A stretch of DNA of 64,000 nucleotides. Origin: Chlorella sorokiniana. Taxonomy: Eukaryota; Chlorophyta; Trebouxiophyceae; Chlorellales; Chlorellaceae. The stretch covers positions 682,001 through 746,000 of the forward strand of contig CP084619.1 of NCBI GenBank assembly GCA_025917655.1, read 5' to 3'. Below the pieces are notes generated by a model that did not search any database, had not been told where the DNA came from, and worked only from the letters and a program-made list of their open reading frames with translations. The translations under genes were made by a program, and so were the position numbers. Numbering within the stretch: the first letter of the stretch is position 1; each line of letters opens with the position of its first letter. Of this stretch, positions 1-64,000 are shown piece by piece.

Positions 1-9536
<9,536 letters not shown>

Positions 9537-10832
9537 TCATGGCTCGTAGTTGAGCATGGGCCTGAGCCAGCGCTGCGCCTCCCCAGCTCCATCTTCTTGC
9601 GGGCGGCGTAGTCCTCAACCTGGTCCGCCGTGATCTTGCCCACCGCAAAGTACTGGGCGGCGGGGGAGGCGAAGTAGAGGCCCGACACCGAGGCCGCGGG
9701 CAGCATGGCCATCGACTCGGTGAGGGCCATGCCCACCTGGGGAGCAAGATCAAAGGAGGGGGTTCCTTTGTTGGCAAGGCTGGACGCATGGCGTACCACT
9801 TTTACAAAGCGAGTGGACTGCAGCCAAGCCGTCCATGTGCAGCGTCCTCCCTGCCACGCCAGGTTCGGTTCTGCCCCTCAAGCCTTCCTGTGCCGCTTGA
9901 GCACGCCGCCCGCTGGTGCCCCCGCACCGCCCACACCGGCAGTCCCCCCCACCCCTCCCCCTCCTCACCTGCTCCTCCACCCGCATCAGGTCCCACATCG
10001 TGCGCTTCTCGGTGTGGTCGGGCTGGGAGGGGTAGCCGGGGGCGGGACGGATGCCGCGGTACCGCACCTTGAGCATGTCCTCCACGCTGAGCGCCTCATC
10101 GGCGGCGTAGCCCCACACCTCCCGCCGCACCAGCTCGTGCAGCCGCTCGGCGGCCGCCTCGGCCAGCCGGTCGGCCAGAGCCTCGGCCATGATGTACGAG
10201 TAGTCGTCGCCCGCCGCCTTGTACTGCTCCGTCATGGCCTCCACGCCCATGGCTGCTCGGGGGGGGGTGTGGGTGGGTGGGTGGGGGCTCATGTGGTTGG
10301 GGGTGTTAGGTTGCGGGTGTGTCATTGGCTCAGGCGGGTGGGTGGTGGTGGCGGAAGGAAGAGACGGAGGGGTGTCATTGGGTCAGGTGAGTGGGTGGGT
10401 GAGGTGCGTGGAGGCGGCCACGTCAGCATGGGGGCGTGCATGCAACAGCCTCCAGCTGGAGGGCAGCTGGAGGGCCCAGGGTGTGTGCAGCGCGCGGCCG
10501 AGCGGCCCCGGTGCGCGCTGCCAGCTCCCGCGACAGCCCCGCTCGACCCGCAGGCACTTTGTGAGCAGACCGCGGAGCCGGGGTGTGCTGGGGCAGGCGG
10601 GCGGGCGCCTTGAGAAACGGTGCGGCGGGGGAGCGGCTCACCCGCGTTGGCAAACATGCCCAGGTAGTCGACGGTGCCGGAGGAGCGCGGGGCCACAAAG
10701 TCGGAGAGGCAGTAGTAGGGCTCGTCGCCGCCGTCCTTCTCCGCCTGCTGGCGCAGGCCGTGGAAGCGGGCCACCACCTGGGGGGTGGATGTGGGGGAGG
10801 GAGGGCAGAGGTGGGAGTGGCTGTGGTGTGAG

Positions 10833-10874
<42 letters not shown>

Positions 10875-13390
10875 GGGGGGCAAGCGCAGAAGCAGGTACA
10901 AGCAGCAAGGGGGTGCCACGGTCGCCCTTTGTGTGGGCCGCCGTCGACAGGGTGGAGGGCGGCCACGCCCTGGGCCACGCCCACCCAGCAGCGGCCGGCG
11001 GCAGCGACGACGGCTGCCAAGCAGGCCGGCGCTGCAAGCATGTGCTGGCTGCAGCACGCGGTGCATGCCTCGCAACCCCGCCCGCCACCTGCCCACGACC
11101 AGCACACTCAGACATCCCCCCCTTCCCCTTTCGTCACATCTTCACCACCCGCCCACTCACCTCCCCCGGCTCTCGTCGGCGTACACCTCGATGTCGTCGC
11201 CCACCGAGTTGGCGGGGAAGATGCCCACCACGCCGCACAGGCGCAGCTTCTTGCCCGCAATGATGTCCTGCGGCGAGGCGGAGGGGTCATGGGAGGGAGG
11301 GAGGGCTGGTGAGAGGGGGCTTCGCAGGACGCGCACGCTGCCTGCCAGGGGCCGCAGGCGCAGCGCAGCTATGCGCGGAGGCAGGCAGGCAGGCGGTCGC
11401 TAGATGGGAAGGGAAGCATTGTGCATTCAGGACAACGCCTCGGCGCCACGATGCAGCGGCGGGGGCGGGCGGGGGCGGGCGGTGGGCCCACCTGGAGCAT
11501 GGCCTGCGCCTCGTCAAACAGCTTGCGCGCCTCCGACCCCACGGTCTCGTCGTTGAAGATCTTGGGGTAGCCGCGGTTGGGGTAGCGCCCCGCAGCTGCC
11601 ACACCTGCGGCGTGCCGGGTCAAGGAAAGGGGTAGGGAAGGTTGAGGTGAGGCGTGGCGGCGGTGGGGTGTGCAGCGACAGCTGGCAGCCGACGGCCGGT
11701 GGCGGCCCGGAGAGCTGGGGCCAGCCAGGGGCAGGAGACAGGCCTGCAACATCCACTGATCAGCAAACGCCGATGCACACGCACACGCACACGCACACGC
11801 GCTGCCCATCACCGTCTACAAACAGCCACGCAGGCCAGCCTGTCCCAGGGCCCCCCGCCCCGCCCAGCGCTGCAGTCGTCGCCGCCACCGCCGCACCTGG
11901 AAGAAGGGGTTCCAGTCGATGTAGGGCAGCAGCTGCTCCAGGTCCAGCTCGTGGTACACCTTGGTGCCCAGCAGGTTGGGGCGCACGGGGGCGTTCTCGG
12001 GGGCAGACCAGTCCACCTGCGTGGAAGGCAGGGCGGGGGGCAAAGGTGGGCCACGTGGGCGGGGGCAGCTCAACACCGCCGGCGCTGGCACAACAGGCAC
12101 CGATGCACAGGGCGAGGGGGCGGGGCCAAGCGACAAGCAGCAATGGGGGAGACAAGGGCAGATGGGAAGGGCGGTGCGCAGCGGGCAGCCCAGTTGTTTT
12201 GCTGGTTCAGGGCGCACACCTGCAAGCCCTTCCGCTGCACCTCCGGCAACGGCAGGTACTTGCGGTCCTCCAGGCCCGCAAAGAACTCCTCCCGCATCTC
12301 CGCGTACTGCTCCCTGCGCAGGCGGTACAGTCGGCAGTACGTGCGCGGGCTCGGAACCGACGCGCATGCATGGAAGCAGCAGGCAAGGCGGGCAAGCGCT
12401 CCGCAGCGCCGGCGGCGGCTGCAGCGCCCCACGCCGAGGCGCCACCCGGCCGCCCTGCACCGCACAACTCAGCGCAAGCTGCAGCGCGCGCGCCTGATGT
12501 CCTCCACAAACTCCTCCTTCTGCCGGGCGTCCAGCAGCGACTGCGCCACCGGCACGGAGCGGGACGCGTCCAGCACGTACACCACGGGGCCGCTGTACTG
12601 CGGCGCGATCTTCACCGCCGTGTGCATCTTGGAGGTGGTGGCGCCGCCGATGAGCAGCGGCAGGCGCAGGCCGCGCTCCTCCATGCGCTTCGCCACGGTG
12701 ACCTGACCGGGAGGAGGGGGGCGGCGGCGTTGAGCTGCACACGTGTGGCTGACACGAGGGGCAGCCTGCCAAGGCCACCCTTGGTGTGCTGCTGTGAAGC
12801 GCCAAACAAACCCATGCACTTCCGCCCGCAGTTGCTGCCCCACGCCCAGGCGAGGCAGACCGGCAGACCTCAACCACCCTCGGGCTCACCGCTTCCCCAA
12901 CAGCCCCAGCTGGCCCCTGCCGCAACAGCCCCCGCTGTCCGCTGCCTCATCCCCCTGGCTATCCCCCTGCCAGCACAGCAGCCCGGCTGCCCACCATCTC
13001 GTCCAGGGAGGGGGTGATGAGGCCCGACAGGCCGATGATGTCAGCATTGTGCTCCACGGCGGCATCCAGGATCTTCTCCCAGGGGCACATCACGCCCACG
13101 TCCACCACCTGCGCCAGCGCCGCCGCACCGCCTTGTCAGCCGTGCAGGGCAGACCGGGCTGGCGGCACGCAAGCGGGCGAGCTGGCCACAGGCGCGGGTA
13201 GGCAGGCGGGCAGCACGCCCGGCCCAGAGCGCAAGCCCAGGGCATCCTATCCCTGCCCCTACCGTCTCCTTCCAGGCCAGCCTGTTGCGAACCGTCGTCC
13301 CACACACACACCCAGCGCACATCCTCCCCCACCCACCCACCCACCCACACCCCACCCCCTCTCCGGCACCCACCTTGAAGTTGTTGCAGC

Positions 13391-13436
<46 letters not shown>

Positions 13437-16400
13437 CTTGACGGTGGCCATGATGATGACGCCCGCGTTGTCGCTGCCGCCGCCGCCCCCGCCGCCCTCT
13501 TCTCCTCCTCGATGAAAGGCACCAGGTGGCCCACCGCGCGCTTCATCACCCGTGCGGACTTGATGACCTGAAGGGGGAGGAGGGCGGCGCGCACAAGGGC
13601 CAAGCAGCTGTGGGGTCTACAGCGAAACATACGGCTGGCAAGCAAGGGGGCCAGGCTGCGGCGCTTCCAGCAGGCGGCATGCGGCCGCGTCGAGCGCGCC
13701 AGCAAGCCGCCTACTGTGCCATTGGCCCCCGCCGTTTCCCGTGCGCACAAGGCAAACGCTTGCGATCGCGCTCAGCGGTGGGGCGCACCTGGGGCAGGAA
13801 CATCTTGCCGGCGCCAAACAGGTCCCCACGACGTTCATGCCGTCCATGAGGGGGCCCTCAATGACGTTCAGCGGGCGCGGGTAGAGCCCGCACGTGCGCG
13901 CCTCCTCCGTGTCGGCCACCACGAACTCGTCGATGCCCTTGATGAGCGCGTGCTCCAGCCGCTTCTCCACCGGCAGCTCGCGCCAGGAGGCCTGCGGCGG
14001 CGGCGGCGCCAAGGGAGGCGGTGGCGGCGGCGGCGGCTGAGTGGCGCAGCAGGGTGGCAAAATGCGGTGGAAAGTGGCTGGGCAGCATATGGGCTGGCGG
14101 AAGGGGGCAAAACTGCCTCAAGGAGCGCAGTTTTGCCCCATCAATCCTCCATCAATCCAGTGAAGCAAGCACAATCATGCTTGGTACTGTGGTAATGTAA
14201 GCATTGCCCCGCTTCCTGAAGGGCCCCCCCCGCCCCAAAACACCACCACCCACACTCACACACATCCCACCTGCTTCTTGCCCTCTGCCTGCGTCGCGGC
14301 CTGCCCCTTCTTCTTCACGTCCGTGGGCTTGCACTTGGGCTCCAGCGTGGCGGCATACTCCATCATGCGCTCGGTGGCGTTGTCGCACCGGTTGAGCAGC
14401 ACGTCCTCCACAAACTCGAGCAGCTCCTTGTCAATCTTCTCGTACACATCGGCCTTGACCTGCGACGCAACATGTGACGGGCAGTTGGTGAACAAAAGGC
14501 CGATGGGTGAGCAAGGCGTGAGTTGCGCACCGCTCAACCACAAGAGCAGGTGCTGAACAGAGCAATGAGCAGCCAGGGGCAGCAAGCCAGCTCCAGCAGC
14601 GCAGCACGCCAACCAATCAGCATCAAGCCTGCCCGTAAGCGCAACGCCGCACCTGCGCCGCGTTGACGATGCCCATGTCCATGCCGGCTGCGCACGCGTG
14701 GTGCAGGAAGGCGGAGTGGAAAGCGCGCCGCACCGCCTCGTTGCCGCGGAAGGAGAAGGCGATGTTGGACACGCCGCCGCTGATCTTGGCGCCCGGGCAC
14801 ACGCGCTTGATCTCGCGCGTCGCACGGATGAAGTCAACCGCGTAGTTGTTGTGCTCGGACAGCCCCGTGCCCACGGTCAGGATGTTGGGGTCAAAGATGA
14901 TGTCCTGCGGGTTGAACCCAACCTCCTCCACAAGGATGCGGTACGCGCGCTGGCAGATGCGCACCTGCGGCGGAGGGAGGGCAGAACAGGCACAGCGCAG
15001 TTGTGCAGGCTGACGGAAATGCAGCAAGTATTGATGGCAGCTACAGAAAAGACCAGACAATGAGGAATATGGGCCAAAAAGAGGTTGCAGGAGGCTGTAG
15101 CAGCCCCAGCATCACAACAGGCCCGGCTGCAGCGGGCCTGCAACCCAGGAACACTTGCAAACCATCATACGCTGACCCTCTGCACCAGCTTTCTTCATGC
15201 CCACCTTGTCCGCATAGCCAGCAGCCTGCCCCTCCTCGTCGAAGGCCATCACCACCAGGGCAGCGCCATGACGCTTGACAATGTTGGCTTGCTCCCTGAA
15301 CTTCTCCTCGCCCTCCTTCAGCGAGATGGAGTTCACAATGCACTTGCCCTGCATTTGGGGGAGGCAACACGCACTTGCTGAGCAATAGAACATGAGGTTT
15401 CAAGCATACTTCAACAAGACAGGAAGAAAGAAAGACTACTCGGAGCAGTTGGGGAGTGCGCGCTGCTCCTCCCCCTCCTCCCCACACACCCACCTGGCAG
15501 CACTTGAGGCCCGCCTCAATGATGAAGAACTTGGACGAGTCAATCATGAAGGGCACGCGGCTGGCCTCGGGATCGGACACCAACAGGTTCACAAACCGCG
15601 TCATGGCGGGCACGCCGTCGATCAGGCCGTCATCCATGTTGATGTCCAGCACATCAGCACCCGCGTTCACCTGAAGTGGGCAATGCGAAGGATGGGTGCC
15701 CAGGTGAGTCTTGGTGTGCAGAGGATACCAACAAACAAAGATATCAACAAACAACAACTGACGGCCACGCTTAGAAGCGAAGCATGCCCGTGCGCCAACT
15801 GCAGCCTCCACCTTTCTGGTCCAGTCCCTGGCATCAATCAATCCCTCCTCCCAGCACAAACCCCGCACACATCGCAGCAGCCCCACCTGCGACAGAGCAA
15901 TGGACATCGCCTTGTCGTAGTCGCCATCCACGATCGCCTTCTTGTACAGGATGGAGCCAGCCACGTTGCATCGCTCGCCAATGTTCAGAAACGTCTCCCG
16001 CATGTTGGCGGCGTTGGGCTCGTAGTTCAGTGGCTCCAGCCCGCTCAAGCGCAGCAGAGCAGGCACGTCATGCCGCTGGCGGGGCGGGTATGCCGACGCC
16101 ATCTCGCGGATGGCCGCGATGTGCTCCGGGCTGGTGCCGCAGCAGCCGCCGATCGCGTTCACCAGGCCCTCCTCGCAGAAGGGGCGGATCTCCTCAGCCA
16201 TCTCAGGCCCCCGCTGGTCGTACCCGCCCATGGCGTTGGGCAAGCCCGCGTTGGGGTAGCAGAACACGTAGCAGTCCGCGCACGCTGCCAGGTTGGCCAC
16301 GTACTTCTTCATGTCGCTGGCGCCCAGGGCGCAGTTCAGCCCCACCGCCAGAGGCTTGGCGTGGCTCACGCTGTTCCAGAACGCCTCGTTGGTCTGGCCG

Positions 16401-17219
16401 CTCAGCGTGCGCCCAGAGTTGTCCACAATCGTGCCGCTGATGAACACCGGGATGCGCACACCCTGCAGAAGGAGCCAGAGGGGACAGTAGGAAGTTACTG
16501 TCAGCTGCGCGGCCAATCAACCACACTTGGCACCGTAGCAACCCGGCCCTATGCAGCCAGGCAAACAATCTACAGCGCCACTGCAGCCAGGCAAACAATT
16601 TACAGTGCCACCCCTGCCTGCCCCTCAAAGCAGCTGCAATTGCAGCTGTCCCTTATCACAGCCAGGCACAACAAACTCGGAGGACAGGCACCGCAAACTG
16701 GCAGCCTGCCCACCTTCTCCTCAAAGAAGCGCTCCAACGCATAGACGGCAGCCTTGGCGTTGCCCGTATCAAAGATGGTCTCCACCAGAAACATGTCCAC
16801 GCCACCCTCGTACAGAGCTGCCGCCTGCTCGTAATATGCCTGCTCAATCTCGTCGTAAGTCACGCCGCGCAGCGCAGGGTTCTCCACGCTGGGCGACACG
16901 CTCAGCGTCTTGTTGGTGGGGCCAATGGCGCCAGCCACAAACTTGCGGCTGCCAGGGTGGGCCGCCATGTAGGCGGCCGTCGCCTTCTTGGCCAGCTGGG
17001 CAGCGGCGCGGTTGATCTCAACCACCTCCTCCAGCTGGTCAAGCTGGTAGTCAGCCTGTTAAGAGGGGCATGAGACATGGAAGCAACGATGAGAACAAAG
17101 GCAGCACAGGACATCAAAATCCAGAGCATTCAGGAACTTCAAACAAATCAGTTGAAAACCCAGCATCCAAACCCAAGATAGCCTAACCAGCGGCCACCAT
17201 ACCTGCGAGATGGTGGTGC

Positions 17220-17253
<34 letters not shown>

Positions 17254-20200
17254 GCCCTCCAGGTACGCGGTGTGGATCTCCTCAATCACGTCGGGCGGGT
17301 CAGCACCAGCACGTCGTTGTTGCCCTTCAGCTCGTGTGCGTGGTCCTTGTACCTGCAGCAATAGAGCGGGCCATGCAGGACAACGATTTGAACCATCTGC
17401 AAGAGCAGGAAGCCAACTCAAAAAGCGGGGACACCGGCATTCTCTCAGCAGCATCCCCTCCCCCCCCCCCCTCACCTCTCGCCGCGGAAGTCCTCCTCCT
17501 GCAGCTTGTACCGCTGGATCATGGTCCCCATGGCACCGTCGATGAAGATGATGCGCTCCTGCATCAGCGCCTCCAGCTGATCAAACGCCTCGGACTTGGC
17601 CAGCGGGTCCGACCAGGCCTTGTACTGGGGCACGGGCGGCAGCTCCGCCTCCGGCGCAAGCGGATCCACACCAACAGGAATGGGGTTGAGCTTGGGGGTG
17701 AAGGCAGGCGTGGCGTTGAGCTTGCGCACAGCAGTGGGCTTGCACTTGGGCTCCAGCGTGGCGGCATAGTCAAGGATGCGCTCGGTGGCGTCGTCGCGAC
17801 GGTTCAGCAGCACATCCTCCACATACTCAAGCAGCTCCTTGTCAATCTTCTCGTACACATCCGCCTTGACCTGCAAGGATGGACGATTGGCCATGGTAAG
17901 CACAAGGGGGAACGTTGCCTGTCGCCATGTCATCTATGCAAAGAGTGGCGTTTCACAGCTCAGCAGCGTGGTCACACACCTGCGCCGCGTTGACGATGCC
18001 CATGTCCATGCCGGCTGCGCACGCGTGGTGCAGGAAGGCGGAGTGGAAAGCGCGCCGCACCGCCTCGTTGCCGCGGAAGGAGAAGGCGATGTTGGACACG
18101 CCGCCGCTGATCTTGGCGCCCGGGCACACGCGCTTGATCTCGCGCGTCGCACGGATGAAGTCAACCGCGTAGTTGTTGTGCTCGGACAGCCCCGTGCCCA
18201 CGGTCAGGATGTTGGGGTCAAAGATGATGTCCTGCGGGTTGAACCCAACCTCCTCCACAAGGATGCGGTACGCGCGCTGGCAGATGCGCACCTGCGGCGG
18301 AGGGAGGGCATAACAGGCAAAGCACGATTGTGCAGGCTGAGTAAAATGCAGTTATATGGCAGACTGAAGAAGCCAAACACGATGTAGGAAAGCCTCAACA
18401 AGCATGCCTGCAATAAGGCGCAATAGCAACAGCAACAGCAGCAGAACACGCACGGCAGCAGTGAACTGCAGACCAGGAATGCTGGCAAAGAACCGCAGCC
18501 GAAAACCTCCGCATCAGCGCCCATCACACCCACCTTGTCCGCATAGCCGGCAGCCTGCCCCTCCTCGTCGAAGGCCATCACCACCAGGGCAGCGCCATGA
18601 CGCTTGACAATGTTGGCTTGCTCCCTGAACTTCTCCTCGCCCTCCTTCAGCGAGATGGAGTTCACAATGCACTTGCCCTGCATTTGGGGGAGGCAACACG
18701 CACTTGCTGAGCAATAGAACATGAGGTTTCAAGCATACGTCAACAAGACAGGAAGAAAGAAAGACTACTCGGAGCAGTTGGGGAGTGCGCGCTGCTCCTC
18801 CCCCTCCTCCCCACACACCCACCTGGCAGCACTTGAGGCCCGCCTCAATGATGAAGAACTTGGATGAGTCAATCATGAACGGCACGCGGCTGGCCTCGGG
18901 ATCGGACACCAACAGGTTCACAAACCGCGTCATGGCGGGCACGCCGTCGATCAGGCCGTCATCCATGTTGATGTCCAGCACATCAGCACCCGCGTTCACC
19001 TGAAGTGGGCAATGGTTGTAAACACACAGCTTGTGATGCCCAGCCTGGAAACAGAGCAGGCCCATACGCCATCTGCAGACGCCACCTCTCTGGTCTAGTC
19101 CCTGCCATCAATCGATTTCTCCTCCCAACACACACCCCTGACACTGCACACCGTGGCAGCCCCACCTGCGACAGAGCAATGGACATCGCCTTGTCGTAGT
19201 CGCCATCCACGATCGCCTTCTTGTACAGGATGGAGCCAGCCACGTTGCATCGCTCGCCAATGTTCAGAAACGTCTCCCGCATGTTGGCGGCGTTGGGCTC
19301 GTAGTTCAGTGGCTCCAGCCCGCTCAAGCGCAGCAGAGCAGGCACGTCATGCCGCTGGCGGGGCGGGTATGCCGACGCCATCTCGCGGATGGCCGCGATG
19401 TGCTCCGGGCTGGTGCCGCAGCAGCCGCCGATCGCGTTCACCAGGCCCTCCTCGCAGAAGGGGCGGATCTCCTCAGCCATCTCAGGCCCCCGCTGGTCGT
19501 ACCCGCCCATGGCGTTGGGCAAGCCCGCGTTGGGGTAGCAGAACACGTAGCAGTCCGCGCACGCTGCCAGGTTGGCCACGTACTTCTTCATGTCGCTGGC
19601 GCCCAGGGCGCAGTTCAGCCCCACCGCCAGAGGCTTGGCGTGGCTCACGCTGTTCCAGAACGCCTCGTTGGTCTGGCCGCTCAGCGTGCGCCCAGAGTTG
19701 TCCACAATCGTGCCGCTGATGAACACCGGGATGCGCACACCCTGCAGAAGGAGCCAGAGGGGACAGTAGGAAGTTACTGTCAGCTGCGCGGCCAATCAAC
19801 CACACTTGGCACCGTAGCAACCCGGCCCTATGCAGCCAGGCAAACAATCTACAGCGCCACTGCAGCCAGGCAAACAATTTACAGTGCCACCCCTGCCTGC
19901 CCCTCAAAGCAGCTGCAATTGCAGCTGTCCCTTATCACAGCCAGGCACAACAAACTCGGAGGACAGGCACCGCAAACTGGCAGCCTGCCCACCTTCTCCT
20001 CAAAGAAGCGCTCCAACGCATAGACGGCAGCCTTGGCGTTGCCCGTATCAAAGATGGTCTCCACCAGAAACATGTCCACGCCACCCTCGTACAGAGCTGC
20101 CGCCTGCTCGTAATATGCCTGCTCAATCTCGTCGTAAGTCACGCCGCGCAGCGCAGGGTTCTCCACGCTGGGCGACACGCTCAGCGTCTTGTTGGTGGGG

Positions 20201-20498
20201 CCAATGGCGCCAGCCACAAACTTGCGGCTGCCAGGGTGGGCCGCCATGTAGGCGGCCGTCGCCTTCTTGGCCAGCTGGGCAGCGGCGCGGTTGATCTCAA
20301 CCACCTCCTCCAGCTGGTCAAGCTGGTAGTCAGCCTGTTAAGAGGGGCATGAGACATGGAAGCAACGATGAGAACAAAGGCAGCACAGGACATCAAAATC
20401 CAGAGCATTCAGGAACTTCAAACAAATCAGTTGAAAACCCAGCATCCAAACCCAAGATAGCCTAACCAGCGGCCACCATACCTGCGAGATGGTGGTGC

Positions 20499-20532
<34 letters not shown>

Positions 20533-21529
20533 GCCCTCCAGGTACGCGGTGTGGATCTCCTCAATCACGTCGGGCGGGTCAGCACCAGCACATCGTTGTT
20601 GCCCTTGAGCTCGTGCGCATGGTCCTTGTACCTGCAGCCATAGGGTGGGCCATGCCAGGGTGAGAGAGCAGCCTCGACAGCTGTGCCAGCGCCAGCCAAC
20701 TGCTCCCATTTTGGGCTCAGCAGCTGCCCCCTCCCCTACCCCCTACACCGCTCGCCGCGGAAGTCCTCCTCCTGCAGCTTGTACCGCTGGATCATGGTCC
20801 CCATGGCGCCGTCGATGAAGATGATGCGCTCCTGCATGAGCGCCTCCAGCTGCTCAAACGCCTCGGACTTGGCCAGCGGGTCCGACCACGCCTTGTACTG
20901 GGGCACAGGCGGCAGCTCCTCCTCCGGCGCCAGAGTGGGAGGGATCTGATACATGCTGCCCTGTGCTGCCTGGGCTGCGCCTGCCACAAGAGGGCTAGCT
21001 GGCACGGGTGGTGCCAGCTCTGGTGCGGCCGCAGCTTTAACGCTGCTGGTGGGTGCTGCCGCAGGCTCAGCTGTGGGTGCTGCAACCTCCTGCGCCTGCT
21101 GCACTCCTTCCGCTGCAGACACTGCACGAAGAGTTGAATAATGGCAATCATAAATGCGCAATTCTGCAATGGTAACGTTGGGGTTGCATGAAGGCAGCGC
21201 AGCCTACCAGCTTGGGCTGCAGGCTCGGGAGCAGCAACTGCAGGCGGCCGCTCACTGCCGCTGGTCAGCCACCAGATAGCCTGCGGTTGGGGGCAATCAG
21301 CGATATATATCGGCTTCAAGACATATCAAAGGGGCGCAAAGGACTGCATGCGGCAAGCGCAGCGTGGTCTCACAGCGACAAAAAACAGAGTTGGCACGAG
21401 GATAGGAGCGCCAAGGACGGCGATTGCCAGGAGCAAAGGGCTGCACAAAAAGGTCAGAGGGACTCCGACCAGGGCCAGCAAGCCAGCCCGCAGTGGCCTT
21501 GCTCGGGCTGCTTCGAGCAAGGCCTGCAT
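9537..21529 (-). CDS. METH: Cobalamin-dependent methionine synthase, internally duplicated
   Basis: Transfers a methyl group from 5-methyl-tetrahydrofolate through cobalamin to homocysteine. Reading from 21529 down: a hydrophobic leader (21374-21529, 21208-21280), a linker and start of the homocysteine domain (20749-21121), homocysteine domain 1 with Zn ligands in GLNCALG and [10 protein letters not shown] (20482-20631, 19993-20334, 19166-19741), folate domain 1 (18823-18999, 18534-18677, 17980-18291), a chimeric exon (17476-17870), the same two domains again (17203-17352, 16714-17055, 15887-16462, 15494-15670, 15205-15348, 14653-14964), cap (14271-14459, 13789-13991, 13374-13567), the B12 site DVHDIGKN and Rossmann fold (12995-13108, 12494-12702, 12220-12313), and the activation domain (11897-12016, 11492-11604, 11161-11267, 10642-10777, 9969-10252, 9537-9736; RPAPGYP, ending LNYEP). 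About 2,000+ residues against 1,227 in E. coli MetH. Single-base breaks at 9581-9584, 11163-11167, 11588-11591, 13486-13490, 13824-13827, 17293-17299 and 20572-20578. Confidence 0.9.
10836..10871. repeat. (TG)n microsatellite in a METH intron
   Basis: An uninterrupted TG/CA dinucleotide run in the intron between METH exons 10642-10777 and 11161-11267, followed by a G run. On the transcribed minus strand it reads (CA)n. No coding potential. Confidence 0.95.
14653..17352 (-). repeat. METH duplicated block, downstream copy
   Basis: Six exons encoding a homocysteine-binding and a folate-binding domain. Every exon has the same length and phase as its partner in 17980-20631 (312, 144, 177, 576, 342 and 150 nt). 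From about 15887 to 17300 exons and introns look base-for-base identical to the other copy, offset about 3,279 bp. The introns 14965-15204 and 15671-15886 are clearly diverged from their partners. Confidence 0.95.
17476..17870 (-). other. Chimeric METH exon joining folate domain 1 to homocysteine domain 2
   Basis: One 395-nt open exon starts [20 protein letters not shown], the end of a folate/cap module. It passes through a Pro-rich linker ([21 protein letters not shown]) and continues as [15 protein letters not shown] to DFRGER, the start of a homocysteine module. It is in frame throughout and ends in phase 2, matching the next exon. The two halves resemble exons 14271-14459 and 20749-21121 but differ by several substitutions (for example F to Y, C to R, N to D). 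It is therefore not a verbatim copy of either. Confidence 0.85.
17980..20631 (-). repeat. METH duplicated block, upstream copy
   Basis: The partner of 14653-17352, carrying the first homocysteine/folate module of the predicted product (exons 17980-18291, 18534-18677, 18823-18999, 19166-19741, 19993-20334, 20482-20631). It includes a 29-bp tandem pair in the intron near 19827-19890 that is also present in the other copy near 16550-16610. It shares with the other copy the single-base frame break in the exon encoding the [19 protein letters not shown] segment. Confidence 0.95.
21374..21529 (-). other. First exon of METH model: hydrophobic leader
   Basis: ATG at 21529-21527 opens a 52-codon exon ending at GCT|GTGAGA. 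It reads [20 protein letters not shown] and then a long hydrophobic stretch ([20 protein letters not shown]). It splices in phase 0 to 21280-21208 ([13 protein letters not shown]), then in phase 1 to 21121-20749, which leads without a break into the METH homocysteine domain. Phases agree at all three joins. An alternative is that translation begins at the ATG at 20954 ([18 protein letters not shown]), leaving these exons to another transcript. Confidence 0.55.
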
Positions 21530-21703
21530 TCCCAGACCCGTGCTGTGTCTTGAACTTTATTGAAATTGAACCTCGCTGGATAACTAGCTGCAGCATGCTA
21601 GTCTGAGCGGGCGAGCAACCGTGTACTGCAGGAGGCACAATCAGGTACAGCTCGCCCTTCGTTGTTCGGTGGTCCCCATCACCATTCTTTCGCTGTTCCT
21701 ACG
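21530..21703. promoter_or_regulatory. Divergent promoter region METH / GCP4
   Basis: 174 bp separate the proposed METH start (minus) from the GCP4 ATG (plus). No clear TATA box is seen. If METH starts at 20954 instead, the shared region grows to about 750 bp. Confidence 0.5.
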
Positions 21704-24700
21704 ATGACGATGAGATCTGCAGCCAACTTATATCCCGAACTGCTGTTGGCCCTCGTTGGGCATACCGGCGAGGCGTTTGTGCGGCATGAACCGCACGGTA
21801 TAGTGCTGGCGGATGCGGTGGTGGACTGGGTCACGCCTCCCGAGCGGTGGGTGCCACAACTTGTCGGCAAGTGATCGCCGGCTTGCAGGCCTCCTTCACC
21901 CTTCGCCTCCTGGCTTGCAGGGAGCAGCTCAATCGCCTGGCCCTGCTGGGCGCCCACTTCGCCGCGCTGGAGGACTTTGTGGCGGGCGAGCTGGCAGCTG
22001 GCGACAGCGGCCTCCAGCCGCCGAGCCTGTACCGCGGCGCGCTGGCCACGGCGTGAGCGAGCTGCTGGACGTGTACCGCTCCGCCGTGCTGCGCGTGGAG
22101 GCGCACCTGCTGCGCCTGCCCGCGCCGCCGCCGCTGCTCAGCGTGCAGCACTTCCTGGCGGAGTTTGAGGCGCTGCTGCCTGAGGTGGCGGCCCTGGTGG
22201 GCGAGGTGCGGCGGCGGGGCCTGGCCGGCAGCGGCGTCATGCGCGCGCTGGAGCTGCGCGCGCGCAGCGGCGCGCGCCCGCGCTGCAGTCCTGCGCCGCG
22301 CGCCTGCTGTGGCACTGCCGCCAGGTGCTGCTCAAGCAGCTCGAGTCGTGGCTCGTGCACGGCCTGCTGCTGGACGCCACCGCCGAGTTCTTCGTCCAGC
22401 GCTGCGAGCCGGGCGGCGGCAGCCACGCCGCGCCCGCCCACCTCGCCGCCAGCCCGCCGCCGGGCGCCTGCTTGGACTGGCAGCCTCTGGAGTGGCACTC
22501 GGGCTTCCAGGTGGGGGTTGCGGCACTCACAAGCTGTTGCTGCTGGTCTGTGAGGTTGCGAATGCTGAAGAGGACTGCCGCCAACAGAGCGGTCGAGGCA
22601 TGGTCTGGCTGTTCGGGCCGCTGCAGCAGCTGCAACAGCTGAGCCGGCAGCCTGGGGGCTGATCACGCTGCCGCCCCATCCCGCCCGCCGCCACCCGGCG
22701 TGCCGCCGGCGCAGGTGGCGCTTGAGGAGCTGCCCCCTGGGGTGTCTCCCCCCGGCGGAGGCGGTACTGTTCATCGGCAAGGCGGTACGAGCGCTGAAGC
22801 AGCCCATGAGTGCGGCGGTGAGCGCGCAGGCGCTGGCGGCGCACGCCCGCGTGCTGGGCTTCTCCCGAGCGCTGCGCCGCCTGCAGCGCGAGGAGGAGTT
22901 CTCGGCCGCCCGCTTCGAGCTGTGCGTGGAGGGCATGCGGGCGCAGGTGACTGCGCTGGGGGTGGCCCGCTCCCGCGCCCGCCCGCCGCCGCACGGCTGC
23001 GCGCTGTCGGTCGCAGTTCGTGGGGCGGGCTGCCTGCCGTCGGTGTGCTTGGCGGCGCGACAGCGCCTGCTGCTCAGACCTAGTGCTGCTTGCTGTGCCT
23101 CCTCTCCCCTGCCTTGGATTGTTAAACATTCCGCTGCCCTTCCCCTACTGCCCCATTTACCCCCGGGCCTTTCCCACCCACCACCACCCATGCGCCAGGT
23201 GTCCTCGCTGCTGTGGGAGCTGGTGCGCCACCGCTGCGACCTGGCGGGGCAGCTGGAGGCGGCGCGCGCGTACCTGCTGCTGGGCCGCGGCGACTTCTAC
23301 CAGCAATTCCTGGACGAGGTGTGGGGGCGGTAACGCGGTACCGCCTGCCTCTCGCCGCACATGTGCTTAGGTGGCCTTCCTTGCGGGAAGGCTGCTGCCC
23401 GATGAGGGGCGGCAGCGGCGGCCCCTTACAGCTGGCGCCCCAGGCTGGGTGGCACAGTCATGTGAGGGCAGCGCTTGGAAGCTGTGCAGGCCCCGCGCTC
23501 AGCCGCGCTGCGCTCCTGCCTGCCTGCGACGATTGCTGTGCAGGCGGGGCCGCTGCTGGCGCGGGAGCCCAAGCCCAACACGGCGGAGGCGGACATCGCG
23601 CTCGCCTTCCAGCAGTCGGCGGCGAAGAGCACCGCCGAGACCGACCCCCTGTTTGGCTCCCTCACCCTGCGCTGGCTGCCGCCGGACGCCGCCGCGTCGG
23701 GCGCGCCCGCGTGGCACCCCTCGCGCTGCGTGGGCGTGGCGGCGCCGCGTACGACGCCTGGGACGGGCTGTACCTCGAGTGCGCCGTCGACTGGCCCCTG
23801 CAGTTGCTCTTCCCTCCAGAGGTGCGCGGCGCTGAGGGGCTGGGAGCCGCTCTGGCGGCTTGCTGTGATGCTGCTGGGGTGGCTGCCTGTTGCCGAGGCG
23901 GGTCCCTCGCCCCTAGCCGCATCCGCAGCACCGCTTCCTGCTTCCTGCGGTGCGCTGCTTGTCCCCCCTTTTCAGCCCCCCACCCATTTCTCTGGGAAAG
24001 GTGGTGGTGCTGGTGGCCCTCAGCCTTGCTGATCCTGTGGAGGAAAGTCGAGCCAGGCTCCGGCCACCCATGCCCACCCCCTTCCGCAGGTGATGGCCAA
24101 GTACGGAGCGCTGTGGCAGCACCTGCTGTGCGTGCGGCGGGCCCAGCTGGCGCTGGAGGGCGCCTGGGCCACACTGCAGGTGGGCCTGGGCGGCGGCGGG
24201 GGCCCTGCCAGATGCACAGCTTTCTTTCTTGGACTGCCTGATCGGCCAGACCATCCTGCTGTCCCTTGTCCTCCGACCGGGTTGCAGCCAGCATCAGCAT
24301 TGCCGCGAAGCCGTGCCCCCTGCTCCTGCTCCGCAGGCGCTGCAGCGCCGCCGCCCGAGCACGGCGGCCCGCTCCGTCTCCCGGCGGCGCTGCGCTCACG
24401 GCTGTGCGCCGCCCGCCTGGAGCAGCACCACTTCCTGTCCAACCTGTGGCGCTACCTGGCGGTCGACGTGGTGGAGGCGTCGTTCGGGCAGCTGCGCGCC
24501 GCCGTGGCCACCGCCCGGACTTCTCGGCGGCCGATGCCGCGCACCGCCGCTGCGTTGCGTCGCTCGTGTCGCAGGCGCGCCCGCCTGCCCGGCACCTCTC
24601 CCTCGCCCGCCAGTGACATACTTGCGCGCTTGCTACAACTCTCGTTGCATCGCAGCCACCGCTCTGCACCTCTGTTACCCTCCCCCTACAGTGCTTCCTG

Positions 24701-25292
24701 GACATGCGGCAGCTGGTTGGGTTGCTGGAGGACATGCTGCTCCAGTGCCGCGCGCTGTGCCAGCTGGTGCAGGTGCGCATGGGGAGAGTTTAGGGTGGCA
24801 GAGGCGGGGGGGGAGGGGGCCGCAGGGCGTAGGGGACAGCTGACGGCGCAAGCATGGGGTGTGGGTGTGCGAGAGATACTGTTCGTTGGGGGCAAGGGGA
24901 GAAGCTGGTGTGGTGAACTGTGGGGGAGGGGCTTTGCAGGCGGGGCATCCCCTTCCTGTGCCATGGGGCAGCCTCCTGGCAACGCAACATGCAGCCCGAT
25001 GATTCCTTGCTGCCTGAGCTGCTCCCCCAGCCCTCCCCACGCTTCCTCCCCTGCCGGCCCCCCGCCGCTTGCTGCAGAGCCTGGCCCAGCGGGGGAGGAG
25101 GCGGACGTGGAGGCAGCGGGCAGGGCGCTGGGCGGCATCCGCGCCACCTTCCGCTCCCGCCACCGCGTGCTGTACCAGGTCATGCAGAGCGGCAAGCTGG
25201 CGGCCCGCGCGCCCGCACTGCGCCAGCTCATCTCACGCCTCAACTACAACGGCGTGGCGGAGAGGCTGGCGCGGCGCGGCGATGCCAGATGA
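21704..25292 (+). CDS. GCP4: Gamma-tubulin complex component 4
   Basis: A member of the gamma-tubulin ring complex that nucleates microtubules. It starts MTMRSAANLYPELLLALVGH, matching the GCP4 N-terminus (xxELLLALxGxxG). Exons: 21704-21846, 21921-22510, 22715-22946, 23199-23318, 23544-23821, 24090-24179, 24337-24574, 24692-24772, 25078-25292. Family landmarks in order: LESWLVHGLLLDATAEFFVQ; EAVLFIGKAVRALK; YLLLGRGDFYQQFLDE; ADIALAFQQSAAKS; WPLQLLFPPE; LWQHLLCVRRAQLALEGAW; LEQHHFLSNLWRYLAVDVVE; LISRLNYNGVAERLA. About 650 residues, normal for GCP4. One-base breaks near 22050, 22277, about 22735-22755, 23740, 24354, 24517 and 25091-25095. The intron after 24574 uses a GC donor. Three further copies of the last exon lie downstream. 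Confidence 0.9.
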
Positions 25293-25697
25293 CGGAACCA
25301 CATCTCGGCCAGCGCGGGCTGTGGGGAAGGGGAGGGCGGCAGCGGTGGGGAACACACACTCGCGTCGGCGGCTCCCAGCGCGCGTCGGTGCCGTCGTTGC
25401 ATACCTGAATCTCACAACTTCTGTATTGCGTCAACGTGTCTCTTGCCGGCGGCACCCGCCTGCTGCTGTGATCTCAGGAGAGCTCATGCAGTTTGTTTGA
25501 GAGATATGTTGTAGTGCACATTGCTGCCAAACAGCAGCTATGCATGCATGCCAGATACGGGATGCATCAACAATTCACGCCGCCCCACCACTGGACTGCT
25601 GCGATGGCCGTCGCGACGACGGGGCAGCGGGCGGCGCCGCCAACCGCCCAACCATTGTATCCACCCAGCAATAGGCTGAGGCATCCCGCAGCATTAT

Positions 25698-25723
25698 GTG
25701 TGTGTGTGTGTGTGTGTGTGTGA
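25698..25723. repeat. (TG)n microsatellite at the POLA1-fragment breakpoint
   Basis: A TG run in the first array unit sits exactly where similarity to the POLA1 last exon ends. The second and third units have only short interrupted remnants here (about 27720 and 29755). Confidence 0.9.
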
Positions 25724-25956
25724 GGGGGTTGTCAGCTAGCCAAGTTTAAGTTCTGGAGGGGGCTGCAAATGCCAGCCTTGTGCAAGATCTGAAAAGGCTC
25801 GAGCCCGCATAGAATCAAATTTGCCGCCTTGCCCAAGGCTGGCAGGACTGGGCGGCAGCGCATTCCAGCAAGAAAAATGACAGCCCTGCAAGAGAGGATT
25901 GCAAATTGGGGGCCACACTGCCGCTGCACTTCTGCTGCCAACAAACAACCAGACCT

Positions 25957-27020
25957 CTACTCTGCATGCTCAGGGAGCAGCAGCGGCTGTGAATCACTGC
26001 GCTCAGCGTCGCCATCATGCCCGGTGCTGCCGCTGAACACACCACGGCGCTGGCGGCTGGATGGAGGCCGTCGTGCAGTAGAGCCTGCGCTGCCTGTGCT
26101 CAGTAGTGTCGATGGTGCCTCGCCAAGTCCATTCGCCTTTGTAGACGCCTCAGTTTCGCAAACTGCAGAGCAAGCCAAAGGACAAAGAAGTGAAGCAGCG
26201 TGATTGGCTGTTTGGCAGCGCAGCGGGCGCAAACAAGGCCTGGCAGCTACCGCGCTGTTTTCCACTCACCCAGCCATGGCGGCTCTGGCAAAGGCAACGG
26301 CTGCTCTGGCAGGGGTCGTACACCATGAATCATAAAGTCTGCACGGGCGGAGTCACAGCAAGGAGGTGCTGGTCAGACCGTCAAACGCCACAAACTCAGC
26401 CCAGCAACCATCCACGACTCAGAGGGCCAGGCGGCAACCAACACCCAGCGCACACGCTGTCGCAGTGCTCGCCTTTACGCCTGCGCCACATCCGTCTTGC
26501 TCTCAGCAACTGAGCGTAGTACTGGACAACCTCTTGACACTCGGGCGAGTCGACCGGCGTTCCTTGGCACCCCAACAAGGCGATCCTCGTCTCGGTTTCT
26601 GTCAACCATGATTCCACCAGAGCGTACTGCGATGCTTCGTCACGCGGCAAGCTGTGCTGCAAGCCCATCCAGCGGCGGCTGGAGAGACGAGCTGCTGCGG
26701 CGAGACGAGGGAGGGCAGAGGACCCAGCGCCGCACTCGAGGCCGCTGCTGTCAGAGGGAGTGCATTGTGCCTGAGCCGTTGCAGCAAGCGCACGTGTTTT
26801 GGGCCCTCGTACCGGTGAAAGCCTGCACAGGGACCTCGGAACGAGAAACCAGGCTGCCTTGCAAACAAAACAGTGTGTGGCCGGCGCGAAAGTTCTGCCA
26901 GGCTACATACGGAACACCTGCGAGATGACAAATGAATGCGCGGGAGCACTGAACCCAGTGGCCGTCGAGTTGGCACTCAATCACGCGCCCGTCCTGCCGG
27001 GCGTAGTGCCGACCTTCACC
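25957..27020 (-). CDS. Unknown multi-exon gene fragment, array copy 1
   Basis: I do not recognise it. On the minus strand, going down from the unit border, reading frames conserved between copies encode: an exon containing GRHYARQDGRVIECQLDGHW and ending CHLA|GTGTTC; FHRYEGPKHVRLLQRLRHN after an acceptor; VESWLTETETRIALLGCQG with TPVDSPE; YMLYGTRPLPEQPSPLPEPP (in copies 2 and 3); and a Ser/Arg-rich tail ending LLLPEHAE and a stop at 25957. Splice signals and phases fit between the later exons. The 5' end is probably cut at the GCP4-fragment border, since no start codon is evident. W, F, LAG and K positions in the first two exons faintly recall SAND-type domains, which is speculation. Confidence 0.4.
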
Positions 27021-27105
27021 AGCCCGATGATTCCTTGCTGCCTGAGCTGCTCCCCCAGCCCCACCCACGCTTCCTCCCCTGCCGGCCCCCCGCTGCCTGC
27101 TGTAG

Positions 27106-27321
27106 AGCCTGGCCCAGCGGGGGGAGGAGGCGGACGTGGAGGCAGCGGGCAGGGCGCTGGGCGGCATCCGCGCCACCTTCCGCTCCCGCCACCGCGTGCT
27201 GTACCAGGTCATGCAGAGCGGCAAGCTGGCGGCCCACGCGCCCGCGCTGCGCCAGCTCATCTCACGCCTCAACTACAACGGCGTGGCGGAGCGGCTGGCA
27301 CGGCATGGCGACGCCGGATGA
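27106..27321 (+). pseudogene. Extra copy of GCP4 terminal exon (copy 2)
   Basis: A 216-nt open exon (SLAQRGEEADVEAAGRALGG to RLARHGDAG and stop) preceded by a TAG acceptor. It keeps the GCP4 reading frame that the proximal exon 25078-25292 (215 nt) loses. No upstream GCP4 exons accompany it, so it can be used only by splicing from exon 8 across the array. Confidence 0.85.
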
Positions 27322-27972
27322 CGGAACCACATCTCGGCCAGCGCGGGCTGTGGGGAAGGGGAGGGCGGCAGCGGTGGGGAACACACACTCGCGTCGGCGG
27401 CTCCCAGCGCGCGTCGGTGCCGTCGATGCATACCTGCATCTCACAACTTCTGTATTGCGTCAACGTGTCTCTTGCCGGCGGCACCCGCCTGCCGCTGTGA
27501 TCTCAGGAGAGCTCATGCAGTTTGAGAGATTGTTGCAGTGCAGATTGCTGCCAAACAGCAGCTATGCATGCATGCCAGATACGGGATGCATCAACAATTC
27601 ACGCCGCCCCACCACTGGACTGCTGCGATGGCCGTCACGACGACGGGGCAGCGGGCTGCGCCGCCAACCGCCCAACCATTGTATCCACCCAGCAATAGGC
27701 TGAGGCATCCCGCAGCATTATGTGTGTGCTTTGGTGTGAGGGGGTTGTCAGCTAGCCAAGTTTAAGTTCTGGAGGGGGTTGCAAATGCCAGCCTTGTGCA
27801 AGCTCTGAAAAGGCTTCGGGCCGCATACAATCAAAGTTGCCGCCTTGCCCAAGGCTGGCAGGACTGGGCAGCAGCGCATTCCAGCACGAACAATGACAAG
27901 ACCTGCAATAGAGGATTGCAGATGGGGGCCACACTGCCGCTGAATGTCTGCTGCCAACAAACAAGCCGCCCG

Positions 27973-29055
27973 CTACGCTGCATGCTCATGGTCCAGCAGC
28001 GGCTGCGATTCACTGCGCTCAGCGTCGCCACCATGCCCGGTGCTGCCGCTGAGAACACCACGGCGCTGGAGGCTGGATGGAGGCCGTCGTGCAGTAGAGC
28101 CTTCGCTGCCTGTGCTCAGTGGCGTGGATGGTGGCTCGCCAACTCCGTTCGCCTTTGTGGACGCATCAGCTTCGCGAACTGCAGAGCGAGCCAAACGACA
28201 AAGAAGTGAAGCAGCGCATTGGCTGTTTGGCAAAGCGCAGCGATGTTGGCAGGGCTGCAGCAAAGCCTGGCAGTCTACCGCGCTTCACTCACCCAGCCAT
28301 GGCGGCTCTGGCAAAGGCGACGGCTGCTCTGGCAGGGGTCGTGTGCCATAAAGCATGTAGCCTGCACGAGCGGAGTCACAGCACGGAGCTGCTGGTCAAG
28401 CATCAACCGCCACAAACTCAGCCAGCAACCCGCACGGCTCTGCACTGTTCAGAGGGCCGGGCGGCAATCAACACCCAGCGCACACGCTGTCGCAGTGCAG
28501 TGCTCACCTTCACGAACGCGCCACATCCGTTGTGCTCGCAACAACTGAGCGAAGTACTCGACGGCCTCTCGAAACTCGGGCGAGTCGACCGGCGTTCCTT
28601 AGCACCCCAACAAGGCGATCCTCGTCTCGGTTTCTGTCAACCATGATTCCACCCTTTTTTTCTGCAGCGCTTCGTCACGCGGCAAGCTGTGCTGCAAGCC
28701 CATCCAGCGGCGGCTGGAGAGACGACCTGTCGCGGCGAGACGACGGAGGGCGGAAGACCCAGCGCCGCACTGGAGTCCGCTGCTGTCAAAGGCACTGCAC
28801 TGTGCGTGAGCCGTTGCAGCAAGAGCACGGGTTTCGGGCCCTCGTACCGGTGAAAGCCTGCACAGGCACCTCGGAACGAGAAACCAGGCTGCCCTGCTAC
28901 AAAAACAGTGGTTGGTCGGCGCGAAAGTGCTACCAGGCTACATGCGGAACACCTGCGAGATGACTTGTGAATGCGCGGGCGCACTGAACCCGGGGGCCGT
29001 CGAATTGGCACTCAATCACGCGCCCGTCCTGCTGGGCGTAGTGCCGACCTTCACC
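27973..29055 (-). pseudogene. Unknown gene fragment, array copy 2, with premature stop
   Basis: The same exon order as array copy 1. In the central exon the Gln codon of LLGCQGTP is TAA on the minus strand (28599-28601), so this copy cannot make the full product. The tail exon (ADASTKANGVGEPPSTPLST) and the first exon (YAQQDGRVIECQFDG) are also diverged. It ends at 27973. Confidence 0.55.
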
Positions 29056-29139
29056 AGCCCGATGATTCCTTGCTGCCTGAGCCCCTCCCCCAGCCCCACC
29101 CACGCTTCCTCCCCTGCCGGCCCCCGCTGCCTGCTGCAG

Positions 29140-29355
29140 AGCCTGGCCCAGCGGGGAGAGGAGGCGGACGTGGAGGCAGCGGGCAGGGCGCTGGGCGGCA
29201 TCCGCGCCACCTTCCGCTCCCGCCACCGCGTGCTGTACCAGGTCATGCAGAGCGGCAAGCTGGCGGCCCGCGCGCCCGCGCTGCGCCAGCTCATCTCACG
29301 CCTCAACTACAACGGCGTGGCGGAGCGGCTGGCACGGCATGGCGACGCCGGATGA
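29140..29355 (+). pseudogene. Extra copy of GCP4 terminal exon (copy 3)
   Basis: A 216-nt open exon after a CTGCAG acceptor, encoding SLAQRGEEADVEAAGRALGG to the stop. It is in frame, and nearly identical to copies 2 and 4. Confidence 0.85.
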
Positions 29356-30009
29356 CGGAACCACATCTCGGCCAGCGCGGGCTGTGCTGAAGGGGAGGGG
29401 CGGCAGCGATGGGGAACACACACTCGCGTCGGCGGCTCCCAGCGCGCGTCGGTGCCGTCGTTGCATACCTGAATCTCACAACTTCTGTATTGCGTCAACG
29501 TGTCTCTTGCCGGCGGCACTCCGCCTGCCGCTGTGATCTCAGGAGAGCTCATGCAGTTTGAGAGATATGTTGCAGTGCACATTGCTGCCAAACAACAGCT
29601 ATGCATGCATGATATAGGGGATGCATCAACATTTCACGCCGCCCCGCCACTGGACTGCTGCGATGGCCGCCACGACGACGGGGCAGCGGGCGGCGCCGCC
29701 AACTGCCCAAACACTGTATCCACCCAGCAATAGGGTGAGGCATCCTGCAGCATTATGTGTATGTGTTTTGGTGGCAGGGGGTTGTCAGCTGGCCAAGTTT
29801 AAGTTCTGGAGGGGGTTGCAAATGCCAGCCTTGTGCAAGCTCTGAAAAGGCTCGGGCCCGCATACAATCAAATTTGCCGCCTTGCTCAAGGCTGGCAGGA
29901 CTGGGCGGCAGCGCATTCCAGCAAAGAAAATAGACAGCCCTGCAATAGAGGATTGCAAATGGGGGATCACACTGCCACCGAACGTCTGCTGCCAACAAAC
30001 AGCAGACCT

Positions 30010-31075
30010 CTACTCTGCATGCTCAGGGAGCAGCAGCGGCTGTGAATCACTGCGCTCAGCGTCGCCACCATGCCCGGTGCTGCCGCTGAGCGCACCACGG
30101 CGCTGGCGGCTGGATGGAGGCCGTCGTGCAGTAGAGCCTGCGCTGCCTGTGCTCAGCAGTGTCGATGGTGCATCGCCAAGTCCATTCGCCTTTGTGGACG
30201 CCTCAGTTTCGCACACTGCAGAGCAAGCCAAACGACAAAGAAGTGAAGCAGCGGGATTGGCTGTTTGGCAAAGCGCTCGCAACAAGGCCTGGCAGCTAGC
30301 GAGCACGCTTACCCAGCCATGGCGGCTCTGGCAAAGGCGACGGCTGCTCTGGCAGGGGTCGTGTGCCATAAAGCATGTAGCCTGCACGAGCGGAGTAACA
30401 GCATGGAGCTGCTGGTCAGACTGTCAACCGCCACAAACACAGCCAGCAAGCATGCACGACTCTGCACTGTGCAGAGGGCCGGGCGGCAGTCAGCACCCAG
30501 CGCACACTCGGTCGCAGTACAGTGCTCACCTTCACGGATGCGCCACATCCGTTGTGCTCGCAACAACTGAGCGAAGTACTCGACGGCCTCTCGAAACTCG
30601 GGCGAGTCGACCGGCGTTCCTTGGCACCCCAACAAGGCGATCCTCGTCTCGGTTTCTGTCAACCATGATTCCACCCTTTTTTTCTGCAGTGCTTCGTCAC
30701 GCGGCAAGCTGTGCTGCAAGACCATCCAGCGGCGGCTGGAGAGACGAGCTGCTGCGGCGAGACGAGGGAGGGCGGAGGACCCAGCGCCGCACTGGAGTCC
30801 GCTGCTGTCACAGGGAGTGCATTGTGCCTGAGCCGTTGCAGCAAGCGCACGTGTTTCGGGCACTCGTCCCGGTAAAAGCCTGCACAGGCACCTTGGAACG
30901 AGGAACCAGGCTGCCTTGCAAACAAAACAGTGTTTGGTCGGCGTGAAAGTGCTACCAGGCTACATGCGGAACACCTGCGAGATGACTTGTGAATGCGCGG
31001 GCGCACTGAACCCCGGGGCCGTCGAGTTGGCACTCAATCACGCGCGTCCTGCCGGGCGTAGTGCCGACCTTCACC
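30010..31075 (-). pseudogene. Unknown gene fragment, array copy 3
   Basis: It keeps the central exon intact (VESWLTETETRIALLGCQG, then TPVDSPEFREAVEYFAQLL, then MWRIREG|GTGAGC), then YMLYGTRPLPEQPSPLPEPP and a phase-1 donor, then the tail ending LLLPEHAE and a stop at 30010. The first exon has lost two bases relative to the other copies near 31042-31050, which shifts its frame. No single copy of the three is clearly free of lesions; copy 1 is the least damaged. Confidence 0.5.
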
Positions 31076-31160
31076 AGCCCGATGATTCCTTGCTGCCTGA
31101 GCCCCTCCCCCAGCCCCACCCACACTTCCTCCCCTGCTGGCCCCCTGCTGCTTGCTGCAG

Positions 31161-31376
31161 AGCCTGGCCCAGGGGGGGGAGGAGGCGGACGTGGAGGCAG
31201 CGGGCAGGGCGCTGGGCGGCATCCGCGCCACCTTCCGCTCCCGCCACCGCGTGCTGTACCAGGTCATGCAGAGCGGCAAGCTGGCGGCCCGCGCGCCCGC
31301 GCTGCGCCAGCTCATCTCACGCCTCAACTACAACGGCGTGGCGGAGAGGCTGGCGCGGCGCGGCGATGCCAGATGA
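31161..31376 (+). pseudogene. Extra copy of GCP4 terminal exon (copy 4, distal)
   Basis: A 216-nt open exon (SLAQGGEEADVEAAGRALGG to LARRGDAR and stop) after TTGCTGCAG. Its flank leads directly into the intact POLA1 3' end, so it may be the ancestral last exon of GCP4 before the array formed. A G8 run replaces the G5-G6 of the other copies. Confidence 0.8.
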
Positions 31377-31747
31377 CGGAATCGCGCAGAGCTGGATGCG
31401 CACGTGACGGGGAGGGCGGCAGCGATGGGGAACGCGTCGCTGGAATCGGCAGCTGCAGCGCGCGTCAGTGTCGTGAAAAGCATGCGAGAAAATGATATCA
31501 TGTGTGTGGCGCGATCCCTGTCGGCTGCCAGTGTTTTCAGACCAACAACGCCGCCGGCTCTCTCACCCGCTGCTGTGGAACTCTTGGGGCGGCACCCCGC
31601 CCGCTGATGTGATCTCAGGAGAGCCCATGCGATGCGAGAGATGTTGCAGTGGACATTGCTCATCCCAACAGCAGCTATGCATGCATACCAGATACAGGAT
31701 GTATCAACAACTAATGCCGCCCGGCCAGAGGACTGCTACGTCGGCCG

Positions 31748-34700
31748 TCACGACGACGGGGCAGCGGGCGGCGCCGCCAGCCGCCCAAACATGCTGCCCA
31801 GGTCCACCCAGCGATAGGCCGAGGCATCCCGCAGCACCGCCGTCGTGGCTGCCGCCGCGTCGGCCACCTCCCCGCAGCGGCGCCAGCTTCTGGGCGGCCG
31901 CCGCCGCCGCCCGGGGCTGCCCAGGGAGTGCAGCAGGCCCTCCACGTCAAACAGGCGGTGCAGGTAGGACAGCTGCAGGTGGTGGTGCGGGTGGGGGGGG
32001 TAAAAGCTACGCAACCTGCAGGAATGATGTCTTTTGTTCTGGGTTATCCAAAGCGCAGCAGCAGCAGGGCTGCGGCTGGCAGGACCGTTGGCGGCGCCGT
32101 GCTGCTGGCCACCCCTCGCCTCCACACCCCTCCCCGACAGCGGCTGCTGGGCAGCAGCCAGGCAGCTGCGTGTTCTGGAGCGTCATCCAGCCCACCTGGG
32201 TGTAGAGCGCGCCCTCGCTGACCACCAGCCGCATGGAGCCGGTGCAGCGCGCCTCTGGCGGCACGCTGCCGGGCGCCGCATCCTCGCGCACCGCCAGGCA
32301 CACGTTGCGCGTGTCGCACGGCGCCGTCTCGTCGTCACTGCGCAGCCGGCCCTCGTAGTAGCCCGCGATCGCCCGCCGCTGCGCCAGCCGCACCTGGTTG
32401 CACACCCGCGCCACGCTGAGCGGGCGGGGAGGCGGCGGCGGCTCCCGCGGCGGCGGCGGCGGCGGCGGGCCCAGCGGCGCCCTCGCCCGCGGCCGCGCCG
32501 GGGGCTTCTCCAGCGGGCGCCGCGGGGGCAGCAGCGCTGCGTCTATCGCCACAGGCGGGTTTGGCTTCAGCAGCTCCCGCACTCCAGGGAAGCGCAGGGT
32601 GCCGCCGCCCGGCGCCGTCAGCAGCAGCGGTGCGCAGGCCTTGTACCTGCAGAGGCAGGGCGGTACAGCAACGTCACCGCCCCCGCACCGCACGCTGCGG
32701 CACGGTCTCTGGGCCGGAGGCTGCCGCTGGGAGGATGGGTCACGCCGCAAGGCAGGCCGTCGCAGCACCCGCCCGCCTGACCCAACCGCCGGCCCCACCG
32801 CATTGAGACACGCTGACACACTGACTGACACACGCTTGACGCGTGCACCACACAATCCACCCCCGCCCCCAAACCTCCCCCTTTCAAACCGCACACCCAC
32901 ACACACACACACACACACCCCACCCACCTGTCATCGTCGTCCAGGAGGCGGCGGCCGCCAGCAGCGCATCATCGCGCGACGCACCCGCCTCCGCGGCGGC
33001 GGCCGCCCTGTACTTGGAGCCATCCAGGCCCAGGCAGTCGGCGATGCGGCCGGCGTCGGTGCCCTCAATGGGGGCGCAGAGGCGGGAGACGACGGGGAAG
33101 ACCTGGGCATGTGAGTGCATGGGTTTATTGTAAACAAGGGGGACGGGGGACTAGAGAGCGGGCTGGGTGCAACAGCCGCTAGCCAAGACAGGATTGATGG
33201 AGCTTGGAGGGGTGGCAAGCAAACCAGCGGCCCCTCCCATGCTTGAGCACCACACAGATGGAAACGTTGGTCCCTGCACCGCCATGCAACCACCTAACCT
33301 ACTAAGTACCGATCAACACTCTCAACCTGCTGGCATGCGGGACCACCGAGCGTACCGCCCGAGCGTACCGCCCACCTGGTTGGCCAGGTACCACTCGAAG
33401 TCGACGCGCAGCGCGGGGTCGGCGTGCACCTCCTCCGGGTGGAAAGCGCGGTCCGCCAGCGGCGCTGCCGCGCGGCAGCGGCGCCCCGCCCTCGTCCAGC
33501 CGGCAGCAGATGACGTACGGCACGGTCTCGCCCTGAGGGAGGTCGTGTGTGTGGGGGTGGTAGAGTGGAGAGCAGGTGAGCGTGGGGAGAGGAGGGGGCT
33601 GCAACTGGTTTGTACTCTGCCCTTGCAAAGGGGGAAGGGAGGTGGGGGCACAGGCCACACAAGACCCTCGCAGGCAGCAACCGACAGCGAGGCACCGCAG
33701 CGGCGGCGGTGCCCATCCAGCAGCAGCCCGCAGCCGCTGCCGGGGCCATCCATCAGAGCCTGGCCCCACCAAAGGCCTGGCATCCAGGGGCAGCTGGCCA
33801 CTCGGCGCATCTCACCGCCATGACTCCGTTCTGCCTGCCCGCGGCACGCGCGCCGCAGCGCCACCTGCACGTGCGGCTGGTTCTTGGCATCGGGGTAGTC
33901 GTCGGGCGCTTGGTCAGCTGCTTGGTGATGACAAACTTGTTGAGGGGCACCTGCCCCGCTAGCACCTGCAGCCGAGAAGAGGAGGGCTCGAGGGCAGGGG
34001 ACCACGTAATGCTGGGCAAGGGCAGCGGGGCGGCTGCTGGGAAGGCTGGCATCAGACATTCACAGGGCCTGCAGCCCTGCTTCTGCATCGCGCCCCCACA
34101 GTTGAGAGGCCTGCAGGCCGCGGGCGCTTCCCACCCCAAAACCCAAGCAGGCGGTAGACGCAGCAAACAGGCACGCACTCTGCCACCCTCCCACCTTCTC
34201 CTTCACGTCCGCCAGGTGCTCGTGGATGGAGTCCACCACCTCGTCCCGAGCAGCCCCGCTGAGGATGGCCCGCAGCGCCTGGCCGCCGCAGTCCTTGGAC
34301 AGCGGGGACCAGTCGCGGCGCACCATGTCCAACCCCTTCTGCTCCATCACCTGCACGCAGTGATGGGGGAAGCGGGGAGGGCAGGGCAGCGTGTCGGCGT
34401 GTGCAAGTGGGCGTGAGGTGGGGCGCGCGCCGATGCCGCTGATGCGGGCTCAGCGATCGTCTTGCACAGGGCTGGGGCTCGGCAGGCAGCTGCGGGCATG
34501 GGCAGCTGGCTGGCAGCTACAGGCCAGTGCTGCCAATCGCTGCCTCAACCAGTTGCGGGGGCTCCTGCTGCCCAGCTGTGGCCGTCGTCCCCTCAACCCC
34601 TTGAGACTCTCGGTCCTGCCCTACCCACTGGCCCTCGGCGCCCCCGCACCCCCTCAAACCCCTCACACATACACACCACCAGAGCCACCAGCACCAGCCC

Positions 34701-36252
34701 CGCACACAGCGCCCACCTCCACAGTGGTTCCGTCTGCCTGCACCTCCACCTTCACGCTCGCGTACTTCTTCTTCTTCAGCAGCAGCATGCACTTGAACAC
34801 GCCGTCCATCTCGATCTCCAGCAGGCGGTACCGCTTGTTCACCTGGGCGGTACGGTGCGGCACGGCAGGAAACGGGCAGGCGCAGCAAGTTAGCCCTGGC
34901 CAGCACAAGGCAGCTGCCGCCGCTGGTGACAGCAATGGGCGGTGCGCTGACCCTTGTCCTGCAAGCTTGCCCCACCTCCATGCCTCTCCGCCAGCCAGCG
35001 CATGCATGCAGCGTACGCCCAACTTGGTGGCCCCGCCCCTGCACCCCCTCACCTCCTTCTTGATCTGCTGCCCCAGCTTGACCACCTCCGCCAGGCTGTC
35101 GCTGCCGGTGTAGACCATGATGGAGTCTGTGTCGCCGTAAATGACCTGCGGTACGGGCGGTACGCATGGCCACGCCCGTTGGTGTGCGCATGCGTGCATG
35201 CGTGCAAGGGAGGGGGTTGCGCCACCACGGCATGCTGGGCACGAAACGACCCCGCTGCGGGGCAGCAGGGCCCTGCAAACGCCGCAGCCGCCACCAAACC
35301 TTGGCGCCGGCGCCACCCGTCACACACACACACACACACCTCCTTGCCCACGGAGCCTTGCACCAGGTCCACGGTGGACTGCAGGATCTCGCGGCCCTGC
35401 GCCGTCACCAGCTCGGCCAGGGGCGGGCGTAGAAGCGGGAGTTGGAGAAGCCGAGGCAGCCGTACATGGAGTTGGCGGTGAGCTTCAGCGCCTGCTGCCG
35501 GATCTCCAGCTGCTGGCGGCGGACCTGCGGGGGCGGGGATAGGGGGAGGGGGAGGAACATGAGGCTGGGATTGGTGGCGAGAGGGAGCGCGGGGCGGGGG
35601 CAGAAGCCAGCAGAGATGCAACATGGGCCACCAGGCGCGGGCCGCAGACTGGTTCAAATCCACAGCGGCGCTCCAATCAAACGCGCCCGGCCTCAGCGCC
35701 CCTTCCCTCCCTGCCCTGCCGCCATGCCCTGCCTTGCTGGCAGCGGCTGAGGTGGCGGCTAAACCATGCCCAAGGCAGGGCTGCAGGCTCTCCCCAACCT
35801 ATAACAGCAGTGGCAGCACACCATGCACCCGCAGCGGCTGCGGCGCTGCACAGCAACCCGGCAGCGGGAGCCCTGCGCAGCAAGCCAGGCAGGGACTCAC
35901 CGGGTCCTTCTCCCCTTGATCAGGTCCTTGACGGCGCGGCGGCGCTGCACCAGGCCGCGGATGACTCGCGGCAGCGGAGCCATCTCCTCAGCCGACTCGG
36001 GCAGCGGGGGCACGCCGCCGTCCTGTGGGGGTCAGGCCAGAGGGCGATGAGCTGGCGGTGGGTGGAAGGCAGCAGAAGGGGGAGTGCGAGGGGCCCCTGG
36101 CGGCCAGCAGCAAGCATCGCGCGGTGCGCCCCTGCTGCTGCCCTTGCAGCGCGCTTCACATCCCCGCCAGGCGCACCTGCGCAGTCCTCCCAACCATACC
36201 CCGCCCTTGCACATACTTCACTACAATTCTCATACTCCCCCCCGCCTTACAC

Positions 36253-36288
<36 letters not shown>

Positions 36289-39200
36289 ACCCTTGCCTGG
36301 CCCCCACCTTGGGCCGCTGCACGGTGGTGAAGCAGATGTTGTACTCCTGGATGATGGAGGGGTAGAGGGAGTTGAAGTCCAGCAGCAGCACAAAGCGGTC
36401 GTACAGCCCCTTGCGCGGCTCCAGCACCAGCCCGCCCGCGTACTGCGCTCAAGGGGGCGGCGTGGGGGCGCAGGGGGCAGGGGCGGGGGGGGTTGACAGG
36501 GGTAAAAACATGGGTGGGGCACACATGGGCTTGTCGTCAGCAGGTGGGAGCGGCTAGCGTTTTGCTGATAGTGGGAGCCGCCTCTGTTCTGAGCTTCTTT
36601 GCACTCAGGGAAAACCCCTTGTTTTGGTGCTTTGTGGAATCTTGGCTAAGGATGCGAGGGTCGGGCGGGCAGCAGGCAGCAGCCCACCTGCGGGCCCTTG
36701 CCCTTCTTGCCGCCGGGCTTGGGCGCGGCGACCTCGCCGCCCTCCCCCTCCTCCCCTTGCGCCGCCGCGGCCTTCTTGGCCAGTCGCTCCTTTTCCTGCG
36801 GCATGAACAACCATGGCAGAGGCGCTGCCGTCACTTGGTCTGTGTTGCACCAATACACCTGCCGCAACCGCGCTGCCATGTCGGCCTGCGGGCCTAGGAG
36901 AGGGCGCCGCCGCGCACGCCGCCATCGCCGCACGCACCCTGGCGGAGAGCTTGTCTGGGAGCAGGAACTTGCGGGCGTAGAATTCGTGGAGGAGGAGCAT
37001 CTCGATGCGCTGCGCGCGCTGGCCCAGCAGCGCCTTGCCCCACAGGGAACCAGACAGGCAGGCCTGCGGGGGTGTGGGGGCGTGTACGGGAAGTGGGCTG
37101 CAAGCACAGCCGCAACTGCACCTGCAACTAGGCGCGAAACAGGTTTGCTGCTTGCTCCTGTCCAAACCCAGTTTGGGCCCCGTGTGCCTCCTCAGGTCCT
37201 CTCTGGCGAGGCAGCCAGAGCAGCGCACGCACCACGCAGCCCTGTCAACGATGCGGCAACCGCGCGGCAGCTGCTGGCGGTGCGAAAGGCAGCCAGCGCA
37301 GCACGGCTGCACTCACCAGCTGGCGGGTGAGCGGCAGCACGGACAGGTAGAAAGCGAGGCCCAGCGACAGCCAGGCGTCCGACTCTGCATGGCGCACCAG
37401 CTGCAGCAGCTTGCCGGCGCTCTCGTACTTGGCTGCGGAGGGGCGGGGGGGCGCGCGCAGCGCAGGCACATGTTGCGGCTGGCGTGGCGCCTGAGCAGCG
37501 GGTCAGGCGCTGAGGGACGCTGGCCCCACCCCTCATCCCATGTTGCGGCTGGCGTGGCGCCTGAGCAGCGGGTCAGGCGCTGAGGACGCTGGCCCCACCC
37601 CTCATCCGGTGCTTTTCGACACGGCCGAGGGCGCACTGCCATCAGGCAGGCACTGCAGCTCGTCTTCCTCAAGCAGCCGCTCAAGCAGCATGCAGGGGTG
37701 GGGGCAAGCCAGCCGCTAAGCCAGCTGGCCAGGGCGCACCCGGCACGTCTGTGGGGCTCAGCTCCGCGCGCTCCTGCTTCAGCAGGCTCCTGGCCAGCGT
37801 GCTCAGCGTGTAGTCCACCTCGTGCACCAGGTCCCGAGCAGCCAGGTACGTGTCGCACAGCAGGCGGCCGGCCACGACTGCGGGGGCGTTGGTGTGACAA
37901 CATGGGTTGGTGTGACAGGCGGGCTGTGGGAGGGGCAAGGAGCACAGGAACACGGTTGGATTGCATGTGGACAATGGTGTGGATTGGTGGACCCACCCGA
38001 CAGCGCGCCGGCGCGGCGCCGCCGCCAAACTGGTGGCCGCCGCCCCCAGGTTTGGGAAGCGGGAGCGCTTCAGCCGCCCCAGGCTGCTCCAGTTGGGCAC
38101 CTGCAGGGCGGTGGGGGGCAGGGGAGCGGGCGGCGCCAGGCTGGGCATATGCGCTGCTGCTGCTGCTGCTGCTGCTGCTGCCCTCCCTCCTCTCTGGCTG
38201 GCCATGCCCCGCCTCTATGCTGCCCCGTCAGGCTGGCAGAAGGGCAGGTGCAGGGGAGGCACAGGCTCCCAGGCCCTTCCTCTTATGCTGCACGCATCTT
38301 AACACCCAGTCCACACATTTCTTCCAACACCCCGCCCCTTCCAACACACTCACGCACCAACACCATCAGACCCACCCCACCCACCCCACACATCACACCT
38401 TGTGGTGCTGCATGCGGTGCAGGAGCACGTCCAAGTCAAAGGCGGCAAAGTTGTGCCCCACAAACACGTCGGCATCCACCGCCCGCAGCCGCGCCACGAG
38501 CATCGTCAGCAGCGCGCGCTCCGAAGGCTGCCAGGGTGGAAGAAAGAAAGTCGGGACGGTGCGTGCGGGAAGTGTGCGAGGCAGGCAGGGGGAACCGGGC
38601 GGCAGTCATGCGAGCAGGGTGCCTCGAGATGCTGGATGGGCGCCGCAGACAGCCAGCGGCACGACTTTGGCGGGCCCGGGGTTCAGGAGCTAAAACAGCT
38701 GGCGAGCGCCCATGCAGCCCAAAATGTGCAGCCGGCGCAGGTGCGGAGCAAAGGTGCCCCACAGCCGCGCGTAGCGGCCAGCGCGGGCAGTCAAAGCAGC
38801 CAAAGCGCGTCACCTGCATGGAGAGCATGGCGCCGCCGTTGCGCCGCCCAATCTCCGAGGCGTTGGCCTTGCGCACCTCAGCGTCAAAGCCTGCGGAGGG
38901 TGGAACAGGGAGGGTGAGCGCCGTGCCAAACCGGCCGCTGCAAACGGCGTTCCTGCTGCGCCCACGCGCAGCCGGCCAAGCCCGCGACAGCCGCAGCAGC
39001 AGCTGCTGGCCAGCTCCCAAACACGACTGGCCTGCGGGGAAGGGCTGGTTGTCCAGGCGGCGCACGGCGCTGAAGTGGCGCAGCGCAGCAGGGCTGTTCC
39101 ACTCCTCCTAAAGGCAGCACGGGGGAATCGAAGGTTTAGAACACTCAGCCTGGCCCAGAGCACCTGCCAAGCGCTGCTAGGAGGCCCGTAAACCAGCTCC

Positions 39201-42200
39201 CCTCCCCGTTCTGATTGGCGCTGGGGCGTGTCGTTCCGCAGCGCACCACAGCACGGCGTCGCCCTCCCGAAGCTTTGCCTCGTGTGCCGTCCCCTCTGCC
39301 CCTCCCACCCCGGCTCCCCACCTGCGCCATCGGGCCGTCGCTGCGCACGCCCTGCAGATACACCACCGAGGCCGCCACCACCTCGTTGGCGGCGCTGCCG
39401 GGCGCCACCGCCGTCTGCACGTGCAGCGCGGCGACGGTGAGGGGCGGCGCGTCGCGCGGCGGCCCTTCTGCCGAGAGAGGCCCCACCGCCTTGTGCCCCT
39501 CCACCTCCACTTCCAGCTTGCACCAAGAGACCTGGGAAGGGCGGGAGGGACGGAGAGCCTGTTCATTCAAGCAGGTTTCAGCACGAGACCATCAGAACAA
39601 GCAGCACCAGCCGCTTGAAACACATTTCAGGGCTACAAGGCGGCCCGGAACGCGGCTGCCTCGCCCGGCCCAGCCAGGCCAGATGATCCCTTTTCCCCTT
39701 TGCGCCGCCGCACCTGCGTCTCGGGCGCCACCCGCCGCGGCTGCTTGACGGCCAGCCAGGAGGGGCCCATCAGGCGGCGCTTGAGCACCAGCGACTCCAG
39801 CGGCGACTGGTTGGCGCCAAACAGGGCGCAGAAGGTGGCGCCGGTGAGGCCCAGCGGAAGCGCCGGCTGGGCAGCGGGGTACTTGACCTGCATGGGTGGC
39901 GCGTGGGGGCGGGGTTGCGGGCTGGGTGGTGAGGCCAGGCAGGCTGGTCCAAATGTGCTTCAAGAGCAGCAGGTGGATGGATTCGGTGGCACCTGTCAGC
40001 TGGCAACGTCTCACGACAGCCAGAGGCACAAACTGCACCCTATCACCCCCTTTCTCGAAACACACACACACACACGCAGGAGGCCCACCTTGAGCACCCA
40101 CTGGCTGCCGTGCGGTACCGCCTCGTTCTCAAAGGCGTACCGCCGCTTCACCGGCTTCATGCTCATCTGGCTGACGCGGTGCGCCGCCAGCAGCTCCCGC
40201 ACCTCGGCCTTCACCTCGGAGAAGGCTTGCTGGAACGGGGAAGGCACACATGCGGTTTGAAAGGATACAGATGCGGTTTGAAAGGAGGGCGATGCAATGA
40301 TGGCTGGTTCAAAGGCGAGAGGGGGGTGAACAGCGAAGAGGAAGGCCGCCGTGCCGGGAGCGGCAGTGCAGCGTCGATGCTGGGTTGGCCGCCGCCGCCA
40401 GCAGCGCAGGCCAACCCGCGACGCGCGGCGGCAACACCTCCCGAAATGGGTGGAGGAGGCAGAGCGCGCCGCACAGGCGGCGGCGGCAAACGGCGCAGGG
40501 GGCGGCAGCAGCGGCGGCAGGGGCCCACGTGGAGCAGCGGCACCAGCTTCTTCTTGGCCGCAGGGTCGGCGGCGGCCTCCGCCTCCGCGGCATCAATCTC
40601 CGGGCCGCCCACCGGCTCACGCGGCACCACAAACACGTTGCGCTGGAGGCCGCGCACGACGACGCAGCAAGAGACGTGCTGCTGCTGGTGGGGTGCCTGC
40701 GGGGGGCAGGGGGAGGAGGGTGGGCCGGCGGTGGCGCGGCGCAGAGGCCAGCCAGGCTGAGAGCCTGCGTGCAGCCCAACCGGGCTGCCCACCAGCACGC
40801 AACCCCGCCTGGTGCAGACAAAGAGGCAGGAGCGGCGCAGGCAGGCGCCGGCGGCATGATGACCAGGAGTGCGGTACTTGCACGGTGACCCACACCCTCA
40901 GATCGGGCCACCGCAGCCCCACGCAGCCACGCCATGCTGCCTCTCCACTCGCACCCAACCGCCGCCCCGTTCCCCCGGACCCACCTTGCCAAACAGGAAA
41001 GCCACCCCGGGCTGGGACAGCTCCTCGTGGGCATCGATCAGGTAGAAAGGCAGCTGGCCGTCGCCGTCCAGCGGCAGGCTGCCGTCGTCGCGCCACTCTG
41101 GCAGCGGGGAGGGCGCCGCCGTCGCGGCCTCGCCGCCGGCGTCAGCGCCATCGGCGGCGAGCGCGGGCGCGGCTGCTGGGGTGCCCTCCTCGGCGGCGTA
41201 CATCAGCTGCCAGCCGGAGGCGGGGCCGGCAGTGGCGGGAGTCTTAGCCTCAGGCGCAAGCGAGGCCGCAGCCTCGGCCCGGCCCGGCGTCTTGGCCGCG
41301 GCTGCGGCGGCGCGCGCCTCTTCGGCGGCGAGGGGCGCGCCGCCAGGCGTCTCCTGCTGCTGCTGCGCCTGCTGCGCAGGCGGCTGGGGGCCTGCTGGCC
41401 CGCCGCTGCCGCCTCCGGCGCCCGGCTGCAGCTGCGGCGGGTGGCTCGCCGTCGTCATCCATGCCCTCAGCCATCCCCTCCCACGCCTCATCAGCAGGAA
41501 GCATGTCCTCGTCCTCCGCTGCTGCCTGCTCCGTTGGCGGCGTGGCAGCCGCAGGCGCGGGCGGCGTGCGCGCCACGCCGCCGCCGCCGCCCGGTCAGCC
41601 GCTGCGCACCGCCGGGCTTGGAGGCGGACTGCGCCGCGAATCCCGCAGGCTTGGGGGTGCCAGGGGCCGCGCTGCGGGGCCACGCGTGCGGCGGCGGCGG
41701 GCGGCAGCGGGCGGCGGGCGGGCATGGCCTGGCGAGCGAGAGGCGCCCGGCCGGCCTGCACAGGCAAGCAGAGGGGGCGCAAGCGGTGCAAGAGGCTCAG
41801 GCAGGCAGCCTTGCACAGCAATCTGCACCAGCGAGGCTGCCAGTGCCACCACGCAAACCCAATCTGCACAACGCGCGCAACACGAGCGGCGGCGGGCGGC
41901 GCTCGCCTCGTGCTGGCGCTGCCGCCGCTGCCCAGGCCGCCCAGGATGTCGTCCAGCAGGGCGTCGGCGGATGCGTCGTCCACGGGCGCCCGCGGCTTGG
42001 CCTTGGACTGCGCGCTCTGGAACATCTTCTGCATGCGGACACGAGCCCCGGGCACCGGCTCGGCCGCCGCCTTGCGCTTGCCGCCCGCCGCGGCGCCTGC
42101 ACAGCGGGGTCGGCCCACCAGGGGGATGATTGCGGTCGACTACGGGGCTCGCTGCTCGGTGTGGTGTGCTGCACGCGGCGACTGTGGCAGCCAGTGAGCG

Positions 42201-42672
42201 GCGGAGCTGCATGACGAGGGTGTGTGGCTCACCCTTCTTGCCCTTGCCCTTGCCGTCGCTGCCGGGCCCCTCTGCCTGCGGCTCGTCCTCTGCAGTGCCC
42301 CAGTCCACCTCCTCCCCCACATCCGCGTAGCCCAGGCCATCCTCATCGATCACGAAGCCGCCTGCGTGCACAAGGGCCCTCGGCTCGGCCGGCAGGTGGC
42401 GACAGGCGGCGGCAGCACGGCTAGCGGCGGCGCAGGTATGCCTGCGGCAGCAACGGGCGCTCACCTCCCTCTTCCCGCCGCTTCTGCACCAGCTTGGCGT
42501 ACTCGGCATCGTCCACAACGTCGTACACAGCCTCCTCCTCCCTCACTTCGAACCGATCCACTCGTTTGCCACCCGTCTTGCGCAGTTCAGCAAGCTCATC
42601 CAGTGCCGATTTTACCTTGACGCCCCCCCGGGGTACGATGGTGCGCTTGCCCCTGCCCTGCTGCCCCTCCAT
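31748..42672 (-). CDS. POLA1: DNA polymerase alpha catalytic subunit
   Basis: Family B polymerase that extends primase primers at replication origins and on Okazaki fragments. About 30 exons. It starts [20 protein letters not shown] (42672-42465), with [14 protein letters not shown] (42361-42233) and a low-complexity Ala/Pro/Gln exon (41755-40985). Domain landmarks: [21 protein letters not shown] (near 41045-40985), [13 protein letters not shown] (39531), the exonuclease-like [17 protein letters not shown] (38527-38399), [15 protein letters not shown] (38100), [11 protein letters not shown] (37432), motif [21 protein letters not shown] (36442-36308), motif [20 protein letters not shown] (35524-35340), motif [11 protein letters not shown] (35145-35053), [10 protein letters not shown] (34350-34195), C-terminal zinc regions (33102-32928, 32646-32196) and the end [13 protein letters not shown] (31972-31748). 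One-base breaks at 35420-35427, 35912-35915 and several others. GC donors at 39030-39031 and 41905-41906. Confidence 0.95.
36256..36289. repeat. (CA)n microsatellite in a POLA1 intron
   Basis: An uninterrupted CA run just downstream, on the transcribed strand, of the exon carrying catalytic motif A. Confidence 0.95.
37467..37608. repeat. Tandem ~71-bp duplication in a POLA1 intron
   Basis: Two adjacent copies of a ~71-bp sequence starting ATGTTGCGGCTGGCG and ending CACCCCTCATCC. They differ by a single G (GAGGGACG against GAGGACG). Both lie between POLA1 exons 37315-37432 and 37740-37877. Confidence 0.9.
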
Positions 42673-42832
42673 GGCTGCTGCAAAGGTGCTCGGCGCCCCA
42701 GAGCCGACGGCTTGTGGCGATTGCAATGCGCAGACGGCTGCAGCATATGTAGCAGGCGGTACTAAGACGTGCTGGGGTTTTGAACGGCGGCGTGACACGC
42801 GGGGTACAGACGGCGCCGGGGGTGCACTTTCT
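42673..42832. promoter_or_regulatory. POLA1 upstream region
   Basis: The short spacer between the POLA1 start codon and the outer edge of the inverted repeat. It presumably holds the POLA1 promoter. No recognisable core element is seen. Confidence 0.4.
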
Positions 42833-43074
42833 GGGCAATTGGTCTCTCATCGCCTCCTCTCTCGCCGTAGAACCATTTCAGTCCCTTGAACGTTCAATCG
42901 CAGCGGCCAGCGGCCAGGGCGCGATGGCAGACCTTACACCCCGCAGAGCTGAGTGCTCTTTCCCTTGGAGGGCTCGCCGGCGTTTGGTGAGCTGATGATA
43001 GGTGTGCAGGACTCAGATGTGAGCGGGGACTCGGTCCCTGGCCTCAGACACTCCCTTCACGCTATGCTGCAGTC

Positions 43075-43389
43075 ATGGCTTCAGCAGAGGCTGCACGCTG
43101 CTTGGCCACCCCTGCAGCCGAGCTGGCGGCAGAAGCAAGGATGGGGCTGGCAAGTTGGTTCCACCTTCCCCCGCCCGGGAGTGGCGGCACGCCGGCAGGC
43201 CGGCAGCAGCTTTGCGACGGCGCCGGTGCAACTCCTGCTGTACAGCAAGCCACACATGCAGCCCTTGCTGAAGCTGCATTCAGCTATTGCGAGGGAGACT
43301 TTGAGGGTGCGTTCAGCATGCGCATAGAGCGGTAGTGCATGGTGGAGCTGATTCGCCAGCTGCACCTGGTAAGCGGGATGAACATAGAG
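43075..43389 (+). pseudogene. Decayed exon of unknown gene, left arm of inverted repeat
   Basis: An open frame from ATG 43075 encodes MASAEAARCLATPAAELAAE and so on to GDFEGAFSMRIER, then meets TAG at 43333-43335. In the opposite arm the corresponding codons read on as MVELIRQL to a GTAAGC donor. An outer piece (MADLTP, from 42924) matches MADQTPCSFPLEGKPAFAEL of the right arm. Family unknown. Confidence 0.5.
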
Positions 43390-43514
43390 CTGCCGGCCAT
43401 GAGGAGACCTGCAAACCCGCCCACTCCTGCGGTAGACCAGCGTGAGCAGCCCTTGGCTTGCAGGCAGCGCACATCCGTCTGGACAGTCACAGCTCACGCA
43501 GGTCTCCTCAAGGC

Positions 43515-43848
43515 CGGCAGCTATTCTTGTGCCGCTTACCGGGTACAGCTGGCGAATCAGCTCCACCATGCGCATCCGCTCTCTGAGCATGCTGAACGCA
43601 CCCTCAAAGTCTCCCTTGCAATGGATGAATGCAGCTTCTGCAGGGGCTGCATCGGCCGTATGGCTTGCGTCCAGCTGATGTTGCACTGGCGCTGCCGCAG
43701 CGCTGCTGCCGGCCTGTGGCGCGCCGGGCAGGGCTGGCGCCGGGCTGGGGGAAGTGGAACCACCGTGCCAGCACCATCCTTGCTTCTGCCGCCACCTCGG
43801 CTGCAGGGGTGGCCCAAGCAGCTGGTGCAGACTCTGCTGCAGCCATGA
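43515..43848 (-). pseudogene. Decayed exon of unknown gene, right arm of inverted repeat
   Basis: The minus-strand counterpart of 43075-43389. It starts MAAAESAPAAWATPAAEVAA and needs a frame change before the conserved AEAAFIHCKGDFEGAFSMLR and MRMVELIRQLYP, which ends at a GTAAGC donor. Identity to the left arm is high but broken by indels. Confidence 0.5.
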
Positions 43849-44147
43849 CCGCAGCATACTGTGAAGGGAGGGTCTGAGGCCAAAGGCCTAGTCGCCCGCC
43901 TGTATCCGACTCCTACACAGCCTTCATCAGCTCAGCAAACGCCGGCTTGCCCTCCAAGGGAAAGCTGCAGGGTGTTTGGTCTGCCATCGCGCCCTGGCCG
44001 TAAAACCCCGCCCCTTGAACCGTGGGGGATGGTTATGCAGCAAGAGAGGAGGCGATGAGAGACCGATTGCCCCAAAATTCTCCCCACCCTCCCCCCTTCC
44101 GACGACCGCCGCATGTCACCGGCTTGTAACGGGCGATGCCCAGCATG

Positions 44148-44442
44148 GCGCTTCTTCCAGCTTTGGCCGCGCTCCTGGGGCGCTCTGTCCGCTGCCTCCT
44201 CGCAAACGAGCTTCAACAGCGCAATGAAGACAAGAACATTGCGGCTACAACGGCAAAGACAGCCAGTGCTGTGATAGCGCTCCAACCGCCCAGCACAGGT
44301 TGCGGGCCCCTGGAAAGCTTGTCGCCGCCACTGTGGCACTGCCGGGCCTGTTGGTCCTACCCTCCTCTCACGTGATTACAGAGGAGGCGTTAGAGGATGC
44401 ATGTGCGGGAGGCGCATGGCCATCGTGGCGCCCAGCCGCAGG
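44148..44442 (-). repeat. Duplicated 3'-end segment, copy 1
   Basis: About 300 bp resembling 45676-45984 in the same orientation, including CTCCTCTCACGTGATTACAG and a block near GGAGGCGCATGGCCA. On the minus strand it contains TGTAA (44376-44380). It forms the end of the small gene 44376-45212. Confidence 0.85.
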
Positions 44443-45212
44443 CCTGTGGTGGGCTGCACCCTTCCGAAGCACGGTGCCGCCCAGGTTGCCTGGCAGGGTC
44501 GGCCCCGTACCTGCAACAGAGGTGAATGAGCACATCAGCGCCTGCCATTGCCAGCCGCCCCCAGGCACCTGTCCTGCTCAGCGCCCCAATGCAGGCCCAG
44601 GCCTAACCTTGTCGACGGCCTCGCCCCTCTTCGCCAGGGTTGGCAGTTCGTCACAGTGGTCCCCAGGCGCCACAGGTGGGGCCCCCTTAGCCCGCTTTCG
44701 GCTGCGTGGCGGCAGCGGTTTGACCTCCCGGTCCTCAGGGTCGCGTCCTGCCCTGCGGAGTGCCTGCTGGCCAGCTCCCACCTCAGCAAGCTGCAGCCCA
44801 GCAGCCATGGCTAGCCGTTCTGCCTTAGCACGGACCTCAGCTACACTCTGCAGCAGCCTCTCCCGCGCCGCGCCCTTAGGCAAAATGGCGACGGCGCGCT
44901 CCACGAAGGCAGCATCTCTGCGCATCTGCGCCACGCCGGGGTCGGCCTTGCTTTGCAGCCTTTGTGCTGCGGCACTGGCAGCCTTCTTTGCCCCAGGCAG
45001 GCGGCGCACTCCAGCATGCCTGTCCTCCCCCAGCGGCTCCTTTTGGCCTCGAAAGTGCGCGCTGCATTGATGTCGATGCGCTGGGGGGGGGGGGGCTGAG
45101 ACCGACCCTACAGTGGTGGTTTGATTCTGCCCAAGCCTGTTGCTGCCTGCTGCCTAGCCAAACTTCTCACCTCCTCATTGCTCTGCAGCGGCAGCCCTGA
45201 TGGCAGCTCCAT
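44376..45212 (-). CDS. Small basic helical protein, unidentified
   Basis: I do not recognise the family. Three exons: 45171-45212 (MELPSGLPLQSNEE), 44608-45080 (RIDINAARTFEAKRSRWG, then HAGVRRLPGAKKAASAAAQR, VAQMRRDAAFVERAVAILPK, ending EAVDK) and 44376-44510 (ending MAMRLPHMHPLTPPL). About 216 residues, rich in Ala, Arg and Lys, with helix-forming periodicity and a basic KPLPPRSRKRAK stretch that could be a nuclear signal. Exon 2 is 473 nt; adding one G in the run near 45030 makes it 474 and joins both halves in frame. The stop overlaps the TGTAA signal of a duplicated 3' segment, so the true last exon may differ. Confidence 0.5.
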
Positions 45213-45675
45213 GTCATGGAATTCTTTAATTAGGCAGGGCGCAGCCAGCGAATGGCAGCACATGCCATGCATCATGTGGTCCAGGCAGGTGCAGAACCGT
45301 TTAGCTGCTTAAGTCAATGTAACTGACAAAAAGGGAGGCACCTGCATAGCAACTGGGAGTGTCTGTCGGCACGACAGGTTTAAAAATATCCACCCCACAG
45401 AGCGACCAGGGCACGCAGTCGCTCGTCCGATGGTCATAATCGCGTTCGTTTCATTGATTACGTCTAATTAGAGTCGCAAACGGCCGGAACAACCTCCGAA
45501 AGCCCGGGCCAGGTCGGCAGATTGCGAAATGGGCCGTATATCGCACGTTGAAAGGCTGTATTCAGGACTCCAAAATAGTAGTTGATATAAGAAATCGTGC
45601 AACGGAGCGTAACAACCCTGGCCTTACAGGGGGACGTGACACTTGCAACGTGTCCAGCGCAGCGCAGGCGCCGCG
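45213..45675. other. Spacer upstream of the small basic-protein gene
   Basis: Locally AT-rich (for example 45410-45600) with no open frame, repeat or RNA gene that I can support. It should hold the promoter of 44376-45212. Confidence 0.5.
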
Positions 45676-45984
45676 GCACTTCTCCCAGGTTTTGCTGCGC
45701 TCCTGGTGCGCTTCGTTTGCAGTCTCCTCGCAAATGAACTCCAGCGGCGCGATGAAGCCTATAAAATTGCGGCTGCGACGGCTGAGACAGTCACTGGGGC
45801 GCCAGCGCTCCTGCCGCCCAGCTTACGACGTGCTCCCCACCTCTCAAGCCGTGTCGCCGCCACTAGGCACTGCCACAGCGCCCCGACCTATTGATCCTAC
45901 CCTCCTCTCACGTGATTACAGAGGAGAACGGCAGCGGATGGCTGTGCGGGAGGCGCATGGCCAGCGTGGCGCCCAGCCGCGGGC
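45676..45984 (-). repeat. Duplicated 3'-end segment, copy 2, with TGTAA
   Basis: The partner of 44148-44442, lying just beyond the NUP54 stop. It carries TGTAA on the minus strand (45916-45920), 93 nt past that stop, and so probably serves as the NUP54 3' UTR and poly(A) signal. Confidence 0.85.
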
Positions 45985-46012
45985 ATGCGGGCGCGCGCCG
46001 GGCAGCCACGCC

Positions 46013-47935
46013 TCACACCAGCTTCTCGCCGCGGGCAGCATGCTCCAGCATGGCCACGTGCCGCTCGTCCCGCTGCAGTACATCCGTCATCCTGGCCAGG
46101 GCGTCGCCGTACTGCTGCAGCACGCTGAACACCTGGCCCAGCGCGGCGGGCTCCATCGCCGCCTCCAGCTCGAAGGCGGCGGCGCCGCCGGGGCACCCGC
46201 CCGCAGGCGTGCCGCCGCCCGCCAGCGCCGCGGCTTTGCCCTGCAGGCCGCCGCCGTTGGCTGGGGAGGGGGCCAGCCCGGCCTCCACCTCCGCCAGCTC
46301 AGCGGAGAGGCGCTGCAGCAGGTCGCGGGGGCCGCCGCCGTAGCCCGCCGCGCGCGCAAACCGCCCCTCCAGCGCATCAATCTGCCAGGGGATGTGGTGC
46401 ACGGCGAAGTTAGGCGACGCGGGGTTGCAATAAAGAGCAACACAGTAACAGCAACATGACAGCGGGGCGGAGCACCAAGCGGCAGGGAACTGCCCCGAAA
46501 CGCGCGGACAGCCACCAGGCGCTGCCTCGACGGCCGCCCCGCCCAGCGGCCCGGTACGCCCCAAGCATGCGGCCCCGGGCGCTCACGTGTCGCAGCAGGC
46601 GCAGCAGGCGGTGGCACAGCTGGCGGTGCCGCCGCCGCCCCTCCAGCTGCTCCTGCAGCACCGCCTCGTGCCGCGAGGCCAGCTGCGCCGCCATGCGCCC
46701 CAGCGCTTCCAGCCGCTCCGCATTCTCCTTCATGGCCTCATCCTGCGCCGCCTTCCTGCAACGGGCAGCAAACACGCAGGCACCGAGGCCAAGCACGGCG
46801 GGAGGGTGGGCAGGGGAGCGTCCAATGGAGCAGAGGGGGCAGCGGGAAGCGGCGGCACGGCATTGACGGGGAGCGCTGGGAGCGGCTGCCCCTGCTCGTT
46901 CAACTGCGCACAACCGCCCCCTAGCTTTCCCACCCGCCGCCCACAAGGCCCTCCTCTGCCGCCCTGCAAGGCCCCCCACAAACACACAAACAAAAGAACA
47001 AAGACGACAACAACAGCACCGGAAGTATGCGGAGGGGCGCGGGCGCCCACCTGGCCAGCAGGTCCTTGAATCCCTGCGCCTGCACCGGCCACAGGTGGTC
47101 CGGGTTGTCGGGCCCCCCGCCTGCTGCAGCGCCGCCCGCCAGCGCAGCTCGTCCACCCGGCCGGCTTCACCCTGGCTGCCGGGTTGTCCACCACGTTGAG
47201 CAGCAGGGCCTGGAAGCGGTACCGCGGGTTGTTGGGGGCGGGGACGAAGCTGTCCTTTATGCTTTCCAGCTCGCGGATGGCCGACATGTCGGGGCGGCGG
47301 GCGCAGCCGTGGCGCCCGCATAAGGGGCCAGCGCCCCGCCCGCCGCCGCCGCCGACGACTGCCCAAACAGGCTGCCAAAGGGCGCGGCGCCCGCCGCAGG
47401 CGCCGACGCGCCGCCAAACAGCGAGGGGGTCGATGCGGGAGCTGCGCCGAACAGGGACGGCTGCGACTGCGCAGGCTGCGGCGTGGTGAAGGAGAAGGGC
47501 GAGGCTGCTGCGCTGGAGGCTGCGCCAAACAGGGCTGCAGGCGAGGCAAGGGTGCAAGAGCAGGTCATGGGCAGGGCAAACCGTGAGCCCCACAGCGACT
47601 CCTCTCGGCAGCGCAAGTCGGCGCTTCAAGCCAAGTATACCCGGCTCACATGACGTGGATGCTGCTCCAAAGGCTGGCGTGCTGCTGGGCGTGGCGCCAA
47701 ACAGCGGCGTGCTGGAGGCCTTCGGCAGGTTGGCGCCGCCGCCCGTCGCTCCAAACGCGGGGGTGCTGGAGAACGAGAAGCCCGGCGTCTGCACGCCATG
47801 ATCAACAGGATCATTTTCGATGCATTGCCATCGTGACAGCACGGACAGGGAAGCGCAGCTCGACCTGCGACGACTCTTTTGCAAGGCGCTCACCGATGCA
47901 GGCATCTGCGTTGCTTGTCCAAAGCTGAACGCCAT
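46013..47935 (-). CDS. NUP54: Nucleoporin Nup54 (FG nucleoporin)
   Basis: A central-channel FG nucleoporin that pairs with Nup62 and Nup58. Exons: 47894-47935 (MAFSFGQATQMPAS), 47650-47788 and 47051-47534 (GFSFSSTPAFGATGGG, LFGATPSSTPAFGAAS, PSLFGGASAPAAGAAPFGSL: the FG/GLFG-type repeats), then IRELESIKDSFVPAPNNPRY, 46587-46755 (DEAMKENAERLEALGRMAAQ, coiled coil) and 46013-46381 (IDALEGRFARAA to HAARGEKLV). The order FG repeats, conserved IxxxYxP-type region and C-terminal coiled coil is that of Nup54. Single-base breaks near 47295 and in 47110-47170. Phases match at 47650/47534. Confidence 0.88.
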
Positions 47936-48173
47936 GATGGACAACTCTAAGCAAACAGGCGCTCGGCGCCTCTCTCGGGTGATGGTGGTCTGTTGGTGCC
48001 TTTAGGATGCTGCAGAGCGTCCCTCAAGTCCCTGATATTGATCACAACATTGAGAGGCCACGCGGCAGACTTTCTGACCTTCGCTGGGACGACTGCAGGT
48101 GGCAGTACAGCAGTGCCTTTTGACGCCCGCCATGGAGCGGGTCATATGCAGGAGAGCCAGGTGGATGCAACAA

Positions 48174-49801
48174 CTACAAGTTTTGCGGGAAGAGGCAGGC
48201 AATGGTACACGCGGACATGCCGCTGGCGTGCACGCCCGCGGCTCTCCACAGCGCGCGAGCCGACCCCCGCCCCGCCCGCGTCACGCCATCCGCCTCCTGC
48301 GCCTCCAGCTGCGCCGCCGTGGCCTCCACGTTGGCCCGGATCTGGGCCAGGCGCTGCCGCGCGCTGTATCCGCTGGTACTCGGCGTCGGGCACAAAGGAG
48401 CTGTAAAATTGCGCCAGCTGGGAGGGCGGCGCGGGCGCGCGCGCGTGCGTGGCCATGCGGTCGAAGAACGCCGCCGTGGGCTGCCAGAAGCACATCTCGT
48501 CGTACACCTCCTGCACCACCTGCGCGAGCGCAGCGGGGTGCAAGCTTGAGCTGGAATGAGCGGGAAAAGGCACAAACAGGTGGCGCAGTCGTATCCAGCT
48601 GAGCGGATTTTGGGGGCCGGGGGTAGGGGGCCTGGCGGCGCCAGGGTGGCCCGCAAGGCAGGCGGGTGCAGGATGCAAGCCGCAAGGCGGGAGCCGTGCA
48701 GCCCGGCATGTGCGGCGAGCATCGCACGGCCCGCTGCCCACCGGCTTCTTGGGGTTGACCAAGCCCGACTCGTCGTACAGCTTCAGCCGGTGGTACAGCT
48801 CCAGCGGCCCCTCCTTGACATCGTCCTGAGGGGAACAGGACGGCACACAGGACCGCACACATGAATCAAGGGCCTAAAGGGCCAAAGCTGTGCAGGAAAC
48901 GGGCGTGACCCGGCACCTGGGGCGGCTGATCATCGCCGCAGAGTGGGGGCACGACGGCCGGCCGCAGGCAGCGCCCCAGCCAGGCCCCTCACTGAGCCCC
49001 AATCCATGTTGCCCGCAGCGTGGGAAGGGGGCAGCAAGCCAAGACGGATTAACAAGGAGGGGCACGGGCCGCCACGCCGCCCCCTCGTGGCCCTCCTCCT
49101 CAGCGCTCACATGGAAGTGCACGGTGACCACGATGTCAAACTCGCCCCACCCCACCTCCGTCAGCTCGTACGGCGGGCTGACATGGTCCCGCTTGGGGTT
49201 CTGGAAGCTCTCGTGCAGCACAAAGGTCACCTGAGGCAGGCCAGAACACACGCGCAGGCGGGTAGCGACACCCGGGTGGGCCGCCAGCTGGCTGCCCCCA
49301 AGGCGGCATGCAGCGCCGCCCGACCCCGGCAGCGCCTCCCTGTCGCCGCACTGGGTTGCCTTCCAGGGGGCCGGTGTGCGTGTGGGCGCGTGTGGCTTGC
49401 GGAGCGCACGCCGCGGCGGTGGCGGCGCACCTTTTTAATCACATGCGACAGGTCTTCGCCCGTGGGGCTTCGCAGATATACAGTCCACTTGTGTGACTGG
49501 TGCTCGCTAGCCTGCAGGAGGCCCAGCACGGATCGATACAAAACTTTTCCGCCAATCGAATGCCTTGGCAGGCTGGTGTAAACGCCCCAGCTCCGCACCA
49601 GGCTCTGCAATGCCGCCACCGCCAGGGCAGGCAGCGGCGGCGAGGTGAAGGGCTGCGCTGCAGCTTTGCCCCGTCATCATATCAACCTACCTTCTTGCCC
49701 AAATAAAAGGCACAAGTTCCCGTAACTACGGGCACCGTGATGGTGCGCCCCTTCATCCTCTTCTCCCCGTCCTTCACGATGTACTTGTCATCCTCCGCCA
49801 T
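48174..49801 (-). CDS. YEATS-domain protein, GAS41/Yaf9 type
   Basis: A reader of acylated histone lysines found in SWR1 and NuA4 complexes. Exons: 49691-49801 (MAEDDKYIVKDGEKRMKGRT, ending YLGKK), 49431-49511 (HQSHKWTVYLRSPTGEDLSH), 49111-49230 (VTFVLHESFQNPKRDHVSPP then YELTEVGWGEFDIVVTVHFH), 48742-48825 (EGPLELYHRLKLYDESG) and 48174-48529 (VYDEMCFWQPTAAFFDRMAT, then a coiled-coil tail ANVEATAAQLEAQEADG). WGEF and the His/Ser of the aromatic-cage strand are present. A one-base break near 48355-48365 separates two frames in the last exon, so the C-terminus is uncertain. Length about 230 residues, normal for GAS41. Confidence 0.9.
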
Positions 49802-50423
49802 CGTGAGCTACAGCCTCAGGGGCCGTGACCACGGATGCCCCTAGCTCAGCTTCGCGTCTGTCGCAAACATGAAAGCGCAGGTCGCCCTCCTCCTCAGAAG
49901 CCTCCTTGTGGTAATTGAGAATTGGAGCTCAAGCAGGTGAGATCGCCGCAAACAGAAGCAGCAGGCGAGCGCCTCTCCAAGATGTCCCGCGGCTCCCCGT
50001 CAGAGCGCTGTCCTGCACTGGCACACATTGCCGGTGTCACTGCGCTGGGGTGTGCCCAACAGGCCTTCCGGCATTACAGTTCTAGAGAAAGAAGCAAGGG
50101 TCATACTTTGGGCGCTGTTTCAGCAAAAGGGAGCGGACAAAAAGAGGGACAAGACAGTGGGGAGGGAGCAGCGCAGCGCAAGACAAGGGTAGTGCAGTGA
50201 TTGTGGTGTGGCTCCCTCCTCTGCTTTGGTTGGGAAGTGCCCAGAGCAGCGGAAAGTGGGACGTTCGTTGGGGGGTCGTTGGGGGATGGACGCTAGGCTG
50301 GGGACGCTGCGCCCTGAATGGCGGGCGGGCAAAATCTGGGCCCGGCGCGGTCGCGGCCCCAGGCCCCCCGTCTGGCTGGCCCGCGGGCACCCTGCTGCCG
50401 CTGCCAAGTGCGCCTGGGGATCC
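49802..50423. other. Intergenic region: phosphorylase 3' UTR and YEATS promoter
   Basis: 622 bp between two minus-strand genes. A TGTAA (minus strand, 50074-50078) lies about 350 nt beyond the phosphorylase stop and is a plausible poly(A) signal. I see no gene here. Confidence 0.6.
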
Positions 50424-53400
50424 TCACTCAGACGGGGTGGGCACAGGGCATGGCTCCGACTTCCAGATGTCGCTGTTGTACTGCGGGAACAGACGGGGCG
50501 GTGCAGGTTATGCGCACGTTGAACGGTGACCAACCAAAACAACGACGAGGCAGCAGAGGCTCGTCGCCGCATCGGCTGCCACAGACAGCGCGCCGCCTGC
50601 GCCTGCCCCGCGCGCCGAGGCACAGCTGCTCGGCGGGTGCAGCGACACAGACCACCGCTGACCGCCGCCACGCTCTCTCTTTCATCACAAAACCGCAGGC
50701 GGCAGCGGGGGCCCCTGTGCCCCCACCCACCCACCCACCCACCCACACCACATATACACACACACACACATACACACACTATACGCACAGGCACAACACA
50801 CAGGCATGCAAGTCCCACCTCTGCGATGGTTCGGTCCGAGGAGAAGAAGCCGGAGCCGGCGGTGGACATGATGGACATGCGGGTCCAGCGCGCCTGGTCG
50901 CGGTACACTTGGTCCACGCGGTCCTGGAGGGGGTAAGAACAGGGGGTGAGGGTGAGGGTGGGTGTGCTGGCAAAGCTTGCACGTGAGAGGTCGAGAGAGT
51001 GGAGGAGTGAGGGAGCAACTGGGCTGGGATGTGTGTGGGGCTGCGGCGGCAGATGGCGAGGGAGCAAGCGAGGGAGCGAGTGGGGATACAAGGGGGAGAG
51101 GGGCCAGGGGAGCGTGCAGTAAGGCAGCGATGGAGAGGGGAGCAAGGGGCCGGGGGCAGCCGTGGCCGGCAGGGGTGGGGCGGGAAGGGGGCAGGGACCG
51201 AGCGATCAACACAGGCGCCCCTCTCCACACCCGGTTGCAGGGCTGCCCTGGCCTTCACTGGTCAAGCCCCAAAACACCCATCTCCCCGCTGCATGCCCTG
51301 CCCTGCAGCGGCGCCGGCACCATCAGCTCGCAGCCGCAGCCCCCTTTTTCCCTCCACCTGCGTAGCCACGTAGTCGGCAAAATCGTTGGCCAGCAGGTAG
51401 TAGTCGGAGTAGGTGATGGAGTCGACCAGGGGTGGAAGTCTGGGGGCGGACACAAGAAAAGGTAGAAACAAGAAGGGGGAGGGGATGTTTTAGGGGACGT
51501 TTTTCACGCGCACGGCTCCACCCAAGGGCGGACGAGCGCGCAGCAGGCAGCATGCTCCCTGCTCCCTGGGTCGACCGCTTGCCGCCCTGGGTCGCGGCAT
51601 GGCAACCGCGCCCGCAGCACGCAGCCGGGCAGGCAGGGCCGGCAGCGGCGGGCGGCGTCAGCGGCGGCGGGGGGCGGCGGGTGCTCACAGTCTGCCCAGC
51701 CAAACTGGCCGGTGCGGATCATGTTGACGACGTGGAGGAAGCGCTCGTCGGGCTTGAACTCGGCGCGGTCGCTGCGCAGGCGGGGCACCTCGTCGGCCAG
51801 GGCCCCGAAGATGAACATGTTGTCCTGCGGGGGGGGCGTGTGGGTGGGTGGAGGGGCGGGGGGTGGGGTGGGCGTGAGGCTGGGAAGGCGTGCTGGTAGA
51901 CAAAAGACACAAGGCGGAGGGAGCGCAGGCAGGGGCAAAGCCGCGAGCTAGGAGGGCTTGAAGGCAGGGGCAGCGAACACACGTGGAGGAGGCCATGAGG
52001 GTCCCCCGCTGCACACCACCACCAACCGCCTCCCAGCCCGCGCCCACACCCAGTGCCCACGCGCACCTCGCCAATCTCCTCGGCAATCTCGATGTTGGCG
52101 CCATCCATGGTGCCGATGATGAGGCAACCGTTGAGCGCAAACTTCATGTTGCCGGTGCCGCTCGCCTCGGTGCCCGCCGTGGAGATGTGCTGGCTGCAAG
52201 AGGGGCGGACAGCGAAGGAGGGCAGGCTTGAGAGGGCGAGCCTTCACCCGAGCTGCGCACCCTGCAATGCAGCTGCCGCCCCAGCTCTTGTTCAACACGA
52301 TCCAGTCAATGCGCTGCAGGGCCGGCTCCAAAGCTCCAAGCCCAGCCCCTTCCGGCCCTGATGAGTGAATTCCAGGCAGCAAGGACACAGCTGCACGGCC
52401 GGCCGCCGCACCCGGCTCCCCGCCGCCCCTACACGAGCCAGCGGGCCCCACCTGAGTTCGCTGCCCGGGATGAGCCCCTCTGCCAGCGAGACGTTGTAGT
52501 CGGGCACAAACACCACCTTGAGCAGGTCGCCCACCTCGGGGTCGCCGTTGACCTGTGGAGGGGGAGGGTGGCAGCGGGGTGGCAGGTGCGGGGTTGGGGG
52601 GCGGAGTGGGGGCGCGGGGGGGGGGGAGTGGGGGACGGGGGGAGGGGAAGGATGGGATGGGGTGGCAGGTGGGGCATTGGGGGAGGGTGGTGGGGGAAGA
52701 GTGGTAAGGGGTGGAGTGTGGTGGAGCGTGAAGGGCCAGGGCCACCTCAGGGCGCAGGGGCCCATGCCCCCTGACCCAACTATCTCTGTGGCCTGCCGAT
52801 GCCAACCTGGACATCCCTTCCACAGCCCCCTGCCCTCCCAGCCCACCTTGTCAGCCACCGCAGACACCAGCTTGATGATGCGCTTGGCCATCTCGTAGCC
52901 GGGGCGGCCTTGCCACCGATGACGCACACGCGCGGCACCACCTTCTTGCGTTCCGCAGCGCCCATGCTCTTGATGCGGTCGTAGCGGTGGATTATGCCCA
53001 GCACGTTGAGCAGCTGCCTCTTGTACTGCAGGGTCAAACAAAAGCGGGGGGGAGGTCGGCATCTCAAAGATGCAGCGGTGCTCGTCCTCGGAAATCTTGT
53101 GAAAGGGACGATAAAGCCAGGCCAAGGAGGGGGTGCCAGGAAGCGAGGAACGAGGAGAATGGGCGAGGGAGGGCCGCACAGTACGTGTTTGTGTGTGTAT
53201 GTGAGGGGGCAGTGCCAAGCTCAGCAGCACATGCTGGGCCCTCCAGAAGCCTGCCGCGTGGATGCATCCCCCCACCACCACACACACACGCACCCACCCA
53301 GAAGCCTCCCTCACCTCGTGTATGCGCTTGACCTGCACATCCAGCATGGCGTCCCGCGGCAGCGGCACCCCCCGCCAGCCGCTCCACCAGCGCCAGGCTC

Positions 53401-53480
53401 TTGGCCTTGGCCGTGCGCTTCACCTCCTGCCACCGCGCCTGGAAGGCGTCGTCGGCGGCGTGCGTGCGCAGCTCCTGCGC

Positions 53481-53526
<46 letters not shown>

Positions 53527-53867
53527 GAGCAGGATGCAGAGACAGCACTGGGGCGGAGCGGGAGCAGCAAGCGCAGGCAGGGGTGCCAGCGCTGGCAGAT
53601 CACGTCGACCGGCAGGGCAGAGGGGTGGCTGGTCAGAGCGGAGCCAGGGGGCGCTGTCGGTGCCGCCCTGGCCTTACAAGCAACCAACCCCGCAGCCGTG
53701 GCCGGTGAAGCAGCAGCGGCGACGAAAGCGCGGAGAGGGCAGCGTGCACAGCGCGGCGCCGCACCTTGAGCCGCTCCGGTTCCTTGATCCAACGCTGCGA
53801 GCCGAGCGTCTCCGTGATGAGGTCGCGCAGGGGCGGGTTGCAGAAGGCCAGCCAGCGGCGCGGCGTC

Positions 53868-53902
<35 letters not shown>

Positions 53903-56900
53903 GATCTCGTAGAAGGGCCCAAACACGTCGTGCTTCAGGATGTCTGGCGCGGGAAGCGGGCGGCGGAGCACAGCCCGCCGGGTCAGCCAAAGTAAACCTC
54001 AAAAAAGCAACAAGCAAAACAAACTGTGCTGCAGCCAGAAAGCGGAGGCCTCGAGCAGCCGCTGCGTCTCGATGCAATGTCGGCGCGGCAGCGGCGGCGC
54101 GCCCCACCCGAGTGGATCTTGGCCACGCCGTTGACGTGCGCCGAGGCGATGACCGCCAGGTAGGCCATGCGCACCGTCTTCTCGCCGCTGGCCGTCTCCT
54201 CGATGATGGACAGCCGCGCGATGCGCGCCCAGTCGTCGCCAAAGCGCTGCCGCATCTGCAGCGCGGGCAGTGGGGAGCGGGGCCGTGTGGATGGGTGAGG
54301 GTGGTGGGGTGGTGTGTGTGTGTGTGTGTGGGGGGGCGCGGGGGCGCGCGCGCGCCCGAGGAAGATTGTGGAGCAAGAACCAGTCACCCCTCGCACCCCC
54401 TCCCCCCCAAAAAAAACGACAGCGCCCGCCCCACCTGCTGCAGGAAGCGCCAGTTGATGTCGTACACGATCTGCATGTGGCGCGGCAGCAGCTTCTCCAT
54501 CATCGCCACCGGCCACTTCTCCAGCGCCTCGGGCAGCACGGTGTGGTTGGTGAAGTTGGCGGTGCGGGTGACCAGGTCCCAGGCCTTGGTCCACCCCAGC
54601 CGCTCCTGGTCCATCAGGATGCGCATCAGCTCGGGCACTGCGCAGCGGGGGCGCGGGCGTTGGGTGTTGGGGGTGTCTGAATGTGCGGGCGAGTGGATGT
54701 GTGGATGTGCGGATGTGTGAGTGTCTGAATGTGCGGGTGAGTGGATGTGTGGATGTGCGGATGTGTGGGTGTCTGGGTGTGCGGGTGAGTGGATGTGTGG
54801 ATGTGCGGATGTGTGGGTGTGTGCATGTGCGGGTGCCTGGGTGTGTGCATGTGCGGATGTGTGGGGTGGGTCGGCGGATGGCGGTCAGGTGTTCAGGAGG
54901 GGCGCCAAGAGTGCGAGGATGTGCATGAAGGTGGACAGGTGGTTGTGGGGCGGTTTGCGTTGGGGGAAGGAGTACCAAAGGGGGTGAGGAAGGGGGCCAC
55001 GGAATGGCGCGAGCGCCTCCCTCAGGCAGCGCTGCCGGCCAGGCGGGCGGCAGCGGGGGCCCACCCAGCAGCGTGGGGTGCGTGTCGTTCATCTGGAAAG
55101 CCACCTTGTCCGGGAACTCGTCCCAGGAGTCGGGTGCATCTCCTTGTACCGCCGCACTATGTCCTGCGTACCGCAAGTACCGCGGACAGCAGCAACAGGA
55201 CCAAGCAGCAGGTGAAGAGGCCGGCTGTGTGGGGCTCGGCCACGGCTGCCCGGTCAGTCAGCCGGCAGCAGGACAGCTGGGGGTGGGGGCTGTTGGAATA
55301 CGATCAACGTCCCTATATGGCACCACAAATGGGCACATACTAATTAACCTCCGGGTTGGCGCTTTTAACAGGTTATGGGCCCCAATGCGCTAGATGGGCG
55401 CTGTCACATACACCCACAGATCGTGGGTTCGATTCCCATCACGGGACATCCAGGTTTCCGGCCTGTAAAACGTTTCTCCACTCGGAAGCGGGGGAGCAGC
55501 CCTGCCTTCACGAACGTGGTTAGGTACGAAGCGAGCATACGGAACGTTGCTCGGGGGAGTGTTGGAATACGATCAACGTCCCTATATGGCACCACAAATG
55601 GGCACATACTAATTAACCTCCGGGTTGGCGCTTTTAACAGGGGCCCCGCCCCCGGCTGCCAGCTGCCCGCCCCCTGCCCCGCACCTGCACGGTTGCGGAC
55701 ACAAAGAAGTGCTGCTGCTTGAGGCGCAACTCCTTGCCCTCGTACGTGCGGTCGTCGGGGTAGAGCACGGAGGACAGCGTCTCGGCGCGCTGCTTGGACA
55801 GGATGGCCTGCAGGCGGCGGCGGCGCATGCGAGGCAGCGCAGGCGGTCGACGGGCGGCGCTGCGGCACGGAGCTGGGCTGCTGCTGGGAGGGCGCTGGGC
55901 TCCTGCCAGCTGTCAGGGGGCACGGGCACGCGCGGGCGCGACATGCTCACACCCTGCCCGGCTGGCAGAGGCGCGTTGCCCTGCTTGCGCTGGTAACCAA
56001 GCGCGCTGCCCGCCGCGGCCCCACCTGCACGTAGTCTCCCGTGTTGAAGGCCTGCAGGTCGAACTCGCGGTCGGGCTTGGCGGCCCAGAGGCGCAGGTTG
56101 ATGGTGTTGTTGGTGCCAAAGCCGGGGATGGGGTTGTCGTACGCCATCGCCGTCACCGTCTCGCCCGGGTTCCAGCGGAACACCTGCCGCCCCCTCCTCG
56201 TGCACTGCACCGAAAGGAAGCGAGGAAGCGATCGACACTCAGTTGGATGAGCTGTGCGAAAGGCAGCGGGTGTGCTCGGGGCAGCTGCGGAGGCCAAGCC
56301 GGGCGGCCGCTGGCGGGCGGCGGGTGCCACCAATGGCCTCGGGCTGCTTCCCGCCGCCAGCGAGGACACAAACACAGAACCTTAATGAGTCCAAATGCAC
56401 CCATTTGCGCAAGGGTGAGGCCGGCACCAGCCGGAGACGTTGGCGCCTGGCTGGCGGTCCCGGCGCGATGCAAGAAGATGTGCCCCTCCCTTGCTGGGAG
56501 CCCCCGCACCCGAAACATGGCCGTAGAAGGAGATGGGGTAGGCCACGTTGAGGCGCTCCAGCTCCCACGGGTTGCCAAAGTTCAGCCAGTAGTCGGGCTG
56601 CTCGTGCTGGAAGCCGTCGACGAGGACCTGGCAACACACATAATAAAACAAAGCATAAGGCATAACATACAGCATAAAGGAGGAGCGGGGGCCAGAAGTG
56701 AAGGAGGTGTGCACGAGGCTGCAGCGTCAGGTGCAGGCAGGCGGCAGCAGGCAGCCGCGCGGGCGTTGCAGCCCCTGTGCAGGCCTGCCAGCGCCGCCAA
56801 AGCGCTTCCCCCACATACCTGGCGGAACATTCCGTACTGGTAGCGGATGCCGTATCCCCAGGCAGGCAGGTTCAGGGTGGCCATGGAGTCGAGGAAGCAG

Positions 56901-58673
56901 GCGGCGAGGCGGCCCAGGCCGCCGTTGCCCAGCGCGGCGTCGCGCTCCTGCTCCACCTGCGCACAGAACAGAGCGGGAGCACACACGCAGCTCGCGCACC
57001 CCGCCAGCGCCGCAGCCGCTTGTCGCAGCCGCGGGTGCGTTGCCGTGCACGCACACATCTGCCACGCGCGTTGCAGCCCCGCTGCGCCCGCCTCCGCGGC
57101 ACCGCCCCCGCCCCGTGCCCCCTGCCCTCCCCCACCAGCGTCTCCAGCTTGTAGCCCAGCTCGGTGATGGCCTCGCGGTACTGGTCCCGTACATCCAGGT
57201 TGGACAGCGCGTTGAGCAGGGAGCGGCCCATGAGGAACTCCATGGAGAGGTAGTAGATGCGCTTGGGGTCCACCTCCTTGAAGTACGTCCTGCGGTACAC
57301 GCGCACGCAGCAGGCCTATTGGATATACACGGCCACCCCCCACAGCCTTGCCCGTGCGCCGCCTGCAGCAGCCACCCGCTTGCACTGCAGCAGGGCGGCC
57401 TCCCAGCTGGCCCCCCGGGCACCACAGCGCGCTGCAGCAGGGGGCCCTGCCAGCTGGCAGCTGCCCGGGACCGCAACGCACTGCGTGTCGTTCCACTCCT
57501 CGATCAGGCGGTCCCGCACGGAGTAGGCTGTCGCCATGTAGGCCTCCAGGTCATCAAACTTGTACCGCGAGCGGGCCATGGTGTACTCCACGTCTGCGCT
57601 CCCACAGGAAAGAGCAGAGGCTCAGTCGGTCGGTCGCAATGCAGGCTGGTTGCACGGCGCCAGCGCCGCCAGCCCTGCGCGGGTTGGAAGCTGCAGACTG
57701 CCACCCGGCAGCTGCGCGAACAGCCCACGCCAGCCAAAAGCATGCCCTCCGGCCTCCCCATCTCCCCGCCCCCACACCACGCGCTCCCGTCGCCCCCTCC
57801 GCCCCCCAGGCCCCCGCCGCCGCCGCCGCTCACGGTTGACGATGGACTGCTGGATGGACAGCACGTCGTTCTTGACGTAAGTGTCCATCAGCGTGTGCAG
57901 CAGCTCCTGACGCTCCTCGCTGGCGCCCGGCACCGTCAGCTTGGGGCGCACCACGGTGGAGGGCTTGGTGGCGGCGGCGGCGGTGGCCTCCAGCGCGGCG
58001 CGCACCGCGCCCAGCTCGCCCTCCGCCACCTTGCTGCCCTCCACGGTGGTCACCCAGAAGGTGTCCTTGAAGGTGCCGCCCTTGCCGCCGATGTTGGCCT
58101 TCACCACGTCCAGCCCCAGATCGGTGAAGGTTGATGTCAGGCTGTTCAGCAGGCCTGCGGGATCGAGGAGAGCGCCCAGGGGCACCCCGGTCAATGCGTG
58201 GGCATGCTTCTGAATGGGGACGCTTTGCGAGAGGCCGTGATCATGCCGTTGCAGCCACAAGCACAGGCACTTCAGTACCTGCGCTATGGAAAGCTGTGGC
58301 CTTGTGAAGCACAGCTGGCCCTCACGGCGGCGGCGCTGGACACGGCACGGCAAGGATGCTGTGCAGACCGCCCTTGCGCACCTGGCCGGTTGGTGCCCTG
58401 CACTGTGATGACTGTGGACGAGGCGTCTGCTTTGTTGTCCACAGTGACAACCGTGCTGGCGCTGCCATCGCTGTTGCGCTCTGCCGCCGACCGCTCCGCC
58501 TCTGCCACCGCGACGATCTGGGGCCCCAGGGGTCTGCCCGAGGCGCCCCGCCGCTGCCTTCGGCCTATGCCGCTCAACCGGCTGCGAAGAGCATATGCTG
58601 GACCTGGCCGCAAGCTAGACTGGCAGCGATGCAACGGCCTGGTGCCGGTGGCCAAGGCGGCCGCTGCTTGCAT
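50424..58673 (-). CDS. Plastid alpha-glucan (starch) phosphorylase with N-terminal ACT domain
   Basis: Releases glucose-1-phosphate from starch or maltodextrin. It starts [20 protein letters not shown] (58673), an Ala/Arg/Ser-rich chloroplast transit-type leader. Exons 58382-58673 and 57834-58154 encode an ACT-like domain ([20 protein letters not shown], then [13 protein letters not shown] and [10 protein letters not shown]). The catalytic part follows: [20 protein letters not shown] (57593-57482), [19 protein letters not shown] (57289-57136), [19 protein letters not shown] (56956-56819), [11 protein letters not shown] (55163-55065), [20 protein letters not shown] (54637-54435), [20 protein letters not shown] (53943-53765), [20 protein letters not shown] (52552-52452), [20 protein letters not shown] with the PLP lysine (52193-52067), and the end [15 protein letters not shown] (50480-50424). 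One-base breaks at 52901-52904, 53368-53373, 55132-55134 and near 56195. A miniature LTR element lies in intron 55164-55684. Confidence 0.92.
53482..53522. repeat. (TG)n microsatellite in a phosphorylase intron
   Basis: A 40-bp uninterrupted TG run beginning about 7 bp from the exon 53315-53474, on the acceptor side of the minus-strand intron. On the transcript it is a (CA)n tract next to the splice acceptor. Confidence 0.95.
54676..54870. repeat. Minisatellite of ~12-40 bp units in a phosphorylase intron
   Basis: A higher-order tandem array built from GTGTGGATGTGCGGATGTGT-like units with GTGTCTG or GTGCGGGTGAGTG spacers. At least four long units are visible between exons 54435-54637 and 55065-55163. 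Confidence 0.85.
55286..55644 (+). mobile_element. Miniature LTR retrotransposon (TRIM-like), intact with target-site duplication
   Basis: Two identical 80-bp direct repeats, 55291-55370 and 55560-55639, start TGTTGG and end TTAACA (TG...CA termini). A 5-bp GGGGC flanks both sides (55286-55290 and 55640-55644). The 189-bp interior begins GGTTATGGGCCC (55371-55382), complementary to the anticodon arm of eukaryotic initiator tRNA-Met, as in copia-type half-tRNA priming. It ends with a purine tract GGGGGAG (55553-55559). There is no coding capacity, so it is non-autonomous. It lies within a phosphorylase intron; the orientation follows the primer-site and purine-tract positions. Identical LTRs suggest a recent insertion. 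Confidence 0.85.
55426..55436 (+). promoter_or_regulatory. Pol III B-box-like site inside the miniature LTR element
   Basis: GGTTCGATTCC matches the tRNA B box and sits in a T-arm-like hairpin (GTGGG...CCCAT). A full tRNA cannot be folded, because the matching 5' acceptor strand is absent. Confidence 0.5.
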
Positions 58674-59061
58674 GGCAGGGGACTGTGGTGCTGCCGATGC
58701 GCACTGTTTCGGTTCTGACCGAAAACCCAGTAACGAACAACCCCGGCCGGCAGGGTTTGGGAGTGAGGGCTCCCAGCTGTGCAGCTCCTGGGCTGGCAAA
58801 ACTGTCGAGCAGGCGTGTGCCCAATGTATGAAATCGTTTTGGGGGCAGGGAACCAGGGATGCTAGGGCACGACCTGTATTGCTTGACCGCCAGTTCTCGT
58901 GTGATGCAGGGCTTTTTGCAGCGCACTCTTGGGACCTGTGTTTTTGAAGGAAACCCTTCTTGATCAAGCGCTTATTTATACCGGGCAGCAGTGCCAAGGC
59001 TCTGTCAACTTGCCTTCCCCTGTACGATTGCGAATCGGCTGTCGCCAGGCCAACCCACGGC
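58674..59061. promoter_or_regulatory. Shared divergent promoter region, phosphorylase / PFK
   Basis: 388 bp between two start codons facing apart. It holds a perfect 6-bp inverted repeat TTCGGT-TCTG-ACCGAA (58708-58723), 35 bp from the phosphorylase ATG. A TATA-like TTATTTATA (58972-58980) lies about 82 bp upstream of the PFK ATG. Confidence 0.6.
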
Positions 59062-62000
59062 ATGCAGTTGCGGGCATTGGCCACCAGGCCTGCAGCGGAT
59101 CGCCCGGGGGCAGCAGCTTGCCGTCCAGCCCGCTGCAGAAGGGCTCTTCAACAGCCCCCACGCCGGGTCTCCTTGCGCTGCCGCGACAGTAACACAGGCT
59201 CTGACATAGCTGTGACAAACTTCCAGGTGCGAGTGTGGTTGAGGAGGGCTGCCCCAGGGGCCCGCCACCGGCGGCTTCGCTGCCGCTTGCTGCCGGTCCT
59301 CCTGTTTGCCTTGCATTGGCTTGTTTTTCAGCAGTACAACCTTGCAACGTGCAGCCCCTGCCCAAGTGTCTGTGCTATGCGCCGCAAGCTTGCGGAGGGT
59401 GCATGTTGCGCCTCCGCAAGGCGCACCTATGCACAATGCTGCCCTGCGCCGCCCCACCACGTCACCATCCTCCCTGCTTTTGCTGCTTCCCTCAAACCGA
59501 GGTCGCACTTAGGTATGATGCATTCATCACAACTCTTCCACGCTCTTCCGGTGCAGGTAGAAACTCCAGACGCTTCTGATGAGGTGCTTGAGTGCCCGAC
59601 GCTGCGCGACCAGTTGAAGCCGCGCCCCAGCCCCTTTGTGGTGAGCCGCCAACCGTGGGGCACACCCCGCACAGCTGACCTGCCCACCTTGCGCCAGCAA
59701 GCAGCAAACCTGGCTGGCTGACGGATTCACGGAAGCAGCACGGCGGCTGCCAGCGCCGCGGCTGCTGGGCTGTTGCTTTGAGCTGTGTAGCTGCTCACCG
59801 CGGACTCGCTCCCGCCCCGCCAGGTCTCTAACAACTTTGGCGGCGGCTTTGTCAGCGACGACGACCGCGTTGCGCTCTCCTCCATCAAGTTTGCCTCAGC
59901 CGAGTCGGCCGGCGCGCGCTGCGTTGCCTCGGATGACAACGGGCCGCCCACGTGGCTGGAGGCCAGCATGGAGCAGCTGTGCGTGCCGCTGCCGCCTTGG
60001 AGCCTGCGGGCGGGGGCGCGCGAGACGATCTGGTTCAACCCCACCGAAGTCACCGCAGCAAGTGAGCTGGGCGTGTGCAGGATTCCTGCGGCGGTTGCGG
60101 CGTGAGGGCACGCTGCTGCAACGGCCGCCAGTCATTGGCCGCCAGCGTTTGCTCCAGCTGCCCGACACAGAGGCACAGCTGTGTCTTCTCCAGCTTGGGC
60201 AGTTGCACAGCGTTTGCAGGCCCTGCCGGCCTCGGGTGCTAAGGCGCCGCTCGCCGCGCCTTCCCCTCCCCTGCGCAGTTGTGACATGCGGCGGGCTGTG
60301 CCCGGCCTGAACGACGTGGTCCAGGGGCTGGTGGTGAAGCTGGCGCAGTATGGCGTGCCTGACGGCAACATCATCGGCATCCGGTGAGCGCCGGGGGCTG
60401 CGCGGCGCGGCAACGACAGCAGCAACTCCTTGCCTGGAGGGTTTGTCACGTTGACTGCTGCGAGAGATGAGACCGGCTGCTGGCTGTGCGAGTGGAGCAG
60501 CGTCCGGCTGCCCTACTCCAGCCCGCTGACACCCCTCCCTTCCCCCGGTCTGCCCCGCAGCTACGGCTTCCGCGGCTTCTACGACCGCAAGGCCAAGCCG
60601 ATTGTGCTGACCAAGAAGAGCGTGGAGGGCGTGCACTTGGAGGGCGGCACCATGCTGGGCACCAGCCGCGGCGGCGCCGACCTGCGGTGCGCGTGGAGGG
60701 GCTGCCGCCCTCCTGCGCTGGCGTGGCCCTCGACGACAGTGCCGCAATGCAGCGATACGTGCCTCGAGCCAGCGTGCCTGCTTCCCTCCGCGCCAGGCGT
60801 GGCCGCACAGGCAGCCGCCGCTGGCTCCCTCATCCCGCCATGCCTCCCATCCTGCGTTGCTCGCAGCGAGATCGTGAAGCAGATCGACCTGTGGGGGATT
60901 GACATGGTGTTTGTGGTGGGCGGTAACGGCGGCAACGCGGGCGCCGCCGCCATCCAGGAGGAGCTGCACCGCAACGGCATCCTGTGCAGCGTGGTGGGGG
61001 TGCCCAAGTCGATCGACAACGACATCCTGCTCATCGACAAGACCTTTGGGTGAGGCAGCGGGGCGGGATCGAGGGCGGCGCAGCGGAAGCCAAGGCAAGG
61101 GCCTGCTCTCGAGTCGCTTCCTTGCCCGCCCGTCAGGCTGCTGCGCCGCGCTGCCCGTCCCCTTCCCTCCACACACCCACGCACGTGCGCCACTCCAAGC
61201 CAAACCACGCGGAGCGTCGCTTCCGCAGGTTTGACACGGCGGTGGAGGAAGCGCAGCGCGCGCTGATGGCGGCCAAGGTGGAGGCGGGCAGCGCTTGTGA
61301 GTGAGCCCCTGCCTCCTGGCAGCTTGCATCGCGAACCCGCAGGCCAGCCGAAGGCCATGCTGCGTGCGCCTCCTGCCGCCGCATTGTGAGCCGCCGGCCT
61401 CCCCCGCCGCCTTGCAGACCGCGGCATTGGGCTGGTGAAGCTGATGGGTCGGTGAGCATGAGTTTTGTTTAGTTTTTCGTTGTCACTAATGCTAATGCTG
61501 GGCCCAGCCATGTGTGCTCTGCTCGCCCACCAGACGGCTGCCCATGTTATGGTCACGGCGTGAGGGCGGCGCCTCATCTTGCGCGGCGGCCCTGCCGGCC
61601 GCTGCCGCAGTGCAAGCCGCTGAGCCTTGCCCTGCTCCTTGCCCTGCCCCGCATGCAGCCAGTCGGGCTTCATTGCCATGCAGGCATCCATGGCCTCTGG
61701 CGTCGTCGACATTGTGAGTGGGGGCCGGTGCCCCTTGGGTCCGCCGACCCAGCGCAGAGGCAGCTGCAGGGTCGCGCCCCTGGTGGGCTGTGCAGCTGAG
61801 CTCGCCCTGCTGGGCAGAGCTCGCCCTGCTGGGCAGGGCTCCTGGCAGACCCGCAGCGCCGCCCTGGCCGGGCCGCCCGGCCTGCCCCATTCACTGCCGG
61901 GGCCTCCACTCCTGGGCATCCACTCCCCCCTCCGCCCCTGCACCCTCCGGCAGTGCCTCATTCCGGAGGTGCCGTTCACCCTGCACGGCGAGAAGGGCAT

Positions 62001-63369
62001 GTTTGCCTACCTGGAGAGGGTGCTAAACGAGAAGGGCCACGCGGTGGTGTGCATAGCGGAGGGCGCGGGGCAGGTGAGGGCCGCGCGGGGTGGGCTGTCT
62101 CTGCCCCGCGGTTCCCGACCTGTCCTGCTGACGCGCTGGGGTCGTATCGCCAGGCTGAACCAGAGCTGACCAGCGGCGCTCGCTGCGTCCCGCAGCCGGC
62201 TAGCTGCGTGCGCCCCCATGCCGCCAGTTGTGCCATGTGTCGTGCGCTTCTCCCGCCGCTGGGCGCAGCCTGAGCCTGGTGCTGCCCCGTGCCCGCTGCT
62301 GCTGCCGCCTGCAGGACTTGTTGGAGGACGGGGACGTGAAGACGGATGCCAGCGGCAACCCCATCCTCAAGGATGTGGGCCCCTGGCTGAAGAGCGAGAT
62401 CAAAAAGGCGTTCAACGGCGCCGACGTGAAGTACATTGACCCCAGGTACTGCCCCCACCCTGCCGCCGCTGCACCGAGCCCGCACAAGCGGGGCAGAAGC
62501 AGAGGGGGCCGGGGTGGCCAGGGGCGCTGGCTTGCCTGTCGCCGGGTGCCGGCCAGCCGCAGCTGTGTGGCTGCACACCGTTTGCAGGCTGCCAGAGGGA
62601 AGCAGCATGCCTCATCGCTGCCTGAGACCGCGCTCTGCCTGTGCCTCATGTCTGTTCCCGCTTGCTGCCCCACACCCCGCGCGCCTGCAGCTACCAGATC
62701 CGCTCCATCCCCACCATTTCGGGCGACCGCATCTACTGCAAGGTGCTGGCTCACAACGCGGTGCACGCCGCCTTTGCGGGCTACACCGGCGTCACCGTCG
62801 GCCTCGTGAACACACACGTGAGCTCGCAAGGAGGGGGCAGGGGGGCCAAACGAGATGTATCTAGTTGCGGTGCAGCTGCAGCGCAAGAGTGGCGGTTCCC
62901 GGCGGCGGCATCTCACGCGCCTGACCCTGCCCATGCGGCAGGGTTGTGCCCCTGCTGCGTGGTTGCTTGTCTGAGCTGGTGTGAGCTCTGAGCCGTCCTG
63001 CCTGCCATCCCTGTACCGCGCAGTACTGCTACCTGCCCATCCGTACCGTCATCCAGGCGCCTCGGCAGGTCGACCCGCGCGGCAAGACTTGGAACAGGCA
63101 CGCTCCAAGTGCTGGCTGGTCTTTGTGAGCCTGATGCACAGCCACATGCATGCACACACTGTTTCACACCGTCCTCACAACCGTGTTCTGCTCCCTCTGT
63201 CACCCTCACCCCTGCCTTCAGGCTACGCGCAAGCATAGGTGCGTCTTGCGGCGGGCTGGTCGATGCAGGGTGCCTTGGCAACCCATCCTGCGTGTGTTGA
63301 GCAGTACGCATCACCTGTTGTGTACCCACCTGTTTTGTACCCTATGCAGGCCAGCCCAACTTCTACTGA
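59062..63369 (+). CDS. Plant-type ATP-dependent 6-phosphofructokinase, probably plastidial
   Basis: Phosphorylates fructose-6-phosphate in glycolysis. It starts [20 protein letters not shown], an Arg/Ala-rich leader like a transit peptide. Exons: 59062-59226, 59557-59640, 59824-60061, 60279-60383, 60561-60686, 60867-61049, 61229-61296, 61418-61451, 61659-61713, 61954-62073, 62315-62445, 62691-62817, 63024-63097, 63222-63238 and 63350-63369. Motifs: [107 protein letters not shown] and [18 protein letters not shown]; the end GQPNFY matches the family C-terminus. All phases agree, with no frame break. A 17-nt exon and a GC donor (63098) are needed to reach the conserved end. Confidence 0.95.
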
Positions 63370-63797
63370 TGATGATCGATGACTGTTGGCAGACTCGGCG
63401 GCGGGAGCGGCTCAGCCACACCAGCCTAGCTGACCTGTTGCACTGGTGGGAAAGCAGCCCACGCCAGCCGCTGAACGAATACTCTGGCGTGCAGCCTCTG
63501 TAGCTTTCCTGACGCTCCCATATTTCTTCACGTTGTCTACCAATGCCCCTGACACTTTGACCTGCTTTTGTTTGCCGCTAGGCCCGCACCCTCTCTGCTG
63601 GCCCCTCCTTTTGTTCTCTGCCACTCGATTGAGCAAACACTGATTCATTTTTGCAAGGTGCGTTATTTTGTGTAAGTCAGTCATTGTGGAGTCAAGAGTA
63701 GGTGCATGAGCAGGAAGGGAATGCTAGCAGGAAATACAGGCGGGAGGAGCAAAACTGACGGAGAGGCGGCGTTGAAGCCATCACCGACCAGGCATGA
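63370..63797. other. Convergent intergenic region PFK / SF3B5
   Basis: 428 bp holding both 3' UTRs. I see no additional gene in it; the sequence is less GC-rich than the flanking exons. Confidence 0.6.
63671..63675 (+). terminator. TGTAA polyadenylation signal for PFK
   Basis: TGTAA, the usual chlorophyte poly(A) signal, about 300 nt after the PFK stop codon. Confidence 0.55.
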
Positions 63798-64000
63798 TCA
63801 GGCCTCATCCTCCTTCTCTGGCGGCAGGCCGCACGGCAGCAGCATGTTTTGCATGAAGTTGTATTTCACGCGCCCGACAGACTCGTTCTCCGCGATGGCG
63901 TGGTACGCAGTGAGCGGGTAGTGGCCCACGAGACTGGCGTAGGTGTCCCGCTTGATGTTCACGTTCCACTCAAAGCGGTTGATGTCTGGGTGCCCCGTGC
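63798..64000 (-). CDS. SF3B5: Splicing factor 3B subunit 5 (SF3b10), C-terminal part
   Basis: A component of the SF3b complex of U2 snRNP, which binds the branch site region. The visible 67 codons read GTGHPDINRFEWNVNIKRDT, then YASLVGHYPLTAYHAIAENE, then SVGRVKYNFMQNMLLPCGLP, ending PPEKEDEA and TGA (63800-63798). This matches SF3b10 along its length (GTGH, FEW, RDxY, GHxxL, AIAENES, NxMxxMLxPCGPP). The family is about 86 residues, so roughly 20 N-terminal codons lie beyond the window. No frame break is seen. Confidence 0.95.
   Translation of the reverse strand, partial: TGHPDINRFEWNVNIKRDTYASLVGHYPLTAYHAIAENESVGRVKYNFMQNMLLPCGLPPEKEDEA

Follow-up and report, generated by a model that had tools for sequence, protein, structure and literature searches.

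The only methionine synthase (METH) locus found in the genome of Chlorella sorokiniana carries the N-half of the enzyme, which comprises the homocysteine (Hcy) and folate (Fol) barrels, twice in tandem, followed by a single C-half that includes the Cap, B12, and activation (Act) domains. The genome assembly consists of 38,804,885 bases in 15 contigs, and the window discussed here is a stretch of 64,000 nucleotides from contig C2 (positions 682001-746000) in which the METH gene occupies the minus strand from approximately 21 kb down to approximately 9.6 kb. The assembly does contain this doubled structure, and very probably the genome does as well. Judging from the reading frames and splice phases, the locus probably constitutes one METH gene with an in-gene tandem N-half, whose product of approximately 1,975 residues would have the order N-half, linker, N-half, Cap, B12, Act. 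We infer that one mRNA and one protein are made from this gene, and that both N-half blocks take part in catalysis.

Pfam matches along the pieced translation of the exons support this order, with PF02574 (Hcy) and PF00809 (Fol) each present in two stretches, followed by PF02607, PF02310, and PF02965, each present once (Table 1). An initial annotation of this DNA had proposed the order Hcy-Fol-Hcy-Fol-Cap-B12-Act and a length of about 2,000 residues, and both agree with the domain matches and with the translation, which amounts to 1,398 + 577 residues. The single Cap, B12, and Act region expected from that annotation was likewise recovered, since the three corresponding domains occur once each and PF02965 is confined to the METH locus. 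Specifically, a search of the whole genome at E <= 0.001 gave four PF02965 matches, all of which lie at this locus. At the same threshold, there are seven matches to PF02574, with six in the two modules and one on contig C7, and ten matches to PF00809, with six in the modules and four in one gene on contig C6.

Table 1. Features of the METH locus, given as positions in the window
Feature	Position	Strand	Remarks
E2, N-terminal exon	20749..20954	-	conservative start ATG 20954; frame open upstream, true start may be further 5' (21529 in the initial annotation)
E2 donor site		-	GAGCG/gtgtag, read from sequence
Module A, first Hcy and Fol barrels, exons E3-E8	17980..20631	-	Pfam PF02574, PF00809
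Module A exons	20631-20482, 20334-19993, 19741-19166, 18999-18823, 18677-18534, 18291-17980	-	
Fusion exon F: last part of first Fol barrel, then Pro-rich linker, then beginning of second Hcy barrel	17476..17870	-	395 nt
Module B, second Hcy and Fol barrels, exons E3'-E8'	14653..17352	-	protein identical to module A
Module B exons	17352-17203, 17055-16714, 16462-15887, 15670-15494, 15348-15205, 14964-14653	-	
F2, terminal Fol exon: last part of second Fol barrel plus linker leading to Cap	14271..14459	-	homologue of 5' part of F
Cap, with initial portion of B12-binding domain	13374..13991	-	exons 13991-13789, 13567-13374; PF02607, PF02310; alignments with solved MetH chains
Remaining B12 domain and single Act domain	9593..13108	-	PF02965 pieces; exon borders approximate
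PF02965 pieces	11160-11270, 10643-10783, 9969-10253, 9593-9751	-	profile search of genome
One-base frame break, module A	20560..20579	-	
Same one-base frame break, module B	17281..17300	-	
Frame breaks in single-copy Cap/B12 exons	13832-13813; within 13567-13374	-	one per exon

Membership in the methionine synthase family

A composite translation in which one module was omitted and X was placed at the frame breaks matches TIGR02082 with 1,621.6 bits (cut-off 1,010.85) across positions 2-1182 of 1182, and matches PRK09490 with 1,850.1 bits (cut-off 1,497). The zinc-binding cysteine motifs GLNC and GGCC of the Hcy barrel are present in both modules and align with GLNCALGA and GGCCG of the solved chains 4ccz and 9ssp. 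Similarly, GDVHDIGKN in the second Cap/B12 exon (13567-13374) matches the B12-binding motif DxHxxG. The nearest solved relatives are methionine synthases: both 4ccz and 9ssp in the case of the N-half, and 9ssp in that of the C-half. For each half, 9ssp ranks first or second among solved relatives. This chain is human MTR, according to PMC13376404.

All five Pfam domains of the METH set, given as PF02574, PF00809, PF02607, PF02310, and PF02965 in PMC11439496, are present. The usual METH chain has a single Hcy and a single Fol domain, whereas the C. sorokiniana gene would encode a second copy of both under the predicted splicing. The doubling is a difference in architecture, not in family.

Two nearly identical modules

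Two copies of the METH module are present where the initial annotation had placed them, with the correction that the first set of exons begins at 20631 rather than at 20482. The lengths of corresponding exons are the same in all six pairs (150, 342, 576, 177, 144, and 312 nt; 1,701 nt summed), as had been claimed. Only seven of these 1,701 nucleotides differ between the modules, all seven at third codon positions, and the translations are identical at 567 of 567 positions, one of which is an X at the frame break common to both copies. Exact blocks of 1,436, 334, 189, 134, 125, and 57 bp are common to the two modules, which is far above chance.

The introns form a mosaic. Three of them are identical or nearly so between the copies (147/147, 251/251, and 144/145; 99-100%), and four are approximately 78-82% identical with 32-92 gap columns each, although gapped global alignment flatters diverged introns such that the true likeness of these four may be lower. 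The blocks of full identity stop at or near the diverged introns, which is the pattern left by gene conversion between tandem copies. Thus, the duplication is apparently old, with modules that have been kept uniform by conversion, and it is probably older than exon identity alone implies. A cDNA-mediated origin for the identical exons was rejected because the three introns are identical or nearly identical as well. Near-identical tandem copies are prone to errors by assemblers and polishers, and multi-mapped polishing could have inflated the likeness of the copies. This intron mosaic, the protein identity of the modules, and the frame breaks both in the modules and in the Cap/B12 exons are observations that go beyond the initial annotation.

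The fusion exon

The modules are joined by a fusion exon (F) that occurs once in the genome, where its only other matches are its two source exons. The in-frame exon anticipated at this place is exactly 395 nt long and open, begins in phase 0 and ends in phase 2, and is in phase with both of its neighbors. The introns on either side are 109 and 123 nt in length with GT-AG ends, and therefore there is no intergenic space around F. Its reported divergence from both sources is also evident, with 12 differences from the terminal Fol exon F2 in the first 137 nt and eight differences from the N-terminal exon in the last 183 nt. Approximately 75 nt in the middle match neither source exon, and F encodes a Pro-rich linker of its own with approximately 50 residues (CKPT...DPLAK). 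F is the most diverged coding part; its partial overlap with each partner would shelter it from conversion.

Several characteristics of F are those expected of a constrained coding exon, including its open frame, its phases, a bias toward third-position changes, and family residues that have been lost in F2. When F is compared to its two source exons, 14 of the 20 differences fall at third positions (binomial p 0.0009), although part of this bias could predate the fusion, had the copies diverged earlier. The needed frame was open in 366 of 20,000 composition-preserving shuffles of F, and an open frame alone is weak evidence given that, among the remaining five frames of F, one also lacks stops. 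Furthermore, Pfam gave no matches for ten of the 33 open reading frames of at least 330 amino acids from a mechanical list, and thus open frames carry little weight in the G+C-rich DNA found here.

Comparisons to bacterial MetH sequences were made with the best 80 of 581 confirmed stretches from a genome scan with F, whose matches cover parts of the exon. The Fol ends of F and F2 differ at six residues. At two of these sites F keeps the Arg and Asp of the family where F2 has Cys and Asn, and at the other four F is not clearly closer to the bacterial sequences; at the last site, Glu (as in F2) is commoner than Asp. The Fol-end region is present at E <= 1e-3 in 72 of these best 80 loci, and F outscores F2 in 69 of the 72. 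Because the search octamer NRRDDATE was derived from F, the count was redone on the 50 loci listed through the other half of the exon, among which the matches for L016 and L054 start at residue 42 or 51. The region is present in 42 loci of this subset, and F outscores F2 in 39 of the 42, and in 27 of the 30 that do not have the octamer, with a small mean advantage of approximately 4 bits in this subset. An untranslated junction would not be expected to remain nearer to the family than a working exon. One weak match to F on a viral contig (L008) spans 27 residues around the octamer and was set aside as a chance similarity, with no METH domain match by tblastn at E up to 10.

These features of F bear directly on whether the locus is a single gene. 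It is unlikely that there are instead two transcription units, in which an N-half-only gene (module A) is followed by a full METH gene (module B) that starts inside F. F does contain an in-frame Met near the start of the Hcy barrel, and if E8 is read into its intron there is an in-frame stop after eight codons, such that an N-half-only product is possible. However, the intron between E8 and F is only 109 nt in length and does not contain TGTAA, the green-algal poly-A signal, which a sequence scan did not find anywhere between 19883 and 16604. Moreover, a 5' leader need not have an open frame, the right phase, or a conserved sequence, whereas the 5' part of F, which encodes the Fol end, has all three.

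The splice phases also allow an ordinary one-module METH to be made by skipping either copy. F and E2 (counted from 20954) both end in phase 2 and have an E3-type acceptor in common, and phase 0 is the starting phase of both F and F2. We consider it improbable that the gene mainly yields a one-module METH in this manner, through an E2-E3' or an E8-F2 junction, with the second module kept as a spare cassette. An unused F would be free to decay, yet this exon looks conserved.

Even less credence is given to an assembly artefact, in which one real module has been doubled by the assembler or by the joining of haplotypes. Large identical blocks such as the exact block of 1,436 bp would be expected from such an event, and the assembly does have indel errors. 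Nevertheless, an artefact would not yield a coherent in-frame chimeric exon with a linker of its own that has diverged at 12 of 137 and eight of 183 nt from its sources, nor would it yield four introns with many indels between the copies. In addition, the genome has a single Act locus, and a period of 3.3 kb is short for the long reads suggested by an assembly of 15 contigs.

Frame breaks

The four frame breaks listed in Table 1 would kill the METH protein if they were real. All of them sit in C or G runs or in G+C-rich repeats. An HSP70 gene on contig C3 and the pterin-binding (DHPS-like) gene on contig C6 are likewise frame-broken, although these were chosen because their pieces abut in different frames, and so they demonstrate the occurrence rather than the frequency of breaks. 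Each of these two breaks is one base too many, which is opposite in sign to the break in the modules. The single-copy B12 exons have breaks as well, as do these two unrelated conserved genes, and assembly base errors are therefore the most likely cause of the breaks in METH. It is very unlikely that METH is instead a decaying pseudogene in which a genuine break, common to both modules, originated a single time and spread by conversion. In favor of this reading, the same one-base break is found in both modules with two more downstream, and the opposite sign in the other two genes means that the error type is not exactly the same. Against it, those genes are also broken, the METH breaks have the sequence context described above, the module differences are synonymous in seven of seven cases, and the composite gives a full-length TIGR02082 match of 1,622 bits with one module omitted and X at the breaks.

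Possible origin and function of the doubled N-half

The chimeric exon that joins a Fol end to an Hcy start in frame was probably created by an intragenic duplication, or else two full-length copies stood in tandem and a deletion between them produced it. Four introns would then have drifted to approximately 80% identity, while gene conversion held the exons, as well as three introns, at or near identity. By keeping the exons near-identical, conversion would ensure that both N-halves encode the same enzyme. MetH is a model for modular "molecular juggling" enzymes, in which one B12 domain visits several substrate domains. In human MTR, as described in PMC13376404, Linker 1 holds the two barrels of the N-half rigidly together, and a flexible Linker 2 leads to the C-half. 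The unit doubled in C. sorokiniana corresponds to this rigid two-barrel block.

If a single chain with two blocks is made, its one B12 domain, mounted on the flexible linker between Fol and Cap, would take up methyl groups from folate at the adjacent block B and pass them on to homocysteine there. The same domain could reach block A across the Pro-rich linker of approximately 50 residues, and thereby one carrier might serve two identical blocks. The tether of block B to the B12 half would be ordinary, and block A would be more distant by one block plus this linker. Both blocks are probably catalytic, given that they have been kept identical. We tentatively propose, as a possibility somewhat short of probable, that this is a working enzyme in which one B12 half serves two identical N-halves, and that conversion has kept them so for a period long enough for the arrangement to be expected in related algae.

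If this proposal is correct, the gene offers a natural test of whether a B12 carrier can reach a non-adjacent block, and of whether a second block raises turnover. It would also test the rigid Hcy-Fol pair as a unit of evolution. Also, the locus is a clear case in which conversion has apparently held modules within one gene identical while introns and a junction exon drift. Pipelines for gene models may split or collapse such loci, and therefore similar arrangements could be overlooked in other algae.

Comparison to known methionine-forming enzymes

The claim that known MetH proteins carry one Hcy and one Fol domain holds among the best 80 of 581 bacterial loci and across 96 genomes that belong to a single bacterial phylum. 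No tandem Hcy or Fol domain was observed in any of these 80 loci. When L008 is counted with them, 64 of the 81 loci have one Hcy-Fol-Cap-B12-Act set in a single gene or in neighboring genes, 16 are partial (seven Hcy, five Hcy-Fol-Cap-B12, two Hcy-Fol, and two Fol-Cap-B12-Act), and L008 has none of these domains. Matches to the Hcy domain are present in 88 of the 96 genomes from the one phylum, and among the best candidates scored, no open frame contains two Hcy matches, the longest frame with such a match being 1,627 residues. Among the best-ranked literature matches, there is no report of a doubled Hcy-Fol half.

MetH, METH, and MTR proteins (TIGR02082; chains 9ssp, 4ccz, and 8g3h) have the same five domains in the same order as the C. 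sorokiniana gene. These chains have one N-half, whereas the algal gene has the Hcy and Fol N-half twice, with a fusion exon and its linker between the copies. Some bacteria also alter how the barrels are tethered to the B12 half by having split genes, one for Hcy and another for Fol-Cap-B12-Act, and in two of the three bacterial genomes examined a separate frame, 356 or 400 residues long, encodes the Hcy domain. The chain is divided in these bacteria, whereas a block has been added to it in C. sorokiniana.

Another comparison can be made to MetE, whose two barrels have diverged, unlike the two identical blocks encoded by the C. sorokiniana METH gene. MetE (PF01717) also makes methionine but is an unrelated chain that does not use B12, and its double barrel, according to PMC539065, came from a gene duplication. 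One METE-like locus is present on contig C8 of the C. sorokiniana genome.

Additional features of METH and other loci

Two conserved residues, Arg and Asp, are replaced by Cys and Asn in the ordinary terminal exon of the second folate (Fol) barrel, and this loss belongs to that exon rather than to the fusion exon. Because of these replacements, the end of the second barrel might be under relaxed constraint. In both modules of METH, the E4-E5 intron holds two copies of a 37-base repeat, 30 bases apart.

Outside METH, a separate Hcy-domain gene is probably a stand-alone homocysteine methyltransferase. Judging from exon pieces of a METE-type methionine synthase (PF01717), B12 use in this organism may be facultative, not obligate. 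Frame breaks lie inside two conserved genes, encoding HSP70 (L089) and a DHPS-like protein (L090), pointing to indel errors in the assembly.

Coordinates of the features (G000, source genome; C, contig)
Feature	Position
Terminal Fol exon	window 14459-14271
Fusion exon	window 17870-17476
Repeat pair, module B	window 16552-16618
Repeat pair, module A	window 19831-19897
Hcy-domain gene	G000:C7:2506777-2507316
METE-type exon pieces	G000:C8:1875036-1877128
L089	G000:C3:1270400-1271200
L090	G000:C6:1026500-1027700
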